Shown one piece after another: positions 1 through 64,000 of a DNA stretch of 64,000 bases. Where the stretch lies: contig NZ_JAUSVX010000006.1 of NCBI RefSeq assembly GCF_030814995.1, positions 248,001-312,000 of the forward strand, given 5' to 3'. A model generated the notes under the pieces. It searched no databases. It was not told where the DNA came from and worked only from the letters and a program-made list of their open reading frames with translations. Each line of letters starts with the position of its first letter. Position 1 is the stretch's first letter. The position numbers and the translations under genes are program-made. This stretch comes from Labrys wisconsinensis (GTDB taxonomy: Bacteria; Pseudomonadota; Alphaproteobacteria; Rhizobiales; Labraceae).

Positions 1-351
1 GGCATCGGTGTCGCCGACGGAGCGGCCGAGCTCGGTGTCGCCGCGGAACACGATCAGGGTGCTCTGCATGCGGGCGCCCAGGGCGCGCACGGCCTCCTTC
101 TGGCTGTCGAAGTCGACCTCGAACACCTGAAGATCGCGAAACTGCGGCGCGGCCGTCAGGCGGGCCAGGATCGGCTTCTGGGCCCGGCAGGTCGGGCACC
201 ACGGCGCGGTGATCTCGACCAGGATCGGCCGGCCGGCCTTGCGTGCAGCCGCGAAGGCCTCGGGCGTATAGGCATGGTGCTCGGCGGCGGCGGCGAGGGC
301 TGGCAGCACGGCGGCGATGCCGGCGAGGAGAAGGGCACGTCTGTCGAGCAT
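1..351 (-). CDS. Secreted thioredoxin-family protein, C-terminus cut by window edge
   Basis: The reading frame starts at the ATG complementary to 349-351 and stays open to base 1, so 117 residues are visible and the end is missing. The first 22 or so residues form a signal peptide (Arg-Arg, then a Leu/Ala-rich core ending in AAAA). A thioredoxin-like domain follows, with a WCPTC redox motif near residue 52 preceded by ILVEITAP, and a later strand LIVFRGDTELGRSVG. The CxxC inside a thioredoxin fold after an export signal suggests periplasmic thiol-disulfide exchange, for example cytochrome c maturation or protein repair. Its partner is not identifiable. It is transcribed away from the AraC gene, and a palindromic repeat lies between the two. 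Family assignment is firm; the specific role is not. Confidence 0.85.
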   Translation of the reverse strand, partial: MLDRRALLLAGIAAVLPALAAAAEHHAYTPEAFAAARKAGRPILVEITAPWCPTCRAQKPILARLTAAPQFRDLQVFEVDFDSQKEAVRALGARMQSTLIVFRGDTELGRSVGDTDA

Positions 352-445
352 GGGCGCCTCCCGAGGCGGGCCGTTGCGGCCGGCCCGCCTCGGGATCAGT
401 CTGCCACGGCGGGCGCCGCCGCGCTGTCACGGTCCCGTGACCTCC

Positions 446-550
446 AGAGCAAAGCACGTTTGGGCGGAAACGCTGCTTTGCTCTCGGTCTTTGTTTCGAC
501 GCGTCCTTGCGATTCTTGGCGATTCCGCCAAATCGCAAAACGCTCCGGAG
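446..550. repeat. Double-hairpin intergenic palindromic repeat, copy 1
   Basis: The first arm pair is AGAGCAAAGCA(C)GTTT at 446 and AAACGCTGCTTTGCTCT ending at 484, with one base missing from the left arm. A TTGTTTCGACGCGTC linker follows, then a second hairpin with TTGCGAT...TTGGCG and CGCCAA...ATCGCAA arms (about 506-538). A nearly identical element in the same orientation lies at 13315-13416, so this is a dispersed family resembling REP/BIME elements. It gives the open frame upstream of the AraC gene a false N-terminal extension. Confidence 0.85.
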
Positions 551-619
551 CGCAATCGCGGTCAAGCGGGCGGGCGGCGCGGCGGCAATCCTGAAAGCGC
601 TTCATGGGAGACGCCGGGC

Positions 620-1453
620 ATGAATCCTTCGCAGAAGGCCCTCTGGTACATCGAGAGCCATCTCGACGGCGCCCTGAGCCTCGACGACATCGCGGCGATC
701 GGCGGCGTCTCGCGCTATCACATGGTCCGCGCCTTCGCGGCCGCCACCGGCCTGTCGGTGATGCGCTATGTCCGCGCGCGCCGCCTCAGCCGGGCAGCCA
801 AGGCGCTGAGCGAGGGAGCGCCCGACATCCTCGCGGTCGCGCTCGACGCCGGCTACGGCTCCCATGAAGCCTTCACCCGCGCCTTCCGCGAGCAGTTCGG
901 GCTGACCCCCGATGCTGCCCGCGACCGGGGGCGCATCGCCCAACTCCCCCTCGTGGAGGCTCTCAGAATGGACACGACCCTTGCCGGCGAGCTCGGCTCG
1001 CCCCGCTTCGAGACCCACCGGCCGCTGCTCGTCGCCGGCCTGTCCGAACGCTATCACTGCGAGCGCACCGCCGGCATTCCCGGCCAGTGGCAGCGCCTGC
1101 AGCCGCATTTCGGCGCCATCCCCGGAGAGGTGCCGGGCGTCGCCTACGGCGTGTGCTGCAACGCCGACGATGCCGGCAATTTCGACTATCTCTGCGGCGT
1201 CGAGGTCGCCGACTTCTCGGAGCTGCCGGCGGATTTCGCCCGCCTGCGCATCGCCGGCGCCCGCTATGCCGTGTTCACCCATCGCGACCATGTCTCGACC
1301 ATCCAGCGCACGGTGGCGACGATCTGGAACCATTGGCTGCCGGGCTCGGGGCGTCGGGCGGCCGACGGCCCGACCTTCGAGCGCTACGACGCCGCGTTCG
1401 ATCCGCGCACCGGCCATGGCGGGTTCGAGATCTGGATCCCGATCGAGGCGTGA
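620..1453 (+). CDS. AraC-family regulator with GyrI-like effector domain
   Basis: A 277-residue protein. Residues about 5-105 are an AraC-type double helix-turn-helix at the N-terminus (first helix pair around LSLDDIAAIGGVSRYHMVRAF, second with ILAVALDAGYGSHEAFTRAFR and the FGLTP signature). Residues about 120-277 resemble the GyrI-like/AraC effector-binding domain that binds small hydrophobic or cationic ligands (Rob and BmrR type). DNA-binding domain first and ligand domain second is the Rob-like order. The start at 620 is chosen because upstream in-frame sequence is translated repeat DNA with no domain. The Nudix gene follows 41 bases later on the same strand and may be cotranscribed. The ligand is unknown. 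Confidence 0.88.
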   Translation: MNPSQKALWYIESHLDGALSLDDIAAIGGVSRYHMVRAFAAATGLSVMRYVRARRLSRAAKALSEGAPDILAVALDAGYGSHEAFTRAFREQFGLTPDAARDRGRIAQLPLVEALRMDTTLAGELGSPRFETHRPLLVAGLSERYHCERTAGIPGQWQRLQPHFGAIPGEVPGVAYGVCCNADDAGNFDYLCGVEVADFSELPADFARLRIAGARYAVFTHRDHVSTIQRTVATIWNHWLPGSGRRAADGPTFERYDAAFDPRTGHGGFEIWIPIEA

Positions 1454-1494
1454 CGGCCCTTCGCGCCCGGCCCCGTCTGCGCTAGCCTGCCGGG

Positions 1495-1941
1495 ATGTCG
1501 TCGCGCGCCTATCCCGATCGCCCCCTGCTCGCCGCCAGCGCCGCGGTCTTCCGCGACGGGCGGGTGCTGCTGGCCGCGCGCGGGCGCGATCCGGGGCGCG
1601 GCGTCTTCACCCTGCCGGGCGGCCTGGTCGAACCGGGGGAGACCCTGGCGCAGGCGGCGCAGCGCGAGGTCCTGGAGGAGACCGGGCTCTCGGTCGAGAT
1701 CGTCGGCTTCGCCGGCCATCGCGAGGTGATCGAGCGCGATGCCGACGGCCGCGTCGCCCGCCATTTCGTCGTCTGCGCCTTCGCGGCGCGCTGGCAGGAG
1801 GGCGAGCCGGTGCCGAGCGAAGAGGCGCCGGCCTTCCGCTGGGCCGATCCGGCGACGCTCGACCACCTGCCGGTGACCGAGGGGCTGCAGCCGATCATCG
1901 CCGAGGCCCGGGCGCTGATCGGCCAGGCTGAGACTGCCTGA
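1495..1941 (+). CDS. Nudix hydrolase (ADP-ribose pyrophosphatase-like)
   Basis: A 148-residue cytoplasmic Nudix protein. The full signature is visible at about residues 42-64: GG, then E seven residues on, then REVLEETGL, matching Gx5Ex7REUxEExGU, whose acidic residues bind the catalytic metal ions. Size and the LPGG lead-in fit the small ADP-ribose/NTP pyrophosphatase branch that cleaves a nucleoside diphosphate linked to another moiety. It sits 69 bases before the TIGR02301 gene, an adjacency I recall as common in Hyphomicrobiales, suggesting a shared transcript. The true substrate cannot be read from sequence. Confidence 0.88.
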   Translation: MSSRAYPDRPLLAASAAVFRDGRVLLAARGRDPGRGVFTLPGGLVEPGETLAQAAQREVLEETGLSVEIVGFAGHREVIERDADGRVARHFVVCAFAARWQEGEPVPSEEAPAFRWADPATLDHLPVTEGLQPIIAEARALIGQAETA

Positions 1942-2010
1942 GCCGGATCGCCTTCACCACCCCGGAGGGTTCGGCTTGCGGGGGGCGGCGGCCTCGCGCA
2001 TATCTGCGGC

Positions 2011-2427
2011 ATGAGAGCCCGTCCCTTGCGTCGCGCCGTCCTGCCCTGCCTGGCCCTGTGGCTCGCCGCGGCCTCGGCGGCCGGCCAGGCCGCGGCGCCG
2101 GCCGCTCCGCCGCCGCCGGCCGCGCCGCCGCCCTACCAGGGACAGATGCTGCGCCTCGCCGAGCTCCTCGGCGCGCTGCATTACCTGCGCGGCCTGTGCG
2201 GCGCGGCGGACGCGAGCGCCTATCGCGAGCGCATGACGGCGCTGATCGAGGGCGAGGCGCCTGACGAGGCGCGCAAGGCCCTGCTGGCGGGGGCCTTCAA
2301 CCGCGGCTACCGCACCTTCCAGCAGACCTATCGCAGCTGCAACGCCTCCGCCGACGCCACCATCCGCGCCTATCTCGACGAGGGCGGGCGCATCGCCCGC
2401 GACATCGGCGCGCGCTACGCCAACTGA
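2011..2427 (+). CDS. TIGR02301-family secreted protein
   Basis: A 138-residue protein with a signal peptide (Arg-rich start, hydrophobic segment, AAASAAG cleavage region at about residue 26) and then a Pro/Ala-rich linker. The mature part carries the features of the TIGR02301 family known from Rhizobiales-type genomes: LAELLGALHYLRGLC, a FNRGYRTFQQTYRSC block and an EGGRIARDI block near the end. The two cysteines (about 67 and 110) could form a disulfide in the periplasm. No biochemical function is established for this family. It follows the Nudix gene on the same strand. Confidence 0.8.
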   Translation: MRARPLRRAVLPCLALWLAAASAAGQAAAPAAPPPPAAPPPYQGQMLRLAELLGALHYLRGLCGAADASAYRERMTALIEGEAPDEARKALLAGAFNRGYRTFQQTYRSCNASADATIRAYLDEGGRIARDIGARYAN

Positions 2428-2717
2428 CATCGTCATGCGGCCCGGCCGCGCCCCGGCCCGGCGAGAATCGCCGGCGCGGCCGGGCCGGGGCGCGGCCGAA
2501 TTGGTTGACGCATCCCTGCCACGATCACTGGTTTTTTAACTATCCTGTTAATCTTGGTGAACGATTCGTCTCCCCGCGGCCGGCGGGCATGGTATGGTTT
2601 CCCGAAGCAGGGGCTCGGTACCGGGGGTCTGCATCGGTTCGGAATCGGGGGGAACGCGCGTGTCGGGTCGGCACGGCCCTTCGAGGTGGCGGCGCGGGCC
2701 TTCGCGTGGAATGGCAT

Positions 2718-2978
2718 ATGTTTGAGAATATCGACGCCCTGCACGATCGCCTGGCCGCCGAGGACGAGCGGCACGCCGCGCTCGACCATCTGCTGCAGGC
2801 CTGGGAGGACGCGATCCTGGACGGCATCGACGGGGCCTGCGTCGCCCATGCCGCGCTGTTCACGGCCTTCAAGGAGCTCGTCGCCACCTATGGCGAGGAG
2901 CAGGTCGCGGACTTCGCCCAGAAGCTGCCCGAGCGCGTGCGCAACGGCGAGTTCACGCTGCGCGGCATGGCGCAATAG
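2718..2978 (+). CDS. Small unknown cytoplasmic protein
   Basis: An 86-residue acidic, helical protein starting MFENIDALHDRL, with no signal peptide or membrane segment. The ATG at 2718 is chosen because upstream in-frame codons give low-complexity Arg/Gly-rich sequence without a domain. The body has the amphipathic pattern of a helical bundle (DERHAALDHLLQAWEDAILDG, ELVATYGEEQVADFAQKLPERV). I do not recognise a family. The 290 bases before it contain a short AT-rich tract (2532-2560) that could hold its promoter and are otherwise without a gene. Confidence 0.55.
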   Translation: MFENIDALHDRLAAEDERHAALDHLLQAWEDAILDGIDGACVAHAALFTAFKELVATYGEEQVADFAQKLPERVRNGEFTLRGMAQ

Positions 2979-3096
2979 CGCCGCCCGGCGTGGCGGGAAT
3001 GCCACGCCTCGCAAGGATTGGCGGCGGCGGCCTCGCAAGTGCCCAACTCCGCCGCTAAGGTCCGGCCCGATCCGCTACCCGAGTGATTGGCCGCCC

Positions 3097-3756
3097 ATGC
3101 TCCGCCGCGTCGCCTTCTCCGCCGCCCTGGTGATGCTCCTTGCCGCCCCCGCCTTCGCGGCGGGCGAAGTGGGCGCTCAGCCCCAGGCCGCCCCGGGCGC
3201 GGCTGCGCCTCCGGCCGACGCCAAGCCGCCGGTGGCCGCGCCCGCGACGCCGGCCCCGGACGCATCCGCCGACGAGCCGGCCGACCATGGCACGCCGCAG
3301 GTGTTCTACGGCGAGGACGGCCTGCCGGACAAGGTCAAGGAGCTCCGCCGGCGCATCATCGCCGCCTGCAAGACCGGCGATCTCGAGGCGTTGCGCCCGG
3401 TGCTCGAATCCGGCGAGACGCCGCCGTCCCTTTCCGGCGGCGACAGCGACGACCCGATCGCGACGCTGAAGCTCCTGTCCGGCGACGACAAGGGGCGGGA
3501 GATCCTCGCCATCCTGCTCGACGTGATGGAGGCGGGCTATGTCCATGTCGACGTCGGCACGCCGCAGGAAATGTATGTCTGGCCCTATTTCGCCCGCTAC
3601 AAGCTCGACAAGCTCACCGGCCCGCAGATGGTCGAATTGTTCCGGCTGATCACCGCCGGCGACTTCCAGGACATGCAGGACAAGGGCGTCTATTCCTTCT
3701 ACCGCGCCGGCATCGGCCCGGACGGCACCTGGCACTATTTCGAGGACGGCGACTGA
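3097..3756 (+). CDS. Secreted unknown protein with Pro/Ala linker
   Basis: A 219-residue protein. Residues 1-22 form a clear signal peptide ending AFAAG. A low-complexity Ala/Pro linker runs to about residue 60, and a folded domain follows (VFYGEDGLPDKVKELRRRII, GYVHVDVGTPQEMYVWPYFARY, then a Tyr/Gly-rich end). The domain looks conserved: an amphipathic helix, a hydrophobic core and a TWHYFEDGD C-terminus. I cannot name its family with confidence. It is probably periplasmic. Start chosen at 3097 because the signal peptide begins there. The gene converges on the minus-strand oxidoreductase ending at 3782. Confidence 0.72.
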   Translation: MLRRVAFSAALVMLLAAPAFAAGEVGAQPQAAPGAAAPPADAKPPVAAPATPAPDASADEPADHGTPQVFYGEDGLPDKVKELRRRIIAACKTGDLEALRPVLESGETPPSLSGGDSDDPIATLKLLSGDDKGREILAILLDVMEAGYVHVDVGTPQEMYVWPYFARYKLDKLTGPQMVELFRLITAGDFQDMQDKGVYSFYRAGIGPDGTWHYFEDGD

Positions 3757-3781
3757 GGGCAGCGCCGGCTGGCCGGCCCGT

Positions 3782-4951
3782 CTAGATCCGGCCGGCAGCG
3801 AGACTGATCTCGACCCATGCGCCGCGGTCTTGCTGCGAGCGCAGGGCGGCTTCGACGAAGGCGATGCCGATGGCGCCGTCGACCACGCCGGGCAGCCCGA
3901 TGTCCTCCAGGTCCGGCCGCCCGCCCTGCCGGCGGGAGAGGATCGCCCCGGCCGCGTCGGCATAGATGTTGCCGAAGGCCTCCAGATAGCCCTCGGTCAG
4001 CCCGCGCGGCAGCCGCGTGGCCCGCCGGGCTGCGGCGCTGAGCGAGGCGTCGCCGCGCGAGAGCGTCTGCGCAGCGCAGCCGGCGGGAGCCCAGCACAAG
4101 TGGTTGGGCCGCTCCTGGTCCCAGGCCAGGCCGCCCCGCTCGCCATAGACGCGCAGGCGCAGGCCGCATTCATTGCCATGGGCGACCTGGCTTGCCAGCA
4201 GCGTTCCTTCCGCGCCACCGGTGAGACGCATCAGCAGCTGCGCATTGTCGTCGAGGCGGCGGCCGGGCAGGAAGCTGCGCAACTGCGCCGCCACCGCTTC
4301 CACCTCCAGGCCGGTGACGTAGCGTGCGAGATGCAGGGCATGCGTGCCGATGTCCGCGATGCAGCCGCCCGGCCCGGCGCGCTGCGGATCGGTGCGCCAG
4401 AGCGCCTGCTTGTCGCCCTGGTCCTCCAGCGGCGCGGCGAGCCAATCCTGCAGGAATTCGACGTGGACGAGCCGGATGGCGCCGAGCTCTCCGGCCGCGA
4501 CCATGGCGCGGGCCTGCCGCACCATCGGGAAGCCCGAATAGGTGTGGGTCAGGACGAAGACGAGGCCGGTCCGCCGCACCTGCGCCACGAGGTCGAGCGC
4601 ATCGTCGAGGGTCGTGGTCAGCGGCTTGTCGCAGACGATGTCGATCTTCCGATCCAGGAAGGCCCGGCAGATGGCATGGTGGGTGTCGTTGGGCGTCACG
4701 ATGGCCACGGCATCGATGCCGTCGGCCCTGGCGGCCTCGGCCTGCGCCATCGTCTGGAAATCGTCATAGGTCCGGTCCGGCGCGATGAACCAGTCCTGGG
4801 CCGAGGCCCGGGCGCGTGCCGGATCGGAGGAAAGGCAACCGGCGACGAGCTCGAAGCGGTTGTCCATGCGTGCCGCCAGGGCATGGACCGCGCCGATGAA
4901 GGCGCCGCGGCCGCCGCCGACCATGCCGAGGCGCAGGCGGCGGTTCGGCAT
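3782..4951 (-). CDS. Gfo/Idh/MocA-family oxidoreductase (1)
   Basis: A 389-residue NAD(P)-dependent sugar or polyol dehydrogenase-like protein. The N-terminal Rossmann motif GMVGGGRGAFIG is at residues 9-20, and the family's catalytic-lysine motif appears as CDKPL (usually EKP) near residue 109. The C-terminal domain has GGCIADIGTHALHLARY, the family's DxxxH-type catalytic region. Its closest relative in the window is the 10481 gene: both are 389 residues and share FVLTH-YSGFPMVR and the same C-terminal layout, so they are probable paralogues. It is the last gene of a three-oxidoreductase minus-strand operon. The start at 4951 gives the Rossmann fold its normal position. The substrate is not known; from context it is a sugar taken up by the 7.5-10.5 kb transporter. 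Confidence 0.87.
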   Translation of the reverse strand: MPNRRLRLGMVGGGRGAFIGAVHALAARMDNRFELVAGCLSSDPARARASAQDWFIAPDRTYDDFQTMAQAEAARADGIDAVAIVTPNDTHHAICRAFLDRKIDIVCDKPLTTTLDDALDLVAQVRRTGLVFVLTHTYSGFPMVRQARAMVAAGELGAIRLVHVEFLQDWLAAPLEDQGDKQALWRTDPQRAGPGGCIADIGTHALHLARYVTGLEVEAVAAQLRSFLPGRRLDDNAQLLMRLTGGAEGTLLASQVAHGNECGLRLRVYGERGGLAWDQERPNHLCWAPAGCAAQTLSRGDASLSAAARRATRLPRGLTEGYLEAFGNIYADAAGAILSRRQGGRPDLEDIGLPGVVDGAIGIAFVEAALRSQQDRGAWVEISLAAGRI

Positions 4952-4989
4952 GGCGCCACCCGCCTGCTCGGGCCTGCCGGACGGGCCGG

Positions 4990-6207
4990 TCACGAAGCGG
5001 ACCCTTCCGTCCCGACGGGCGAGGACGTGGTCTCGCACCGCTCGGCGATCTCGGACACCCGCACCCAGCGCCTCTCGAGCGAGGACGCGGCGATCGCATC
5101 GAGCGTACATTGGATGCGATGGGCGTCGGCGAAATTCGGCCAGGCATCGGTCCTTCCCGCCGCGACGGCCTCGATGAGGGTCCTGATCTCGATCATCTTC
5201 TGGTCATTGTAGCCCATGCCGATATTCGCCACGGGGTAGAAGGCGCCATAGCCGGCATGCTCGGGCGCGGCCTCGATCCGGCGGAAGCCCTGCCGGCCCG
5301 GCCGGTCGGCGGCGGAGTAGAATTCGAGCGTGTTCAGCCGATCGATGCTCCAGGCCAGCGATCCGCGGGTCCCGGTGACGACATAGGCGAATTCCATGCG
5401 CCGGCCCGTGGCGACGCGGCTCGCATCCATCGTGCCCGTTGCTCCGCCGGCGAGCTTGAGAAGGACGAGCACCTCGTCGTCGGTCTCCACCTTGCGCAGC
5501 GCAGTCGCGGGTCCCGCCTGTCGTCCGATCGCCGCGCCCGGCACCAGCGGGCGCTCGCCATGAACGATGCGGACATGGCCCATGACCTCGGCGACATCGC
5601 CAATGAGGTATTGCAGCATGGAGAGCAGGTGGGAGACGGTGTCGCCGAGCGTGCCGCTCCCGGCGATCGACCTGTCGTGGCGCCAGACGAACGGCGCCTG
5701 CGGGTCCGACATGTAGTCGACATTCTTGGAGAACCGCACGTTGACCACCTCGCCGATGTCACCGGCGGCGATGATCTCGCGGGCAACGCGGTGGATCGGG
5801 TTGACGGGGTAGTTGTAGCCGACGAGCGTCACGACGCCGCGGCGCCCGGCGGCCTGTGCCATGGCAAAGCTTTGCCGGCTGTTCATCGCCAGCGGCTTCT
5901 CGCAATAGACGTGCTTGCCCGCCGCGATGGCGGCGAGGGCGATGGTGTGATGCAGGTGGTTCGGCGTGACGACGTCCACGACGTCGACGTCGGGGCTCGC
6001 CACGAGCTCCCGCCAGTCGCCGGTCGATCTTGCGACGCCGCAGGCCCGGGCCGCATCGGCGGCCAGCTCGGGCGTCGCGTCGGCGACCATCTCCAGCGAC
6101 ACCGAGGGCTCCGGCCCGAAGACGACGTGCTGTGCGGCGAGGAGCAGGGCATGCGTCCTGCCCATCCAGCCGCTGGCGCCGACGAGCCCGACGCGGATCC
6201 TGGTCAT
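4990..6207 (-). CDS. Gfo/Idh/MocA-family oxidoreductase (2)
   Basis: A 405-residue oxidoreductase. Rossmann motif GLVGASGWMGRTH at residues 7-19, then TPNHLHH (about 82) and CEKPL (about 102), where the Lys is the family's catalytic lysine. The C-terminal alpha/beta domain includes GSGTLGDTVSHLLSM, fitting the Asp/His catalytic pair. This length and the HDRSIAGSGTLGDTVSH block are seen in polyol or 3-keto-sugar dehydrogenases of the family. It lies 38 bases upstream of oxidoreductase 1 and 43 bases downstream of oxidoreductase 3, so the three are one operon transcribed from the 7361-7541 region. Substrate unknown. Confidence 0.88.
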   Translation of the reverse strand: MTRIRVGLVGASGWMGRTHALLLAAQHVVFGPEPSVSLEMVADATPELAADAARACGVARSTGDWRELVASPDVDVVDVVTPNHLHHTIALAAIAAGKHVYCEKPLAMNSRQSFAMAQAAGRRGVVTLVGYNYPVNPIHRVAREIIAAGDIGEVVNVRFSKNVDYMSDPQAPFVWRHDRSIAGSGTLGDTVSHLLSMLQYLIGDVAEVMGHVRIVHGERPLVPGAAIGRQAGPATALRKVETDDEVLVLLKLAGGATGTMDASRVATGRRMEFAYVVTGTRGSLAWSIDRLNTLEFYSAADRPGRQGFRRIEAAPEHAGYGAFYPVANIGMGYNDQKMIEIRTLIEAVAAGRTDAWPNFADAHRIQCTLDAIAASSLERRWVRVSEIAERCETTSSPVGTEGSAS

Positions 6208-6250
6208 GGTCTCTTTCCCTGCGGCGGTGTCCGGCGAGGCCTCGATGCCG

Positions 6251-7360
6251 TCAGCTTCGGAATGTCACGGTCTCGAAGGTCCGCGACCGGGCGGAGCGGG
6301 CGATCGTCTCGACGATCTCGGCGACGCGGTAGCCGTCCTCGAAGGTCGCACGCGGCGCGACCGGCTTGCCGCAGGCGGCCGCTTCCAGCATGTGCCGGGC
6401 CTGGTGGGCGAAGCATTCGTTCCAGCCGAGGGGGTGCTGGCCCTGGATGCCGATCGGCAGCCAGAAATCGCTGTAGGGATGGCCGGCCTGGGTGACGAGC
6501 TGGGTCCGCGGCCCTCGCCCGGGCTCGAGGACGACGAGCTCGTTCAGCCGCTCCATGTGGAAGGCGATCGAGGCCCTGGTGCCGTCGACCTCGATGGAGC
6601 CGCCGAGGTTGTGGGCGGCGGCGACGCGCGAGGCCTCGAACGAGGCGCTGGCGCCGTTCTCGAGCCGGCCGACGCAGACGAAGGCATCGTCGTTGACGTC
6701 GGTGACACGGCCGGCGGGATCGCCGGTCCAGGTGCTCGTCATCGCCGCGACCGAGACGACCTCGCCGACGAGGAAACGGGCCTGGTCGATGTGATGGGAG
6801 CCGAGGTCGCCCAGCGCGCCCAGGCCGGCCTCCGACCGGCTGAAGCGCCAGGAGAGGGGCTCGCCGGTGATCATGTTGAGCAGGAAGCGTGAGCGGAAAT
6901 GCCGGATCTCGCCGAGCTCCCCGGCACGGATCATGTCGCGCGCGAGATTGAGGGCCGGGATCGAGCGGTGCATGAAGGCGCACATCGCGGTCGCGCCCGA
7001 TGCCTCGAGGGTCTTCCACAGCGCATAGGCTTCGTCCGCCGAGCCGGCGAGCGGCTTCTCGCACAGGACCGCCTTGCCCGACCGGGCGGCGGCCACCGAC
7101 GGTTCGGCGTGAAGATGGTTGGGCCCCGCATTGATCAGGAGGTCGACGTCGGCAGCGTCCGCCGCCTCCCGCCAGTCCGTGGTCATGCGCTCGAAGCCGT
7201 AGCGAGCCCGGATCCCGGCCGCCAGTGTCGGATCCTGGTCGGCGAGCACCGTCAGGCGGACGTCGATGCCGGGAGTCCAGCTCGTCATCGATGCGGTGCG
7301 AAAGGTGAGCGCGTGCATCTGGCCGATGAAGCCCGCGCCGATCAATCCGATCCTGATCAT
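6251..7360 (-). CDS. Gfo/Idh/MocA-family oxidoreductase (3)
   Basis: A 369-residue oxidoreductase. The Rossmann motif GLIGAGFIGQMH starts at residue 5, INAGPNHLH precedes the CEKPLAGS catalytic-lysine motif (about 98), and GALGDLGSHHIDQAR (about 177) supplies the catalytic Asp and His. ATG at 7360 is taken as the start because the Rossmann strand must begin within the first few residues; 32 upstream in-frame residues match nothing. It is the first gene of the minus-strand operon, divergent from the sugar-binding protein gene, with the GntR-type operator between them. NAD(P)-dependent oxidation of a sugar or its acid is the family role; the exact step is inferred. Confidence 0.88.
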   Translation of the reverse strand: MIRIGLIGAGFIGQMHALTFRTASMTSWTPGIDVRLTVLADQDPTLAAGIRARYGFERMTTDWREAADAADVDLLINAGPNHLHAEPSVAAARSGKAVLCEKPLAGSADEAYALWKTLEASGATAMCAFMHRSIPALNLARDMIRAGELGEIRHFRSRFLLNMITGEPLSWRFSRSEAGLGALGDLGSHHIDQARFLVGEVVSVAAMTSTWTGDPAGRVTDVNDDAFVCVGRLENGASASFEASRVAAAHNLGGSIEVDGTRASIAFHMERLNELVVLEPGRGPRTQLVTQAGHPYSDFWLPIGIQGQHPLGWNECFAHQARHMLEAAACGKPVAPRATFEDGYRVAEIVETIARSARSRTFETVTFRS

Positions 7361-7450
7361 CGTCCCGCCCTGTTGCGCGCCGGTGCGGCAGCACGGCCTG
7401 CCGGCGTCCCGTCCCTGTGATGATCGCACGATCGCAAGGCATCCGCACTC

Positions 7451-7472
7451 TGTCAACTATATTGTTGACAAT
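7451..7472. promoter_or_regulatory. GntR-type operator between divergent sugar operons
   Basis: A perfect inverted repeat TGTCAAC-N6-GTTGACA (7451-7470) overlaps ATTGTTGACAAT (7461-7472). The latter differs by one base from ATTGTTAACAAT at 12406-12417, upstream of the GntR gene. AT-rich TTGT/ACAA palindromes of this size are typical FCD-type GntR sites. It lies 91 bases above oxidoreductase 3 and 70 bases above the binding-protein gene, so one site can control both directions. Confidence 0.75.
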
Positions 7473-7541
7473 CATGATAACAAGACCCTACCGTGCCTCC
7501 GTTCCGATCAGGGCAAACCAATCACCAGGGGAGGAAGGCAC

Positions 7542-8564
7542 ATGACTGCCAGGTTCACGCGTCGTCAGGCCGGCATCGCGATGCTCGGGGCGGGCGCCGC
7601 GCTCGCCCTCGGATCGGCTTCGTCCGCCGGGGCGGCCGTCAAGAAGATCGCCGTCCTGCCGAAGACGCTGATCAACGACGTGTTCCAGATCAAGATCGCC
7701 GAGGCGGCCGAGCAGGCGGCGGCCAGGCTCGGCATCCCGATCGAACGGTTCGCCTCGAGCAGCGACGTCGCCGTCCAGGACCAGATCAACATCATCGAGG
7801 CGTTGATCGCCCGCGGCGAGTTCGGCGGCATCGTGCTGGCGGCCACCGTGGCCCGGGGACTCGGCAACGTGGTGCGCAAGGCCAGGCAGGCCGGCCTCTA
7901 CGTGGTGCTCGTCGACAGCCGGACGGACGGCGACGACTTCGTCACGGTGATCCAGACCGACAACGTCAAGGCCGCAGGCGTCGGTGCCGATTACAGCGCC
8001 AGGCTGATCGGCGAGAAGGGCATCGTGGCGATGCTCGAGGGCGAGCCGGGCGGGGAGACTGCCGCGCAGCGGACGCAGGGGTTCCACGAGGGCATCGGCA
8101 AGTATCCGGGCATCGAGCTGGTGAGCTCGATCGGCGGCCACTGGACGCTGCCGGGCGGCGTGGAAGCGACGGAGGCCATCATTGCCGGCCACAAGGACCT
8201 CGACCTCATCTTCGCCGCGTCCGACATGATGGGGGTGGGCGCACGCCAGGTGCTCGACCGCGCGGCGAAGAAGGCGCAGGCGAGCGGCGATGCGGCGCAG
8301 GCCAGGAAGTTCTCCGACGTCAGGATCGTCGGCTTCGACGGCGTCGCCGAGGCGGTCCGGCAGATCTGGGCGGGGAAATTTTCCGGCACCGTCGCCCAGC
8401 GTCCCGACATCATGGGCAGCAAGGCGGTCGAGATCCTCGCCCAGCTCATGCGGGGGGAGAAGACGCCGGCCGACATTCCCAGGCGGATCGACTCCGGCAT
8501 GATGCTGGTGACGCCCGAGAACGTCGACGCCTACGCCAAGGAGATCGGCGTGGAGAAGGCTTGA
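7542..8564 (+). CDS. Sugar ABC transporter substrate-binding protein
   Basis: A 340-residue periplasmic binding protein of the ribose/fructose type (Peripla_BP_4). The leader (residues 1-32) has a TRRQ pair before a hydrophobic stretch, so export by Tat is possible, though a Sec signal with two arginines would look similar. The mature part shows family landmarks: DQINIIEALIARGEFGGIVLA, VVLVDSRTDGDDFVTVIQTDN for the ligand-binding hinge, LEGEPGGETAAQR and FAASDMMGVGARQ. A good ribosome site (GGGGAGGAAGG) ends a few bases before the start. ATPase and permease genes follow, with a strong stem-loop after the stop codon. The ligand is likely a monosaccharide or polyol, given the five linked dehydrogenases. 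Confidence 0.92.
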   Translation: MTARFTRRQAGIAMLGAGAALALGSASSAGAAVKKIAVLPKTLINDVFQIKIAEAAEQAAARLGIPIERFASSSDVAVQDQINIIEALIARGEFGGIVLAATVARGLGNVVRKARQAGLYVVLVDSRTDGDDFVTVIQTDNVKAAGVGADYSARLIGEKGIVAMLEGEPGGETAAQRTQGFHEGIGKYPGIELVSSIGGHWTLPGGVEATEAIIAGHKDLDLIFAASDMMGVGARQVLDRAAKKAQASGDAAQARKFSDVRIVGFDGVAEAVRQIWAGKFSGTVAQRPDIMGSKAVEILAQLMRGEKTPADIPRRIDSGMMLVTPENVDAYAKEIGVEKA

Positions 8565-8583
8565 CCCGGCGCCGGCGGACCGG

Positions 8584-8606
8584 CCGGGCCGGGCGGATCG
8601 GCCCGG
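8584..8606. other. Stem-loop between binding-protein and ATPase genes
   Basis: Perfect 8-bp arms CCGGGCCG / CGGCCCGG enclose a 7-base loop, 19 bases after the binding-protein stop and 48 bases before the ATPase start. There is no T-run, so it is more likely an mRNA-stabilising or partial-attenuation hairpin, which keeps binding protein more abundant than the membrane parts. The other two transporters in the window have the same arrangement. Confidence 0.6.
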
Positions 8607-8654
8607 GCTTGGTTCAAGCCGCTCGCCTCGTCCTCAACGCATCGGGACCCGTGA

Positions 8655-9431
8655 ATGTCTCTCCTGTCGCTTCGTCACATCAGCAAGCAGTTCGGGGCGC
8701 TCTTCGCCCTCGACGACGTATCCGTCGATTTCAACGCCGGCGAGGTCGTGGCGCTGCTCGGCGACAACGGCGCCGGCAAGTCGACCCTGATCAAGGTCAT
8801 CTCCGGCACCTATGTCGCGGAAAGCGGCGAGATCCTCCTCGCCGGCGAGAAGGTCGCCTTCGCCTCGCCCCGGGACGCGCTCGACGCCGGCATCCAGACC
8901 CTGTTCCAGGACCTGGCCCTGTGCGACAACCTCGATGTCGTGGCCAACCTGTTCCTCGGGCGGGAACTGCGCCGGTCCGTCCTGCCCGGCTTGTCCTTCT
9001 TCGACACGGCGCGGATGCGCCGGCGGGCGAGCGAGCTTCTCCGCGACCTCGCCGTCGACCTGCCGAGCGTGGACTGCAAGGTCAGGGACCTCTCCGGCGG
9101 CCAGCGCCAGTCCGTGGCGATCGCCAGGGCCGTCAACGCCGATTGCCGGATCATCATCATGGACGAGCCCACCGCCGCCCTCGGCGTCGCGCAGACGCGC
9201 AAGGTGCTCGGCCTCGTCCGGCAGCTGCGCGACCGCGGCATGGCGGTGATCTACATCACCCACAACCTGCACGACGTCATGGACGTCTGCGACCGCTGCG
9301 TCGTGATGAAGAATGGCCGCAAGATCGGGGAAGCCTCGACCGCGGCCGTCGGCAAGGACGAGCTGGCCAACATGATCATCACCGGCGAGATCAAGCCCTC
9401 CGCGCCGGCATCCCTCCAGGTTCGGGTGTAG
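8655..9431 (+). CDS. Sugar ABC transporter ATP-binding protein, single-domain type
   Basis: A 258-residue ATPase with Walker A GDNGAGKST (about 36-44), a Q-loop at LFQDL, the ABC signature LSGGQ (about 149), Walker B IIIMDEPT (about 168) and a switch His in ITHNLHD. Sugar importers of the CUT2 class usually carry two fused ATPase domains; this is the shorter single-domain form (FrcA-like), so two copies should pair in the complex. It hydrolyses ATP at the inner membrane face to drive import. The permease start is two bases after its stop codon, so translation is probably coupled. Confidence 0.92.
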   Translation: MSLLSLRHISKQFGALFALDDVSVDFNAGEVVALLGDNGAGKSTLIKVISGTYVAESGEILLAGEKVAFASPRDALDAGIQTLFQDLALCDNLDVVANLFLGRELRRSVLPGLSFFDTARMRRRASELLRDLAVDLPSVDCKVRDLSGGQRQSVAIARAVNADCRIIIMDEPTAALGVAQTRKVLGLVRQLRDRGMAVIYITHNLHDVMDVCDRCVVMKNGRKIGEASTAAVGKDELANMIITGEIKPSAPASLQVRV

Positions 9432-9433
9432 CA

Positions 9434-10450
9434 ATGTCCAACGCGCTTTCCAGCAAATGGGCCGAGAGCGGCGGCCTGTCGGCGCCGTTCTGGCGCCTGT
9501 TCGACCGGGTCGGCCCGCTCCTGCTGCTCGCGACCATCATCCTGGCCGTCACCGCGATCCGGCCGAGCTTCCTCACCAGCGCGAACCTGATGACCATCGG
9601 CCTGCAGGCCTCGGTCAACGCGCTGCTCGCCATCGGCCAGACCCTGGTGATCGTGTCCGGCGGCATCGAGCTGTCGGTCGGGACGATGATGTCGCTGTCG
9701 ATGGTGGTCATGGCTTTCTCGACCCTCACCTTCGGCGTGCCGATGCCCCTGAGCATGATGATCGCGGTGCTGTTCGGCGTGGCCGGCGGCGCGATCAACG
9801 GTTTCCTCGTCGCTTACGGCCGGATTCCGGCCTTCATCGCCACGCTGGGGATGCTCGGCATCGCGCAGGGGACGGCCCTGAAGCTCTCCGGCGGCTATGC
9901 CATGTACGGCTTCCCCGACTGGTTCGACTTCATCGGCAACGGCGAGCTCGTCGGCATTCCCTTCCCGATCTGGATCGTGGCGACCGTGGCGGTCCTGGCG
10001 CATTACCTCTTCACCCAGCGGCCGATGGGGCGCTACGCCTTCGCCATGGGAGCGAGCGAGGAGAGCGTCCGGCGCGCCGGCGTCGACGTGCGGCGGCTGA
10101 AGCTCCGGATCTACATGGCTTGCGGGGTTACGGTGGGCTGCGCGGCGATCGTCCTCGCCTCGCGCATCGACTCCGCCCATCCCGGCATCGGCCTCGGCTA
10201 CGAGCTCGACGCCATCGCCGCCTCGGTGATCGGCGGAGCCAGCCTGATGGGCGGGCGCGGCAGCGTCCTCGGCGCCATCAGCGGCGCGCTGGTCATGGCG
10301 ACCATCCGCTTCGCGCTGAACCTCTTCGGCATGGAGCCGTTCCTGCAGCAGATCGTCGTCGGCGTCGTTCTCATCGGCGCCGTCTACCTCGACACGGTCC
10401 GCGTCGCGCAGGAGGAGCGCCGCACCAAGGTCCGCGCCCGCCACCATTGA
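9434..10450 (+). CDS. Sugar ABC transporter permease (CUT2 type)
   Basis: A 338-residue inner-membrane protein with about 8-10 hydrophobic segments (BPD_transp_2 / RbsC-like). Family landmarks are ALLAIGQTLVIVSGGIELSVG (about 70-90), [21 protein letters not shown] and AASVIGGASLMGGRGSVLG near the C-terminus, the segment that contacts the ATPase in this family. It forms the membrane channel with the upstream ATPase and binding protein. Its start lies in the ribosome footprint of the ATPase stop codon. The tail ends in a short Arg/Lys-rich cytoplasmic segment. The Gfo/Idh/MocA gene at 10481 follows after 30 bases in the same operon. Confidence 0.92.
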   Translation: MSNALSSKWAESGGLSAPFWRLFDRVGPLLLLATIILAVTAIRPSFLTSANLMTIGLQASVNALLAIGQTLVIVSGGIELSVGTMMSLSMVVMAFSTLTFGVPMPLSMMIAVLFGVAGGAINGFLVAYGRIPAFIATLGMLGIAQGTALKLSGGYAMYGFPDWFDFIGNGELVGIPFPIWIVATVAVLAHYLFTQRPMGRYAFAMGASEESVRRAGVDVRRLKLRIYMACGVTVGCAAIVLASRIDSAHPGIGLGYELDAIAASVIGGASLMGGRGSVLGAISGALVMATIRFALNLFGMEPFLQQIVVGVVLIGAVYLDTVRVAQEERRTKVRARHH

Positions 10451-10480
10451 TGCAGCTTCATCACGACAGGGACGCATGAC

Positions 10481-11650
10481 ATGAACTCGGACATCCTGGC
10501 AAAGCTCGGCCGGCGCCTGCGCCTGGGCATGGTCGGCGGCGGTTTCGACTCGGTGATCGGCGAGACCCATCGCATCGCCTTCCAGGCCGACGGCTTCTAT
10601 GACCTCGTGGCCGGCGCCTTCTCGATCGACCGCGAGGTCGCCCGGCGGACCGCCGCCGCCCTCCTCGTCGGCGGCGACCGGCTCTACGACGATTACCGCG
10701 AGATGGCGCGACGCGAGGCCGCCCGGGCCGACGGGATCGACGTGGTGGTCATCGCGACGCCGCCGCAGATCCATCAGGAGGTCGCTGTCGCCTTCCTCTC
10801 CGCCGGCATCGATGTGATCTGTGAGAAGCCGATGACCCGCACCGTGGCGCAGGCGGAAGAGCTGGCCGCCATCGTCGCCGCCTCCGGACGGCTGTTCGTC
10901 CTGACCCATTGCTATTCCGGCTTCCCCATGGTCCGCCACGCCCGCGACCTCGTGCGATCCGGAGCGCTCGGGCGGCTGCGCATGATCGAGGCCGAATTCG
11001 CCGGCGGCGCGCCGGGCGTCGCGGTCGAGCCGGCCGACCCGGCGGAGCGGCATTGGCGCTTCCGGGCCGCCTCGATGGGGCCGGAGGCGATCCTCGGCGA
11101 GGTCGGGTCGCATGCGCACCATCTCATGGGCTACGTCAGCGGGCTGCGGCCGAACCGCATCTGCGCCCGCATGCAGACCTTCGCGGCGGGCCGCGAGGTC
11201 TACGACAATGCCTATCTCGCGTTCGACTACCCCGATGGCGCCGTCGGCCGGCTGTGGGCGAGCTATGTCGCGGTCGGCACCCAGCACGGCCTGTCCCTCC
11301 GGATCTACGGCGAGACGGCCGCGCTCGAATGGCGGGAGGAGGATGCCGAGTATCTCCGGCTGCGCCCGCTGCACGGGCCGGAGACGGTGCTGCGGTCGGG
11401 CCAGGACGGCACGTCCGACCTCGTCGCGCGCTCGGCCCGCTTCCGGCCGGGCCATCCGGAAGGCTATCCTCTGGCCTTCGCCAACCTCTACGCCGAGGCT
11501 GCGTCCGCGCTCGTCGCCATGCGCACGGGTGGCGATCCCTCCGCCTTCACAGCCCATCTGCCGACGGTCTTCGACGGGCTCGAGGGCATGCGCATGATCG
11601 CCGGCGCCGCGGCCTCGAACCGGGAGGATGCGCGCTGGCAGCCCCTGTGA
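10481..11650 (+). CDS. Gfo/Idh/MocA-family oxidoreductase (4)
   Basis: A 389-residue oxidoreductase with Rossmann motif GMVGGGFDSVIGETH (about 14-28), TPPQIHQEV and CEKPM (catalytic Lys about 109), and GPEAILGEVGSHAHHLMGY (about 203) with the family's catalytic region. It is the likely paralogue of the 3782 gene: equal length and the shared FVLTH-YSGFPMVR segment. As the last gene of the transporter operon it should act on the imported compound or an early product. It ends inside a bidirectional hairpin shared with the convergent GntR gene. Confidence 0.88.
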   Translation: MNSDILAKLGRRLRLGMVGGGFDSVIGETHRIAFQADGFYDLVAGAFSIDREVARRTAAALLVGGDRLYDDYREMARREAARADGIDVVVIATPPQIHQEVAVAFLSAGIDVICEKPMTRTVAQAEELAAIVAASGRLFVLTHCYSGFPMVRHARDLVRSGALGRLRMIEAEFAGGAPGVAVEPADPAERHWRFRAASMGPEAILGEVGSHAHHLMGYVSGLRPNRICARMQTFAAGREVYDNAYLAFDYPDGAVGRLWASYVAVGTQHGLSLRIYGETAALEWREEDAEYLRLRPLHGPETVLRSGQDGTSDLVARSARFRPGHPEGYPLAFANLYAEAASALVAMRTGGDPSAFTAHLPTVFDGLEGMRMIAGAAASNREDARWQPL

Positions 11651-11666
11651 GGGGCAGGCCCCTCAC
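11647..11666. terminator. Bidirectional hairpin between convergent genes
   Basis: Perfect inverted repeat GTGAGGGGC-AG-GCCCCTCAC overlapping the stop codons of both convergent genes (10481-11650 and the minus-strand GntR ending at 11663). There is no U-run on either strand, so factor-independent termination would be weak. The position suggests it limits read-through both ways. Confidence 0.55.
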
Positions 11667-12334
11667 GCGCCTGCCGCGTGCATCTCCCGGGGATGGCGGC
11701 CATAACGGATCTCGTAGCTGCGGATGTACTCCTCCGGCGATCCCGGCAGGTGGTCCCGGATCAGCTGGACGAGCCGATCGTGGTCGCTTCCCTTCATCGC
11801 GTCGATGATCGCCCAGTGCTGCGCGACCACCTTCGCCATATGGGCCCGGTCGCCATATTTGATGGCGCGGATCAGATGCGCCTTGCGCGCGTAGTCGGCG
11901 ATCGTCTGGACCAGCTGGCGGTTCGCGCAGGCCGAATATTGCTCGCGGTGGAAGTCGATGTTCAGATGGAAGACCGACCGGAAGTCCTCGTTCGCGACGG
12001 CCGCGGCATGCCGCTCCTGGATCCCGGTCATCGCCTCGATCACCGCCGCCGGCGCCGGCAGGCGCGTGCGCAGGGCCGCGCTGGTTTCGAGGATCTCCCG
12101 CACGTCGTAGATGTCCCGCACCTCGGCCGGCGTCAGCTCGGTCACGACCGCTCCCTTGTTGGGGACGCGCACGACGAGGCCGAGATCCTCCAAGATCGCG
12201 AAGACCTCGCGGATCGTGTGCCGCTTGGCCTCGAAGCGTTCCGCCAGGCGCTCCTCCACCAGGCGCGACTGCGGCGGGAGGACGCCGAACACGATGTCCT
12301 CCTCGATGGCGCTCAAGATCTGGTCTGTCTGCAT
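11663..12334 (-). CDS. GntR-family (FCD) transcriptional regulator
   Basis: A 223-residue regulator. Residues about 5-72 are the winged helix-turn-helix (VEERLAERFEAKRHTIREVFAILEDLGLVVRVPNKGAVV). Residues about 80-210 are an FCD-type all-helical effector domain with metal/ligand-binding positions in DIYDVRE, HLNIDFHREQY and AQHWAIIDA. FCD regulators usually repress catabolic operons until a sugar acid or similar ligand binds. The palindrome ATTGTTAACAAT lies 72-83 bases upstream of its start, and a one-base variant lies in the oxidoreductase/transporter divergent promoter, so it is the likely repressor of the whole 3.8-15.7 kb island. It ends head-to-head with oxidoreductase 4. Confidence 0.9.
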   Translation of the reverse strand: MQTDQILSAIEEDIVFGVLPPQSRLVEERLAERFEAKRHTIREVFAILEDLGLVVRVPNKGAVVTELTPAEVRDIYDVREILETSAALRTRLPAPAAVIEAMTGIQERHAAAVANEDFRSVFHLNIDFHREQYSACANRQLVQTIADYARKAHLIRAIKYGDRAHMAKVVAQHWAIIDAMKGSDHDRLVQLIRDHLPGSPEEYIRSYEIRYGRHPREMHAAGA

Positions 12335-12405
12335 GTCGACGCTCGCACCGGAAACGGCTCCGACTCAAGTCCTAGCACATCGCGCACCACATTTGTGTTG
12401 CCATT

Positions 12406-12417
12406 ATTGTTAACAAT
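12406..12417. promoter_or_regulatory. GntR-type operator between regulator and aldolase genes
   Basis: Perfect 12-bp palindrome ATTGTTAACAAT in the 193-base region between the GntR gene (minus strand) and the aldolase operon (plus strand). A further TTGACAA half-site follows at 12422-12428. The near-identical sequence at 7461-7472 marks both as sites of one regulator, most simply the adjacent GntR protein. Confidence 0.75.
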
Positions 12418-12527
12418 ATGATTGACAAAATCTGGATCGCCGATACTCTCCGTGCGAGGGAATGGCGCCGCAGCGCGACCTGCGGCGGCGGCCTCCCGCA
12501 AAGTCAGCCTTGCCGAGGGGGAGCAGA

Positions 12528-13316
12528 ATGCGCACGAACGGTCTGCGCGCCGTCTGGAACGAAGGACGTTACGCGCTGAACGCCTGGCTTTCGATCGGGT
12601 CGAGCTACAGCGCCGAAGTCCTGGCGCATCTGCCCTATGACGCGGTCACGGTCGACCTGCAGCACGGGATGTTCGATTTCGAGACGGCGCTGGCGATGCT
12701 GCAGGCCATCTCGACGACCGATGCCGTGCCGCTGGTGCGCGTGCCTGAGAATGCCGCCTGGCTCATCCAGAAGGTGCTGGACATGGGCGCCTATGGGGTC
12801 ATCTGCCCGATGATCGACACGCGGGAGGCCTGCGAAGCCTTCGTCCAGGCGGTCCGCTACCCCCCGCTGGGCAAGCGCAGCTTCGGCCCGGCGCGCGGCC
12901 TGCTCTATGGCGGCGGCGACTATGCCGCCCGGGCCAACGAGACGGTGCTGTCCTGGGCCATGATCGAAACCGAGACGGCCTTGGCCAACCTCGACGCGAT
13001 CGCGTCGGTCGAGGGGCTCAGCGGCCTCTATATCGGGCCGAGCGACCTGTCCATGACGCTGGAGGGAGAGGTCGCAAGCCCGCTCTCGCCGCGGGTCGTC
13101 CGGGAGGTGGGCCGCATCGCGGCCGTGGCGCACGGGCACGGCCTGCGGGTCGGCACCTTCTGTCCCGACGTCGCCTTCGCCCGCGACATGGTGGCGCTCG
13201 GCTGCGACCTGATGACGGTCATGAACGATGCGGGCCTGCTGCGCAAGGCGACGGGAGCGCTGATGGAGGAATTGCACTTCGCCCGCAGCGGCCGGCAGCT
13301 CGTCGACGCCCCTTAG
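12528..13316 (+). CDS. HpcH/HpaI-family aldolase
   Basis: A 262-residue TIM-barrel class II aldolase of the HpcH/HpaI family, which cleaves 2-keto-3-deoxy sugar acids or related hydroxy-keto acids to pyruvate and an aldehyde, using a divalent metal. Visible family residues are VDLQHG (catalytic His), VRVPEN (substrate Arg), IETETAL (metal-binding Glu) and GLYIGPSDLS (metal-binding Asp region). The start at 12528 follows GAGGGGGAGCAG. It lies downstream of a GntR palindrome, fitting a terminal cleavage step after the dehydrogenases. The gene's TAG stop overlaps the first bases of a palindromic repeat at 13315. The exact substrate is unknown, and no matching dehydratase is encoded here. Confidence 0.88.
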   Translation: MRTNGLRAVWNEGRYALNAWLSIGSSYSAEVLAHLPYDAVTVDLQHGMFDFETALAMLQAISTTDAVPLVRVPENAAWLIQKVLDMGAYGVICPMIDTREACEAFVQAVRYPPLGKRSFGPARGLLYGGGDYAARANETVLSWAMIETETALANLDAIASVEGLSGLYIGPSDLSMTLEGEVASPLSPRVVREVGRIAAVAHGHGLRVGTFCPDVAFARDMVALGCDLMTVMNDAGLLRKATGALMEELHFARSGRQLVDAP

Positions 13317-13416
13317 AGCAAAGCAGCGTTTGGACGGAAACGCTGCTTTGCTCTCTCTCCTTGTTTCGACGCGTCTTTGCGATGCTTGGCGAGTCCGCCA
13401 AATCGCAAAACGCTTT
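13315..13416. repeat. Double-hairpin intergenic palindromic repeat, copy 2
   Basis: The first hairpin is perfect: 17-base arms AGAGCAAAGCAGCGTTT / AAACGCTGCTTTGCTCT with a 6-base loop (13315-13354). A linker TTGTTTCGACGCGTC follows, then a second hairpin TTTGCGAT..TTGGCG / CGCCAA..ATCGCAAA (about 13376-13410). Same order, orientation and linker as the copy at 446-550. Its first two bases supply the AG of the aldolase stop codon, so the repeat abuts that gene exactly. Confidence 0.88.
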
Positions 13417-13473
13417 AGCCGCATCGACATCGGATCGCCCGAGTGCGGGCCTCGACTATCCCGGCAGGCAGAC

Positions 13474-14658
13474 ATGGACATCACCAGCGAGAACGAACTC
13501 GGGCGCCCGCCCTTCGATGCGACCCGATTGGACCGGCTGATGGAGGAGGCAGACCTCGACGTTCTCCTCGTCACGTCGAAGCACGCCATCCAGTACCTCC
13601 TCGGCGGCTATCGTTACTTCTTCTACGACTACATGGATGCTCACGGCCTCAGCCGATACCTGCCGTTCTTCGTCTATGTCCGCGGCCGGATCGATCTGGC
13701 GGCCTATGTCGGCAGCCCGATGGAGGTCTACGAGCAGGAGCACGGCAAGTTCTGGGTGTCCTCGCTCAGCTTCGACAACATGACGACGAAGCGATCGGCC
13801 GCGTCCGCGGCCGAGCATCTGCGGGCGGCGGGGCGCACCGGAGGCCGGATCGGCGTCGAGGTCGGGTTCCTGCCGGTCGACGCCTACCGCGTTCTCGAGG
13901 CGGCGCTGCCCGACGCCGCCATCGTCGACGCGACCTTCACGCTCGAGCTGCTGCGGGCGATCAAGTCGCCGCGTGAGCTGGGGATACTGCGCGCCGCCTC
14001 GGAAAAGGTGATCGATTCCATCCTGGCGGTCTTCGCCGGCCATGGACCGGGCGTCACCAAGCGCGCGCTCGTCGACGCGCTGCGGCGGGAGGAACAGGCC
14101 CGGGGCCTGACGTTCGAATATGCCCTCGTCACCATGGGCCGGAGCTTCAACCGCGCCCCGTCGGACCAGGTCTGGCAGAAGGGCGACGTGCTGGCGCTCG
14201 ACTCCGGCGGGAACGAGCGCGGCTATATCGGCGATCTCTGCCGCATGGGCGTGCTGGGCGAGCCCGACCGGGAGCTCGAGGATTTGCTCGGGGAGGTCGA
14301 GGCGATCCAGCAGGCCGCCCGACGACCGATCCGACCCGGCGCGCTCGGCCGCGAGATCTACGTCGAACCGGAAGCCCTCGTCGCGCGCTCCGCCCATCGC
14401 GAGGCGTTGAGCTTCGTGGCCCATGGCATGGGCATCGTCAGCCACGAGGCGCCGTGGCTGACCGACCGCTGCTCGGTGCCCTATCCCGCCTACCACGCCG
14501 GCCGGCCGCTCGAAGCGGGCATGGTGATCTCGATCGAGACGACGCTGCTGCACCCGCGCCGGGGTTTCATCAAGCTCGAGGACACGGTGGCCGTCACCGC
14601 CGAGGCGTGGGAGGCCTATGGCGACCATGGCCGCGGCTGGAACCGCGGCCTGGCTTGA
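13474..14658 (+). CDS. M24-family metallopeptidase (Xaa-Pro aminopeptidase-like)
   Basis: A 394-residue protein with a creatinase-type N-terminal domain (about 15-150) and a pita-bread M24 catalytic domain (about 160-385). All five metal ligands are recognisable: Asp in LALDSGG, Asp in IGDLCRMG, His in FVAHGMGIVSHE, Glu in ISIETTLLHP and Glu in IKLEDTV. It should therefore be a working di-metal enzyme, unlike the M24 protein at 41752. The ATG at 13474 is chosen because the in-frame codons above it are translated repeat. It sits in the sugar island between the aldolase and oxidoreductase 5; a peptidase there may act on an amide or amino-sugar conjugate, which is inference only. Confidence 0.88.
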   Translation: MDITSENELGRPPFDATRLDRLMEEADLDVLLVTSKHAIQYLLGGYRYFFYDYMDAHGLSRYLPFFVYVRGRIDLAAYVGSPMEVYEQEHGKFWVSSLSFDNMTTKRSAASAAEHLRAAGRTGGRIGVEVGFLPVDAYRVLEAALPDAAIVDATFTLELLRAIKSPRELGILRAASEKVIDSILAVFAGHGPGVTKRALVDALRREEQARGLTFEYALVTMGRSFNRAPSDQVWQKGDVLALDSGGNERGYIGDLCRMGVLGEPDRELEDLLGEVEAIQQAARRPIRPGALGREIYVEPEALVARSAHREALSFVAHGMGIVSHEAPWLTDRCSVPYPAYHAGRPLEAGMVISIETTLLHPRRGFIKLEDTVAVTAEAWEAYGDHGRGWNRGLA

Positions 14659-14705
14659 GCGCCGGGCGGGAGCCGGGCACGGGGACAGAGGCTGGAGAGG
14701 AACGC

Positions 14706-15704
14706 ATGATCCGTTTCGGCCTGGTGGGGCTCGGCCGGATCGGCGCGATCCATGCCCGCAACATCGACGCCCATCCCCGCGCCGTCCTCGCTGCCGTATC
14801 GGATCCGGACGCAGCCCGTGCGGCGCGCGTCGCCGAGAAGACGGGGTGCCGGGCGAGCGGCCTGGAGGAGCTGCTGTCCGACGACACCATCGACGCGGTC
14901 GTCATCGCCTCGCCGACCGTCCACCATGCCGGGCAGGCAATCGCCGCCGCCCGTGCCGGCAAGGCGGTGCTGTGTGAGAAGCCGCTGTCCCTGGACCTCG
15001 ACTCGGCCAAAGCGTGCGCCGCGGCCGTCGCCGCGTGCGGCACGCCGTTCATGATCGCCCTCAACAAGCGATTCGATCCGACGGTGGTGGATCTCGCGGC
15101 GCGGCTGAGACGCGGCGCGATCGGACGAGTCGAGCTGATCAGCCTGATCGGCAAGGACCCGGAACCGCCACCCGATGGGTTCATCCCGACATCGGGAGGT
15201 CTCTTCCGCGACATGATGATCCACGACATCGACCTGGCGCTCTTCCTGGCCGGCGAGCCGCCCGTGGAGATCTGGGCGACCGGCGCGGTGCATGTCTCGG
15301 ACGCCTTCACACGGGCGAACGACTTCGACACCGCGGCGGTGATCATGAAGACCCGCTCGGGCGTGATCATGACGCAAACCCTGTCGCGCCGGACCACCTT
15401 CGGCTTCGACCAGCGCATCGAGGTCCATGGCTCGGAAGGGTTGCTGCGGACCGGCAACCATCCGGTCGGCCATGTCGAGCAATGGGGCCGGGCCGGCATT
15501 GTCGGGCCGACGTTCGAGCACTCCTTCCTGGAGCGCTACGCCGCCTCCTATGCGGCGGAGCTCGATGCCTTCGTGACGTGCCTGGAGGAGAAGCGGCCGC
15601 CCATGCTGAATGCGGCGCACGCCGTTGCCATCCAGGCCATCGCCGATGCGATCACGGACGCGGCCCGGTCGGGCGCGCCGGGACGCGTCCGCTTCGAGAC
15701 CTGA
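14706..15704 (+). CDS. Gfo/Idh/MocA-family oxidoreductase (5), inositol dehydrogenase-like
   Basis: A 332-residue NAD-dependent dehydrogenase. Rossmann motif GLVGLGRIGAIHARNI (about 5-20), ASPTVHHAGQAI, CEKPLSLD (catalytic Lys about 93), NKRFDPTV, and GGLFRDMMIHDIDLALFL (catalytic Asp and His about 170). The compact length and the NKRFDP and MMIHDIDLA motifs are those of the inositol 2-dehydrogenase (IolG) branch. An inositol or related cyclic polyol substrate is therefore plausible, but iolB, iolC, iolD and iolE are absent. It lies 47 bases after the peptidase gene and closes the island. Confidence 0.88.
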   Translation: MIRFGLVGLGRIGAIHARNIDAHPRAVLAAVSDPDAARAARVAEKTGCRASGLEELLSDDTIDAVVIASPTVHHAGQAIAAARAGKAVLCEKPLSLDLDSAKACAAAVAACGTPFMIALNKRFDPTVVDLAARLRRGAIGRVELISLIGKDPEPPPDGFIPTSGGLFRDMMIHDIDLALFLAGEPPVEIWATGAVHVSDAFTRANDFDTAAVIMKTRSGVIMTQTLSRRTTFGFDQRIEVHGSEGLLRTGNHPVGHVEQWGRAGIVGPTFEHSFLERYAASYAAELDAFVTCLEEKRPPMLNAAHAVAIQAIADAITDAARSGAPGRVRFET

Positions 15705-15729
15705 CGCGCCGGCGTGGGCGATCTCCCGC

Positions 15730-16665
15730 CTAACCGTCCATCAGCGTGCCCACGTGCACCGCGGTCGATCCGGCCAGCGCCGTGAGGTCGTAGCCGCCCT
15801 CCAGCACCGAGACCAGGCGCCCGCGTGCCGTCTTCTCGGCCGCCGCCATCAGCTGCTCGGTGGCCCAGGCATAGTCGGCCTCGACCAGGTTGAGGTTGGC
15901 CAGGGGATCGCGCCGATGCGCGTCGAAGCCGGCCGAGACGATGACGAGGTCGGGCGCGAAGGCCAGGAGCCGCGGCAGCACCACCGCCTCCATGGCGGCG
16001 CGGAAGGCTTCGCCGCCGTCGCCGGCCCTGAGCGGCGCGTTGACGATGGTGCCGGCTTCGCCCGTCTCGCTGCGGGCGCCGGTGCCGGGATAGAGCGGCA
16101 TCTCGTGGGTCGAGGCGTAGAGCACGCTCGGATCGGTCCAGAAGATCGCCTGGGTGCCGTTGCCGTGATGCACGTCGAAATCCATGATCGCCACGCGCTC
16201 CAGCCCGTGGGCGGCCTGGGCGTGGCGGGCGGCGATGGCGGCATTGTTGAAGAAGCAGAAGCCCATGGCGCGTGCCGGCTCGGCATGGTGGCCGGGCGGG
16301 CGGGAGGCGGAGAAGGCGTTCTTCGCCCGGCCGGCCATGACCGTGTCGACCGCCAGCATGGCGCCGCCCGCCGCGTGCAGGGCGGCGGCGAAGGTGCCGG
16401 GCGACATCGCCGTGTCGGAATCGATGGCGACGAAGCCCTCGTCGTCGTGCGGGTTGAGCCGGCGCAGCGCCTCGACATGGGCGCGGGGATGGCAGCGGAT
16501 GATCGCCTCGAGCGGCGCCTCGGGCGCCTCCAGCCGCAGGAGATCGTCGAAGGCGGGGTCCGCCAGGGTCTGCTCCACCGCCAGGATGCGGTCGATCCGC
16601 TCGGGATGCCCGCGCGGGGTCTCGTGCCTGGTATAGGCGGGGTGGGAGACGAGCAGCGTGGTCAT
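15730..16665 (-). CDS. Histone deacetylase-family (acetylpolyamine amidohydrolase-like) protein
   Basis: A 311-residue zinc hydrolase of the HDAC/AcuC/AphA superfamily. Diagnostic residues: RPPGHHAE (catalytic His pair), GFCFFNNAAIAA, IMDFDVHHGNGTQAIF (zinc Asp and His), SAGFDAHRRDPL (zinc Asp) and LEGGYD near the end. In bacteria these remove acetyl groups from small amines or proteins. The SDR and acyl-CoA dehydrogenase genes precede it on the same strand (98-base gap to the SDR), so a common transcript is possible but not tight. Substrate not determinable. Confidence 0.9.
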   Translation of the reverse strand: MTTLLVSHPAYTRHETPRGHPERIDRILAVEQTLADPAFDDLLRLEAPEAPLEAIIRCHPRAHVEALRRLNPHDDEGFVAIDSDTAMSPGTFAAALHAAGGAMLAVDTVMAGRAKNAFSASRPPGHHAEPARAMGFCFFNNAAIAARHAQAAHGLERVAIMDFDVHHGNGTQAIFWTDPSVLYASTHEMPLYPGTGARSETGEAGTIVNAPLRAGDGGEAFRAAMEAVVLPRLLAFAPDLVIVSAGFDAHRRDPLANLNLVEADYAWATEQLMAAAEKTARGRLVSVLEGGYDLTALAGSTAVHVGTLMDG

Positions 16666-16763
16666 GCGGAATCCTGCGCTGGCATCGGGCTCGTGGACGA
16701 CTTGCCGCCGCAGCGGCCAACGGCGGATCGGATCGGCCCGGACGGGCGCCCGAGCCGCGCGGC

Positions 16764-17633
16764 TCACCCGGCGTCCATGCCCTCGCCGAGGACGACGCCC
16801 GGCGGCGGCACGCTGTCGTCGGGCACGAAGAAATCGGGCGCCAGCATCTGGCTCGGATCGACCCGGTACTGCTCGAAGTCGGTAACGCCTTCGCGTGCCA
16901 GAAATGTGTCGTCGATCAGAAAGTTCCCGGAGAAGGCCGCGGGCTTGCCGAAGATGCGCCAGGCCGCGTCGGCGATGATCTCGGGCTTGCGCGAGCGGCG
17001 CATCAGCGCTTCGCCCCCGAGGACGTTCCGGATCGCCGCCGTGGCGATGGTGGTGCGCGGCCACAGCGCGTTGACCGCGACCTTGCCGCGCAATTCGCCG
17101 GCCAGGCCCAGCACCACCAGGCTCATGCCGAACTTGGCCATGGAATAGGCGGTGTGCGGCGCGAACCACTTTTCCTGCATGTCGAGCGGCGGCGACAGCA
17201 TCAGGATGTGCGGGTTGGGCGCGGCGAGGAGATGGGGGATCGCCAGCTTGGAGACCAGGAAGGTGCCGCGCGCATTGATCTGGTGCATCAGGTCGAAGCG
17301 CTTCATCTCGGTGTCGGCCGCCTTGGTCATCGAGATGGCGGAGGCGTTGTTGACCACGATGTCGATGCCGCCGAAGGCCTGCGCCGTCTGGTCCAGGGCC
17401 TTCTTGACGGTCTCCTCGTCGCGCACGTCGACCACCAGCGGCAGCGCCCTGCCGCCCGCCCGCTCGATCGCCTCGGCGGCGGAATGGATCGTGCCCTCGA
17501 GCTTGGGGTGCGGCGTGTCGGTCTTGGCGGCGATGGCGATGTTGGCGCCGTCCCTGGCCGCCCGGAGGGCGATGGCGAGGCCGATCCCCCGCGAGGCGCC
17601 GGTGATGAACAGGGTCTTGTGGGCGAGCGACAT
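16764..17633 (-). CDS. Short-chain dehydrogenase/reductase (HSDL2-like)
   Basis: A 289-residue NAD(P)-binding SDR. Cofactor motif TGASRGIG (residues 11-18), VVNNASAI (about 93), catalytic YSMAK (about 162) and a serine in MLSPPLD. The extension after residue 200 (FGKPAAFSGNFLIDDTFLAREGV) resembles the hydroxysteroid-dehydrogenase-like-2 group, which acts on lipid-type substrates. It is downstream of the acyl-CoA dehydrogenase on the same strand (60-base gap), consistent with a fatty-acid-like oxidation pair. Precise substrate unknown. Confidence 0.88.
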   Translation of the reverse strand: MSLAHKTLFITGASRGIGLAIALRAARDGANIAIAAKTDTPHPKLEGTIHSAAEAIERAGGRALPLVVDVRDEETVKKALDQTAQAFGGIDIVVNNASAISMTKAADTEMKRFDLMHQINARGTFLVSKLAIPHLLAAPNPHILMLSPPLDMQEKWFAPHTAYSMAKFGMSLVVLGLAGELRGKVAVNALWPRTTIATAAIRNVLGGEALMRRSRKPEIIADAAWRIFGKPAAFSGNFLIDDTFLAREGVTDFEQYRVDPSQMLAPDFFVPDDSVPPPGVVLGEGMDAG

Positions 17634-17693
17634 GGCGGATCCGCGATGGTGGTGCTGAGGCTTCTTACACGAAAGGCTGGGCGTCGGCGCGGC

Positions 17694-19481
17694 TCAGGCA
17701 GCCGCGCCGAACCCCGCCCCAAGCGCATCCGCCCCCTCCATCACGCTGGCGGCCAGGCCCGTGGCGCCGGCGGCGATCTGGCCGGCGAAGAAGCGGGCGG
17801 TGTCGACGCGCAGGGTATGGGCGGCGTCCTCCGCCCCCTCCGCCTGGGCCCGCGCCGCGGCTTCGGCCTCGCGCGCCAGGGCGACGCCGCCGGCCGCCAC
17901 GGCGAACAGCCGGAGATAGGGCGTGGCGCTGGCGAGCGCGTCGGCCGGGCGGGAGCTCGCCGCGTGCAGCATCCACTCCGTCGTGCTCTCCAGCGCGTCG
18001 ACCGCCGAGGCCAGCGGCCGCAGCACCGCGGCGGAGAGATGGTTGGTGCGGGCGATGGTCGCCAGCGACTGGCGCAGCTCGCCGATGGTCCGGCGCACCA
18101 CCGCGCCGTCCTCCAGCGACAGCTTGCGCATGGCAAGGTCGATCGCCTGGATGCCGTTGGTGCCTTCGTAGATGGCGGTGATGCGGGCATCGCGCATCCA
18201 TTGCGCCGCGCCGGTCTCCTCGATGAAGCCGGCGCCGCCGTGCACCTGCACGCCGAGCGAGGCGACCTCGTTGGCGATGTCGGTGGCGAAGGCCTTGGCC
18301 ACCGGCGTGAGCAGCGCGGCCCGATGCTGCGCCGCCTGCCGGGCCGCCTCGTCCGCGCCGGTGCGCGCCCGGTCGAGCGCCTCGGCCACCTGGTAGCACA
18401 GGCCCCGCGCCGCCACGGTCTTGGCCCGCATCTCCAGCAGCATGCGCCGCACGTCGGGATGCTCGACGATCGGGCTCATGCCCTCGCCGGTCCAGCCCGG
18501 CGCCTTGCCCTGGCGCCGCTCGCGCGCATAGGACAAGGCCTGCTGATAGGCGCCCTCGGCCGCGGCCACGCCCTGCAGGCCGACCTGCAGGCGCGCGTTG
18601 TTCATCATCGTGAACATGCAGGCGAGGCCCTTGTGCTCCTCGCCGATCAGCCAGCCGGTGGCCCCGCCCTTGTCGCCATAGGTCATGGTGCAGGTCGGCG
18701 AGCCGTGGATGCCGAGCTTGCGCTCGACGCCGGCGCAGGCGACGTCGTTGCGCTCGCCGAGGCTCCCGTCCTCGTTCACCAGGAGCTTCGGCACCAGGAA
18801 CAGCGAGATGCCGCGCGTGCCGGCCGGCGCATCCGGCAGGCGGGCCAGCACGAGGTGGACGATGTTGTCGGTGAGGTCATGCTCGCCATAGGTGATGAAG
18901 ATCTTGGTGCCGGTGATCCGGTAGCTGCCGTCCTCCCGGCGCTCGGCGCGGGCGCGCAGCGCCCCGAGGTCGGAGCCCGCCTGCGGCTCGGTGAGGTTCA
19001 TCGTGCCGGTCCATGTTCCCTTGACCAGCTTGTCCAGATAGGTCTTGCGCAGCGTCTCGGAAGCGTGCGTCGTCAGCGCCTCCACCGCGCCCATGGTCAG
19101 GAGCGGCGCCAGGCCGAAGGCGAGGGAGGCGCCGTTCCACATCTCCGCGCAGGCGGCGTTGAGCAGCAGCGGCAGGCCCTGGCCGCCGAGCTCGGCCGGG
19201 GCGGCGAGGGCGTTCCAACCGCCTTCGGTCCAGGCCTCGTAGGCCTCGCGCCAGCCGGGCGCGGTCGTGACCTTGCCGTCCGCGAACGTCACCCCCGCCG
19301 TGTCCCCGACGCGGCGCAGCGGCGCGAGCTTGTCGGTGGCGAAGCGCCCGGCCTCCTCCAGGATGGCATCGACCGTGTCGGCGCTCGCATCCGGGAACAG
19401 CCCGTCCGCGGCCAGGGCGTCGAGGCCGGCGACATGGCGCAGGGAGAAGGCGATGTCGGCGATGGGCGCGCGATAGCTCAT
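17694..19481 (-). CDS. Acyl-CoA dehydrogenase, DmdC-like long form
   Basis: A 595-residue FAD flavoenzyme, longer than ordinary acyl-CoA dehydrogenases (about 380). Residues 1-150 are the N-terminal helical domain, the middle domain has MNLTEPQAGSDLGALRARAE and GTKIFITYGEHDL for FAD binding, and the C-terminal domain has QVHGGAGFIEETGAAQWMRDARI and IYEGTNGIQAIDL. An extra helical C-terminus (from about 470) is the feature of the 3-methylmercaptopropionyl-CoA dehydrogenase (DmdC)/AidB-type long group. It catalyses alpha-beta dehydrogenation of an acyl-CoA. Start at 19481 begins MSYRAPIADI, matching the family's N-terminus. DMSP-pathway partners dmdB and dmdD are absent, so the native acyl group is uncertain. 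Confidence 0.9.
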   Translation of the reverse strand: MSYRAPIADIAFSLRHVAGLDALAADGLFPDASADTVDAILEEAGRFATDKLAPLRRVGDTAGVTFADGKVTTAPGWREAYEAWTEGGWNALAAPAELGGQGLPLLLNAACAEMWNGASLAFGLAPLLTMGAVEALTTHASETLRKTYLDKLVKGTWTGTMNLTEPQAGSDLGALRARAERREDGSYRITGTKIFITYGEHDLTDNIVHLVLARLPDAPAGTRGISLFLVPKLLVNEDGSLGERNDVACAGVERKLGIHGSPTCTMTYGDKGGATGWLIGEEHKGLACMFTMMNNARLQVGLQGVAAAEGAYQQALSYARERRQGKAPGWTGEGMSPIVEHPDVRRMLLEMRAKTVAARGLCYQVAEALDRARTGADEAARQAAQHRAALLTPVAKAFATDIANEVASLGVQVHGGAGFIEETGAAQWMRDARITAIYEGTNGIQAIDLAMRKLSLEDGAVVRRTIGELRQSLATIARTNHLSAAVLRPLASAVDALESTTEWMLHAASSRPADALASATPYLRLFAVAAGGVALAREAEAAARAQAEGAEDAAHTLRVDTARFFAGQIAAGATGLAASVMEGADALGAGFGAAA

Positions 19482-19725
19482 GGCGGTTCCGTTTCGAGTC
19501 GGGCGAAAGATCGGCGCGACCTTGGCGGAATGCGGGCGCGGGAGCAATCGTCCGATGCAGTTTCGCGCCACCGCGACCCCGCGCCTCTTGACGGGCCGGC
19601 CGGGCAGGCGCAATGGGCGCCATGGACGGCAGGATCGAGACGAGGGGGCGCGGCGTCGGCCGGCCGGCATCGCTGCGCGGCACCGCGCCGGCGTGCATTG
19701 CGGCAGGGCGTCGGGGACCCCTCCC

Positions 19726-20700
19726 ATGACGCTCCACCTCGACGCCGCGCCCGCGGCCATCGCCCGCGCGGCGGCGATCCTGGCCGAGGGCGGCCTCGTC
19801 GCCTTTCCCACCGAGACCGTCTACGGCCTCGGCGCCGACGCCACCAACGGCCGCGCCGTGGCCGGCATCTATGCCGCCAAGGGCCGGCCGAGCTTCAACC
19901 CGCTCATCGCCCATGTCACCGGGCTCGAGGCGGCGCGGCGCCATGGCCTGTTCTCCGCCGATGCGCAGCGGCTGGCGCGCGCCTTCTGGCCCGGCCCGCT
20001 GACCCTGGTGGTGCCGAAGGCGCCGGGCTCGATCGTCAGCGACATCGCCACCGCCGGGCTCGACAGCCTGGCGCTGCGCGTGCCGTCCCACCCCGTCGCC
20101 CGCGCCATCCTGGCCGCGGTCGATCGGCCGGTGGCCGCGCCCTCGGCCAACCGCTCCGGCCATGTCAGCCCGACCGCCGCCGCCCATGTCGCCGCCGACC
20201 TCGACGGCCGCATCGACGCCATCGTCGACGGCGGCCCGACCGATGTCGGCGTCGAATCCACCATCCTCGCCTGCCTGGATGGCCGTGTCGCCCTGCTGCG
20301 CCCGGGCGGGGTGACGCGCGCCGCGATCGAAGCCGTGCTCGGCCACCCGCTGGCGGAAGGCCCGGAGGGTGCGGCGGAGGCGGAGAACGACGCGCCGCTC
20401 GCCCCCGGCATGCTGGCTTCGCACTATGCGCCGCGGGCGCGGGTTCGGCTCGACGCCCGCACGGTGCGTCCCGGAGAGGCCTGGCTCGGCTTCGGCCCCG
20501 CCGCCCCCGAAGGCACGCCGGCGGTTGCCCGCAACCTCAGCCCCTCCGGCGATCTCGCAGAGGCGGCCGCCAACCTGTTCGGCATGCTGCGCGCGCTCGA
20601 CCTCGCCGGCACCGCCACCATCGCCGTCGCCGCCATCCCGGCCGAGGGCCTGGGCGAGGCGATCCGCGACCGCCTGGCCCGGGCGGCGGCGCAGCGATAG
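19726..20700 (+). CDS. tsaC: L-threonylcarbamoyladenylate synthase, Sua5 type
   Basis: A 324-residue protein with an N-terminal YrdC domain (about 1-200: FPTETVYGLGADATN, KGRPSFNPLIAH, WPGPLTLV, APSANRSGHVSPT, STILACLDG, LLRPGGVT) and a C-terminal Sua5 domain (about 215-324), joined by PLAPGMLASHYAPR. It makes threonylcarbamoyl-AMP from threonine, bicarbonate and ATP, the first step of the universal t6A37 tRNA modification; TsaB, TsaD and TsaE complete it. The two-domain length marks the Sua5 (TsaC2) form rather than short TsaC. Start at 19726 begins the YrdC fold. It is transcribed divergently from the acyl-CoA dehydrogenase; the 244-base gap shows no other gene. Confidence 0.93.
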   Translation: MTLHLDAAPAAIARAAAILAEGGLVAFPTETVYGLGADATNGRAVAGIYAAKGRPSFNPLIAHVTGLEAARRHGLFSADAQRLARAFWPGPLTLVVPKAPGSIVSDIATAGLDSLALRVPSHPVARAILAAVDRPVAAPSANRSGHVSPTAAAHVAADLDGRIDAIVDGGPTDVGVESTILACLDGRVALLRPGGVTRAAIEAVLGHPLAEGPEGAAEAENDAPLAPGMLASHYAPRARVRLDARTVRPGEAWLGFGPAAPEGTPAVARNLSPSGDLAEAAANLFGMLRALDLAGTATIAVAAIPAEGLGEAIRDRLARAAAQR

Positions 20701-20754
20701 GGGCGGCGCCGGCGTGCGGCTCATCCGCGCCGGCTTCCGGTTGCATTCGCTGTT

Positions 20755-20769
20755 GAACATAACGGGAAC
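20755..20769. promoter_or_regulatory. Putative LexA (SOS) box
   Basis: GAAC-ATAACGG-GAAC, which on the other strand reads GTTC-N7-GTTC, the known alphaproteobacterial LexA consensus. It lies 40 bases upstream of the chosen start of the 168-residue secreted protein. An eight-base pattern of this kind can occur by chance in a 64-kb window, so position and the AT-rich spacer are the main support. Confidence 0.45.
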
Positions 20770-20808
20770 ATCGCTATGATCCGCCGGCCAACCGGAGAGA
20801 CCGACGCC

Positions 20809-21315
20809 ATGAACCGCATCCGCACCGCCTGTCTTCTCGTTTGCCTGCTCGTCCCCGCCGGCCCGGTGCTGGCCGCGGAGGAGGGCGGCTGCTCCGCCTT
20901 CAAATGGCCGCTCGCCCGCGAGCAGGCGTGGCTGGCGGCGGCCCATCCCTCGGTCTCGTCGGGCGACTCGACGCCGAAGCCCGAGGGCGCGCTGACGCTC
21001 AAGCTGCAGCCCGTCGACAAGGTGTCCTTCGATCCCGCGCCGGACCGCAAGCCCGCCGCCGGCAGCTTCGGCGCCACCCTCGCCATCGGCGACGTCGGCC
21101 AGGACGGCATCTACCAGGTGACGCTGTCGGACGAAGCCTGGGTCGACGTGGTGCAGGACGGCGTCAAGGTGAAGTCGAGCGCCTTCAGCGGCCAGAAGAA
21201 CTGCCCGGGCCTGCGCAAGAGCGTGCGCTTCAAGCTGAAGGCCGGACCGGCGGTCCTGCAGATCAGCGGGGCCAAGGCCGAGCAGATCAACGTGGCGGTC
21301 GGCCCGGCGACCTGA
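20809..21315 (+). CDS. Secreted unknown protein
   Basis: A 168-residue protein with a signal peptide (residues 1-22, ending VLAAEE). The mature domain has two cysteines (about 26 and 130) and a beta-rich pattern (GALTLKLQPVDKVSFDP, GIYQVTLSDEAWVDVVQDG, AVLQISGAKAEQINVAV) suggesting a small beta-sandwich. ATG at 20809 is preferred over 20776 because it follows CGGAGAG and gives a proper signal peptide. A LexA-like GTTC-N7-GTTC site lies just upstream, which would make it damage-inducible, an unusual regulation for an exported protein. No family recognised. Confidence 0.7.
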   Translation: MNRIRTACLLVCLLVPAGPVLAAEEGGCSAFKWPLAREQAWLAAAHPSVSSGDSTPKPEGALTLKLQPVDKVSFDPAPDRKPAAGSFGATLAIGDVGQDGIYQVTLSDEAWVDVVQDGVKVKSSAFSGQKNCPGLRKSVRFKLKAGPAVLQISGAKAEQINVAVGPAT

Positions 21316-21430
21316 GCCGCGGTCGCCGGCATGGGCTCGGCGGCGCTCCCGGCGCCGTCGGCGGCGCGTCGATCCGCCGTCCCGGCGTTTCGAGACTAGC
21401 CAAGCCGCCGGCATCGTCATATTGCTTCGT

Positions 21431-21455
21431 ACATTCCGATAGCCCGATGGAATGT
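21431..21455. promoter_or_regulatory. Inverted repeat upstream of aldehyde dehydrogenase gene
   Basis: ACATTCC-N11-GGAATGT, perfect 7-bp arms, 59 bases before the aldehyde dehydrogenase start. This is a typical size for a dimeric regulator's operator in a 198-base gap. No regulator gene adjoins it, so the binder is unknown. Confidence 0.4.
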
Positions 21456-21513
21456 CCGGAGCCGCAGGGTCGGCGCGGGCGTGCCTTGGGGGGGAAGGCA
21501 CGAGGAGGAGCCG

Positions 21514-22944
21514 ATGTCGCACGATCTGCAGTTCTACATTGACGGGGCCTGGGTGGACCCGATCGCTCCGAGCGTGCTCGACGTGATCGATCCGTCGAAC
21601 GAGGACGCCTTCGCCCGCATCTCGCTCGGCTCCAAGGCCGACGTCGACAAGGCGGTGGCGGCGGCCCGGCGGGCCTTCGCCACGTTCGGCTTCACCAGCC
21701 GGGCCGAGCGGCTGGAACTGCTGCGCCGCATCGTCGAGGTCTACAAGAAGCGGCGCCACGACCTCGCCCTCGCCGTGTCGCGCGAGATGGGCGCCCCGCG
21801 CCAGTTCGCCCTGGAGAGCCAGGTCGGCATCGGCCTCGCTCATCTGGAAAAGATCGTCCAGGTGCTGGAGAGCTTCGAGTTCGAGCACGTCAAGGGCTCC
21901 TCGCTGGTGGTCAAGGAGCCGATCGGCGTGGTCGGCCTGATCACGCCCTGGAACTGGCCGCTGAACCAGATCACCTGCAAGGTCGGTCCGGCGCTCGCCG
22001 CCGGCTGCACCATGGTGCTGAAGCCGAGCGAGATCGCGCCGCTCGACGCGATCATCTTCGCCGAGATCCTCGACGAGGCGGGCGTGCCCAAGGGCGTGTT
22101 CAACCTCGTCAACGGCGACGGGCCGACCGTCGGCCAGGCGCTCGCCAGCCATCCCGATGTCGACATGATGTCCTTCACCGGCTCGACCCGGGCCGGCATC
22201 CTGGTGGCCAAGGCTGCCGCCGACACGGTCAAGCGCGTCCACCAGGAGCTCGGCGGCAAGTCGGCCAACATCCTGTTCCCGGACGTCGACCTCGCCGTCG
22301 CCGTGCGCAAGGGCGTGGCGGGCTGCTTCGGCAACAGCGGCCAGTCCTGCAACGCGCCGACGCGCATGTTCGTGCCGCGCGACCGGCACGACGAGGCGGC
22401 GGAGCATGCCAAGGCCGCGGCCGAGACCTATGTCGTCGGCGCGGCCGACGCTTCGGGCACCAATCTCGGGCCCGTGGTCAGCCAGATCCAGTACGACAAG
22501 ATCCAGGACCTGATCGAGAGCGGCATCGCCGAGGGCGCGCGGCTGGTGACGGGCGGGCCGGGCCGGCCGGCCGACCTCAACCGCGGCTATTACGTCCGCC
22601 CCACCGTCTTTGCCGACGTCAGGCCGGACATGCGCATCGCCCGCGAGGAGATCTTCGGGCCGGTGCTGTCGATCCTGCCCTATGACAGCGTCGAGCAGGC
22701 GGTCGATCAGGCCAACGACACCGTCTACGGCCTGGCCTCCTACATCCAGACCAAGGATATCCGCAAGGCGCGGGACGTGGCGGCCCGCATGCGCACCGGC
22801 AACGTGCACATCAACTATCCCGCCTGGGACGCCGGCATGCCGTTCGGCGGCTACAAGCAGTCGGGCAACGGCCGCGAATATGCCGAATACGGCCTGGAGG
22901 ACTTCCTGGAGATCAAGGGCATCCTCGGCTACGACGCCGCCTGA
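21514..22944 (+). CDS. NAD(P)-dependent aldehyde dehydrogenase
   Basis: A 476-residue ALDH-superfamily enzyme. Landmarks: TPWNWPLNQ (oxyanion Asn), KPSEIAPL (cofactor Lys), FTGSTRAG, ELGGKSANI (general-base Glu about 243), GQSCNAPTR (catalytic Cys about 277), EEIFGPVLSI and PFGGYKQSGNGREY. It oxidises an aldehyde to the acid, or acts as a semialdehyde dehydrogenase. Start at 21514 follows GAGGAGGAG. It is followed by a rho-independent terminator at 22992, so it is a single-gene unit, apparently controlled by the inverted repeat at 21431. Substrate class cannot be fixed from sequence. Confidence 0.92.
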   Translation: MSHDLQFYIDGAWVDPIAPSVLDVIDPSNEDAFARISLGSKADVDKAVAAARRAFATFGFTSRAERLELLRRIVEVYKKRRHDLALAVSREMGAPRQFALESQVGIGLAHLEKIVQVLESFEFEHVKGSSLVVKEPIGVVGLITPWNWPLNQITCKVGPALAAGCTMVLKPSEIAPLDAIIFAEILDEAGVPKGVFNLVNGDGPTVGQALASHPDVDMMSFTGSTRAGILVAKAAADTVKRVHQELGGKSANILFPDVDLAVAVRKGVAGCFGNSGQSCNAPTRMFVPRDRHDEAAEHAKAAAETYVVGAADASGTNLGPVVSQIQYDKIQDLIESGIAEGARLVTGGPGRPADLNRGYYVRPTVFADVRPDMRIAREEIFGPVLSILPYDSVEQAVDQANDTVYGLASYIQTKDIRKARDVAARMRTGNVHINYPAWDAGMPFGGYKQSGNGREYAEYGLEDFLEIKGILGYDAA

Positions 22945-22991
22945 GGCCGTGGGCCTCCTGCAGGGCCGCCGCCCGGCGGTCCTGGACAGCT

Positions 22992-23016
22992 GGGCTCCCC
23001 GTTCGGGAGCCCTTTT
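22992..23016 (+). terminator. Rho-independent terminator
   Basis: GGGCTCCC-CGTTC-GGGAGCCC followed by TTTT (23013-23016), 48 bases after the stop codon of the upstream aldehyde dehydrogenase. It separates that gene from the molybdate-linked aldehyde dehydrogenase. Confidence 0.85.
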
Positions 23017-23118
23017 GCCGGGCGGCGAGGCCCGGCGATCCCAGCCTCCGGCCTGCCCGTCCGCGCCGGGGCCGCGGCAGCCCGTCACGGAAATTTGCCC
23101 TAGGCAGGGCCGCCTCAT

Positions 23119-23142
23119 CGCGATATTCATTCGAATATAACG
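23119..23142. promoter_or_regulatory. ModE-type box upstream of aldehyde dehydrogenase
   Basis: CGCGATATT-CATTCG-AATATAACG, a 9-6-9 inverted repeat. The right arm matches the CGnTATATn half-site fully and the left has one mismatch. ModE sites in E. coli (CGCTATATA-N6-TATATAACG) have the same geometry. It ends 22 bases before the start codon, a position suited to repression by molybdate-bound ModE. Three similar sites occur in the window. Confidence 0.72.
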
Positions 23143-23164
23143 ATTAACGGAGGAGGCACCCGAC

Positions 23165-24664
23165 ATGACGATTGCGATCCGCAGGCCGGCCCTGGGCTCG
23201 GCCGCCACGGCCTTCATGGCCAAGAAGCATCAGATGCTGATCGACGGGAAATGGGTCGACGCCCGCAGCGGCGAGACCTTCTCGGTGGAGGATCCAGCCA
23301 CCAACGAGATCATCGCCCACGTGCCGGCCGGCGACAAGGCCGACATCGACCTCGCCGTGGCGGCCGCCCGCCGCGCCTTCGAGACCGGCCCCTGGTCGCG
23401 GATCTCGCCGAAGGACCGCCAGCGCCTGGTCTGGTCGCTCGGCGACCTCCTGGAGCGGCACGCCGACGAGCTGGCCGAGCTCGAGGCCCTCGACAACGGC
23501 AAGCCGGTGACCAATGCCCGCCGCGACGACGTGCAGGGCTCGATCGACATGTTCCGCTACATGGCGGGCTGGGCGACCCGGCTGAACGGCGAGCAGATCC
23601 AGGTCTCCACCCCCGGCAACTGGCACGTCTACAGCCTGCGCGAGCCGGTCGGCGTGGTCGGCCAGATCATTCCGTGGAACTTCCCGCTGATGATGGCGGC
23701 CTGGAAGCTGGCGCCGGCGCTGGCGGCGGGCTGCACCATCGTGCTCAAGCCGGCCGAGCAGACGCCTCTCTCGGCGCTGCGGGTGGGCGAGCTGGTCACC
23801 GAGGCGGGCTTCCCCGACGGCGTGCTCAACATCGTCACCGGCTTCGGCGAGACCGCGGGCGCGGCGCTGTCCCTGCACCCCGACGTCGACAAGGTCGCCT
23901 TCACCGGCTCCACCGAGGTCGGCAAGATCATCGTCCGGGCCGCTGCCGGCAACCTCAAGCGCGTGTCGCTGGAGCTCGGCGGCAAGTCGCCCGCCATCGT
24001 CTTCCCCGACGCCGACCTCGATCTGGCCGTCGCCGGCACGGCGAGCGCCATCTTCTACAACCAGGGCCAGTGCTGCACCGCCGGCTCGCGCCTCTTCGCC
24101 CACAAGTCGGTCTATGACCGGATCGTCGAGGGCGTCGCCGCCGAGGCCGGCAAGCTCAAGCTCGGCCACGGCCTCGACCCCAGCGTCACCCTCGGGCCGC
24201 TCGTCTCCCAGGAGCAGCACACCCGCGTCACCGGCTTCCTCGACTCCGGCCGCCAGGAAGGCGCCGAGATCGTGACCGGCGGCAAGGTCCATGGCAACCA
24301 GGGCTATTTCGTCGAGCCGACGGTGCTGGCGCAGACCAACCGCACCATGCGCGTGGTCCGCGAGGAGATCTTCGGGCCGGTCGTCTGCGTCCAGTCCTTC
24401 GACGACGACGACCTCGACGCCGTGGCCAGGTTCGCCAACGACACCGAGTACGGCCTGTCCTCGAGCGTGTGGACGCGCAACCTGAAGGTGGCGCACACCA
24501 TGGCCCGCAAGATCCGGGCCGGCACCGTGTGCATCAACACCCACAATTACGGCGATCCCGCCTGGCCCTTCGGCGGCTACAAGCAGTCCGGCTGGGGCCG
24601 CGAGATGGGCAAGGAAGTGATGGAGCACTACACCGAGACCAAGGCGGTCGCGGCCAGGCTCTGA
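23165..24664 (+). CDS. NAD(P)-dependent aldehyde dehydrogenase under ModE-type box
   Basis: A 499-residue ALDH. Catalytic landmarks: IPWNFPLMM (oxyanion Asn), KPAEQTPL, FTGSTEVGK, LELGGKSPAI (Glu about 275), NQGQCCTAGSR (catalytic Cys about 308), EEIFGPVV and FGGYKQSGWGRE. It resembles the class 1/2 and betaine-aldehyde-type enzymes, which need no metal. Start at 23165 has a strong GGAGGAGG site; an alternative ATG (23216) would give the plain family N-terminus. A ModE-type box lies directly upstream and a ModE gene lies 170 bases downstream. The inferred role is a molybdenum-free aldehyde oxidation enzyme used when molybdate is scarce, standing in for a Mo-dependent aldehyde oxidase; that replacement idea is not shown by sequence alone. 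Confidence 0.92.
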   Translation: MTIAIRRPALGSAATAFMAKKHQMLIDGKWVDARSGETFSVEDPATNEIIAHVPAGDKADIDLAVAAARRAFETGPWSRISPKDRQRLVWSLGDLLERHADELAELEALDNGKPVTNARRDDVQGSIDMFRYMAGWATRLNGEQIQVSTPGNWHVYSLREPVGVVGQIIPWNFPLMMAAWKLAPALAAGCTIVLKPAEQTPLSALRVGELVTEAGFPDGVLNIVTGFGETAGAALSLHPDVDKVAFTGSTEVGKIIVRAAAGNLKRVSLELGGKSPAIVFPDADLDLAVAGTASAIFYNQGQCCTAGSRLFAHKSVYDRIVEGVAAEAGKLKLGHGLDPSVTLGPLVSQEQHTRVTGFLDSGRQEGAEIVTGGKVHGNQGYFVEPTVLAQTNRTMRVVREEIFGPVVCVQSFDDDDLDAVARFANDTEYGLSSSVWTRNLKVAHTMARKIRAGTVCINTHNYGDPAWPFGGYKQSGWGREMGKEVMEHYTETKAVAARL

Positions 24665-24692
24665 GCCGGCGTCGTCCCATTAGTCTCGACGC

Positions 24693-24719
24693 GATGGCCG
24701 GGGCGCGCCCCGGCCATTT
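24693..24719 (+). terminator. GC-rich perfect palindrome, probable terminator
   Basis: A 24-base perfect palindrome (ATGGCCGGGGCG / CGCCCCGGCCAT, 24693-24716) followed by TT, 28 bases after the aldehyde dehydrogenase stop. The stem is very stable but the T-run is short, so termination is likely but not certain. It precedes the modE gene. Confidence 0.6.
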
Positions 24720-24834
24720 CCTCGTCGAGAGGGTGGGTCCCACGCGGCGGGCGTGCCGGCCGGGCGCCCTGAAAGCCGGTTGTCGTTTTCCTCGAATGGA
24801 CGCACGATATGGAATCGTTCCAGTGGACCGATCC

Positions 24835-25206
24835 ATGTCGACACGTGTCACGTTGCGCCTCGATTTCGACGAGGACCGCCGCCTCGGTCCCGGCAAGATC
24901 GCGCTGCTGGAGGCGATCCACCGGCACGGTTCCATCGCTGCGGCCGGCCGCGAGTTCGGCATGGCATATCGGCGCGCCTGGCTGCTCACCGACGAGCTCA
25001 ACCGCATGTTCGCCCAGCCCCTGGTGCACGCCAGGGGTGGCGGCAAGAACGGCGGCGGCGCCGAGCTGACCGACCTCGGCAGCAAGGTCGTCACCCTCTA
25101 TCGCGAGGCCGAGACCAAGGTCCGCGCGAGCGCCTCGAGCGAGATCGAGCGTCTGGAGCACTGCCTGTCCCTGCTGGCGCCTTCCGAGGCGGCCGGTGGC
25201 ACCTGA
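24835..25206 (+). CDS. modE: ModE-type molybdate regulator, DNA-binding domain only
   Basis: A 123-residue protein matching the N-terminal LysR-like winged helix-turn-helix of ModE (DFDEDRRLGPGKIALLEAIHRHGSIAAAGREFGMAYRRAWLLTDELN, then a wing with HARGGGKNGGGAELTDLG, and a C-terminal dimerisation helix). E. coli ModE carries two C-terminal molybdate-binding (Mop) domains; here they are missing, and a free Mop protein is encoded two genes downstream. This split form is known in other bacteria. Start at 24835 is chosen; an ATG at 24796 would add 13 residues. Its natural targets are the four 9-6-9 boxes in the window, including the one before modA. Confidence 0.85.
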   Translation: MSTRVTLRLDFDEDRRLGPGKIALLEAIHRHGSIAAAGREFGMAYRRAWLLTDELNRMFAQPLVHARGGGKNGGGAELTDLGSKVVTLYREAETKVRASASSEIERLEHCLSLLAPSEAAGGT

Positions 25207-25219
25207 CGGATCGTCAGGT
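25201..25219. other. Short perfect hairpin over the modE stop codon
   Basis: ACCTGACG-GAT-CGTCAGGT, perfect 8-bp arms with a 3-base loop, overlapping the modE stop (25204-25206). There is no T-run after it. It could be an RNA hairpin separating modE from modA, or a protein site; nothing decides between them. Confidence 0.35.
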
Positions 25220-25256
25220 GTCGGTTGCCTCCCGGTCGCGGCCATGCCATGGTCGC

Positions 25257-25280
25257 CGCTATATCCAACAAGGTATTACG
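25257..25280. promoter_or_regulatory. ModE-type box upstream of modA
   Basis: CGCTATATC-CAACAA-GGTATTACG: the left arm matches the CGnTATATn half-site perfectly, the right is degenerate (two mismatches). Molybdate-bound ModE represses modA in E. coli from a site of this geometry. It ends only two bases before the first candidate start, so it occupies the ribosome-site region. Transcription probably starts inside or right beside it, or the true start lies further downstream. Confidence 0.7.
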
Positions 25281-25282
25281 GA

Positions 25283-26062
25283 ATGTCCATGATCAGGGTC
25301 AGTCGCCGCTGGATCTCCGCGGCTTTCGTCGCGCTGGCGCTCACCGCTCCGGCGCGGGCGGCCGAGACCGTGACGGTGTTCGCTGCGGCGAGCCTCAAGA
25401 ACGCCCTCGACGACGCCGCTGCCGCGTTCAAGACCAAGACCGGCATCGAGATCAAGGCGAGCTATGCCGCTTCCTCAGCCCTGGTGAAGCAGATCGAGCA
25501 GGGCGCTCCGGCAGACCTCTTCGCTTCCGCCGACACCAACTGGATGGACTATGCCGACAAGCACGGCCTGATCCAGCAGCAGAGCCGCATCCATCTCCTC
25601 GGCAACGCGCTGGTGGTGATCGCGCCGAAGGATTCCAAGGTCGAGAGCCTGCCGCTGACGACCGCCGATTTCGACAAGGCCCTCGGCGACGGCAAATGGG
25701 CGACGGGCACCGTGACCAGCGTGCCCTGCGGCATCTACGCCAAGCAATCCCTGACCAAGCTCGGCATGTGGTCGGCGGCAGAGCCGAAGCTCGCCCAGAC
25801 CGACAATGTCCGCGCCGCCCTGCAATTCGTCTCGCGCGGCGAGGCGGCGCTCGGTGTCGTCTATCAGACCGACGCCAACGCCGACCCGGGCGTGAAGGTG
25901 GTGGCGACCTTTCCGGAAGACACGCACGAGCCGATCGTCTATCCCTTTGCCCTGACGAAGGAGGCGAAGGGCGAGGCCCCGGGCAAGTTCCTCGCCTTCC
26001 TCGCCAGCGACGAGGCCAAGCCGTTCTTCGAGAAGCAGGGCTTCGTCCTCCTGAAGCGTTGA
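25283..26062 (+). CDS. modA: Molybdate ABC transporter substrate-binding protein
   Basis: A 259-residue periplasmic protein with a signal peptide (about residues 1-27, ending ARAAE). The mature part has the ModA landmarks: [17 protein letters not shown] (oxyanion Ser), [21 protein letters not shown] (second Ser), a [11 protein letters not shown] segment where most relatives have VPAG, and VVYQTDA (binding Tyr). It binds molybdate or tungstate. Two in-frame starts are possible, 25283 and 25289; the ModE box ends two bases above the first, so 25289 is credible. No modB or modC follows; instead come mop and trmO. The transporter's membrane parts must be elsewhere. Confidence 0.9.
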
Positions 26063-26077
26063 TTCGAGGAGAGAACG

Positions 26078-26284
26078 GTGAAGCTGAGCGCGCGCAACCA
26101 GATCAAGGGCACCATCAAGTCCGTCACCAAGGGCCAGACCACGGCGCATGTGCAGCTCGAGGTCAACGGCACCGTCATCACCGCCTCGATCACCAACGAG
26201 GCGGTGGATGCGCTGAACCTCAAGGTCGGCCAGAGCGCCTATGCCGTGATCAAGGCCTCCGACGTGATGGTCGCGATCGACTGA
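26078..26284 (+). CDS. mop: Mop-type molbindin (TOBE domain protein)
   Basis: A 68-residue single TOBE/Mop-domain protein: [30 protein letters not shown], then [28 protein letters not shown], exactly the molbindin pattern. Such proteins assemble as hexamers and bind several molybdate ions in the cytoplasm, acting as a store or as the sensor half missing from a split ModE. Translation starts at GTG 26078 after GAGGAGAG, 15 bases after modA. This is strong evidence that the operon concerns molybdate. It may supply the molybdate-sensing function for the truncated ModE, which is inference. Confidence 0.9.
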
Positions 26285-26286
26285 GC

Positions 26287-26787
26287 ATGGTGCGGCTGAA
26301 CGAGATCCGCGCCGGCGAGGTCGCGGTCGAGCCGCCGGCGCCGACCGATGCGGGGCTGGTCTTCATCGGCCGCATCCGCACGCCCTGGAGCTCGCGGCTC
26401 GACTGCCCGCGCCAGGGCCGCATCGACGGCCCGACCTGCCGCATCGAGATCTTCCAGCCCTGGGTCCCGGCGCTGGCCGGGATCCAGGCGTTCGGCCGTC
26501 TGGAGGTGCTCTACTGGCTGCACGAGTCGCGCCGCGATCTCGTGCGCCAGAGCCCCGCGAATGACGGCACGACCCGCGGCACCTTCGCCCTGCGCTCGCC
26601 GGTGCGCCCGAACCCGATCGGCACCTCCTTGGTCGGCCTCGTCGCCGTCGACGGCGCCACGCTCCTGGTGCGCGGCCTCGACTGCCTCGACGGCACGCCG
26701 CTGATCGACCTCAAGCCCGACCGCAGCCTCTTCACCCCGCTCGCCCCACCGCAGCCCGGCGACTTCGAGGTGGGGGACGCCGTCTGA
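26287..26787 (+). CDS. trmO: tRNA (N6-threonylcarbamoyladenosine(37)-N6)-methyltransferase TrmO-like
   Basis: A 166-residue TsaA/YaeB/TrmO-family protein. Landmarks: [41 protein letters not shown] (SAM-site motif) and [15 protein letters not shown] (usually DIKPY). The beta-barrel core domain uses SAM to methylate t6A37 to m6t6A37 in tRNA-Thr(GGU); E. coli TrmO has an extra C-terminal domain absent here. Start 26287 is two bases after the mop stop, so the gene is in the molybdate operon. Its link to molybdate is not obvious. Some TsaA homologues are annotated as adjacent to metal-cofactor genes, so an alternative SAM-dependent role cannot be excluded. Confidence 0.85.
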
Positions 26788-26810
26788 CGGCGACCCTTGG
26801 GAGGACGCCA

Positions 26811-27101
26811 ATGCCGATGAAGAGTCCTCCGCACCCCGGCAGCCTCGTCAAGGACGAGCTGGAGGCCATGGGTCTCTCCGTTGCCGAGGCGGCGCAGGGA
26901 TTGGGCGTCACGCGACAGCAACTCTACAAGGTCATCAAGGGCGACAGCGCCGTCAGTCCAGATATGGCCCTGCGGCTCGAAAAGGCGATCGGCGGTACGG
27001 CGGCCGCTTGGCTGCGGATGCAGACGGCATTCGACCTCGCGCAAGTCCGCCAACGCGAAGCCGAGATCGTCGTGACGCGGCTCGTCCCCAAGGTCGCCTG
27101 A
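26811..27101 (+). CDS. HigA-family antitoxin-like regulator without adjacent toxin
   Basis: A 96-residue XRE-type helix-turn-helix protein of the HigA family: HPGSLVKDELEAMGLSVAEAAQGLGVTRQQLYKVIKGDSAVSPDMALRLEKA, the conserved HPG start and the A-x-WL-x-MQ-x-x-FDL end. HigA normally follows the HigB toxin gene; here trmO is 23 bases upstream and no HigB-like frame is visible. It is either a solitary regulator or an orphan antitoxin. It is probably transcribed with the molybdate operon. DNA target unknown. Confidence 0.85.
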   Translation: MPMKSPPHPGSLVKDELEAMGLSVAEAAQGLGVTRQQLYKVIKGDSAVSPDMALRLEKAIGGTAAAWLRMQTAFDLAQVRQREAEIVVTRLVPKVA

Positions 27102-27206
27102 GGCCGTCTCGCGCCGCCAATGGGTTCCACCACGGCGGGCGGTATCGAGGTGGGTGGCGCCGCCCCCGTCGTGAGTTCTGCACTCTCCGCCTGACCCAAG
27201 CGGGGG

Positions 27207-27737
27207 CTATGACGGCCCGACGGGGTAGCGGTGTCCCGTCGCCAGCCGGTGGAAGGCGATGCCGAGGGCGACGATGGCTGCGGCGCCCGCGAGCACCGGC
27301 ACGAACAGGAACGGCCAGGAGGCGCCGGCCAGAACGACCACGATCGGATCCGCGCCCGCGGGTGGATGGGTGGTGCCGCTCAGCAGCATCGCGGCGATGG
27401 CGAGCCCGACGCCGAGGCCGAAGGCGAGCGGCGTCGCCCCGAGCAGGGCGAAGGCGGCAAGGCCCACCGCGGTCGAGACCAGATGCCCGCCGATGACGTT
27501 GCGCGGTTGCGCCAGCGGGCTCTGCGGCAGGGCGAACACCAGGACGGAGCTCGCGCCGAACGGGGCGATCAGGAGGAGGATGCCCGAAGCCTGCGTCGTC
27601 GCCGCCAGCAGGGTGACGGCCAGGAAGCCGCCGGTGCCGGCGAGGGCGGCGTTGGCCAGGGCCCGGCGCGAGACCGCCAGGCCGAGGCGCGCGGCGAACG
27701 GGCGGGCGGCGGAGCCGGCGCCCTCGTCCGAGGTCAT
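27207..27737 (-). CDS. HPP-family integral membrane protein
   Basis: A 176-residue membrane protein with about four to five transmembrane segments and the family's namesake motif in SGTTHPPAGADP (about residue 115). Other HPP landmarks are LLIAPFGASSVLVFALPQSPLAQPRNVIGGHLVSTAVGL. Some HPP proteins transport nitrite or other small anions. It lies 56 bases downstream of the formate dehydrogenase gene on the same strand, so in context it could move formate, bicarbonate or nitrite; this is inference. Start at 27737 gives a short polar cytoplasmic N-terminus before the first membrane segment. Confidence 0.85.
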   Translation of the reverse strand: MTSDEGAGSAARPFAARLGLAVSRRALANAALAGTGGFLAVTLLAATTQASGILLLIAPFGASSVLVFALPQSPLAQPRNVIGGHLVSTAVGLAAFALLGATPLAFGLGVGLAIAAMLLSGTTHPPAGADPIVVVLAGASWPFLFVPVLAGAAAIVALGIAFHRLATGHRYPVGPS

Positions 27738-27793
27738 GATGACATTCCTTTCCGGGGCGCGAGGCCGGCGCCGTCGGTGCCGGCCTCCGGGCG

Positions 27794-28999
27794 TCAGACC
27801 GCCTTCTTGAACTTCGCCGCCTCCTCCGAGCCCCCGGTGGCGTTGCCGGCGCTGTAGGAGCGCGCGCCGACGCCGGCGAGCTTGCCGCCGTCGACGATCA
27901 GGTATTCGTCCCGGATCGGCCGGCCCTCGAACCAGCATTCCAGGATCTCGCGGGTCCCGGCGGCATAGCGCGCCTGCGCCGAGAGCGAGGTGCCGGAGAT
28001 GTGCGGCGTCATGCCGTGATGCGGCATGCTGCGCCAGGGATGGTCGGCCGGCGGCGGCTGCGGGAACCAGACGTCGCCGGCATAGCCGGCGAGCTGGCCG
28101 TCCTCCAGCGCCTTGGCCACGGCGGTGCGGTCGCAGATCTTGCCGCGCGCCGTGTTCACGAGATAGGCGCCGCGCTTCATCCTGGCGAGCATCCCGGCGT
28201 CGAACAGGTTCTCGGTCTCCGGGTGCAGCGGGCAATTGATGGTGACGACGTCGCAGACCTCGACCATGTCCTCCACCGTCGGGTGCCAGGTGAGGTTCAG
28301 CTCCTTCTCCACTGCCTCCGGCAGGCGATGCCGGTCGAAATAATGCAGGTGCATGTCGAAGGGCTTCAGCCGGCGCAGGACGGCGAGGCCGATGCGGCCG
28401 GCGGCGACCGTCCCGACATGCATGCCCTCGACGTCGTAGGAGCGGGCGACGCAATCGGCGATGTTCCAGCCGCCCTTCACCACCCATTGGTAGGAGGGGA
28501 TGTAGTTGCGCACCAGCCCGAGGATCATCATCACCACGTGCTCGGAGACGCTGATCGAGTTGCAGAACGTCACCTCGGCGACGGTGATGCCGCGGTCGAT
28601 GGCGGCCTGCAGGTCGACATGGTCGGAACCGATGCCGGCGGTCAGCGCCAGCTTCAGCTTCGGTGCCCTGGCGATGCGCTCGGCGGTGAGGTAGGCCGGC
28701 CAGAACGGCTGCGAGATCACCACCTCGGCGTCGTGCAGTTCCCGTTCGAGCACCGAATCCGGCCCGTCCTTGCTCGACGTCACCACCAGCGTGTGACCGT
28801 TGGCCTCCAGATATTGGCGCAGGCCGAGCTCGCCGGAGACGCTGCCGAGCAGCGCGCCGGGCTGGAAGTCGAGTCCCCTGGGCGTCGGCAGGGTCTGGCC
28901 GTCGGGATAGCGCTCGATCCTCGGCAGATCATCGCGCGCATAGGTCTTCGGATAGCCGTCGACCGGATCGTCGTACAGAACACAAACGACCTTCGCCAT
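27794..28999 (-). CDS. fdh: NAD-dependent formate dehydrogenase, metal-free
   Basis: A 401-residue D-2-hydroxyacid-dehydrogenase-type formate dehydrogenase, the same length as and very similar to the Pseudomonas sp. 101 enzyme as I recall it. Landmarks: GHTLVVTSSKDGPDSV, PFWPAYLTAERIA, the cofactor motif VAAGRIGLAVLRRL, NTARGKICDR (catalytic Arg), MTPHISGTSLSAQARY (catalytic His) and the characteristic EEAAKFKKAV end. It oxidises formate to CO2 with NAD+ and needs no molybdenum or tungsten, unlike the common multi-subunit dehydrogenases. Downstream is the HPP gene; upstream on the same strand a LysR gene with a ModE-type box. The 252-base gap to it holds no other gene and no obvious ModE box. 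Confidence 0.96.
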   Translation of the reverse strand: MAKVVCVLYDDPVDGYPKTYARDDLPRIERYPDGQTLPTPRGLDFQPGALLGSVSGELGLRQYLEANGHTLVVTSSKDGPDSVLERELHDAEVVISQPFWPAYLTAERIARAPKLKLALTAGIGSDHVDLQAAIDRGITVAEVTFCNSISVSEHVVMMILGLVRNYIPSYQWVVKGGWNIADCVARSYDVEGMHVGTVAAGRIGLAVLRRLKPFDMHLHYFDRHRLPEAVEKELNLTWHPTVEDMVEVCDVVTINCPLHPETENLFDAGMLARMKRGAYLVNTARGKICDRTAVAKALEDGQLAGYAGDVWFPQPPPADHPWRSMPHHGMTPHISGTSLSAQARYAAGTREILECWFEGRPIRDEYLIVDGGKLAGVGARSYSAGNATGGSEEAAKFKKAV

Positions 29000-29251
29000 G
29001 TCCTCTCCGTCCTTCTCTGAGCTGTGAAAGGAGGAACGTCGACGGCTCTGCGCGCAGCAAAGGTCCGCGGTCGCGCCGATGCGGCACGATGCTTCGAGGC
29101 TGCCCTGATGGACGATCGGCCCTGGATGTTCCCCGCCCGATGAGCCTGCGGAATCTTCGGATCCGCCTTGCCTCATCGAACGGATGCAGCTTGTCGTCTC
29201 CCGAGGGCGAAATCCAATGAAAGTCTTGGAAGAGCTGATAGCCGGCGTCGA

Positions 29252-30169
29252 TCAGGCGCCGACGCGGGCCGCGGTGAAGGCGGCCTCGATGTCGGCGGTC
29301 AGCGCCGCGGCCATCAGCGCATCCGCCATGGGGGAGCGGGGGTGGCGATCGGAGAGGACGAGGCCGATCGACTGGCTGTGGACGGGATCGATCAGGCGGA
29401 CGGCGGTGAGGTCCGGGGCGCCGCCGAAGACGTGGAAGAACGTGTGCGGCACGATGCTGGTCCAGGTGCCCAGGCGCAGGTGCGAGCCGATGCCGAGGAA
29501 GGAGTTGCTGACCACCGCCGGGCGGATCCGGACGCCGACCGACCGCGCCACCTTGTCGATGATGCGGCGGTTCTGCATGTCCTCGCTGAGCAGGCAGAGC
29601 GGCTGTGCCGCCGCCTCGCGCCAGCCGAGCGTGACCCGTCCCGCCAGCGGGTGGTCGCGGCGCGCGACGAAGACGTAGCGCTCGCGGTACAGCGGCACGC
29701 GGCGGACGCGCTCCAGCGGCTCGTTCTCCAGATAGGTCAGGCCGCCGTCGAGCTCGAAGGCGTCGAGGCCCTGCTGGATGGCGCGCGAGGTCATCGAGCG
29801 GATGTCCACCGTCGCGCCCGGATGTGCCGCGCAGAAGCGCGCCGTCAGGAAGGCCACCGACGGCATCGCCGCCGGGATGACCCCGAGACGGAGGACGCCG
29901 GTCAGGCCCTGGCGCGCGCCGGTGAGGTCGTCGCGCAGGTTGTCGTAGTCGGTGAGGATTTGCCGGCCCCAGGCGAGCACCTTCTCGCCCTCGGCGGTGA
30001 GCCCGACGAAGCGATGATCGCGGACCACGAGCCGGGCATCCAGGTCCTCCTCCAGCTTGCGGATCGCGGCCGACAGGGTCGGCTGGGCGACGTTGCAGGC
30101 CAAGGCCGCCTTGGCGAAGTGACGCTCGCGCGCCAGGGTGACGAAATAGGAGAGGTGGCGGATGAGCAT
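29252..30169 (-). CDS. LysR-family regulator upstream of formate dehydrogenase
   Basis: A 305-residue LysR regulator: winged helix-turn-helix at residues 1-60 (HLSYFVTLARERHFAKAALACNVAQPTLSAAIRKLEEDL) and a periplasmic-binding-protein-like effector domain (about 90-290). It is transcribed in the same direction as the formate dehydrogenase, 252 bases upstream of it, unlike the usual divergent layout. Position makes it the likely activator of the fdh-HPP unit, with formate or a one-carbon compound as candidate ligand. A ModE-type box lies 24-47 bases above its start, suggesting that molybdate controls the regulator rather than the enzyme directly. Confidence 0.88.
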   Translation of the reverse strand: MLIRHLSYFVTLARERHFAKAALACNVAQPTLSAAIRKLEEDLDARLVVRDHRFVGLTAEGEKVLAWGRQILTDYDNLRDDLTGARQGLTGVLRLGVIPAAMPSVAFLTARFCAAHPGATVDIRSMTSRAIQQGLDAFELDGGLTYLENEPLERVRRVPLYRERYVFVARRDHPLAGRVTLGWREAAAQPLCLLSEDMQNRRIIDKVARSVGVRIRPAVVSNSFLGIGSHLRLGTWTSIVPHTFFHVFGGAPDLTAVRLIDPVHSQSIGLVLSDRHPRSPMADALMAAALTADIEAAFTAARVGA

Positions 30170-30192
30170 GCAGAGCCGACGGTCGGGCCGAT

Positions 30193-30216
30193 CGCTATTC
30201 CCTTTAGAATATAGCG
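30193..30216. promoter_or_regulatory. ModE-type box upstream of the LysR gene
   Basis: CGCTATTCC-CTTTAG-AATATAGCG: the right arm, read on the other strand as CGCTATATT, is a full CGnTATATn half-site; the left has two mismatches. Same 9-6-9 geometry as the other three sites. It lies 23 bases above the LysR start, where binding would block transcription of the regulator presumed to drive the metal-free formate dehydrogenase. Confidence 0.65.
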
Positions 30217-30285
30217 CATAGCATCTTTCATGGGACGGCGCATCCGCCCGCTCGCTCCCGCGCCGCGTCCCATCGAAGCCGATGC

Positions 30286-30930
30286 CTATCCCGCCAGCGG
30301 CCCGGGAATCGCTTCGGCGGCCCGGCGCTCGAGCTCGGCCTCGTGCCGGCGGAAGAACATCGAGCCGGCGACGACGGCGATGGCGGCGGCGGCGAGGAGC
30401 GCCAGGCCGACCGGGCCGGCCACCCGCTTCACCGTTTCACCGAAGAGATAGGCGCCACCCCCGAACAGGCTGGCCCAGGCGAGGCCTCCCAGCGCGTTCA
30501 TCAGCAGGAAATGCGGCCAAGGCATCCGGTTGGCGCCCGCCAGCACCGCAGCGAAGGCCCGCAGGAAGGCGACGAAGCGGCCGAAGAACACGATCTTGCC
30601 GCCGTGGCGCCGGAACAGATATTGCCCGATCCTGAGCCGCGCCTCGGTGAGATGGAGGTGGTGGCCGTAGCGCACGAGCAGGCGCACCCCGACGAGGCGC
30701 CCGATGGCATAGCCCAGATTGTCGCCGACGATCGCTGCCGCAGCCGCCACGGCCACGACGGAGCCGATGCCGAGGCGATGGGTCGTCCCCGCGAAGATCG
30801 CGGCCCCCACCAGGGCCGTCTCGCCCGGCATGGGCACGCCCATGCTCTCCAGCATCACCACGGCGAACAGGAGCCAGAGCCCGTAGGCGGGGATCAGGTC
30901 GACGATGGAGCCGGGCGACAGGACGTCCAT
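30286..30930 (-). CDS. DedA-family membrane protein
   Basis: A 214-residue inner-membrane protein with four to five membrane segments and the DedA hallmarks: ESMGVPMPGETALVGAAIFAG near the start, GDNLGYAIGRLVG, and the amphipathic F-x-GRF-x-x-x-R block FFGRFVAFLRAFAAVLAGANRM (about 115-135). DedA proteins flip or transport undecaprenyl phosphate or phosphatidylethanolamine and support membrane homeostasis. It is separated from cueR by 48 bases on the same strand and could follow it in a transcript. Specific lipid substrate not determinable. Confidence 0.87.
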   Translation of the reverse strand: MDVLSPGSIVDLIPAYGLWLLFAVVMLESMGVPMPGETALVGAAIFAGTTHRLGIGSVVAVAAAAAIVGDNLGYAIGRLVGVRLLVRYGHHLHLTEARLRIGQYLFRRHGGKIVFFGRFVAFLRAFAAVLAGANRMPWPHFLLMNALGGLAWASLFGGGAYLFGETVKRVAGPVGLALLAAAAIAVVAGSMFFRRHEAELERRAAEAIPGPLAG

Positions 30931-30978
30931 GCCGATCCTGCGGATTTGCCGGACGGCCGACGGGCCGCCCTCACGGCA

Positions 30979-31425
30979 TCATGCCATGCCGGCGGCAGCC
31001 CGGCGAGCGCGCCGGGCGGGCGGCGGTGCCGGCTCGTGTCCCTGGGACAGGTCTTCGAGGATCGGGCAATGCGGCCGGCCGTCGCCGTGGCAATGGGCGG
31101 CGAGATGGCGCAGCGTCCGCGCCATCTCCTGCAGCGCCCGCATCTTGGCCTCCAGCTCGCCGACATGCGCCAGGGCGATGCGCTTGACATCGGCGCTGGC
31201 CCGCGAGCGGTCGCTCCACAGCTTCAGGAGCTCCGCCATCTGCTCGACGGAGAAGCCGAGGTCGCGGGCGCGTCGGATGAAGCGCAGCGTGTGCACGTCG
31301 CTGTCCGCATAGACCCGGTATCCCGCCGCGGTGCGGGCGGCGCCCGGCATCAGCCCGATCGACTCGTAGTAGCGGATCATCTTGGCCGAGACGCCGGAGG
31401 CCTTCGCCGCTTCGCCGATGTTCAT
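30979..31425 (-). CDS. cueR: Copper-responsive MerR-family regulator
   Basis: A 148-residue MerR regulator: helix-turn-helix MNIGEAAKASGVSAKMIRYYESIGL, a wing (AAGYRVYADSDVHTLRFIRRARDLGF), a long dimerisation helix and the metal-binding loop CHGDGRPHC (a C-x7-C spacing as in CueR for Cu(I)). A poorly structured Pro/Arg-rich tail follows. The gene is 24 bases downstream of copA in the same operon, and its likely operators are the MerR-type promoters at 33973 and 34349. It would activate copA and copZ by distorting the 19-base spacer when Cu(I), Ag(I) or Au(I) binds. Confidence 0.92.
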   Translation of the reverse strand: MNIGEAAKASGVSAKMIRYYESIGLMPGAARTAAGYRVYADSDVHTLRFIRRARDLGFSVEQMAELLKLWSDRSRASADVKRIALAHVGELEAKMRALQEMARTLRHLAAHCHGDGRPHCPILEDLSQGHEPAPPPARRARRAAAGMA

Positions 31426-31449
31426 GACCGTCTTCCCTCCCGCTCGCTC

Positions 31450-33939
<2,490 letters not shown>

Positions 33940-33972
33940 GGCGCAGGATCCCGTTCGGTTCGACTGCAGAGA

Positions 33973-34003
33973 TAGGTAGGGCTTCCCATCATGGGAAGGT
34001 CAA
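33973..34003 (-). promoter_or_regulatory. CueR-type promoter of copA
   Basis: Read on the minus strand: a -35 TTGACC (34003-33998), a 19-base spacer and a -10 TACCTA (33978-33973). The overlong spacer contains the near-perfect palindrome CTTCCCATGATGGGAAG (33998-33982). A 19-base spacer with such a dyad is the hallmark of MerR-family activation. It lies 33 bases above the copA start. Confidence 0.85.
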
Positions 34004-34064
34004 GGGCCGACTTGCGGACGGTGCGGCGGGCGGGTTGCCGTCATCGCACGGGATCCTCGACGTC

Positions 34065-34206
34065 ATGGACGGGCTCGTCCCGTCCATCCACGCGAACGCG
34101 ACAGTGGCAATATCCCCCCATCACGGCCGGCGCTCTTCTCTCGGCTCCTTGTGTTCGCTACGAAATCGAACGATTTCGTCGGGATGGGCGGATCAAGTCC
34201 GCCCAT
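34065..34206. repeat. Mosaic of palindromic repeat units between copA and copZ
   Basis: Three perfect hairpins in a row: ATGGACGGG-N5-CCCGTCCAT (34065-34087), ACGAAATCG-AA-CGATTTCGT (34160-34179) and ATGGGCGGA-N5-TCCGCCCAT (34184-34206). The first and third are related (ATGG-CGG cores with a 5-base loop) and resemble intergenic palindromes common in Hyphomicrobiales as I recall them. They occupy most of the 469-base gap between the copper promoters; I see no gene in it. Confidence 0.7.
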
Positions 34207-34291
34207 GACGGTCGCGGTTGGTGTGTCCGTCGCGCGCGCTCCTTCGTCGTGGCTGGAGTCTCATCGGCCCGCCCGTCATGGCTGCATAGGT

Positions 34292-34313
34292 TTGTCTATG
34301 GTTGTATAGACAA
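34292..34313. promoter_or_regulatory. Inverted repeat upstream of copZ
   Basis: TTGTCTAT-GGTTGT-ATAGACAA, perfect 8-bp arms with a 6-base centre, 36 bases above the CueR-type -35 of copZ. An overlapping dyad CATAG-N6-CTATG (34285-34300) is also present. It looks like a dimer operator of the GntR or TetR size. No matching regulator gene is adjacent, so the binder and purpose are unknown. Confidence 0.4.
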
Positions 34314-34348
34314 GCTGTGCCCGCGAGCCGCGTCGCTGCCGAAAGCCC

Positions 34349-34379
34349 TTGACCTTCCAACCGTTGGAAGGCCTACGAC
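34349..34379 (+). promoter_or_regulatory. CueR-type promoter of copZ
   Basis: -35 TTGACC (34349-34354), a 19-base spacer and a -10 TACGAC (34374-34379). The spacer holds the perfect palindrome CCTTCCAA-CCG-TTGGAAGG (34353-34371). Geometry and sequence mirror the copA promoter and fit activation by the CueR protein encoded at 30979. It lies 30 bases before the copZ start. Confidence 0.87.
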
Positions 34380-34408
34380 TCGCTCGACAGCGTTCGAGGA
34401 GAAGACAG

Positions 34409-34612
34409 ATGCTGAAGCTGAAGGTTCCGGAGATGAGCTGCGGCCATTGCGCGGCCACCATCGAGAAGGCGGTCAGGAGCGTCGATCCCGCGGCGCGGCT
34501 GGCCATCGACGTCGGCGCGCAGACCGTCACGGTCGAGACGCGGGCCGAGCCGGCCGCAGTTCGCGAGGCGATCCGCTCCGCCGGCTACGAGACCGAGGCG
34601 CTGGCCGCCTGA
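34409..34612 (+). CDS. copZ: CopZ-type copper chaperone
   Basis: A 67-residue heavy-metal-associated domain protein: LKVPEMSCGHCAATIEKAV carries the Cu(I)-binding CxxC motif (Cys 11 and 14). The remainder (IDVGAQTVTVETRAEPAAVREAIRSAGYE) completes the beta-alpha-beta-beta-alpha-beta fold. It delivers Cu(I) to CopA and to CueR. Start at 34409 follows GAGGAGAAG. It is driven by the CueR-type promoter at 34349 and is divergent from copA. It converges on the molybdate-linked DUF2478 gene. Confidence 0.92.
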   Translation: MLKLKVPEMSCGHCAATIEKAVRSVDPAARLAIDVGAQTVTVETRAEPAAVREAIRSAGYETEALAA

Positions 34613-34622
34613 AGCCGGCGCG

Positions 34623-35183
34623 TCACTTGAAGCGTTCGCAGAAGGTCGGGGCCGCGCCGGCGCCCGAGGGCGGACGCCCCAGCGAGCGCCACCAGCGCTC
34701 CAGGCTCTCGCGCCGCGGCTGCAGCCGCACCGCGAGGCCCTGCGTCGTCGCCAGCCAGTCGGGAAACAACGCCTCGGGCACGGCGATCACCACGGGAATG
34801 TCGCGCTCGATCGCCTCGGCCAGGACGTCGGTGAGCCCGGCCCCGGCTGCTTCCTGCGATCCCCAGCGGTTGAGCGCGACGAGATCGGGCTGCCGCTTCA
34901 GCGCCTCGATGAGCCGGACGCCGATGCCCTGCAGGGCCGTGCCGCAAGCCGCGGCCGGCTCCCGGTCGGGACGGCGGTCGTCGTCGGGGATCAGGCGGAG
35001 GTCGACCGAGCCGTCGAAGCCGGATCGGGCCGGCGCCCGCTGCTGCACCACGCCGACGGCGTCGTAGCCGAGGCCGAGCAGCCCGCGGACGAAGGCCTGC
35101 AGCAGCGGGTCAGGCGCATCGCCAGGGGCGTAGACCATGGCGGCCACGTCGCATTCGCCGTGAAATCGCGGACCCCCGGTCAT
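34623..35183 (-). CDS. DUF2478-family protein
   Basis: A 186-residue cytoplasmic protein of the DUF2478 family, which has a nucleotide-binding-like fold. Visible blocks: AAMVYAPGDAPDPLLQAFVRGLLGLGYDAVGVVQQ, VDLRLIPDD, LVALNRWGSQEAAGAGLTDVLAEAIERDIPVVIAVPEALFPDWLATTQGLA. No function is established; the family is seen near molybdate-uptake and molybdoenzyme genes. Here it is the third gene of the DUF2325 / ModA-like / DUF2478 operon headed by a ModE-type box, nine bases after the ModA-like gene. A role in handling molybdate or its cofactor is inferred from that position only. Confidence 0.78.
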   Translation of the reverse strand: MTGGPRFHGECDVAAMVYAPGDAPDPLLQAFVRGLLGLGYDAVGVVQQRAPARSGFDGSVDLRLIPDDDRRPDREPAAACGTALQGIGVRLIEALKRQPDLVALNRWGSQEAAGAGLTDVLAEAIERDIPVVIAVPEALFPDWLATTQGLAVRLQPRRESLERWWRSLGRPPSGAGAAPTFCERFK

Positions 35184-35192
35184 GACAGCGCC

Positions 35193-35993
35193 TCAGGGCT
35201 GTGCCGGCAGGCCGATCGCCGCGAAGCCAAAGCGCGCCAGCGTCGCCTGGCCCTCGGGCGAGAGGATCGCCAGGGCGAGCCCGACCGCGGCCGGCCTGTC
35301 CAGCGCCGTGATCGCCAGGCCGTATTCGGGGCCGGTGGCATAGGCGTCGGGCACCGGGATCGCCGCGATGCCGGGCGTGTCCTTGCGCCGCTGCTCGGCC
35401 CCGCTGCAATAGCCCATCATCACATTGATCGTGCCCTTGGCGAAGGCGGCGGCGATCGGGTTGGGGTTGGCCGGATCGGGCGCGGCGCTGCCGCCGACGA
35501 TCCTCTGCGCCTTGGCGTCGAGCGTCGCGAAAGCGCCGGGGCGCGCCTTGTCGATCAGGCGGAACATCGCCCAGGTATAGTCGCCGCCGGGATCGGCCTT
35601 GGGGGTCGAGGTGCCGAGCTTCACCGCCGGATCGGCCAGGCGCTCGGCGAAGTTGGCCGCCGTCAGCCCGGCCTCGGGCGTGGCGAAGGCGCAGAGGCGG
35701 TTGCGCGTGAACATCACCACGGCGGCGGCCCGCCCGTCGCGGCGCAGCTTCAGGGCGTGGCCTATGTCGGCCGAGGCGAAGAGATCGACCTTGTCGCCGG
35801 CCTCGATCTTGTCGCGCATCAGGCCGGAAGGGCCGAAGGCGGTGCTGACATGGACGCCGGTCCTGGCGCCGTAGTCGGCGGCGATCGCCGTGAGGGCATC
35901 GGTGAGGCTGCCGGCGCCGTAGAGCACCACGTCCTCGGCGCGCGCCTGGGCGGTGAAGACGAGAAGCAGCAGGCCGGCGAGAAGGCGGGTCAT
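35193..35993 (-). CDS. ModA-like periplasmic binding protein (second molybdate-type SBP)
   Basis: A 266-residue exported binding protein (signal peptide residues 1-19 ending ARAED). The mature domain begins VVLYGAGSLTDALTAIAADYGARTG with SGLMRDKIEAGDKVDLFASAD, so it has the ModA pattern. Later segments (GTSTPKADPGGDYTWAMFRLIDKARPG, INVMMGYCSGAEQRRKDTPG) differ from ModA at 25283; the VVYQTDA binding Tyr segment is replaced. It may bind molybdate, tungstate or another oxyanion with different affinity. It is in one operon with DUF2325 (17 bases before) and DUF2478 (9 bases after). As with modA, no permease or ATPase gene follows. Confidence 0.78.
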   Translation of the reverse strand: MTRLLAGLLLLVFTAQARAEDVVLYGAGSLTDALTAIAADYGARTGVHVSTAFGPSGLMRDKIEAGDKVDLFASADIGHALKLRRDGRAAAVVMFTRNRLCAFATPEAGLTAANFAERLADPAVKLGTSTPKADPGGDYTWAMFRLIDKARPGAFATLDAKAQRIVGGSAAPDPANPNPIAAAFAKGTINVMMGYCSGAEQRRKDTPGIAAIPVPDAYATGPEYGLAITALDRPAAVGLALAILSPEGQATLARFGFAAIGLPAQP

Positions 35994-36010
35994 GGCGTGG
36001 TGCTCGTGCG

Positions 36011-37258
36011 TCAGAGGGCCTGCAGCGTCTGCGACAGCGCGCCGCCGCCGGCGAGGGCGGCGAGGAAGCTGGCGAGGCTGGCGCTGCGCAGCGGCACGAA
36101 CGGCTTGCCGGCCTCGCGGCAGACCTTCTTCACCTGGCCGGCGGCGGTGTGGCTGATGCAGTCCACGGGAAAGAAGGCGGCCTGCGCGCGGGCGACCAGC
36201 CCGGGCAGCAGCGCGGCATTGTCCTCCATGCCGCCGTCATGGGCGAGCAGCGCCCCGCCGCGCGCGGCGACGAGCGCCTGCATCTGGTCGACCACCCGGG
36301 GGCGGCCGCCGACATAGAGCAGCGTGCGGCCGTCGAGGTCCGCGACGGCGCCCGCCGTCGCCTCGGCGGCGGGGAGCAGGGCTTCCAGCGCCGCGATCTC
36401 CGCCTGCAGCCCGGCCTCGCGGGCTTCGAGCGCGGCGGCGTGCCGTTCGGCCTCCCCAGCCTGGGCCTCGGCGGCCTGCAGGCGGGCGGCCAGGGTGGCG
36501 GCGCGGGCTCGTTCCGTCTCGAGCCGCTGATGGGTCGCGGCGGCCGCCCCGGCGTCTGCGGCCGGGGGCGGCGCCTGCATCTCGCGCCGGCCGAGCTCGG
36601 CTTCCAGGCTCTCGACCTTGCGCAGCAGCGCTTCGCGCGCCTCGGCGGCGGCCTGGAGGCGCTGCTCCTGCCGGGCGATCTTCTCGTCGCGTTCGCCGAT
36701 CTCGCGCTCCAGCCGACTGAGGCGCGCGAGGTCGAGCCGGTTGGACGAGCCGATCATGTGCGAGAGCATGTGCACCTCGCCGAACACCTCCTGCACCAGC
36801 GCCCGGTCGGTGGCGGGGTGGGTGAGCACGGCCCAATAGGCGCCGGGGATCTCGCCCTGATCGAGCGCCTGGCGCCAGAGCGCCCGCACCGCGTCCACCG
36901 TTCCAGCCTTGGCGAAGCGCCGGATTGCCGCGTCATGGCGCTTGTCCAGCGCCTTGTGCAGCATCTTGCCGGCGAGGTCGTGCCGGCCGGCGGCGGTGAC
37001 GCCGCGCCCGTGCAGGGCATGATCGGTCGCGGTCCTGGCATCGGCCTGGCCGAGGCGGACGAACACCTGGCGCAGCTCCGCGGCGGTGAGGCAGGTGCCG
37101 ACGATCGAGCAGTGCAGGTTGGCGGCGATGTCCCAGATCCTGCAGCGGCGCTTGCCCTCGGCATCGGTGGCGACGAGCGGCGGGGCGGTCCAGGGCAGGA
37201 CCGGCGCCGCGACGTCGCTGCGGGGGCTGGAGCGGTCCAGGATCGAGAGGCCCGGCAT
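36011..37258 (-). CDS. DUF2325-containing protein with long coiled coil
   Basis: A 415-residue protein. An N-terminal region (about 1-165) has Cys/His residues (KRRCRIWDIAANLHCSIVGTC, VTAAGRHDLAGKMLHKALDKRHD) suited to metal or cofactor binding. Residues about 172-310 form a continuous coiled coil rich in Glu/Ala/Arg. The C-terminal domain (about 312-400) is DUF2325: TLLYVGGRPRVVDQMQALVAARGG, LLAHDGGMEDN and FPVDCISHTAAGQVKKVCREAGKPFVPL. DUF2325 is of unknown function and found near molybdenum, iron and nif-type genes. It heads the operon with the ModA-like and DUF2478 genes, and its start codon lies 12 bases below a perfect ModE-type box, so molybdate control is likely. Confidence 0.8.
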   Translation of the reverse strand: MPGLSILDRSSPRSDVAAPVLPWTAPPLVATDAEGKRRCRIWDIAANLHCSIVGTCLTAAELRQVFVRLGQADARTATDHALHGRGVTAAGRHDLAGKMLHKALDKRHDAAIRRFAKAGTVDAVRALWRQALDQGEIPGAYWAVLTHPATDRALVQEVFGEVHMLSHMIGSSNRLDLARLSRLEREIGERDEKIARQEQRLQAAAEAREALLRKVESLEAELGRREMQAPPPAADAGAAAATHQRLETERARAATLAARLQAAEAQAGEAERHAAALEAREAGLQAEIAALEALLPAAEATAGAVADLDGRTLLYVGGRPRVVDQMQALVAARGGALLAHDGGMEDNAALLPGLVARAQAAFFPVDCISHTAAGQVKKVCREAGKPFVPLRSASLASFLAALAGGGALSQTLQAL

Positions 37259-37270
37259 GTCGTGCTCGCG

Positions 37271-37294
37271 CGTTATATTCGAATAAATATAACG
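37271..37294. promoter_or_regulatory. Perfect ModE-type box upstream of the DUF2325 operon
   Basis: CGTTATATT-CGAATA-AATATAACG, a perfect 9-bp inverted repeat with a 6-base centre, the best of the four ModE-type sites in the window. It matches the CGnTATATn half-site on both sides and the known ModE spacing. It lies 12 bases above the DUF2325 start, implying a short leader and repression when molybdate is bound to ModE. Confidence 0.82.
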
Positions 37295-37330
37295 CTAGCG
37301 CGCATCGACGCGGGGGACAAGGCCGCAACG

Positions 37331-37356
37331 AAAAAGCCCCCGCCGGTGGCGGGGGC
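37331..37356 (-). terminator. Rho-independent terminator of ald
   Basis: On the minus strand: GCCCCCGCC-ACC-GGCGGGGGC followed by TTTTT (from AAAAA at 37331-37335). It starts 29 bases after the alanine dehydrogenase stop codon and isolates that gene from the DUF2325 operon below. Confidence 0.92.
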
Positions 37357-37385
37357 TTGCTGAAGGTCGTGGGGGCAGCCGAAGC

Positions 37386-38504
37386 TCACATGCCGATGGC
37401 GGCTTCCGGCTTCACGAACGGCAGGCCATGCGCCTCGGCGACCGGCTGGCAGGTCACCCGGCCCTCGCAGACATTGAGGCCGTTACGCAGATGCGCGTCC
37501 TGGCCGAGGGCCTTGCGCCAGCCCTTGTCGGCCAGCGCCACGGCGAAGGGCAGCGTGACGTTGTTGAGGGCGAAGGTGGAGGTGCGCGCCACGGCGCCGG
37601 GCATGTTGGCGACGCAGTAATGCACCACGCCGTCGACCACATAGGTGGGATGCGAATGAGTGGTGGCCTTCGAGGTCTCGACGCAGCCGCCCTGGTCGAT
37701 GGCGACGTCGACGATCACCGAGCCCGTCTTCATCGTGCGCACCATGGCGTGGCTGACCAGCTTGGGCGCCGCCGCGCCCGGCACCAGCACGGTGCCGATC
37801 AGGAGGTCGGCGCGCTTGACCAGCTCCTCGATGGCCGAGCGGGTCGAGAACACGGTGGAGATCGAGGTGCCGAACTGGGTGGCGAGGCGCTTCAGCGCCT
37901 CGGCCGAGCGGTCCACCACCGTCACCTTGGCACCCATGCCCACGGCGATGGTCGCCGCATGCGTGCCGGAGACGCCGCCGCCGAGCACGACCACCTCGGC
38001 CGCCGGCACGCCGGGCACGCCGCCGAGCAGCACGCCGCGTCCGCCCTGCGCCTTCTCCAGGCTGTGGGCGCCGACCTGCGGGGCGAGGCGCCCGGCGACT
38101 TCCGACATCGGGGTGAGCAGGGGCAGGGCGCCGCTGGCGGAGGTCACGGTCTCGTAGGCGATGCAGACGGCGCCGGACTCGACGAGGTCGTGGGTCTGCG
38201 CCGCGTCGGGCGCCAGGTGCAGATAGGTGAACAGGATCTGGCCCTTGTTCAGCTTCTTGCGCTCGGCCGCCAGCGGCTCCTTCACCTTCACGATCATCTC
38301 GGCGTCGGCGAAGATGCCGTCGGCGCCCTCGACGATGGTCGCGCCGGCATTGGCGTAGTCGGCGTCGGTGAGCCCGGCGCCGAGGCCGGCGCCCGCCTGC
38401 ACCAGCACCCGGTGGCCGTGGTGCACCAGCTCCTGCACCGACGACGGGATGAGGCCGACGCGGAATTCGTTGTCCTTGATCTCCTTCGGCACGCCGATGA
38501 GCAT
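37386..38504 (-). CDS. ald: Alanine dehydrogenase
   Basis: A 372-residue NAD-dependent alanine dehydrogenase: [18 protein letters not shown] at the start, KVKEP (catalytic Lys) and YLHLAPD (catalytic His), the Rossmann motif [34 protein letters not shown] and [16 protein letters not shown]. It interconverts L-alanine and pyruvate plus ammonium, usually for growth on alanine. Length is standard. The start at 38504 is chosen because the family begins MIIGVPKEI; upstream in-frame codons are not conserved. It is divergent from an Lrp-family gene 188 bases away, the usual regulator for this enzyme, and followed by a strong terminator. Confidence 0.96.
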
Positions 38505-38692
38505 GGCTCTGTCCTCTCGATGGGGTGGCACGAGCGGCCTTGCCGGCCGCTTCCGATGTTCCGCATGATAGCCCCGAAGACGCGCAATTTCCCGTCGATC
38601 CTGTTGCGGATCTCGCCCGCCGTTGGCATTCTGTGCAATCATATCGAGCAAGGATCGAATATTATGCCATTGCCGCCTTATGGGCTGGAGCG

Positions 38693-39163
38693 ATGATCCC
38701 GCAACCCTCCCTCGACGACCGCGACCGCGCCATCCTGCGCCTCCTGCAGGAGGACGGGCGGCTGACCAATGTCGACCTCGCCGAGCGGGTCAACCTGTCG
38801 CCCTCGGCCTGCCTGCGCCGGGTGAAGCTCCTGGAGGAGCGCGGCCTGATCGCCCGCTACGTCATGCTGCTCGACGAGAAGGCAGCAGGCCTGCCCGGCG
38901 TCGCCTTCGTGCTGGTCACCCTCGACCAGCAGGGCCGCGCCGCGCTCGACGCCTTCGAAGCGGCGATCCAGCGCCATCCCGAAGTGTCGGAGTGCTGCCT
39001 GCTCGCCGGCGCCGCCGACTACATGGTGCGCGTCGTCTATGCCGACGCCGCCGATTTCGAGCGCATCCACACCGACGTGCTCACCCAGCTTCCCGGCGTG
39101 GTGCGCGTCCAGTCGACCCTGGCGCTGCGCACGGTCAAGAAGACCACGGCGCTGCCGGTGTGA
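38693..39163 (+). CDS. Lrp/AsnC-family regulator (AldR-like)
   Basis: A 156-residue Lrp-family regulator: helix-turn-helix (LDDRDRAILRLLQEDGRLTNVDLAERVNLSPSACLRRVKLLEERGLI) and the RAM effector domain (about 75-145: PEVSECCLLAGAADYMVRVVYADAADFERIHTDVLTQLPGVVRVQSTLALRTVKKTTALPV). Proteins of this type sense alanine or other amino acids as octamers and activate a divergent alanine dehydrogenase. Start at 38693 gives MIPQPSLDD; further upstream in-frame codons are not conserved. The 188-base region to ald probably holds its operator, with an AT-rich stretch around 38637-38675. Confidence 0.92.
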   Translation: MIPQPSLDDRDRAILRLLQEDGRLTNVDLAERVNLSPSACLRRVKLLEERGLIARYVMLLDEKAAGLPGVAFVLVTLDQQGRAALDAFEAAIQRHPEVSECCLLAGAADYMVRVVYADAADFERIHTDVLTQLPGVVRVQSTLALRTVKKTTALPV

Positions 39164-39223
39164 CGGGCAGGCGACGGGGCGCTTGCCGCATCGTGAGAGC
39201 GGGCGGCGCTCAGGGCGGACTCC

Positions 39224-39259
39224 TCAACCGCGGACGAGCGCCGAGGCATCGACGACCAT
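39224..39259 (-). pseudogene. Truncated VapC-type toxin remnant
   Basis: Immediately downstream of the VapB antitoxin, an ATG (39259-39257) overlaps its stop codon by one base, the usual vapBC coupling. It reads MVVDASALVRG and then a TGA stop at 39226-39224. MVVDASAL is the standard first strand of a PIN-domain toxin with its catalytic Asp. Nothing resembling the rest of a PIN domain follows, so the toxin is reduced to 11 residues. Confidence 0.75.
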
Positions 39260-39489
39260 CATTCTTCTCCGGAGAGGGCATCATGGAAGGCCTTGTCGGC
39301 CGTCAGGCCCGTATCGGGAAGCGCCGCGAAGTCCGCCTGGATCGGCCGCACGCGCTCCCGAAGCGGGACCGCGCGCTGAAGCTCGTGGCGGAGCGCGGTG
39401 CGCACGGCTTCGGTCAGGCCCATGCCGGCGCTGCGTGCCGGCTCCCGTGCGAGGCGCTCCGTCTCGGGATCGCGACTACGAAACGGCAT
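39259..39489 (-). CDS. vapB: VapB-type antitoxin without intact toxin
   Basis: A 76-residue Rv0623/PSK-type antitoxin: MPFRSRDPETERLAREPARSAGMGLTEAVRTALRHEL gives the short N-terminal DNA-binding ribbon-helix-helix-like part, followed by a C-terminal toxin-binding tail. The start at 39489 is chosen because the family begins with M-x-x-x-x-x-DPET-x-x-L-A. Its natural partner VapC should begin at its overlapping stop codon but is cut short there (see 39224-39259). It may now be a free antitoxin neutralising a VapC elsewhere, or simply decaying. Confidence 0.8.
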   Translation of the reverse strand: MPFRSRDPETERLAREPARSAGMGLTEAVRTALRHELQRAVPLRERVRPIQADFAALPDTGLTADKAFHDALSGEE

Positions 39490-39594
39490 CGCGAGGCTCC
39501 AGGCCAGCGAGACCAGCCTTCCGGTTTCGCAAGCGATAGGTTGAACTCGCGCGTCGCCTCCGGCCGGGCGGACCATGCGTCGCCGCGACGTCCT

Positions 39595-40410
39595 CTATCG
39601 CGCGCTGCCGGAGCCGGTGGACGGACCATGAGCAGCGGAGAGGCGGAACAGGGAGCCATGGCCGTCGAGCGGACTCACGTTGCCGGACAGGCGCAGGCAG
39701 TGCCAGGCGAGGGCCTGATTGCTGGAGATCACGGGAATCTGCAGTCGCTGCTCGAGTGCCTCGACGACCGGCGATGTCCGAAGGCCCGTGCAGGAGACGA
39801 ACAGGGCGTCGACGTCGCCCGCATCCTCGACGCAGGATTGGCCGGCCTCGAGCAGGCTTCGCGCCGAAACGCGGTTCATGTCGAGGTCGCCCGAGAGATC
39901 GAAGGTGGTGCGGGCCCGCACGCCGATGCCCTGCTCCTGGAAGAAGCGGTCGACGAGGGCGGCCGTCGGCGGCCGGTAGGGGGTCAGCAGGGCGATCCTG
40001 GACGCGTTGAACGCCCGCAGCGCCTGAACGCCCGCCTCGATCGGCGTGCTGATCGGCACGCCCGGCCGGCCGGAGGCGATGGCAGCGTGGACCTCGGCCA
40101 CGCCGATGGCGACCGTGCCCGAGGTGCAGCTGAAGGCGACGGCATCGAGCCGCGAGCTCGGCAGCAGCGTCGAGGCGGCGTCGCCGAGATGATGGCGCAT
40201 GGCCGCGAGCGTCTCCGGCGTCACCTCGGCGGCCATGGCGAGCCGGGTGGAGAAGATGCCGACACCGGGCAGGTCCGACAGGAAACGGCCGAGGTCCCAG
40301 ACGCTCGCCCGGTCCTCGGCGAGCGCGATGACGCCGATCGACAGGCCATCGCCGACGCCCGCGTCGAAGCTGGCCCGGAATCGCGTCCATTCAGCGTGGT
40401 TATCGGCCAT
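39595..40410 (-). CDS. EutA-like Asp/Glu racemase-family protein
   Basis: A 271-residue protein of the Asp/Glu/hydantoin racemase and maleate isomerase superfamily. The two catalytic Cys motifs are FSCTSGTVAIG (about 90) and SCTGLRTSP (about 208). The layout RIALLTPYRPPTAALVDRFFQEQGI and PVISSNQALAWHCLRL matches EutA of the ectoine-utilisation cluster and arylmalonate decarboxylase relatives. Candidate reactions are epimerisation or isomerisation of an acidic substrate. It is the last of three minus-strand genes, 81 bases after the M20 hydrolase. Its role is inferred from the neighbouring Ehu-type transporter and EutD-like gene. Confidence 0.8.
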   Translation of the reverse strand: MADNHAEWTRFRASFDAGVGDGLSIGVIALAEDRASVWDLGRFLSDLPGVGIFSTRLAMAAEVTPETLAAMRHHLGDAASTLLPSSRLDAVAFSCTSGTVAIGVAEVHAAIASGRPGVPISTPIEAGVQALRAFNASRIALLTPYRPPTAALVDRFFQEQGIGVRARTTFDLSGDLDMNRVSARSLLEAGQSCVEDAGDVDALFVSCTGLRTSPVVEALEQRLQIPVISSNQALAWHCLRLSGNVSPLDGHGSLFRLSAAHGPSTGSGSAR

Positions 40411-40491
40411 GTCGCTCGCCGGCTCCCTCGATCGGTCGCTGCCCGTGCCGTCCGCAACGATCCGTCCCGGCCCGCAGGCCGGGCACGGTCG

Positions 40492-41745
40492 TCACGGCCC
40501 GTCCTTCCATCGCGCCGCGATCACCCGCTTGATCGTTTCCAGCAGGACCGCGGCGCCGTTGACCACGGCGCGGGGCTCGCTGAATTCCTCGGGGTGATGG
40601 CTGACGCCGCCCCGGCTCGCCACGAAGATCATGCCGGTCGGCACCAGCTCCGCGAAGTTCGACGCATCGTGGCTGGCGCCGGAGGGCATCACCGTGAACT
40701 TGAAATCCAGCTCGCTGCAGACGCCGGCGATGAGGTCGATCATGTCGGGCGCCATGTGGCTCGGTTTGTCCGCCCCGAGATGCCGCTTCTCGAGGGTGAG
40801 AGCGTGACGAGCCGCGGCAAGATCGAACGCGCTGTCCACCGCGGCCCGCAACTGTCTCATATCCTGCGCGCGGGCCGCGCGCACCTCGCTGACGGCGCGC
40901 GCGCCTCCCGGCACGACGTTGCTGGCGCCGGGCACGAATTCGAGAGCGCCGAAGGTGAGCCGGCTCTCCGGCGCGCCCCGCTGCTCCTGCGCGGCGAACA
41001 CCGCCGTGATCGCCTCGCACGCCGCGCGTCCGGCATCCCGCCGCTCGTCCATGGGCGTGGTTCCGGCATGGCGGGACTGGCCCTTCAGCACATATTCGGC
41101 GATGTCGACGCCGATGATCGATCCGACGATGCCGACATCGAGGCCCTTGGCCTCGAGGACGGGCCCCTGCTCGATGTGCAGCTCGAGATAGCTGTCGAAG
41201 GCACGGGGCCGCCGTTCCGCCCTGGCCAGATTGGCCATGGAGAGGCCGACACGCTGCATGGCGCCGGCCAGGGGCTCGCCGTCCCGGCCCTTGGCCGTCC
41301 CGGCTTCCTCCGCGCTCAGCCCGCCCGTCATCGCACGGGAGCCGAGCATGCTGAGATAGGCGCCCTCCTCGTCGCAGAACGCCACGACCTCCAGCGCCTT
41401 GCCGATATCGGCGCCGGTCTCGACCAGGACCCGCGCACATTCGAGGGCGGCGATGACGCCCAGGCTGCCGTCGAAGGCGCCGCCGCCGGGCACGGTGTCG
41501 ATATGCGATCCGCAGACCAGCGCCGGCCATTCGTCCGGGCCGAGCCGGCCGATGACGTTGCCGGCATCGTCGACGCGGGCCCGCAGGCCCGCATGCGTCA
41601 TCCTGGCGACCAGCCATTCGCTGGCTTGGGCGTGCGCCGCCGAGAAGGCCGGCCGGTCGATGCCCCCCGCCGGGAGGGCACCGAACGACGCGAGCTTGCT
41701 CAGGTCGTCGAGCAGGCGCTCGCAGTTGATCTTGGCCGAGCGCAA
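40492..41745 (-). CDS. M20-family Zn-dependent hydrolase (N-carbamoyl-L-amino-acid hydrolase type)
   Basis: A 417-residue M20/AmaB/HyuC-family amidohydrolase: GSHIDTVPGGGAFDGSLGV (first zinc His and bridging Asp), FCDEEG (catalytic Glu pair), LELHIEQGPVLE (zinc Glu/His), RHAGTTPMDERRDA, MPSGASHDASNF and VSHHPEE (zinc His). These hydrolyse N-carbamoyl or N-acyl amino acids, or act as ureidoglycolate/allantoate amidohydrolases. It follows the M24 gene by only six bases, so the two are coupled. In ectoine use, EutE deacetylates an intermediate; this family member could fill a similar hydrolytic step but is of a different family. Confidence 0.9.
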   Translation of the reverse strand: MRSAKINCERLLDDLSKLASFGALPAGGIDRPAFSAAHAQASEWLVARMTHAGLRARVDDAGNVIGRLGPDEWPALVCGSHIDTVPGGGAFDGSLGVIAALECARVLVETGADIGKALEVVAFCDEEGAYLSMLGSRAMTGGLSAEEAGTAKGRDGEPLAGAMQRVGLSMANLARAERRPRAFDSYLELHIEQGPVLEAKGLDVGIVGSIIGVDIAEYVLKGQSRHAGTTPMDERRDAGRAACEAITAVFAAQEQRGAPESRLTFGALEFVPGASNVVPGGARAVSEVRAARAQDMRQLRAAVDSAFDLAAARHALTLEKRHLGADKPSHMAPDMIDLIAGVCSELDFKFTVMPSGASHDASNFAELVPTGMIFVASRGGVSHHPEEFSEPRAVVNGAAVLLETIKRVIAARWKDGP

Positions 41746-41751
41746 GATCGT

Positions 41752-43020
41752 TCAGCCCTTGATCACGATGTCGCGCGGCAGGGCGGACAGCCGCTCGCAG
41801 CCGGTCTCGGTCACCACGATCGTCTCCGAGAAGCCGATGCCGTACTCGCGGTATTTCAGGCACAGAGGCGGCATATGGAAGGTCATGCCCGGCTGGAGCA
41901 CGCGCGGCTCGTTCTGCTGCAGGGAAATGATCTCGCCTTCGCCCCAGTCCGGCGGGTAGTTCACGCCGATGCTGTAGCCGAGGCGGTTGCGGTGGTATTC
42001 GGCGAAGCCGGCCTTGGTCGTCTCCCGCCGGGCCGCGCTGTCGGCATCGTGCGAGGTGACGCCCGGACGGATGAACGCCAGCGCCGCGTCGACGGCGCCG
42101 ATGCAGGCTTCGGCCGCCCTGACCCACTCGTCCTTCGGCTTGCCCACGAAGATCGTGCGCATCAGGGCTGCGGCGTAGCGCCGTTGCGAGGCCGAGATCT
42201 CGAAATACACGAGATCGTTCGCCGCCAGCGCATCGCCGCCACCGGTCTGGTGGGGCAGGCTGCTCCGGGCTCCCGCCAGCACGAAGGGCGGCAGGCCCAT
42301 ATATTCGCCGCCCTCCTCGAAGATGGTCTTGTTGACGACGGCGTTGACATGGTCCGCCGTCACGCCAGGGCGGGACGCCTCGTAGCCCGCGAGCGTCGCC
42401 TTGTCGACGATCGCCGCCGAGCGCCGCATCACGGCGACCTCCTCGGCCGACTTGATCATCCGTGCGTTCCACAGGATCTCGCTCGCGTCCACGAACGCGT
42501 TCTCCGGGAGGCTGCGCGCGAGCGTCTCGTGCTCGTCGACGGTGTAGAAGAACGCCTTCTTCTCGACGCCGATGCGCTTGCCGGCCGCGAGGCCGAGCTG
42601 CGCCAGCACGTTCGCCGTGACGCTCGGGGCGTGGTCCCAGTCGTAGACCTTGGCGAGCTTGGTGCTCCAGGCGAATTCGGGCGAGTTGATCCACTCGAAG
42701 TCGCGAACCAGGAAGACCGGCTCGCCGTTCCGCGGGACGACGACGCAGTGATAGCGGTAATAGCCGGGCGTCTCGTAACCGCTGAAATAGGTGATGTTCT
42801 CCGGGCCGCGGATCAGCAGCGCATCCAGCCCCTGTTCCGCCATCGCCGCCTGGATGGCGTCATAGCGGCGCACATATTCCTCCGGCGAGAACGCGAGACG
42901 GTCGTGCAGAAGCATCGGAAGGTCGAAGCCATCCTCCGTTCGCCGCGACGACTTCTGAAACGTCACGTGGCTGGTGTGTCTGTCGATATCGATTATGTCG
43001 CGATCACGTTCGATGGCCAT
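41752..43020 (-). CDS. M24-fold hydrolase, EutD/DoeA (ectoine hydrolase)-like, lacking most metal ligands
   Basis: A 422-residue creatinase/M24-fold protein: N-terminal domain (about 30-190) with EEYVRRYDAIQAAMAEQGLDALLIRGPENITYFSGYETPGYYRYHCVVVP, then a pita-bread domain. At the M24 metal positions it has YFEISASQRRYAAALMRT (second Asp replaced by Ala), LGYSIGVNYPPDWGEGEI (His replaced by Tyr), MTFHMPPLCLKY (Glu replaced) and only the last Glu in GIGFSETIVVTE. This is the non-metal creatinase or ectoine-hydrolase pattern; GYSIGVNYPPDWGE resembles DoeA/EutD. Compare the intact M24 at 13474. It is the first gene of the minus-strand unit and divergent from a LysR gene. The substrate is likely a cyclic or N-substituted amino acid. 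Confidence 0.85.
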   Translation of the reverse strand: MAIERDRDIIDIDRHTSHVTFQKSSRRTEDGFDLPMLLHDRLAFSPEEYVRRYDAIQAAMAEQGLDALLIRGPENITYFSGYETPGYYRYHCVVVPRNGEPVFLVRDFEWINSPEFAWSTKLAKVYDWDHAPSVTANVLAQLGLAAGKRIGVEKKAFFYTVDEHETLARSLPENAFVDASEILWNARMIKSAEEVAVMRRSAAIVDKATLAGYEASRPGVTADHVNAVVNKTIFEEGGEYMGLPPFVLAGARSSLPHQTGGGDALAANDLVYFEISASQRRYAAALMRTIFVGKPKDEWVRAAEACIGAVDAALAFIRPGVTSHDADSAARRETTKAGFAEYHRNRLGYSIGVNYPPDWGEGEIISLQQNEPRVLQPGMTFHMPPLCLKYREYGIGFSETIVVTETGCERLSALPRDIVIKG

Positions 43021-43092
43021 CTTCTATTCCTTGGATGACTGTCTTTGAGCAGTCGCCGGCAAGTGCTGGCCCGATGACGCTAGCGACGTTGT

Positions 43093-43106
43093 ATTTTGGG
43101 AAAAAT
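43093..43106. promoter_or_regulatory. LysR-type operator candidate between divergent genes
   Basis: ATTTT-GGGA-AAAAT dyad in the 135-base region between the M24 gene (start 43020, minus) and the LysR gene (start 43156, plus). TTGTATT repeats occur at 43089-43095 and 43106-43112, 17 bases apart. Dyads with T-N11-A symmetry in such a gap are typical of LysR regulators, which would control both directions. Confidence 0.5.
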
Positions 43107-43155
43107 TGTATTCTGCTCGATCTCACCTGTTGCTTTTTCAAAGTGAGGACGCTCG

Positions 43156-44082
43156 ATGCGGCGGCTGATGGACATCGATCTGCGCCTGCTGAGGGTGTTC
43201 GTCGCGGTGGCGGAGGGCGGCGGGTACACCGCCGCCCAATCGACGCTGAACATCAGCAGCTCGACCATCAGCCTGCACATGTCCGACCTGGAGAAGCGGA
43301 TCGGCTTTCGCCTGTGCGAACGGGGGCGGCACGGCTTCAGCCTCACCGAGCGGGGCAAGGTGGCCTATGACGAGATCCGGCGCATCCTCGGATCGCTCGA
43401 CGACTTCACGGGCCGCATGGCCGAATTGAGGAAGCGCCTGGCGGGAAAGCTCCATCTCGGCATGGTGGATTGCCTGTCCACCCATCCGAATTTCCCGCTG
43501 GTCACGGTCATCCGCCGGTTCAACGAGCTGGACAACGACGTCCATATCGAGCTCGCCGTCGCGCCGCGCGCCGACATCGAGCGCGCGGTCCTGGGAGGGC
43601 ATCTCCATGCCGGCATCGTCCCCTTCATCCGCACGATCAACGGGCTCGACTTTCGCCCGGTGCTGCGCGAGCGGCACCAGCTGTTCTGCGGCGTCGGCCA
43701 TCCCCTGTTCGGCCTCGGCGAAAGCAGCGTTCCGGCGCACGAGATCACCGAGCACGATTTCGTGCTTCGCGCCTACACCGAGCAGTTCGATCTCAGCCGC
43801 TTCCCGCGGGCACGGGCATCCGCCACGGTGTTCAGCATGGAGGCCATGCTGATCCTGCTGCTGTCCGGAGGATATCTCGGCCTGCTTCCCGATCACGTCG
43901 CACGGGAATGGGTCGATCGCGGCAAGCTGAGCCGGGTACCTTCCGACGATTTCGAATATGATTCACGCCACATGCTCATCACGTCGACGTCGGCCAAGTC
44001 TCCGGCGGCGATCAATGTCTTCCTGTCGATCCTGGATGAGACGATCGCCGGGACGGGATCGGCGCAGACAATGACGGGGTGA
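43156..44082 (+). CDS. LysR-family regulator of the divergent catabolic cluster
   Basis: A 308-residue LysR regulator: helix-turn-helix residues about 4-62 (LRLLRVFVAVAEGGGYTAAQSTLNISSSTISLHMSDLEKRIGFRLCERG) and an effector domain from about 95 (GKLHLGMVDCLSTHPNFPLVTVIRRFNE, FDLSRFPRARASATVFSMEAMLILLLSGGYLGLLPDHVA). GAGGA five to ten bases above 43156 supports this start; 43168 is an alternative. It lies between the two arms of the 39.6-50.6 kb cluster and is its probable activator. A standard ectoine system is usually controlled by a MocR-type EutR instead. Confidence 0.88.
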   Translation: MRRLMDIDLRLLRVFVAVAEGGGYTAAQSTLNISSSTISLHMSDLEKRIGFRLCERGRHGFSLTERGKVAYDEIRRILGSLDDFTGRMAELRKRLAGKLHLGMVDCLSTHPNFPLVTVIRRFNELDNDVHIELAVAPRADIERAVLGGHLHAGIVPFIRTINGLDFRPVLRERHQLFCGVGHPLFGLGESSVPAHEITEHDFVLRAYTEQFDLSRFPRARASATVFSMEAMLILLLSGGYLGLLPDHVAREWVDRGKLSRVPSDDFEYDSRHMLITSTSAKSPAAINVFLSILDETIAGTGSAQTMTG

Positions 44083-44294
44083 GATCCAAGATCGGATCGA
44101 CCCGCCGCGGCCCAGCCTCGTCGCGCTCCGGCGCCCACGTGCCTGCTGCAGGCCGGCGGCAGACCTCGTCATCGCCCGCGGCTCGGGGAATAGCCCTCAC
44201 TTTGATGAATCCTAAAACATGGATTGAATGAACCTTATTTTCTCAAGTCTGCCGCCCGTGAAAGTGTTCTGGCGACGGGGCGGAGATGCGACCA

Positions 44295-45089
44295 ATGCCA
44301 GAGGAGAGACCTTCCATAGAATTTCGCGACGTGTCGAAGCTCTATGGCGCCCTCGCGGTCCTCAAGGACTTGAATCTGCAAGTAACGCACGGTGAGAAGA
44401 TCGCCTTGATCGGCCCCAGCGGGTCGGGAAAGACCACCATACTCCGCATCCTCATGACCCTCGAAGCCATCCAGAACGGCACGGTCTGGGTCGACGGCGA
44501 GCCTCTCTGGCACATGAGCGGGAAAAGCGGCCTGGTCCCGGCCTCGGAGCGCCATCTCCATCACATGCGGCGCCGGATCGGGATGGTCTTCCAGCACTTC
44601 AATCTGTTCCCGCACATGAGCGCGCTGGAGAACGTCGCCCAGCCGCCGCGGATCGTGCTGGGCCTCTCGCGCGAGGAGGCCGAGGAACGGGCGCAGGGCC
44701 TGCTGCGTCTCGTCGGGCTTGCGGACAAGGGCGCCAACTATCCCTCGCAGCTCTCCGGGGGCCAGAAGCAGCGTGTCGCCATTGCCCGCGCCCTGGCGAT
44801 GAAGCCGGAGATCCTGCTCTTCGACGAGCCGACCTCGGCGCTCGATCCGGAGCTGGTCGAAGAGGTCCTCGCCGTCCTGCGCGAGATCGCCCACGGCAGC
44901 GCGATGACATGCCTGCTCGTCACCCACGAAATGAGCTTCGCTCGGGAAATATCGGACCGCATCCTCTTCCTGGACGGCGGCCGCATCGTCGAAGAAGGAA
45001 AGCCCGACGAAATATTCTCCGAGCCGAGGGAAGAGAGAACCCGGCTCTTTCTCAAGAAGATCATCGCAGCCGGGCATCGGTTGAACTGA
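44295..45089 (+). CDS. EhuA-like polar amino acid ABC transporter ATPase
   Basis: A 264-residue ATPase: Walker A GPSGSGKT (about 36-43), Q-loop VFQHFN, signature LSGGQKQRVAIARAL (about 152), Walker B LLFDEPTSALDPE and switch His THEMSFA. The insert GTVWVDGEPLWHMSGKSGLVPASERHLHHMRRR after Walker A is the feature of the ectoine/hydroxyectoine EhuA branch. GGAG at 44282-44285 places the start at 44295; an ATG at 44286 is in frame. It energises uptake of a polar amino acid-like compound together with the three genes that follow. The 203-base gap to the LysR gene holds its promoter. Confidence 0.9.
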   Translation: MPEERPSIEFRDVSKLYGALAVLKDLNLQVTHGEKIALIGPSGSGKTTILRILMTLEAIQNGTVWVDGEPLWHMSGKSGLVPASERHLHHMRRRIGMVFQHFNLFPHMSALENVAQPPRIVLGLSREEAEERAQGLLRLVGLADKGANYPSQLSGGQKQRVAIARALAMKPEILLFDEPTSALDPELVEEVLAVLREIAHGSAMTCLLVTHEMSFAREISDRILFLDGGRIVEEGKPDEIFSEPREERTRLFLKKIIAAGHRLN

Positions 45090-45117
45090 AAAAACCATTC
45101 CAGAACCAGAGGGAAAA

Positions 45118-45975
45118 ATGTCGAAAGCTCGTCGGATCTGTCGAGCGGCTGGGAAGGCCGCCATCGTCCTCACCGCAACCGCCTGCCTCGCCTTGCCCGC
45201 CCAGGCGGATGAGGCGCTCGATCGCCTCCAGAAGGCCGGCACCGTGACGATCGGCCTGGCGCAGGAGCCGCCTTACACCATCCTTTCGCCCGGCGGCGAG
45301 CCGAGCGGCGCGGCGGTCGACGTCGCCCGCGCGGTCTTCGCCAAGCTGAAGGTCGGGAAGGTCTCGGCCGACGTCGTCGACTGGGGCGCCCTCATCCCCG
45401 GCCTGCAGGCCCGGCGCTTCGACATCGTCTCGACCGGCCTGATCATCAAGCCCCAGCGCTGCGCCGCGATCCGCTTCTCCGAGCCGGACCTGTGCACCAC
45501 GGAAGGCTTCGCGGTGCGCAAGGGCAATCCGCACGCCCTCACCACCTATCAGGACCTGGTGAAGTCCGACGTCCGCGTCGCGGTCTGCGGCGGCTGTGCC
45601 GAGCAGAAGCGGGCCCTCGACCTCGGCGTGCCGAACGACCGGCTCATCATCGCGACGGACGCCTTCAACGCGATCTCCATGCTGCAGGCCGGGCGCGTCG
45701 ACGTCGTGGCCTGGCCGGACCTCACCCTCTCCGCCACGCTCGACAAGATCGGCGACGCCGGCCTCGAGGTGGTGGCCCCGATCAAGGGAGAACCGATCAG
45801 CTGCGCCGCCACTGCCTTCAACCGCGAAGACCGCGAGCTTCGCGATGCCTATGATGCCGCACTCGCCGAGCTGAAGAAGAGCGGCGAGTTCGCCAAGATC
45901 GTCGAGCCCTACGGCTTCAACGCCGCGCTCGCCATTGGTGCGTCCCGCGACGAGATCTGCCAGGCCAAGAACTGA
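45118..45975 (+). CDS. EhuB-like polar amino acid substrate-binding protein
   Basis: A 285-residue periplasmic binding protein: signal peptide residues 1-30 (ending AQADE), then the bacterial extracellular solute-binding family 3 domain (LQKAGTVTIGLAQEPPYTILSPGGEPSGAAVDVARAVFAKL, DWGALIPGLQARRFDIVSTGLIIKPQRCAAIRFSEP). The GALIPGLQARRFDI and IKPQRC segments match EhuB of ectoine transport. Three Cys (in SEPDLCTTEG, VCGGCAEQ) are extra. Ligand probably an ectoine-like or aspartate-like compound; not proven. It is followed by a perfect hairpin and the two permease genes. Confidence 0.88.
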   Translation: MSKARRICRAAGKAAIVLTATACLALPAQADEALDRLQKAGTVTIGLAQEPPYTILSPGGEPSGAAVDVARAVFAKLKVGKVSADVVDWGALIPGLQARRFDIVSTGLIIKPQRCAAIRFSEPDLCTTEGFAVRKGNPHALTTYQDLVKSDVRVAVCGGCAEQKRALDLGVPNDRLIIATDAFNAISMLQAGRVDVVAWPDLTLSATLDKIGDAGLEVVAPIKGEPISCAATAFNREDRELRDAYDAALAELKKSGEFAKIVEPYGFNAALAIGASRDEICQAKN

Positions 45976-45994
45976 CCATCCCCACCGCACGCCA

Positions 45995-46017
45995 GCGCGA
46001 CGCCACGGGCGTCGCGC
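45995..46017. other. Stem-loop between binding-protein and permease genes
   Basis: GCGCGACGCC-ACG-GGCGTCGCGC, perfect 10-bp arms with a 3-base loop, 19 bases after the binding-protein stop and 27 before the permease start. No T-run. It likely protects or attenuates the mRNA so that binding protein is made in excess, as at 8584 and 62632. Confidence 0.65.
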
Positions 46018-46044
46018 CTCGACAGATTCGGCGGGAGATGTGCC

Positions 46045-46710
46045 ATGGACCAGCTGCCCCTCTACATCGCAATGGCCCTGAGCGGGGCCTGGGTCACCAT
46101 CAAGATAACCCTCGCCGCTTCGCTGATCGCGATCCTCATCGCGCTGGTGACCGGCATCGCCCGTACATCGAAGCGCCTCTCCGTGCGCCTGCTGCCGACG
46201 CTCTTCGTCGAGCTGTTTCGCGGGACGTCCTGCTACGTCCAGCTCTTCTGGGCCTTCTTCGCCCTGCCGTTCGTCGGCATCAGCCTCAGCCCGTTCGTGG
46301 CCTCGGTCTGCGTGCTCGGCGCCAATGTCGGCAGCTACGGCTCGGAAGTCGTGCGCGGGGCGATCCAGTGCGTGCCGCGGGGGCAGACCGAGGCGACGCT
46401 CGCGCTCAACTTCACGCCCTTCCAGAGGTTTCGGCACGTGATCTTCCCGCAGGCGCTCGTCGCCATGCTGCCGCCGGGAGGCAATCTGCTGATCGACCTC
46501 CTCAAGCTCACGCCGCTGACGTCCCTCATCACCATGTCCGACCTGACCTACAACGCCCTGGCCGTGCGCCAGCAGACCGGAAGCACTTTCGTGACCCTGA
46601 TGGTCATCCTCGTCGGCTACTTCCTCCTGTCGTCGGTCATCGCCTGGGTCGTGCGCCGCGTCGAGCGGCGCGCTGCGCGCGGCCAGGACCTCTTCGCGAG
46701 GCCCGCATGA
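46045..46710 (+). CDS. EhuC-like amino acid ABC transporter permease
   Basis: A 221-residue HisM-type permease with about five membrane segments. The cytoplasmic coupling loop reads SYGSEVVRGAIQCVPRGQTEATLALNF (the EAA motif, about 88-115), followed by FRHVIFPQALVAMLPPGGN. Position and motifs match EhuC. It forms the translocation channel with the next permease, whose ATGA start overlaps its stop codon. Length and layout are standard for polar amino acid importers. Confidence 0.88.
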   Translation: MDQLPLYIAMALSGAWVTIKITLAASLIAILIALVTGIARTSKRLSVRLLPTLFVELFRGTSCYVQLFWAFFALPFVGISLSPFVASVCVLGANVGSYGSEVVRGAIQCVPRGQTEATLALNFTPFQRFRHVIFPQALVAMLPPGGNLLIDLLKLTPLTSLITMSDLTYNALAVRQQTGSTFVTLMVILVGYFLLSSVIAWVVRRVERRAARGQDLFARPA

Positions 46711-47372
46711 GCTGGGACTGGTCCTTCGCCCTCGAAAGCATTCCGCAGATCATGCTGGGCCTGCGCCTCACCGTGCTGGCCACCGTGCTCGGGTCGATGC
46801 TCGCCCTCGCGATCGGCCTTGCCTTCGCCCTGGCGGCGCGCTCGACCTCGGGCTGGCTGCGGCGCGGCGCGCGCGGCATGTCGGAATTCATCCGCCGCAC
46901 GCCCCTGCTGGTGCAGCTCTACCTCATCTATTTCGCCCTGCCGTCCCTCGGGGTGAGCCTCCCGGCTCTCCTGTGCGGCGTGCTGGCGCTCGGCCTGCAC
47001 ACCGGCGCCTATCTCTCCGAAGTCTATCGCGCCGGCATCGAAAGCGTGCCGCGCGGCCAATGGGAAGCCTGCGTCGCCTTGAACTATGGCCGGGTCCAGA
47101 CCTGGCTGAAGATCATCCTGCCGCAGGCGATCCCGCCCATGATCCCCGCCATCGGCAATTACGTGATCCTGATGTTCAAGGATTCTGCCTTGCTCTCCAT
47201 CATTGCCGTCCCCGAGATGATGAGCATGGGACGCAACATCGGAAACTCCAGCTACCGCTACCTCGAGCCGCTCACCATCGTCGCCGTGCTCTACCTCATC
47301 CTGAGCCTGGTGGCGGCCGTCCTCGTCCGCCTGGTCGAGCGGCGCTCCGGCCTTGCGAGGCTCGCGGCATGA
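46707..47372 (+). CDS. EhuD-like amino acid ABC transporter permease
   Basis: A 221-residue HisQ/HisM-type permease beginning MSWDWSFALESIPQIMLGLRLTVLATVLGSM, closely matching the start of EhuD (MTWDW in known examples as I recall). The EAA loop reads HTGAYLSEVYRAGIESVPRGQWEACVALNYG, then TWLKIILPQAIPPMIPAIGNYVILMFKDSALLSIIAVPEMM and ANSSYRYLEPLTIV-like ending SSYRYLEPLTIV. It overlaps the EhuC-like gene and the following Ldh2-like gene by four bases each (ATGA), so translation is coupled along the operon. Confidence 0.9.
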   Translation: MSWDWSFALESIPQIMLGLRLTVLATVLGSMLALAIGLAFALAARSTSGWLRRGARGMSEFIRRTPLLVQLYLIYFALPSLGVSLPALLCGVLALGLHTGAYLSEVYRAGIESVPRGQWEACVALNYGRVQTWLKIILPQAIPPMIPAIGNYVILMFKDSALLSIIAVPEMMSMGRNIGNSSYRYLEPLTIVAVLYLILSLVAAVLVRLVERRSGLARLAA

Positions 47373-48445
47373 CCGGCACGATCGTCGTCTGCGTCGAGGA
47401 CCTGCGGGCGTTCATGATCGCCCTGCTCATGGGCGCGGGGGCCTCCGCGGAGAGCGCCGCCGATGCGGCGGACGTGCACGTGGATGCCGATCTGCGCGGC
47501 GTGGGAGTCCAGGGCTTCGACTATCTCCCCTACACGTTGAAGAGCCTGGAGCGGGGCCTGATCGACGGAGCCGCCAGGCCCGAGATCGTCCGGGAAAGCG
47601 CGGCCACCGCGCTCATCGACGGTCGTCGCGGGTTCGGACAGTCCGCGGCCATCGCCGGCGCCGATCTCGCGGTGCGCCTGGCGAGCGCCAGCGGCACCGC
47701 CACCGTCGCGATCCGCAACTCGACCGACATCTTCATGCTGGCCTTCTATGCCGAGCGCATCGCGCGCGCCGGCAAGGTCGGCATGGTCTTCACCTCGGGC
47801 CCGCCGCTCGTGCACCCGCCGGGCGGCATGGAAAAGCTGCTGAGCACCAATCCGCTGGCAATGGCCTTTCCGCGCGCGGGCGGGGAGCCCTTCGTCTTCG
47901 ACATGGCGACGAGCGCGCTCGCCAGCTCGCGCGTCCGGCAGGCAGCCTATGACGGCACGCCCTTGCCCGAGGGATCCGGCATCGGCCCGGACGGCCGGCC
48001 GACGACCGATGCCGCAGCGGTGCGGCTGGGGGCGATCAGCCCGCTCGCCGGGCACAAGGGCTTCGGCCTCGCCCTCTGCATCGGCCTGCTCAGCGGTCCG
48101 CTCACCGGCAGCGGCGTCGGGCCGGAGCTCGCCGGCTGGCAGGGCCAATCCGGCGAGACGCGCTCCCAGGGCCATCTCATCCTGGCGATCGACCCGGCCG
48201 CGTTCGGCGACGCCGCCACCTTTCGCGACCGGACGGACTGGTATCTCGACGTCATCCGCAAGTCCCGCAGCGCGCCGGGATCGGAGGGGATCCGCATCCC
48301 GGGGGAGCGAGCCGCCCGCGCCCGCCGCCGGTCACGCCGGGAGGGCGTGCGGATCCTCTCGGCGAGCTGGCACAACGTCGAACCGTTCGCGCGCAGATAC
48401 GGCGTCGCGCCGCCGGGCGCCTTCCCGCCGGGAGAGACAGCATGA
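47369..48445 (+). CDS. Ldh2/malate dehydrogenase-family reductase with altered catalytic positions
   Basis: A 358-residue member of the Ldh2 family (AllD, YiaK, DpkA, ComC relatives), which use NAD(P)H on 2-keto acids, cyclic imino acids or ureidoglycolate. Family landmarks are ADLRGVG (about 37), PPGGMEKLLSTNPLAMAFP (about 155), FDMATSA and GHKGFGLALCIGLLSG. But the catalytic His normally seen in RG-x-x-SHG is Gln here (RGVGVQGF), and the His of the NHFG/GHSG segment is Asp (NSTDIFM). The C-terminal 60 residues are unusually Arg-rich. It is coupled by ATGA overlaps to both neighbours. Function may therefore be shifted or the enzyme inactive. Confidence 0.83.
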   Translation: MTGTIVVCVEDLRAFMIALLMGAGASAESAADAADVHVDADLRGVGVQGFDYLPYTLKSLERGLIDGAARPEIVRESAATALIDGRRGFGQSAAIAGADLAVRLASASGTATVAIRNSTDIFMLAFYAERIARAGKVGMVFTSGPPLVHPPGGMEKLLSTNPLAMAFPRAGGEPFVFDMATSALASSRVRQAAYDGTPLPEGSGIGPDGRPTTDAAAVRLGAISPLAGHKGFGLALCIGLLSGPLTGSGVGPELAGWQGQSGETRSQGHLILAIDPAAFGDAATFRDRTDWYLDVIRKSRSAPGSEGIRIPGERAARARRRSRREGVRILSASWHNVEPFARRYGVAPPGAFPPGETA

Positions 48446-49230
48446 GCCATGCCTTGAGCGACGGCGCCATCGAGCGCGCCGCCATGATCCTCGCCTCGGC
48501 GCGGCACGATCACCGCACCGTCGCCTTGCCGCCGGACGTGCGGCCGGGCACGGTCGAGGAGGCCTATGCCATCCAGGACCGGCTCGCGGCCCGGCTGGGG
48601 TGGGAGACGGGCGGGTGGTTCTGCGGCTGCACCAACGAGGCGATCCAGCGCCAGCTCGGCCTGAGCGAGCCCTATTGCGCCCGCGTCTTCAGGCACCTGG
48701 TGTTCCCGGACGCGGCGATCGTCGACACCGCTGCGTTTCCGCCGATCGTGATCGAGTGCGAGTTCGCGTTCGTGCTGGGACGGGACCTGCCGGCGCGGCC
48801 GGAACCTTATTCGCAGGCGGAGGTCGAGGCCGCCGTCGCCGCCGTGCGTCCGGCCATCGAGGTCGTCGCCGGCCATCTGGAGGACTGGCAGAGCCAGCCG
48901 CCCTGCTCGATCATCGCCGACAACGGCGTCGATGGCGCGCTCGTCTGCGGGCCCTCGACGCCCTGGCCGGCGCACGATCTCTCCCGTGTCGCGGTCGAGC
49001 TTCTCGTCGACGGCCGGACGGTTCAATCCGGCACGGGCGCGAACGTGATGGGAAATCCCATCCATGCCCTGGTCTGGCTCGCCAACGCGCAGCGGCGGCG
49101 CGGATACGGACTGCGCGCCGGACATGTCCACAACACCGGCACCGCCACGCTCATGCAGCCGGTCGGCCCCGGCCAGACGGCCGTTGCCCGCTTCGGCCCG
49201 CTCGGGCAGGTCACGGCGTCGTTCCGGTGA
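48442..49230 (+). CDS. 2-keto-4-pentenoate hydratase-like protein (FAH superfamily)
   Basis: A 262-residue fumarylacetoacetate-hydrolase superfamily protein of the MhpD/hydratase-decarboxylase branch: GTVEEAYAIQDRLAARLGWETGGWFCGCTNEAIQRQLGL, then PPIVIECEFAFVLGRDLPAR (metal-binding Glu pair), AAVRPAIEVVAGHLED and IIADNGVDGALVCG. Such enzymes hydrate 2-keto-pentenoates or process related keto acids. Overlaps the Ldh2-like gene by four bases. Residues before 50 are typical of hydratases. Combined with a reductase and aspartase it points to breakdown of a C4-C6 keto or imino acid; the exact reaction is open. Confidence 0.82.
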   Translation: MSHALSDGAIERAAMILASARHDHRTVALPPDVRPGTVEEAYAIQDRLAARLGWETGGWFCGCTNEAIQRQLGLSEPYCARVFRHLVFPDAAIVDTAAFPPIVIECEFAFVLGRDLPARPEPYSQAEVEAAVAAVRPAIEVVAGHLEDWQSQPPCSIIADNGVDGALVCGPSTPWPAHDLSRVAVELLVDGRTVQSGTGANVMGNPIHALVWLANAQRRRGYGLRAGHVHNTGTATLMQPVGPGQTAVARFGPLGQVTASFR

Positions 49231-49235
49231 ACGCG

Positions 49236-50603
49236 ATGGAGTCCACGAACCCCGATCTCGGGTCGCGCATCGAGACCGATGCGCTCGGTGCGCTGGAGCT
49301 GCCGGCGGACAGTCTCGTCGGCATTCAGACCCGGCGGGCGGTCGGCAACTTTGCGATCTCCGGCTTGCCGATCCGCCAGCATCCCGATCTCATCCGCGCT
49401 CTCGCCATGGTGAAGCGCGCCGCCGCGACCGCCAATCTGCGCCTCGGGCTGCTGGACGAGAGGGTGGGGGCGGCCATCATCGCCGCCTGCGACGCCGTCA
49501 TCGCCGGGGCCCATCACGAAGCCTTCGTCGTCGACGTCTTCCAGGGCGGCGCCGGCACGTCGACCAACATGAACATGAACGAGGTGATCGCCAATCTGGC
49601 GCTCGACCGGCTCGGCGCGCCGCGCGGCTCCTACGACATCGTCAGTCCGCACGATCACGTCAATCGCTCGCAATCCACCAACGACGTCTACCCCACCGCC
49701 GCCCGCCTCTCCCTGCTCTTCGCCCACGAGCGGTTCGCTGCCGATCTGTCCGGGCTGGCGCAGGCGTTCCGCGCGAAGGCCGCGCTGTTCCAGGGCGTGC
49801 GCAAGCTCGGCCGCACCCAGCTCCAGGATGCCGTGGCCATGACCGTCGGACAGGAGTTCGGTGCGTTCGCAACCGCGCTGCAGGAGGACGTGGCGCGAAG
49901 CGCAGAGATCGCGCGGCTCTTCCTGGAGATCAATCTCGGCGGCACCGCGATCGGAACCGGCCTCAACGCACCCCCTGCCTATGCCGGGATCGCGATTGCG
50001 GCGCTGTCGAAGCTCAGCGGTTTCGAGATGCGGGCGGCCGAGAACCTGATCGAAGCCAGCTGGGACATGGGCGCCTTCGTCCTGTTCTCCGGGATGCTGA
50101 AGCGAACCGCGGTCAAGCTCTCGAAGATCGCCAACGATCTGCGGTTGCTCGGCAGCGGTCCTCGCGGCGGGCTGGGCGAGATCCGGCTGCCGGCGCTGCA
50201 GCCGGGCTCCTCCATGATGCCGGGCAAGGTCAATCCCGTGCTGCCGGAGGTCGTCAGCCAGGTCTGCTTCCAGGTTATCGGCAACGACCTCGCGGTCACC
50301 CTCGCGGCGGAAGCCGGCCAGCTGCAGCTCAACGCCATGGAGCCCCTGATCGTCCATGATCTGCACCAGGGCCTGGCGCTGCTCTCGTCCACCATGCGCG
50401 CCTTCTCCCGCCTGTGCGTCGAGGGAATCGAGGTGGACGGCGCCAAGTGCGACGAGCACCTGAACCGCAGCCTGTCGTCGGCGACCTCTCTCGTTCCGCT
50501 GATCGGCTATGAGAAGGCCGCCGAGCTCGCCAAGCGAGCCCTCGCGGAGGGCAGGACCATCGAGGACCTCGCGGCCGCCGAGCTCGGCGTCCCGTCGCGG
50601 TGA
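49236..50603 (+). CDS. aspA: Aspartate ammonia-lyase
   Basis: A 455-residue aspartase/fumarase-superfamily lyase. Diagnostic segments: GAGTSTNMNMNEVIANLAL, HVNRSQSTNDVYPTA, GRTQLQDAVAMTVGQEF (E. coli AspA also has TQLQDA where fumarases have TH), LGGTAIGTGLN, and the flexible signature loop GSSMMPGKVNP with the catalytic Ser. It converts L-aspartate to fumarate and ammonia. An alternative GTG start at 49227 would overlap the upstream gene, as the others in this operon do. As the last gene, it could feed the pathway product into the TCA cycle; a C-N lyase acting on N-substituted aspartate is a less likely alternative. Confidence 0.9.
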   Translation: MESTNPDLGSRIETDALGALELPADSLVGIQTRRAVGNFAISGLPIRQHPDLIRALAMVKRAAATANLRLGLLDERVGAAIIAACDAVIAGAHHEAFVVDVFQGGAGTSTNMNMNEVIANLALDRLGAPRGSYDIVSPHDHVNRSQSTNDVYPTAARLSLLFAHERFAADLSGLAQAFRAKAALFQGVRKLGRTQLQDAVAMTVGQEFGAFATALQEDVARSAEIARLFLEINLGGTAIGTGLNAPPAYAGIAIAALSKLSGFEMRAAENLIEASWDMGAFVLFSGMLKRTAVKLSKIANDLRLLGSGPRGGLGEIRLPALQPGSSMMPGKVNPVLPEVVSQVCFQVIGNDLAVTLAAEAGQLQLNAMEPLIVHDLHQGLALLSSTMRAFSRLCVEGIEVDGAKCDEHLNRSLSSATSLVPLIGYEKAAELAKRALAEGRTIEDLAAAELGVPSR

Positions 50604-50612
50604 CGCCGCGCG

Positions 50613-51902
50613 TCAGACGGTTTCCGTGTCCTTGATCTCGATGCCGAAGCCGGCGAGGCCGACATAGGTGCGCGCCTTGGTCGACAGGAGGCGGATCGAG
50701 GAGATGCCGAGATCGCGCAGGATCTGGGCACCGAGCCCGACTTCGCGCCATTGCTGGCTGCGCAGCGCTTCCGAGCCCGCCTCGCCGCCGTGCGGCATCG
50801 TCGGCACGCCGACGGCGCCGTCGCGGAGATAGACGATGACGCCGCGTCCGGCCTCCTTGAACCGCGCCAGCGCGGCGCGGATGGTGGCGCCGCCGCCGAA
50901 GACGTCGCCGACCACGTCGGCCCGATGCAGGCGGGTCGGCACGTTCTCGCCGTCGCCGACGCGGCCATAGACGAAGGCGAGGTGGTGCACGCTGTCGAAG
51001 GGCGTGGTGTAGGCATGCGCCGTCAGCGGACCGATCTCGCTGTCGAGCGTGAAGGTGGCGATGCGCTCGACCAGCTTCTCGCGGGCCTGGCGATAGGCGA
51101 TGAGGTCGGCGATCGACACGGTCTGCAGGCCGTGCTGCTCGGCGAAGGCCGCCACTTCCGGTCCGCGCTTCACCGTGCCGTCGTCATTGGCGAGCTCGCA
51201 GATCGCCGCCACCGGCGGCAGGCCGGCGAGGCGGCACAGGTCGACCGCCGCCTCGGTATGGCCGGAGCGGATCAGCACGCCGCCGTCCTTGGCGATCAGC
51301 GGGAAGATATGGCCCGGCCGCACGAAGTCGCCGGCGCCCATGTTGCCGTTGGCCAGCGCCCGGATGGTGTTGGAGCGCTGCTCGGCCGAGATGCCGGTGG
51401 TGAGGCCGTGCTTGACGTCGATCGAGACGGTGAAGGCGGTGCCGAGTGGCGCATCGTTCTGCGACACCATCGGGTCGAGGCGCAGGCGCTTGGCCTCGTC
51501 CGCCGTCAGCGGCGCGCAGACGATGCCGCAGGTGTTGCGGATGATGAAGGCGAGCTTTTCCGGCGTGCAATGGGTCGCCGCGATGATCAGGTCGCCCTCG
51601 TTCTCGCGATCGTCGTCATCGGTCACCACCACGATCTCGCCGCGGGCGAAGGCCTCGATCGCGGCCTGGATCTTGTGCATCGACATGGCGATCTCCGAAG
51701 CGGGGCGGGAGGCGAGCCCGAGAAAGTCGTTGGGGGTCACCTGGCCGCCGGTCGCAGAGGCGATCCTCTCCGCGCTTTCGCGCGAGATCCAGGCATCGGC
51801 GTCGTTGCACAGCGCGGTGATGCTGGCCGGCGACAGGCCCACCGTCTTGGCGAAGGCGCTGCGCGGCGTGCCGTTGTTGCGGAGCCAGGTGTCGAGCTTC
51901 AT
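50613..51902 (-). CDS. ribB: 3,4-dihydroxy-2-butanone-4-phosphate synthase with N-terminal HTH and degenerate RibA domain (RibBX)
   Basis: A 429-residue fusion in three parts. Residues 1-62 form a Cro/C1-type helix-turn-helix (SAFAKTVGLSPASITALCNDADAWISRESAERIASATGG). Residues about 75-275 are RibB: VVVTDDDDRENEGDLIIAA (metal-binding acidic loop), GIVCAPLT, RSGHTEAAVDLCRLAGL, GTVKRGPEVAAFA. Residues about 285-429 resemble GTP cyclohydrolase II but lack its zinc cysteines: the usual C-x10-C-x-C region reads LHRADVVGDVFGGGATI. RibB makes the four-carbon riboflavin precursor from ribulose 5-phosphate; the last domain is probably inactive, as in the RibBX group. The HTH start suggests a DNA-binding role. 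A TTTCAATGAAA dyad lies just upstream. Confidence 0.9.
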   Translation of the reverse strand: MKLDTWLRNNGTPRSAFAKTVGLSPASITALCNDADAWISRESAERIASATGGQVTPNDFLGLASRPASEIAMSMHKIQAAIEAFARGEIVVVTDDDDRENEGDLIIAATHCTPEKLAFIIRNTCGIVCAPLTADEAKRLRLDPMVSQNDAPLGTAFTVSIDVKHGLTTGISAEQRSNTIRALANGNMGAGDFVRPGHIFPLIAKDGGVLIRSGHTEAAVDLCRLAGLPPVAAICELANDDGTVKRGPEVAAFAEQHGLQTVSIADLIAYRQAREKLVERIATFTLDSEIGPLTAHAYTTPFDSVHHLAFVYGRVGDGENVPTRLHRADVVGDVFGGGATIRAALARFKEAGRGVIVYLRDGAVGVPTMPHGGEAGSEALRSQQWREVGLGAQILRDLGISSIRLLSTKARTYVGLAGFGIEIKDTETV

Positions 51903-51931
51903 GCCCGCAGCCTAGGCCGAGCAGATTTCAG

Positions 51932-51942
51932 TTTCAATGAAA
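51932..51942. promoter_or_regulatory. Short dyad upstream of ribB-type gene
   Basis: TTTCA-A-TGAAA, a perfect 11-base palindrome 30 bases above the ribB start, next to a further TTTCA (51927-51931). It is a candidate site for the helix-turn-helix of the protein itself. No FMN-riboswitch-like structure is visible in the 68-base gap. Confidence 0.35.
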
Positions 51943-51970
51943 ATTTGTGCCGAAAGGCGCAGATTTTTAG

Positions 51971-52303
51971 CTATAGTGAAGCGTGGGCCAGCCAGGCGCC
52001 GAGCGCGACGCCGCAGCACAGGCCGAGCGCAAAGGCCATGCCGATAAGCCACTCGGCCCCGTGCCAACGGCTCTTCGCCGTGCTGGCCCTGAGCTTCAGC
52101 AGGATCGAAAGCGGCAGGGGCTCGTCCGCCACCGGGTTGAGGGCGGCCCGCAGCGACTCGGCCTGCCGCCGCCAATTGGCGGCGCGGGCGCTGCCCGCCG
52201 GGTCCTTGTCCAGGATCGCCTTGGTCTCGCGCTCGGCACGGGCATTCAGCCGCCCGTCGACATAGGCGTTGAACGTCGCGTCGGGGATGCGCGGCGCGGT
52301 CAC
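51971..52303 (-). CDS. Small membrane-bound anti-sigma factor-like protein
   Basis: A 110-residue protein. The N-terminal half (FNAYVDGRLNARAERETKAILDKDPAGSARAANWRRQAESLRAAL) has the anti-sigma-type helical pattern but lacks the zinc-binding H-x3-C-x2-C motif. A single membrane segment is at about residues 84-106 (LIGMAFALGLCCGVALGAWLA), followed by a very short tail. It overlaps the sigma-factor gene by four bases, so it is likely to hold that sigma factor at the membrane. The release signal is unknown. Confidence 0.75.
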   Translation of the reverse strand: MTAPRIPDATFNAYVDGRLNARAERETKAILDKDPAGSARAANWRRQAESLRAALNPVADEPLPLSILLKLRASTAKSRWHGAEWLIGMAFALGLCCGVALGAWLAHASL

Positions 52304-52737
52304 TTCACCAGCCGCAGCACCACCCGCCGCTCGCCGTCGGCGACGCGGGCCAGCGCTTCGCGCGCCTGCGTCAGGCGCTTGACGAACACGTCGGTCGACA
52401 TTTTCAGCACCGCCGCCGCGTCCTCGTAAGGCATCTGCTCGACCAGGGCGAGCGCCAGCACCTCGCGCTCGGCCAGCGAGAGCTGCTCCAGGGCGCGCAG
52501 GATATCGGGCTGCGGATGGGCCACGTGCTGGGAGCGCGGCATCCGGTACGCCAACTCGGCATCGCGGGCCCGGCGCTGGGCGACCAGCACCGCGAACAAT
52601 TCCAGGATCGTGGCGGAATGGCCTTCGACGATCGCCAATGTTTCGAGCACCAGCGCGTCGGCGCTTTCCGAATCATGCACAAGAGCGCGCGCCAGCCGCC
52701 GCAGACGGCGCGTGGCGATTTCCTCTTGCCGGCTCAT
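52300..52737 (-). CDS. ECF-like RNA polymerase sigma factor (small)
   Basis: A 145-residue sigma-70-family protein, shorter than usual ECF factors (about 170-190). Region 4 is clear at about residues 78-135 (ILRALEQLSLAEREVLALALVEQMPYEDAAAVLKMSTDVFVKRLTQAREALARV), where the helix-turn-helix recognises the -35. Region 2 (residues 1-60) is degenerate (RRLRRLARALVHDSESADALVLETLAIVEGHSATI). Paired with the overlapping anti-sigma gene. The gap of 91 bases upstream shows no clear sigma-type promoter of its own. Regulon unknown. Confidence 0.78.
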   Translation of the reverse strand: MSRQEEIATRRLRRLARALVHDSESADALVLETLAIVEGHSATILELFAVLVAQRRARDAELAYRMPRSQHVAHPQPDILRALEQLSLAEREVLALALVEQMPYEDAAAVLKMSTDVFVKRLTQAREALARVADGERRVVLRLVK

Positions 52738-52828
52738 GGACCTCCTCCGAGCACGTCGACCGTTTTAAGGCAGTCTATGCCTGGAGCTGCGGGTCGCCAA
52801 GGGCGTCCTGGCCTTTTTCTTGCATTAT

Positions 52829-53848
52829 TCACCCTCCCGGCAATGCCACCAGGCCGGTGAGCAGCGTGAGGCCGAAGGCGAGCACGGCCAGCGCCGCGAA
52901 CACCTCGAGCGAGCGCAGCGCCAGGGCGGCGCCGAAGCTGCCGGGCGCCGCCAGCCGCACCGCGGCGCCCTTGGCGGTCACGGCCAGGGTCGCGATCAGC
53001 GACACCGTCACGGCCGTGCCGAGCGCCATGGCGAAGGTCGAGGCGATGCCGGCGATGAACACGCCCTGGGCCAGCGCGAACACCAGGACGATGATGGCGC
53101 CGGTGCAGGGCCTGACGCCGATGGCGAACACCGTGCCGGCCGCGCTGCGCAGCGACCAGGGCTGGCGCGCATCGGGGATCGGCGCATGGACATGGCCGCA
53201 CTCGGCGTCGTGGACATGGGCGAGGTCCGGGCCGGCCCAGCCGAGGCGCTGGCCGAGCAGTGCCCAGAGGCCGCGGCCCTTGCGCCATAGCAGCCAGAGC
53301 CCCACGCCCACCATCAGCGCATAGGAGGCGCGTTCCAGCGTCAGGGCCACGTCGTCCATCGCCTGCGCCGTGGCGCCCAGCACCATGGCGAGAATGGTGA
53401 CGAGCACAATCGCCGAGAGGGCCTGCACCAGTGCCGCGGCGAAGGAGAGCATGATGCCCTTCTTCAGCGTCTCGCCGCTGGCGAAGAGATAGGCCGAGAT
53501 CACCGCCTTGCCGTGGCCGGGGCCGGCGGCGTGGAAGACGCCATAGGCCAGGCTCAGCCCCATCAGCATCCAGGCGGCCGTGCCGTTCTCCTTCCAGGCG
53601 CGGATCGCGGCCGAGAGCAGCTTGTAGAACCGGCTCTGCTCGGTCATCACCCAGACGACGAAGGCGTTGGACGGGGCGGCGATCGGCGCATCCGGCCGCC
53701 CGACGCCGAAGGGGATCGGCGTCTGCGCCAGCGCGTGGCCGGCGAAGGCGGCCAGGCAGAGAAGGGCGAGGAGGAGCGCGAGGCCGGGCCGCGCGCCTTG
53801 GACCAGCAAGACCGTATGCGAAACTTTCCCCTGGCGCCCGTCCGGCAT
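52829..53848 (-). CDS. Nickel/cobalt transporter, NicO/RcnA-type
   Basis: A 339-residue membrane protein with about six to seven membrane segments. The NicO motif is FHAAGPGHGKAVI (about 94-106), and a His/Cys-rich cytoplasmic loop HVHDAECGHVHAPI (about 213-226) probably binds metal; GVRPCTGAIIVLVFAL follows. An N-terminal hydrophobic segment ends HALAQ and could be a signal peptide. The start at 53848 is a choice among in-frame ATGs at 53848, 53860 and 53875. It follows the DUF1007 gene, its usual partner. It exports or imports Ni/Co; direction is not fixed by sequence. Confidence 0.85.
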   Translation of the reverse strand: MPDGRQGKVSHTVLLVQGARPGLALLLALLCLAAFAGHALAQTPIPFGVGRPDAPIAAPSNAFVVWVMTEQSRFYKLLSAAIRAWKENGTAAWMLMGLSLAYGVFHAAGPGHGKAVISAYLFASGETLKKGIMLSFAAALVQALSAIVLVTILAMVLGATAQAMDDVALTLERASYALMVGVGLWLLWRKGRGLWALLGQRLGWAGPDLAHVHDAECGHVHAPIPDARQPWSLRSAAGTVFAIGVRPCTGAIIVLVFALAQGVFIAGIASTFAMALGTAVTVSLIATLAVTAKGAAVRLAAPGSFGAALALRSLEVFAALAVLAFGLTLLTGLVALPGG

Positions 53849-53886
53849 CCCCCCGGCCATCGCCCCATCCGGCATCGGCACGGCGG

Positions 53887-54522
53887 TCACGGACAATTGA
53901 CCAGGATATGGTTGGCGAACTGGGCCCCGAAGGTCGGGTTCGCGGCGCTGAAGTCGGCCTGGTCGAGCGCCAGGGCCTGCGCCTGCTGATCCGCCGTCAG
54001 CTGCTGCGGGCGCACCACGTTGAGGGCGCAGGCCGGGCCGCCGCTGATGCTGGCGGGATCCTTGTCGGCCATCTCGAAGTCGACATAGTAGGTGGGATCG
54101 TAGACCTCGACCGAGAGCGGCTTCTTCCCCTGCGTCTGCGGCGAGCTCAGCGGCAGATAGAAGTGCAGCGTGAGCAGCTTGTCGGTGAAGTCGAGCCAAT
54201 AGTCCTGCGGCGGCTTGAACAGGAGCTGCTTACCGCCGAGCTTGGCGAAGGTGAAGTACTGGAAATCCTTGAGCGAATCGACATTGGTCTGCGCCAGCGG
54301 CTGCAGCTCCTCGCGCGTCAGCTTGCCGTCGCCATTGGCGTCGAGGCCCTGGGTGGCGAAGGCCGAGAACATGTCGTCGAAGGTCCAGATCTGGCGCACG
54401 CCGGCCAGGCGTCCGTCGGTCTGATAGACGATCTCCGTGCGGGAGGTGACGAAGACGTGAGGGTGCGCGTTCGCCGCGGTGGCGAGGCCGATCAGCATCA
54501 GGGCCGGGAGCAGGGCGCGCAT
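53887..54522 (-). CDS. DUF1007-family periplasmic protein
   Basis: A 211-residue exported protein (signal peptide residues 1-20 ending ANAHPH). Residues 20-60 carry the HPHVFVTSRTEIVYQ motif near the mature N-terminus, whose His residues could bind metal; a further acidic EF-hand-like segment is LDANGDGKLTREEL (about 60-75). DUF1007 proteins accompany NicO/RcnA transporters, so it probably delivers or senses nickel or cobalt in the periplasm. Its stop is about 40 bases above the transporter gene, in one operon. Biochemical role unproven. Confidence 0.85.
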   Translation of the reverse strand: MRALLPALMLIGLATAANAHPHVFVTSRTEIVYQTDGRLAGVRQIWTFDDMFSAFATQGLDANGDGKLTREELQPLAQTNVDSLKDFQYFTFAKLGGKQLLFKPPQDYWLDFTDKLLTLHFYLPLSSPQTQGKKPLSVEVYDPTYYVDFEMADKDPASISGGPACALNVVRPQQLTADQQAQALALDQADFSAANPTFGAQFANHILVNCP

Positions 54523-54610
54523 CTCAGGATCCGGGGCGCCGGCGGGAATCGGCGCGACGGTCAGACATAGGCCGCCGAGTGCGGCGGAAGAATGATCGGC
54601 ATTCCCGGCC

Positions 54611-55309
54611 TCAGCGCAGCCACGCCGTGGCTAGGACGCGGAAGCGCTGGCCATCCTCCTGGCGGAACAGCGCCAGCCGGTCGAGCCGCACCGGCCCGGC
54701 CGCGCCGGCCGCCTCGGCCCTGGCCTGCAGCCGCGCCGCAGCGGGCGCCGTGTCCTCGATCCGTCCGGTCAGCGACATGTGAAAGCGGAACTCCTCCAGC
54801 ACCAGGGGATAGCCCCACGTGTCGAGATAGTCGCGCTGGCGCGGGCTCAGCCGCTCCGGGTTGCGCCGCGCCCGGTCCTCGGGCGTGAGCGGGGCGCGGA
54901 ACGGCTCGAAGCCTTCGAGGATGGCGCGTTCCAGCGCCGCCAGCGCCGACGGCGCCTCGACCGGGGTCAGGGCCAGGAAGCCGCCGCCCTGGGAGGAGGC
55001 GATCTCGTGCACGCCGCAGGGCCCGAGGTCGACCGCGGTCCGGCCGGCGGCGAAGCGCTCCAGCGCGGCGAGCAGGGCGTCCTCCCCGTACGGCGCGGCC
55101 AGCGCAAACGGCGCCTTCAGCGTGGCATGGAAGCCGTATTTGCGCGGATCGGCCGTCGCAGCCGCCCAGGCCTGCGGGGTGAAGCCCTCCGGCACCCATT
55201 GCGGCACGTCTTCGCCGGTCGCGGCGTCATAGCCGAGCACGTCCGAGCCGAAGCGCCACAGCGCGGTGTCGGGGGCGGGAGCGTAGTAGATGGCATAGCG
55301 TGTGGGCAT
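54611..55309 (-). CDS. DUF1045 (2H phosphoesterase-like) protein
   Basis: A 232-residue protein of the DUF1045 family (TIGR03223-type), related to 2H phosphoesterases. The two H-x-T/S motifs are visible: FHATLKAPF (about 59) and FHMSLTGR (about 176). It begins RYAIYYAPAPDTALWRFGSDVLGYDAATG, the usual family start. Members are annotated near phosphonate genes, but none is present here. It may cleave a cyclic phosphate or phosphodiester. It lies 81 bases below the HyuB gene on the same strand, so it may be transcribed with that operon. Confidence 0.8.
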   Translation of the reverse strand: MPTRYAIYYAPAPDTALWRFGSDVLGYDAATGEDVPQWVPEGFTPQAWAAATADPRKYGFHATLKAPFALAAPYGEDALLAALERFAAGRTAVDLGPCGVHEIASSQGGGFLALTPVEAPSALAALERAILEGFEPFRAPLTPEDRARRNPERLSPRQRDYLDTWGYPLVLEEFRFHMSLTGRIEDTAPAAARLQARAEAAGAAGPVRLDRLALFRQEDGQRFRVLATAWLR

Positions 55310-55390
55310 GGCACCGGGCGGCCGTGGCGGGGACGGACCGTCGATAGCCCGGCCGCGGGCGGCGGTAAAGCGCCGCCGCCCGCCCCTGGC

Positions 55391-57157
55391 TCACCGCTCG
55401 GCGCCGGCGCGCAGCCGCTGCGTGGCGGCGGGGTCGACCGTGAGGTCGGCCGCGAGCGCCACGCCGTAGACGGCCTCGGCCCGCGCGCGATCGATCCAGC
55501 CCTCGCGCACGTCGTGGGCGACGCGCTCGGGGTCGCGCTCGTGCGGACGGCCATAGCCGCCGCCCCCGCAGCTGATCGAGACCATGGCCTCGTCCGCGGC
55601 GATCACCACCTCGGCGCAGGCCGGCACCGGCTCGAGCGAGCCGTCGGCGCGGCGGCGGAACTGCGCCGAGAGCGCGCCGGAGAGGCCGCCGCGCACGCCC
55701 GCGGCCGCGTTGACATTGCCGTCGCTGACATAGGCCACCGTCATCTCGCCCTCGGTCGGCGAAAACTCGGAATAGGCGCCGAGCGCGCCGCGGAATCGCC
55801 CGGCGCCCTCGGTGTCCGGCATCAGCCGCCGCGCATGCACGAAGATCGGGTGGCGCAGCTCGTCGATCTCGATCGAATCCTGGTAGCACATGCCGGCATT
55901 GCCGACATGCAGGATGGTCAGCCAGCCGTCGGTGAAGGGCGTGCCCGCCCCGCCGGTGCAGCCGAGATAGACCTCGTTGACATAGGGCACGCCGTGATGG
56001 ACGCCGGAGACGACGCCGCAGGAGGGCGGGATCAGCGCGCCCGTCTCCGCCTGGCCCAGGCCGTCGGCGAGCTCGGCGATGGCGCATTGCACCGGGTTGG
56101 CGACGCGGTCGGCGATGTTGGTCGTCGCCACCGAGCAGGAGGTCGGGTGGCGCGGGCGGCCGACCACGCAGCCTTCGCGCAGATGCACGCGGATGCGCCG
56201 GAACGAGCCGGCATTCTTCGGCACGGTATGGTCGATCGAGTTGAAGATGCCGACCATCGGCGCCGACAGGGCGGTGGCTTCCGACAGATTGAGGCCGTTG
56301 GGCAGCGAATCCGGATTGTCGGTCATGTCGACCTCGATCAGCGCCTCCGCCGGCTTCACCGCGACGGTCGCCTTGATCGTCACGCCCTCGGCTGCCGTGC
56401 CCGGAAAGGGGTCGTGGGTGCTGGTGCGGGTCACCCGGCCCGCCGGCATGGCCCGGATGACGTCCGCCATGCGCTTCTCGCTGTAGTCGAACCATTGGCG
56501 CGTGTAGGCGGCGAGCACGTCCCAGCCGATCTCGCGGCCGAGCGCCAGGATCTCGCGCTCGCCGACCCGGGCGGCGCCGAGCGTGGCGAGGTAGTCGCCC
56601 CACCACTGGTCCGGCACGCGGATGCGCAACCGGCACATGCGCACGATGTCCATGTTGTGCGCATAGTCCTCCTGGATCTTCACCGCGGGGAAGATCAGCG
56701 CGCCCTCGGCATAGACGTCGCGGGCCGCGCCCATATAGGTGGTGGGCAGGGCATTGCCGCAATCGGCCTGGTGCGCCTTGGCCAGCACGGTGAAGCGGTG
56801 GACGCCGGCATCGTCGATGACCGGCACCAGGATGGAATGGTCGGCCGGGTGGGTGCAGCCGTGATAGGGCGAATTGTGCAGGAAGGCGTCGCCCCGCCGC
56901 AGCACCGGATGGTTCTCCGCCATGGTGCGGGCCATGACGTCCGGCCCGCGCAGCACGTGGATCGGCAGGCTCTCGGCAGTGGCGAGCAATTCGTGCTCGG
57001 CGGTCAGCACCACGCAGGAGAAGTCCCGCGCGATGGTGAGGATGCCGGAGCGGCCGGTCCGGTGCAGCGTGTTGGCCATCTTGCGGGCGATGCCCTCGAA
57101 GCGGGCGGTGAGGACGGCGAGGCGCGAGCCGTCGAGAATCGCAGCCGTATCGGTCAT
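55391..57157 (-). CDS. Hydantoinase B/oxoprolinase-family subunit (HyuB-like)
   Basis: A 588-residue HyuB-type subunit: FEGIARKMANTLHRTGRSGILTIARDFSCVVLTAE, then NSPYHGCTHPADHSILVPV, DNPDSLPNGLNLSEATA, RGGLSGALSAQFR and SCGGGGYGRPHERDPERVAHDVREGWI near the C-terminus. Pairs with HyuA as an ATP-dependent N-methylhydantoinase, 5-oxoprolinase or acetophenone-carboxylase-type enzyme; the common chemistry is phosphorylation of a carbonyl or amide and ring opening or carboxylation. The gene starts 13 bases after HyuA. Substrate not determinable; see the linked AraD1 and transporter genes. Confidence 0.88.
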   Translation of the reverse strand: MTDTAAILDGSRLAVLTARFEGIARKMANTLHRTGRSGILTIARDFSCVVLTAEHELLATAESLPIHVLRGPDVMARTMAENHPVLRRGDAFLHNSPYHGCTHPADHSILVPVIDDAGVHRFTVLAKAHQADCGNALPTTYMGAARDVYAEGALIFPAVKIQEDYAHNMDIVRMCRLRIRVPDQWWGDYLATLGAARVGEREILALGREIGWDVLAAYTRQWFDYSEKRMADVIRAMPAGRVTRTSTHDPFPGTAAEGVTIKATVAVKPAEALIEVDMTDNPDSLPNGLNLSEATALSAPMVGIFNSIDHTVPKNAGSFRRIRVHLREGCVVGRPRHPTSCSVATTNIADRVANPVQCAIAELADGLGQAETGALIPPSCGVVSGVHHGVPYVNEVYLGCTGGAGTPFTDGWLTILHVGNAGMCYQDSIEIDELRHPIFVHARRLMPDTEGAGRFRGALGAYSEFSPTEGEMTVAYVSDGNVNAAAGVRGGLSGALSAQFRRRADGSLEPVPACAEVVIAADEAMVSISCGGGGYGRPHERDPERVAHDVREGWIDRARAEAVYGVALAADLTVDPAATQRLRAGAER

Positions 57158-57170
57158 GGTCGGGCCTTTC

Positions 57171-59240
57171 TCAAGCGGCGAAGTCGATGATCAGGGTCCC
57201 GGACGCATCGCGCAGGGCATTGGCGCCGGGGTCGATGACGATCGAGGTGAAATCGGATTCGACGATCGCCGGCCCGATGATGCGCGTTCCCGCCGGCAGG
57301 GCCTCGAAGCGCCAGACGTCGACCTCCAGCCAGTCCGTGCCGGTGAAGCGCACCCGGCGCGGCGCGAGCTTCGCCGAGTCCTGCTTCGGCGTGAGGCGCC
57401 CGGGCTCGGGCGAGCCGATGCGGCAGCGCACCTCGGCGTTCCAGCTCACCGCCTCGATCGGCGCCGAGGGGTCGCTGACCGCGAAGATCTCCTGGTGGGT
57501 GCGGTGGAAATCCGCCACCAGCGCCTCGAGGTCGGCCGCCGTCTCGAAGCGCGAGCGCCGCAGCGGCACCTCGATCTCCCAGGCCTGGTCGGTGTAGCGG
57601 GCCTCGGCGGACCAGTCGATCGTCACCGAGCGGGCCCCGGCGCCCGGTCCGGCGGCAAAGGCGGCGCAGGCCTCCTCCAGCCGCGCCAGCACGCCGTTGA
57701 TGCGCTCGCGGTCGAAGGCGGCGCTCTCGACATGGGCCATGGCCTGGACATGGGCGGTGAGGTCTGAGATCAGCGCGCCGGCGGCGGCGAGCGCCGCGCC
57801 GGTCTCCGGCACGATCACCCGCCGGCAGCCGAGCCGCCGGCCGATGGCTGTGCAGTTGAGCCCGGCCGCGCCGCCGCCGGCGACGAAGGCGGCCTGGGTG
57901 GGGTCGATGCCCTGGTTGACGGTGATGTCCATGATCGCCTGCACCATGTGCTCGGTGGCGAGCTCCATGATGGCGGCGGCCGCGGCCTCGACGCTCCTGC
58001 CGAGCGGCTCGGCCACGTCGCGGCGGATCGCCTCGACCGCGCCGTCGCGGTCGAGCGCCATGCGGCCGCCGAGGAAGAAGTCGGGGTCGATGAAGCCGAG
58101 CACCAGGGCGGCGTCGGTGACGGTCGGCCGCGTGCCGCCGCGCCGGTAGCATACCGGCCCCGGCACGGCGCCGGCGCTCTTGGGCCCGACATGCAGCAGG
58201 CCGCCGGCATCGACCCAGGCGATCGAGCCGCCGCCGGCGCCGATGCTCCTGACGTCCACCGAAGGCATGCCGGTCATGTGGCTGCGGAAGGGCTGGCCGA
58301 GCCAGGTCTCGCGGCTGCGCGGCACGCGCCCGCGCCGCACCAGCGAGACGTCGAAGGTGGTGCCGCCGGTGTCGCCGACGATCAGCGTCTCGATCGCCTC
58401 GCCCGCGCCATAGGCCCTGGCCGCCACCGGCGCCATGCTCGGCCCGGAATTGATCAGGTGCACCGGCGCCTCCGCCACCCCGGCCGCGTCCATCACGCCG
58501 CCCTGGGAGGTGACCACCAGCACGCGCCCGCCGAAGCCTGCGGCGCGCAGGCGCTGCTCCAGCCCGCGCATATAGGCGCCCATCACCGGCTTCAGCGAGG
58601 CGTCGATCACCGTGGAGGAGGCGCGGCGATATTCCCGGATCGACGGATTGATCCGGTGCGACAGCGTGTAGGGCACGCCGGGCAGGTGCTCCTCGATCAG
58701 CCGGCCGACAGCGAGCTCGTGCGCGGGGTTGACGATCGACCAGAGCAGGCAGACGCCGATCGCCTCGACCTCCGCGTGGCGCAGCCGCTCGAGGACGGCG
58801 ACGACCGCCGCCTCGTCGAGCGGCTTGCGCACCGCGCCGTCGACGGTGATGCGCTCCGGCACCTCGAAGGTGAGCGCCTTGGGCACATAGGGCTCGGTAT
58901 AGGGGACGGTGAAGTTGAACGGCTCCATCCGGCCGCCCTCGCGGAACACCAGCGTGTCGGGATGGCCCTCCGAGGTGAGGAAGGCGGTCCGTGCGGTGTT
59001 GCCGGTGACGATGGCGTTGATGGCGTGGGTGGTGCCGTGCACCAGGATCTCGCCGCGGGCGAGATAGGCCTCCAGCGGCTCGCCGGCCGCCGCGGCGGCG
59101 TTGCGCAGGCTGTCGATCACGCCCGCGACCGGATCGGCCGGCGTGGTCGAGGCCTTGTGCAGGCCGAGCGTGCCGTCCTCGTCCGCGACAACCAGATCCG
59201 TGAAGGTGCCGCCGGTGTCGACGGCGAAACGAAGACCCAT
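57171..59240 (-). CDS. Hydantoinase A/oxoprolinase-family subunit (HyuA-like)
   Basis: A 689-residue HyuA subunit starting GLRFAVDTGGTFTDLVVAD, whose GGTFTD is the phosphate-binding loop. Further landmarks: GTTHAINAIVTGNTARTAFLTSEGH, RINPSIREYRRASSTVIDASL, GDTGGTTFDVSL (second phosphate motif), GAGGGSIAWVDAGG, GPVCYRRGGTRPTVTDA and FVAGGGAAGLNC. The ATPase-like fold activates the substrate carbonyl. It is the middle gene of AraD1-HyuA-HyuB. The start at 59240 is chosen for the GLRFAVD beginning. Confidence 0.9.
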   Translation of the reverse strand: MGLRFAVDTGGTFTDLVVADEDGTLGLHKASTTPADPVAGVIDSLRNAAAAAGEPLEAYLARGEILVHGTTHAINAIVTGNTARTAFLTSEGHPDTLVFREGGRMEPFNFTVPYTEPYVPKALTFEVPERITVDGAVRKPLDEAAVVAVLERLRHAEVEAIGVCLLWSIVNPAHELAVGRLIEEHLPGVPYTLSHRINPSIREYRRASSTVIDASLKPVMGAYMRGLEQRLRAAGFGGRVLVVTSQGGVMDAAGVAEAPVHLINSGPSMAPVAARAYGAGEAIETLIVGDTGGTTFDVSLVRRGRVPRSRETWLGQPFRSHMTGMPSVDVRSIGAGGGSIAWVDAGGLLHVGPKSAGAVPGPVCYRRGGTRPTVTDAALVLGFIDPDFFLGGRMALDRDGAVEAIRRDVAEPLGRSVEAAAAAIMELATEHMVQAIMDITVNQGIDPTQAAFVAGGGAAGLNCTAIGRRLGCRRVIVPETGAALAAAGALISDLTAHVQAMAHVESAAFDRERINGVLARLEEACAAFAAGPGAGARSVTIDWSAEARYTDQAWEIEVPLRRSRFETAADLEALVADFHRTHQEIFAVSDPSAPIEAVSWNAEVRCRIGSPEPGRLTPKQDSAKLAPRRVRFTGTDWLEVDVWRFEALPAGTRIIGPAIVESDFTSIVIDPGANALRDASGTLIIDFAA

Positions 59241-59290
59241 TCCCACTCTCCCCCATCCGAGGTCGGCCGCCGCCGCGGCCCTGGTTTGCT

Positions 59291-60286
59291 TCACAGGGCG
59301 CGGACCGCGACGTCCCGGCGCGCCGCCGCCACCATGGTGTTGCGCAGCGGCCGGCCGAAGGCCGGCACGTCGATCTCGAACCGGTCGCCGGGCCTGGCCT
59401 CGATGCCGTGGGCGCAGCTCAGCACCGGCGCGCCGAAGAAGTAGGCATGCAGGTCGCCCGGCCGGCGGAACATGTCGTAGCGGAAGTGATAATGCTCGAG
59501 GTTGCGCACCGAATGCGACATGTTGGCTTCGCCGCTGAGGAACTCGCCCTGCCAGAGCGTGCGCCCCTCGCGCAGCACCCGCACGGTGCCCTCGACCGCC
59601 TCGGGCAGGGCGCCGGTCAGCAGCTCCGGCCCGATCGAGCAGGCGCGCAGCTTGGAATGGGCGAGATAGAGATAGTTCTGCGCCTCGGTCACCTGGTCGG
59701 AGAACTCGTTGCCGAGCGCATAGCCCAGGCGCCAGGGCGTGCCGTCCGGGCCGATCAGGTAGAGGCCGACGATCTCCGCCTCCTCGCCGCCGGCGAGGGC
59801 GAAATCCGGCAGGGGGAGCGGCGCCTCCGGCGGCACCACGCAGGTGCCGAGCCCCTTGAAGAACCATTCCGGCTGCACGCCGATCTCGCCCTGCGCCGGC
59901 TTGCCGCCGGTGAGCCCCATGCGGAAGATCTTCATCGAATCCGTCATGTCGGCCTCGGGGCCGTGGGCGACCTCGTGCATCTTGTCACGCGCATCGGCGC
60001 TGCCGAGATGGGTGAGGCCGGTGCCGGTGATCCAGAAGCGCGCCGGCTCGGGATGGTCGACCGGCGCCAGCAGGCGGCCCTCGGCGAGAATGGTGTCGTA
60101 ATCGGCCTCCTCGGTGCCGAGCTGGGCGCCCGCCTCCTCGCGCAGCCTCGCGCCCCGCGCGATCGCCGCCTGGGCCAGGGCATGGACGCTGTGCGCGTGC
60201 TGGGTGAGCCGCACCGACCGCCCGTCCTCGGAGACGACGCCGGCGCGGCGCTCGCCCGCGGCGGTCGTGAACTGGATGAGACGCAT
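59291..60286 (-). CDS. AraD1/GguC-like fumarylacetoacetate-hydrolase-family protein
   Basis: A 331-residue protein of the AraD1 family (GguC in Agrobacterium): RLIQFTTAAGERRAGVVSEDG, then ITGTGLTHLGSADARDKMHEV, MTDSMKIFRMGLTGGKPAQGEIGVQPEWFFKGLG (the family's most conserved block), EEAEIVGLYLIGPDG, GNEFSDQVTEAQNYLYLAHSKLR. In Agrobacterium gguC sits beside the gguAB sugar transporter. It is related to 2-keto-3-deoxy-sugar-acid dehydratases or lyases. It heads the minus-strand operon with HyuA and HyuB and is divergent from the IclR gene, with the operator at 60364. Confidence 0.85.
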   Translation of the reverse strand: MRLIQFTTAAGERRAGVVSEDGRSVRLTQHAHSVHALAQAAIARGARLREEAGAQLGTEEADYDTILAEGRLLAPVDHPEPARFWITGTGLTHLGSADARDKMHEVAHGPEADMTDSMKIFRMGLTGGKPAQGEIGVQPEWFFKGLGTCVVPPEAPLPLPDFALAGGEEAEIVGLYLIGPDGTPWRLGYALGNEFSDQVTEAQNYLYLAHSKLRACSIGPELLTGALPEAVEGTVRVLREGRTLWQGEFLSGEANMSHSVRNLEHYHFRYDMFRRPGDLHAYFFGAPVLSCAHGIEARPGDRFEIDVPAFGRPLRNTMVAAARRDVAVRAL

Positions 60287-60363
60287 GGATCCTCCGGATG
60301 GACGCCCGGCCGGCAGGGACGGGGCGCCGGCCTGCGTCGGCCGGCTTCATGGGAAGGCGATTG

Positions 60364-60380
60364 TTCTGCTATACAGAACT
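60364..60380. promoter_or_regulatory. IclR-type operator, site 1
   Basis: GTTCTG-CTATA-CAGAAC, a perfect palindrome with 5-base centre, 78 bases above the AraD1 start and 106 above the IclR start in the divergent region. Its exact reverse complement occurs at 61462-61478 before the second sugar transporter. A further half-site GTTCTG (60384-60389) adjoins. The IclR gene next to it is the obvious binder. Confidence 0.85.
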
Positions 60381-60485
60381 ACGTTCTGTGTTTATACGAC
60401 TAGATCGGCGCTGCTGGCTTGTCAATCGCCTCTCGGTCATGATCGGGAGCCAGCAGCCGTCACGCGTCGCAGCCGGGAAGACATC

Positions 60486-61310
60486 ATGCCGAAGCCAGAC
60501 TCCACCTCCGACGAGAAATACGCGCTGCGCAGCGTCGGGCGCGCCCTCGACGTGCTGCAGGCGCTCGGCCGCGGCAGCACCAACGGCATGACCGTGGCCG
60601 AGGTCGCCGAAGCCGTCGGCGTCTCCAAGAGCACGGCCTTCGCCCTGCTGCAGGCGCTCATCGGCCGCGGCTTCGTCTCCGACAGCCGCGTCGGCGGGTC
60701 GCGCCTCTACCGGCTGGGCATGGCCCTGATCCATCTCGGCGACCGGGCGGTCCAGGAGATCGGCATCAGCCAGGTCGCGACGCCCATCCTCAACCAGCTC
60801 GCCGAGGCAACCGGCATGACCGCGCGCCTCGCCATCCTCGACGAGGGCTATGCCGTGGCGATCGCCCGCGTCGACGCGCCGGGCATCTTCCGCCTGGCCT
60901 CCTCGCTCGGCCGGCGCGAGCTGCCGCATTGCTCGGCGGTGGGCAAGGCGCTGCTCGCCCGGCTGCCCCAGGACAAGCTGATGCCGCTGCTCCAGGCCAT
61001 CGGCCTGCCCCGTCGCACCGAGCGCACCCTCGTCGAGCCGGCCCGGCTGATCGAGGACCTCGCCCTCACCAGCTGGCGCGGCTACGCGGTCGACGACGAG
61101 GAGGACAATCTCGGCGTGCTCTGCGTCGGCGCGGCCGTCTACGACCGCAACGAGGAGGCGGTGGCCGCGGTCAGCGTCACCACCATCAAGCTCGACCGCG
61201 GCGACATCGAGGTCGCCAAGCTCGGCGCCACCGTCCGCGCCCATGCCGACCGGATCAGCCAGCTGATCGGCGGCCCTGCCCATGCGGCCCTGAAGCCGCT
61301 GCCGCGCTAG
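60486..61310 (+). CDS. IclR-family transcriptional regulator
   Basis: A 274-residue IclR regulator: helix-turn-helix residues about 12-75 (LRSVGRALDVLQALGRGSTNGMTVAEVAEAVGVSKSTAFALLQALIGRGFV) and an effector GAF-like domain from about 90 (LNQLAEATGMTARLAILDEGYAVAIARVD, LPHCSAVGKALLARL, GYAVDDEEDNLGVLCVGAAVYDRNEEAVAAVSVTT). IclR proteins usually repress catabolic operons and release on sugar acids. ATG 60486 is chosen for the MPKPDSTSDEKYALRS start. Matching palindromes at 60364 and 61462 indicate that it controls AraD1-HyuA-HyuB, itself, and the transporter. Confidence 0.92.
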   Translation: MPKPDSTSDEKYALRSVGRALDVLQALGRGSTNGMTVAEVAEAVGVSKSTAFALLQALIGRGFVSDSRVGGSRLYRLGMALIHLGDRAVQEIGISQVATPILNQLAEATGMTARLAILDEGYAVAIARVDAPGIFRLASSLGRRELPHCSAVGKALLARLPQDKLMPLLQAIGLPRRTERTLVEPARLIEDLALTSWRGYAVDDEEDNLGVLCVGAAVYDRNEEAVAAVSVTTIKLDRGDIEVAKLGATVRAHADRISQLIGGPAHAALKPLPR

Positions 61311-61342
61311 CCGCCGCCCGAGCCATTTCCGACGCCCCTTCC

Positions 61343-61385
61343 GACGCCGCGCCTCGGGCCCGCCCCGGCGCGGCGTCGCCGTTTT
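61343..61385 (+). terminator. Rho-independent terminator of the IclR gene
   Basis: Perfect 11-bp stem GACGCCGCGCC / GGCGCGGCGTC with a 13-base loop, followed after four bases by TTTT (61382-61385). It starts 32 bases after the IclR stop codon and separates that gene from the transporter operon. Confidence 0.78.
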
Positions 61386-61461
61386 GCGCCGCCACGATCG
61401 GCCCGGGGGCGGTTGACAAAGGCGCGGACGACTGCTCATCATATCCGTGTAGCAAAATCAA

Positions 61462-61478
61462 GTTCTGTATAGCAGAAC
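61462..61478. promoter_or_regulatory. IclR-type operator, site 2
   Basis: GTTCTG-TATAG-CAGAAC, the exact reverse complement of the site at 60364-60380, 22 bases above the binding-protein start. Binding here would cover the promoter or transcription start of the sugar transporter operon. Confidence 0.87.
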
Positions 61479-61500
61479 AAACCAGCCAACGGAGTGGAGC

Positions 61501-62619
61501 ATGTCACGGATCACTGCCGGCCTCGTCGCCGGTCTCGCCTTGGGGTTGGCTGTCGCGGGCGCGGGCCCGCTCGGCGCCGCCGAGAAGACGGTGCCCGAGG
61601 GCGCGCTCAGCCGGCAGTTTCCCTGGGGCACGTTCAAGCTGGCGCCGCGCATCGCCGACAAGCTCAGGGCGGGCGAGAAGCCGAACGTGGTGGTCGACAT
61701 CGAGGGCACCGGCATCCCGATCCAGGGCGCCGAGATGCGCATCGGCATGAAGCGCGGCTGCGACCAGGCCGAGAAGGACGGCATGGCGGCGGAATGCCGG
61801 CTCACCGGCCCGGTGACGCCGGACACCGCCAGGCAGCTCTCCGAGCTGGAGACCCTGCTCAACGCCGGCCAGGTCGACTGCCTCGCCATCCAGCCGCCGC
61901 TGCCCAACCAGTTCACCGGCATCATCAACAAATATGCCGATGCCGGCGTGCCTGTGTTCACCCTCAACATCGATGCGCCCAAGGCCAAGCGCTTCGCCTT
62001 CTACGCCCTGAACGAGAAGCAGGCCGGCACCATCAACGGCCGGGCGACCGCCGAGCTGGTCAAGCAGCGCGGCATCGCGGTCGACCGCATCGCCATGGGC
62101 AGCGGCGCGCCCGACCAGCCCTGGGCGCAGGAGCGCATGACCGGCTTCGAGGCCGGCTACAGGCAGGTCTTCCCCGATGCGAAGTTCTTCAACGACGCCA
62201 AGCACGGCATCCCGACCGGCAAGAACTTCACCACCCAGGAGGTCCTCAACTCGGTGACGCCTTTCCTGACCGCCAATCCCGACATCACCCTGTTCTTCCA
62301 CACCGACCAGGGCGTCGAGGGCGTCGGCAACGTCATCCGCAACCTCAACCTCGCCGGCAAGGTGTTCACGTCGGGCTTCAACGTCTCCGGCCCGATCCTC
62401 GATTCCATCGCCGCCGGCACCACCCTCGTCACCATCGACCAGGGCTTCGACTACCAGGCGCAGGCCCCGGTCGAGCAATGCGCCCGCTTCCTCGCCAAGG
62501 GCGAGGTGCCCGCCGACCCGCTGCAGTACCTCAAGCCCATCGTCATCACCAAGGCCGGCGGCGAGGGCGAGATCACCGTGGACGATGCCAAGGAGAGGCT
62601 GCGCCAGGCCTCGAAGTGA
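61501..62619 (+). CDS. Sugar ABC transporter substrate-binding protein (second transporter)
   Basis: A 372-residue periplasmic binding protein with signal peptide residues 1-26 (ending PLGAAEK). It belongs to the ribose-type family: NVVVDIEGTGIPIQGAEMRIGMKRGCDQAEKDGMA, LLNAGQVDCLAIQPPLPNQFTGIINKYADAGVPVFTLNID, GTINGRATAELVKQRGI, LFFHTDQGVEGVGNVIRNL, LVTIDQGFDYQAQAPVEQCARFL. The ligand is probably a sugar or sugar acid. Operon order is binding protein, permease, ATPase. The start is 22 bases below an IclR-type operator and preceded by GGAGTGGAGC. Confidence 0.92.
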   Translation: MSRITAGLVAGLALGLAVAGAGPLGAAEKTVPEGALSRQFPWGTFKLAPRIADKLRAGEKPNVVVDIEGTGIPIQGAEMRIGMKRGCDQAEKDGMAAECRLTGPVTPDTARQLSELETLLNAGQVDCLAIQPPLPNQFTGIINKYADAGVPVFTLNIDAPKAKRFAFYALNEKQAGTINGRATAELVKQRGIAVDRIAMGSGAPDQPWAQERMTGFEAGYRQVFPDAKFFNDAKHGIPTGKNFTTQEVLNSVTPFLTANPDITLFFHTDQGVEGVGNVIRNLNLAGKVFTSGFNVSGPILDSIAAGTTLVTIDQGFDYQAQAPVEQCARFLAKGEVPADPLQYLKPIVITKAGGEGEITVDDAKERLRQASK

Positions 62620-62631
62620 CGGCCGGCCGAT

Positions 62632-62654
62632 CCGGGGCGGCCATGCCGCCCCGG
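62632..62654. other. Stem-loop between binding-protein and permease genes
   Basis: CCGGGGCGGC-CAT-GCCGCCCCGG, perfect 10-bp arms with a 3-base loop, 12 bases after the binding-protein stop and 71 before the permease start, without a T-run. It is placed like those at 8584 and 45995 and likely raises relative binding-protein output by protecting its mRNA 3-prime end. Confidence 0.65.
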
Positions 62655-62725
62655 TCAATTCCCGCATGGCCCGACGCGCCATGCCCGCGCCCGCGACGGC
62701 GCCACGCCCACGATCGGAAGGTAAG

Positions 62726-63778
62726 ATGCGGACCCGTTTCCTGCGCGCTCTCGGCACCCAGAGGGCGCTCAACAGCCTGAGAACCCTCGGCCTCTTCCTG
62801 GCCATCCTGGTCATCGCCGCCATTGTCCAGTCGCAGCGGGCGGCCTTTCTCAGCTTCGAGAACCTGCTGACGCTGCTGCGCTCCATGGTCGCCCTCGGCA
62901 TGGTCGCCTTCGCCCAGAAGCTGGTGATCCTGCTCGGCGAGATCGACCTCTCCGTCGGCGCCGTCTACGGCCTCAGCGCCATCGTCACCGCCACGCTCTG
63001 GCTCGGCGGCGGCAGCCTGCCCTTCACCACGCCGCTGATCCCGGCCCTGCTGGCGGCCGTCGCCATCGCCGTGCTGGTCGGCCTGCTCAACGGCTTCTTC
63101 ACCGTGCGGGCGGGGCTGCCCTCCTTCATCGCCACGCTCGGCATGCTCAACGTCGCCGAGAGCCTGCAGCTCCTGGTCAGCAACGCCTCGACCTTCACCC
63201 CGGCCTATAACGACCCGCTGCCGCCGGAGTGGGAGCTGTCCCTGTTCCACAATCTTGGCGGCGCGCTCCTGCCCTTCGGCATTCCGGTCGAGACGCTGTG
63301 GCTGGCGGCGGCCTTCGTCCTGTTCTGGGTGCTGCGCCATCGCACCGTGTTCGGCTTCCGCCTGGTGGCCATCGGCGGCAACCCGGATGCGGCGCGCATC
63401 GCCCGCCTGCCGGTGAAGAAGTACAAATACATCGTCTTCGTGCTCAGCAGCCTCATCGCGGCGATCGCCGGCATCATCGACTTCTCCTATGTCGGCTCGG
63501 TCGGGCCGAGCCAGTCCGGCTCGCTGCTGTTCTCCGTCATCGCCGCGGTGGTGATCGGTGGCGCCAGCCTCAACGGCGGCCGCGGCACCATCCTCGGCAC
63601 GCTGCTCGGCGCCGTCCTGCTGGCGCTGCTCAACAATGGGCTCGCCCTGCTCGGCGTCGGCTCCTTCGCCCAGCTCCTGTTCATCGGCCTGGTGACCATC
63701 GGCGCGGTCTGGCTCGACATCGCCTCGCAGAAGCTGATCCGCCATGCCGGGCAGCGCTCGGCCGAGCGCGCGGCATGA
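62726..63778 (+). CDS. Sugar ABC transporter permease (second transporter)
   Basis: A 350-residue CUT2-type permease with about 8-10 membrane segments: [33 protein letters not shown] (family signature), [69 protein letters not shown] and [24 protein letters not shown], with the glycine-rich coupling motif near the C-terminus. ATG 62726 follows GGAAGG. It overlaps the ATPase start by four bases (ATGA). Larger than the first permease by 12 residues and not a close copy of it. Confidence 0.91.
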
Positions 63779-64000
63779 TCACCCTCGACGTCCGCGGGGT
63801 GGCCAAGCGCTACGGCGCCACCCGGGCCCTGGACGGGCTCGACCTCGGCATCGCCGCCGGCGAGATCGTCGGCATCGCCGGTCCGAACGGCGCCGGCAAG
63901 TCGACGCTGATGCGCATGCTCGCCGGGGAGGAAATGCCGGACAGCGGCACCATCCGCCTGGTGCGCGACGGCCGCGAGGCGGCCGAGCCCTGGCGCTCGG
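63775..64000 (+). CDS. Sugar ABC transporter ATP-binding protein, truncated by window end
   Basis: The first 75 residues of an ATPase: [53 protein letters not shown] contains Walker [10 protein letters not shown] (about 36-44). The frame is open to the last base. Overlap ATGA with the permease shows coupling. It would complete the second sugar transporter. Whether it is the single- or two-domain type cannot be seen. Confidence 0.9.

Follow-up and report, generated by a model that had tools for sequence, protein, structure and literature searches.

The question raised by this locus is what a ModE-type site controls when two of the three genes behind it belong to protein families without an assigned function. 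In the window, the 64,000-nucleotide stretch of the Labrys wisconsinensis genome analysed here, the three genes lie on the negative strand. In brief, the first (36011-37258) encodes a 415 aa DUF2325 protein (PF10087 profile, 55.5 bits; cut-off 33.6), the second (35193-35993) a 266 aa ModA-like binding protein (PF13531, 129.9 bits; cut-off 25), and the third (34623-35183) a 186 aa DUF2478 protein (PF10649, 102.9 bits; cut-off 22.3). The intergenic gaps are 17 bp and 9 bp, respectively, in agreement with the spacing of 9-17 bases given in an earlier note on this DNA.

The palindromic ModE-type operator, CGTTATAT-N8-ATATAACG, is located at 37271-37294 on the negative strand, 12 bp from the start codon of the DUF2325 gene. 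The CGNTATAT-N8-ATATANCG core is matched at all 14 fixed letters. With spacers of 7 to 9 (CGNTATAT-N7-9-ATATANCG) the operator is the only exact match in the 8.93-Mb genome, and the backwards control gave none; the earlier description of a perfect, best site holds for this core. Excerpts of PMC545781 give a longer E. coli consensus, ATCGNTATATA-N6-TATATANCGAT, of which the operator fits 14 of 20 fixed letters by hand count, the unmatched ones being the flanking AT/AT and the inner A/T. We recognised no sigma-70-type promoter in the interval that separates the operon from the alanine dehydrogenase gene. This interval also holds a terminator-like hairpin (37334-37358, negative strand), which is weak because shuffles give 0.4 where one was found.

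The box is conserved among close relatives of the DUF2325 gene. The tree and the upstream test covered 32 rows, namely the window, L101, L103 and 29 of the 40 DUF2325 loci fetched. L145 and L101 are one and the same locus. Because they were near-copies or had frame problems, L153-L155, L157, L158, L160, L161, L164, L166 and L178 were excluded. Nine genomes in which only the C-terminal part was matched stand outside this set of long loci, and the box played no part in choosing any homologue tested. The seven nearest homologues fall into a single clade (support 100/100), and each has a ModE box just upstream of DUF2325, with 0, 2, 0, 0, 2, 1 and 1 mismatches. Outside the clade, the best upstream box had at least four mismatches in 25 of 25 DUF2325 genes tested; only 1 of 3,200 shuffles in this test reached two mismatches or fewer. 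Co-occurrence of the DUFs with ModE boxes was followed in part; within the set of homologues examined, the link to ModE belongs to one DUF2325 clade. As the 35 other fetched loci have no box with two mismatches or fewer, we restrict the ModE claim to this clade.

Gene content varies among the boxed loci. L101 carries the trio in the order DUF2325-DUF2478-binding protein, with boxes of 2 and 0 mismatches. L146 has the same set of genes, with the binding protein reduced to a remnant, and a moeA-like gene follows 91 bp after a 2-mismatch box. L103 encodes, with boxes, a ModE with TOBE domains, a TonB receptor, two DUF2478 proteins, DUF4213/DUF364, DUF2325, ModD and a FecB/FecCD-type transporter. 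Boxed DUF2325 genes without an adjoining DUF2478 gene occur in L140, L147 and L148, and in genome G413 DUF2478 is without a match. None of the four congeners of Labrys wisconsinensis yielded a DUF2325 match at E 1e-20; since at most four candidates were scored per genome in the DUF2325 searches, matches may have been missed. Judged by its sequence context, the operon appears to belong to a regulon that responds to molybdate.

A candidate regulator is encoded in the window. It is a ModE-type HTH protein without TOBE or other molybdate-binding domains (24835-25206, positive strand), scoring 86.6 bits against TIGR00637 (cut-off 98.5); the four further ModE-type HTH matches of the genome reach at most 31 bits each. 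All seven boxed-clade genomes have a ModE-type HTH match of at least 82 bits, each below the family cut-off of 98.5. On the same strand follow modA (25289-26062), mop (26078-26284) and a TrmO/TsaA-like gene (26287-26787). The modB and modC genes, both above their cut-offs, are located on another contig, where the longest modB frame overlaps at its 5' end with a 2-mismatch box. The pattern scan found further boxes in the window at 23119 (1 mismatch), 25257 (2 mismatches; 25257-25280, positive strand, upstream of modA) and 30193 (2 mismatches). The 1-mismatch box, 23119-23142, lies 22 bp upstream of a gene for an aldehyde dehydrogenase (23165), and a 2-mismatch box precedes a LysR gene adjoining a gene for a molybdenum-free NAD-formate dehydrogenase. 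Ten first-order shuffles of the window, with spacers of 6-10, gave three hits with 2 mismatches and five with 3 mismatches, and the 2-mismatch sites are therefore weak on their own. Nitrogen fixation as the source of the molybdenum demand was dropped, as a profile search found nifH above the cut-off in one of eight genomes searched and not in the window's own.

The ModA-like protein has, by eye, a signal-like N-terminus. Its residues S29, S56 and Y195 align, together with the window's ModA and the L101 protein, at molybdate-contact positions taken from excerpts of PMC11734730. The VVYQTDA segment is indeed lost, as the earlier note reported, though its tyrosine is kept. Against the ModA model TIGR01256 the protein scores 49.1 bits, below the cut-off of 62.5, compared with 191.6 bits for the window's other ModA. 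It also falls below the cut-offs of all ten NCBIfam models among the matches listed, the best being a PRK03537 variant (232 vs 288). No permease gene is adjacent. In L101 the binding protein is fused to an Oxidored_molyb domain. The window's protein plausibly binds a group-6 oxyanion.

The DUF2478 protein models as a THEP1-type NTPase fold lacking the Walker A motif, so that the NTP-binding-like fold proposed earlier is supported by the model (pLDDT 83). Its best structural matches are 2i3b (Z 12.5, 3.0 Å, 148 aligned) and 1ye8 (Z 12.0, 3.2 Å, 142 aligned), and the following row has Z 8.8. The Walker A motif was found in none of 37 aligned members. Against NTPase_1 (PF03266) the window protein reaches 11.8 bits, below the cut-off of 23.9; two relatives exceed it (L088, 30.4; L083, 32.6). 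Foldseek gave no match with E < 0.001, and a profile search against solved structures gave two matches (best E 0.056), nothing convincing. There is no signal sequence by eye, and no MobB family among the Pfam and NCBIfam matches listed.

Genes for molybdenum enzymes, cofactor synthesis or ModE were found at 23 of 43 DUF2478 loci and at none of 35 control loci, a count in which each query-giving locus counts itself, because the neighbour gene sets for both DUF families were drawn from the loci counted. The genes sought were absent from the other 20 loci. The neighbours include nitrate reductase, FDH-type, MoeA and MoaC genes. Among ten long members scanned, one is fused to MobA and three to DUF4213-DUF364. 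In L197 a ModE-type gene is directly followed by DUF2478, and a cluster in G768 comprises a ModE-type gene, DUF2478 and, by eye, an FDH-like gene and a ModA-like start. A Pinisolibacter DUF2478 protein (L102/L075), 48% identical, adjoins a ModE with Mop domains; the fetched stretch holds no box with three mismatches or fewer. Likewise, no box was found in the fetched stretches around L195 and L196, additional DUF2478 genes in the genomes of L101 (G673) and L103 (G777). L103 itself has both DUF2478 and transporter genes. The family is thus linked to molybdoenzymes and cofactor assembly, and the 23 loci together with the MobA fusion point to cofactor handling rather than capture.

The DUF2325 protein consists of a helical N-terminal domain, two long helices (152-294) and a C-terminal Rossmann-like DUF2325 domain. 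Both the Cys/His-rich N-terminal part and the coiled coil described in the earlier note were recovered: C50, C56, H83, H163 and H167 are invariant in all 32 aligned proteins, and the model places the coiled coil in helices 152-228 and 236-294. In the long DUF2325 proteins the N-terminal domain carries the motifs HCSIIGTC and HMLSH, and in the C-terminal domain H340, D341, G342, G343, C367 and H370 are invariant. No signal sequence was seen by eye. The structure comparison extended over residues 309-415 only. Foldseek gave no match at E < 0.001, and the nine matches of a profile search against solved structures (best E 0.0044), nearly all to coiled-coil-like stretches, were not convincing.

Relatives outside the clade lie near other metal genes. 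The neighbour genes sought lie beside DUF2325 at 29 of 35 loci, or 26 of 35 without the unnamed neighbour family X_L167, where ferritin-like, FeoB and ExbD names were assigned by eye and control loci were counted without a distance limit. At 9 of the 35 the neighbour is nikR, and at others there are iron-type genes. It is therefore unlikely that the family has a role specific to oxyanions. Upstream of the 35 non-molybdenum genes, the Irr pattern TTTAGAA-N3-TTCTAAA occurred with three mismatches or fewer at eight loci (0.05 expected), four of which are near-copies (f42) and two more from one genus (f28). The RirA pattern TGA-N9-TCA, a weak motif, was exact at 11 loci (2.8 expected); both patterns were taken from general knowledge. 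NikR-type sites, by one such pattern and one from excerpts of PMC545781, were not above chance before these genes, and a Fur-type pattern from the same excerpts was at most slightly so. It is possible, at a little under even chances, that the long DUF2325 proteins are one metal-starvation module re-wired to whichever metal regulator is at hand: ModE for molybdenum in one clade, a NikR/CbiM locus for nickel in another, and Irr, RirA or Fur-type regulators for iron in many others. Such a protein would serve generally in allocating or salvaging metal, with the metal set by the promoter or by small changes in the Cys/His site, and the window would hold the variant for molybdenum together with a cofactor pseudo-NTPase.

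The role proposed in the earlier note for both DUF families was high-affinity oxyanion capture or delivery under molybdate shortage. In its full form, all three proteins would serve capture and delivery, with both DUFs as oxyanion-binding partners of the periplasmic protein. The ModA-like gene behind a ModE box and the same trio in L101 agree with this, and part of the idea stands, since the conserved boxes and ModE-type HTH proteins of the seven genomes give the look of a molybdate-responsive regulon and binding of a group-6 oxyanion is plausible. A single capture role shared by both DUFs is not supported: neither protein shows a signal sequence by eye, DUF2478 is THEP1-like in fold with relatives beside molybdoenzyme and cofactor genes, and the relatives of DUF2325 have iron-type and nickel genes as neighbours. 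We regard the full proposal as improbable.

Alternatively, the operon could spare molybdenum. Like the weaker-boxed genes for NAD-dependent formate dehydrogenase and aldehyde dehydrogenase in the window, it would replace or shut down molybdoenzyme functions in molybdenum scarcity, with DUF2478 and DUF2325 withdrawing or dismantling the molybdenum cofactor. The boxes before the aldehyde dehydrogenase and LysR genes and the G768 cluster argue for this, but the 2-mismatch box is statistically weak, the binding protein points to uptake and a direct sign of an inhibitory function is absent; we consider it unlikely. Lastly, the box may be real and the genes a loose collection, with the binding protein alone at work in molybdenum metabolism and the two DUFs carried along as passengers. 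The order does vary, from 2325-SBP-2478 in the window to 2325-2478-SBP in L101, and in L147 and L148 DUF2325 occurs without the other two. However, the box belongs to DUF2325 in all seven cases, even standing alone, and more than half of the DUF2478 loci have molybdenum neighbours, which makes mere passengers very unlikely.

We suggest, with slightly better than even confidence, that this operon is repressed by ModE and serves in molybdenum scarcity, bringing together a spare binding protein, a cofactor adaptor of the pseudo-NTPase kind and a protein with Cys/His residues from a wider metal-supply family. With ample molybdate, the ModE-type protein of the window, perhaps with the separate Mop, would occupy 37271-37294 and block the promoter, and a fall in molybdate would allow expression of the three genes. 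The binding protein, predicted to be exported, may act as a spare, divergent ModA feeding the dispersed ModB-ModC permease. DUF2478 would be a cytosolic pseudo-NTPase of THEP1 fold that, MobB-like, assists in passing molybdate or the molybdenum cofactor on to enzymes. DUF2325, predicted to be cytosolic, is probably a coiled-coil dimer with a metal site of Cys and His residues. It may help to allocate or salvage scarce metal, as the branch under molybdenum control in a family whose other members lie near iron and nickel supply genes. It should be noted that the orphan state of the binding protein, the lack of molybdate-binding domains in the local ModE and the separate travelling of DUF2478 and DUF2325 count against this scheme. 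So do the scores of the binding protein and of the seven genomes' best ModE matches below their family cut-offs, the DUF2478 genes without a box, the 20 DUF2478 loci lacking the molybdenum genes sought and the congeners without a DUF2325 match.

Two families without a known function thereby gain a setting that can be tested: a pseudo-NTPase role in cofactor handling for DUF2478, and for the long DUF2325 proteins membership of a metal-supply family whose neighbourhoods are of iron type, nickel or molybdenum. To our knowledge, few proteins are common to the regulons of different metals, and the role of DUF2325 could therefore show how cells share out scarce metals. A full-text search, with subscription papers mostly outside it, gave no link between either DUF and ModE among the best-ranked matches listed.

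Among known systems, Cj1384 of Campylobacter jejuni has the DUF2325 domain name in common with the window protein. According to excerpts of PMC9426514 it is PerR-regulated and clustered with katA and a heme-trafficking gene, and by this description, the sole basis of the comparison, its 104 aa leave no room for the Cys/His domain at the N-terminus or for the coiled coil. The binding protein resembles ModA/PRK03537-type proteins in its family of folds, its signal-like segment (by eye) and its Ser-Ser-Tyr positions; unlike them it scores below the ModA cut-offs and is an orphan. With the ModE regulons of E. coli and Rhodobacter capsulatus, the latter comprising MopA/MopB with morAB, mopA-modABC and anfA, the operon shares the box core and spacing and the control of molybdate-uptake genes. 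The window differs in its lone HTH regulator with a separate Mop and in a boxed operon with two uncharacterised proteins and no permease, and in its genome no nifH above the cut-off was found. Excerpts of PMC6925177 describe R. capsulatus MorABC as an extra, ModABC-like system repressed by molybdenum. DUF2478 shares its model fold with the THEP1/NTPCR nucleoside triphosphatases and differs from them in lacking Walker A (37 of 37) and, for the window member, in scoring below the NTPase_1 cut-off. The fusion of one member to MobA recalls the MobB-type adaptors, for which NCBIfam has a MobB-MoeA fusion (model name PRK14491).

The operon comprises three genes on the negative strand, with intergenic gaps of 17 and 9 bp, as the earlier note described: a DUF2325 gene (36011-37258), a gene encoding a ModA-like binding protein (35193-35993) and a DUF2478 gene (34623-35183). 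A ModE-type palindrome, CGTTATAT-TCGAATAA-ATATAACG, is located at 37271-37294, 12 bp ahead of the DUF2325 start codon. Its exact core pattern, allowing spacers of 7-9, occurs once in the 8,926,997 bases of the genome (backwards control, 0), and the looser pattern CGNTAT-N12-ATANCG gives six genome sites, two of them in the window (control, 0). The box is separated from the alanine dehydrogenase gene upstream by a terminator-like hairpin (one found vs 0.4 expected), a hint that the operon has its own promoter; no sigma-70-type promoter was recognised between that gene and the operon.

Long DUF2325 homologues were picked by protein similarity (E 1e-20; no more than four candidates were scored in each genome), and the box was not used for the choice. 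Counting the window's own genome in both sets, matches were found in at least 6 of 385 class genomes and at least 44 of 397 order genomes. Forty loci were fetched, and two further loci, L101 and L103, came from the DUF2478 search instead. A box with at most two mismatches to the fixed core letters was found in five of the 40 (L140 and L145-L148, L145 being the same place as L101), and these five are the closest homologues to the window protein among the 40. The tree, built from 32 proteins, places the seven boxed members in one group (support 100/100); the best site in the 400 bp upstream has 0, 2, 0, 0, 2, 1 and 1 mismatches in the window, L101, L103, L140, L146, L147 and L148, respectively, and at least four in all 25 other members. 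Shuffled upstream regions reached two or fewer mismatches in 1 of 3,200 cases. All seven boxed genomes encode a ModE-type HTH match (82-95 bits, none above the cut-off of 98.5). The observation of the earlier note, a ModE box on this operon, is confirmed and strengthened. Conservation of the box gives good support to the predicted place of the operon in a molybdate-responsive ModE regulon.

The gene neighbourhoods of the boxed clade vary. L101 comes from a metagenome-assembled genome of the Hyphomicrobiales. Its DUF2325, DUF2478 and binding-protein genes are consecutive; the binding protein is fused to an Oxidored_molyb domain, and the longest frame of its gene has an exact box inside the 5' end. 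L146 carries DUF2325, DUF2478, a binding-protein remnant and, behind a 2-mismatch box, a gene resembling moeA (339 of 440 bits). The box of L140 separates DUF2325 from a divergent mop, with an Oxidored_molyb gene next, and in L148 the order is ModE-type gene, box, DUF2325. No molybdenum gene was recognised adjoining DUF2325 in L147. In L103 (6582-17845), from a Xanthobacteraceae metagenome-assembled genome, a gene cluster with boxes of 0-3 mismatches encodes a ModE with TOBE domains, a TonB receptor, two DUF2478 proteins, DUF4213/DUF364, DUF2325, a ModE-type HTH, ModD and a FecB/FecCD/ATPase transporter. Going by the genes that could be named, the cluster is a molybdenum neighbourhood, and it possibly serves TonB-dependent molybdenum uptake. 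The transporter has a 2-mismatch box and the TonB receptor a 3-mismatch box; 3-mismatch boxes in L103 may be due to chance.

Other genes in the window also carry ModE-like boxes. An aldehyde dehydrogenase gene (23165-24664) has a 1-mismatch box (23119-23142) 22 bp ahead, and its product is a possible molybdenum-free substitute enzyme under molybdenum scarcity. A LysR gene (29252-30169), preceded by a 2-mismatch box (30193-30216), adjoins a NAD-dependent formate dehydrogenase gene (27797-28999; 718.6 bits, cut-off 329), a possible isozyme switch. ModE itself appears split into an HTH protein without TOBE domains (24835-25206) and a small separate Mop (26078-26284). At 30979-34612, beside the operon, lie genes for a MerR-type regulator (by eye), a P-type ATPase that has two HMA domains and, by eye, a small HMA-like protein; they resemble a copper export set and are probably unrelated to the operon.

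The binding protein falls below the cut-off of the ModA profile (49.1 of 62.5 bits), and its best profile is PRK03537, a molybdate-binding variant (232 of 288 bits); the window's other ModA exceeds the ModA cut-off with 191.6 bits. By our own reading of the alignment with that ModA, S29, S56 and Y195 line up with molybdate-contact positions; the contacts in Acinetobacter ModA are S39, S66 and Y195, according to excerpts of PMC11734730. No permease genes adjoin the binding protein gene. Genes encoding ModB and ModC, both above cut-offs, are located apart on another contig, where the longest modB frame is overlapped at its 5' end by a 2-mismatch box, so the orphan binding protein could feed that permease. 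Caution on its role as an extra supplier comes from Rhodobacter capsulatus, where loss of the extra system MorABC left Mo-nitrogenase activity unaffected (excerpts of PMC6925177).

Members of the DUF2478 family, with the window's own genome counted, were found in 16 of the 60 relatives searched and in 25 of the 289 genomes of the class. Molybdenum genes (nitrate reductase, molybdopterin oxidoreductase, MoeA, MoaC/MoaB, MobA, ModE or DUF364) were found in 23 of 43 DUF2478 loci vs 0 of 35 control loci, with neighbour queries drawn from the same 43 loci and representatives named by Pfam. A scan of ten long members found a MobA-DUF2478 fusion in one (L095:6014-7150) and fusions to DUF4213/DUF364 in three (L078, L088 and L099, in the order DUF2478-DUF4213-DUF364). 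The other fetched loci (1,159,171 bases) hold a single N8 box with at most two mismatches, at L074, where it precedes a TrmO-like/DUF2478 pair. The TrmO/TsaA-like gene there (by eye, at about 5434) lies between the box and the DUF2478 start at 5948, and another follows modA and mop in the window (26287-26787), making these genes a candidate second molybdenum-linked family. In genome G768 (locus L197), DUF2478 directly follows a ModE-type gene; a ModA-like start lies nearby, as does a gene that looks by eye like the window's NAD-formate dehydrogenase. No box with two or fewer mismatches was found in that stretch. The predicted DUF2478 model (pLDDT 83.1) matches the nucleoside triphosphatases human NTPCR (2i3b; Z 12.5, 3.0 Å, 148 aligned) and Aquifex THEP1 (1ye8; Z 12.0, 3.2 Å, 142 aligned), the next match being well below these at 8.8. 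None of 37 aligned members has a Walker A motif. The most economical reading, we infer, is a non-hydrolysing adaptor for cofactor handling. The full-text literature, as far as excerpts of it go, mentions DUF2478 in a table entry on Methanoperedens plasmids.

For DUF2325, the predicted model (pLDDT 85.5) has two domains joined by two long helices. C50, C56, H83, H163 and H167 of the helical N-domain and H340, D341, G342, G343, C367 and H370 of the C-domain are invariant in all 32 proteins; the CheY/Rossmann-like likeness of the C-domain (best Z 9.9) is uninformative on function. Outside the boxed clade, nikR is found 32-90 bp from DUF2325, with cbiM within 2 kb, in 9 of 35 loci; these belong to a nickel-linked group of long members (L154-L164; nikR in 9 of 11), with cbiM and DUF4198 near. 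In other non-boxed loci a Fur-family gene, imelysin, ABM monooxygenase or Bfd-like gene adjoins DUF2325. At least one of these genes lies within 6 kb in 29 of 35 loci (26 of 35 without an unnamed neighbour family) vs 1 of 43 control loci, a figure inflated by queries taken from the same DUF2325 loci. An Irr-like box with at most three mismatches precedes 8 of the 35 genes vs 0.05 expected, four of the eight being near-copies; NikR patterns ahead of the 35 showed no excess over chance. The nikR/cbiM genes, iron-type neighbours and Irr-like boxes tie the DUF2325 family to metal supply broadly; the window's clade is tied to molybdenum.

The earlier note proposed that both DUF families act in high-affinity oxyanion capture or delivery under molybdate shortage. 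Unlike the regulatory part of that interpretation, a single shared capture role is unsupported. Our best reading is an operon for molybdenum scarcity, predicted to bring together a spare binding protein, a pseudo-NTPase that would handle cofactor, and a DUF2325 protein from the molybdenum branch of a wider metal-supply family. Another protein of the DUF2325 name, Cj1384 of Campylobacter jejuni, is PerR-regulated and has 104 residues with seven cysteines (excerpts of PMC9426514). A lone ModE HTH is noted in delta-proteobacteria in excerpts of PMC545781, where the Desulfovibrio box is different and sensing is described as unclear. In R. capsulatus, morAB, mopA-modABC and anfA are repressed by MopA and MopB, as stated in excerpts of PMC6925177.
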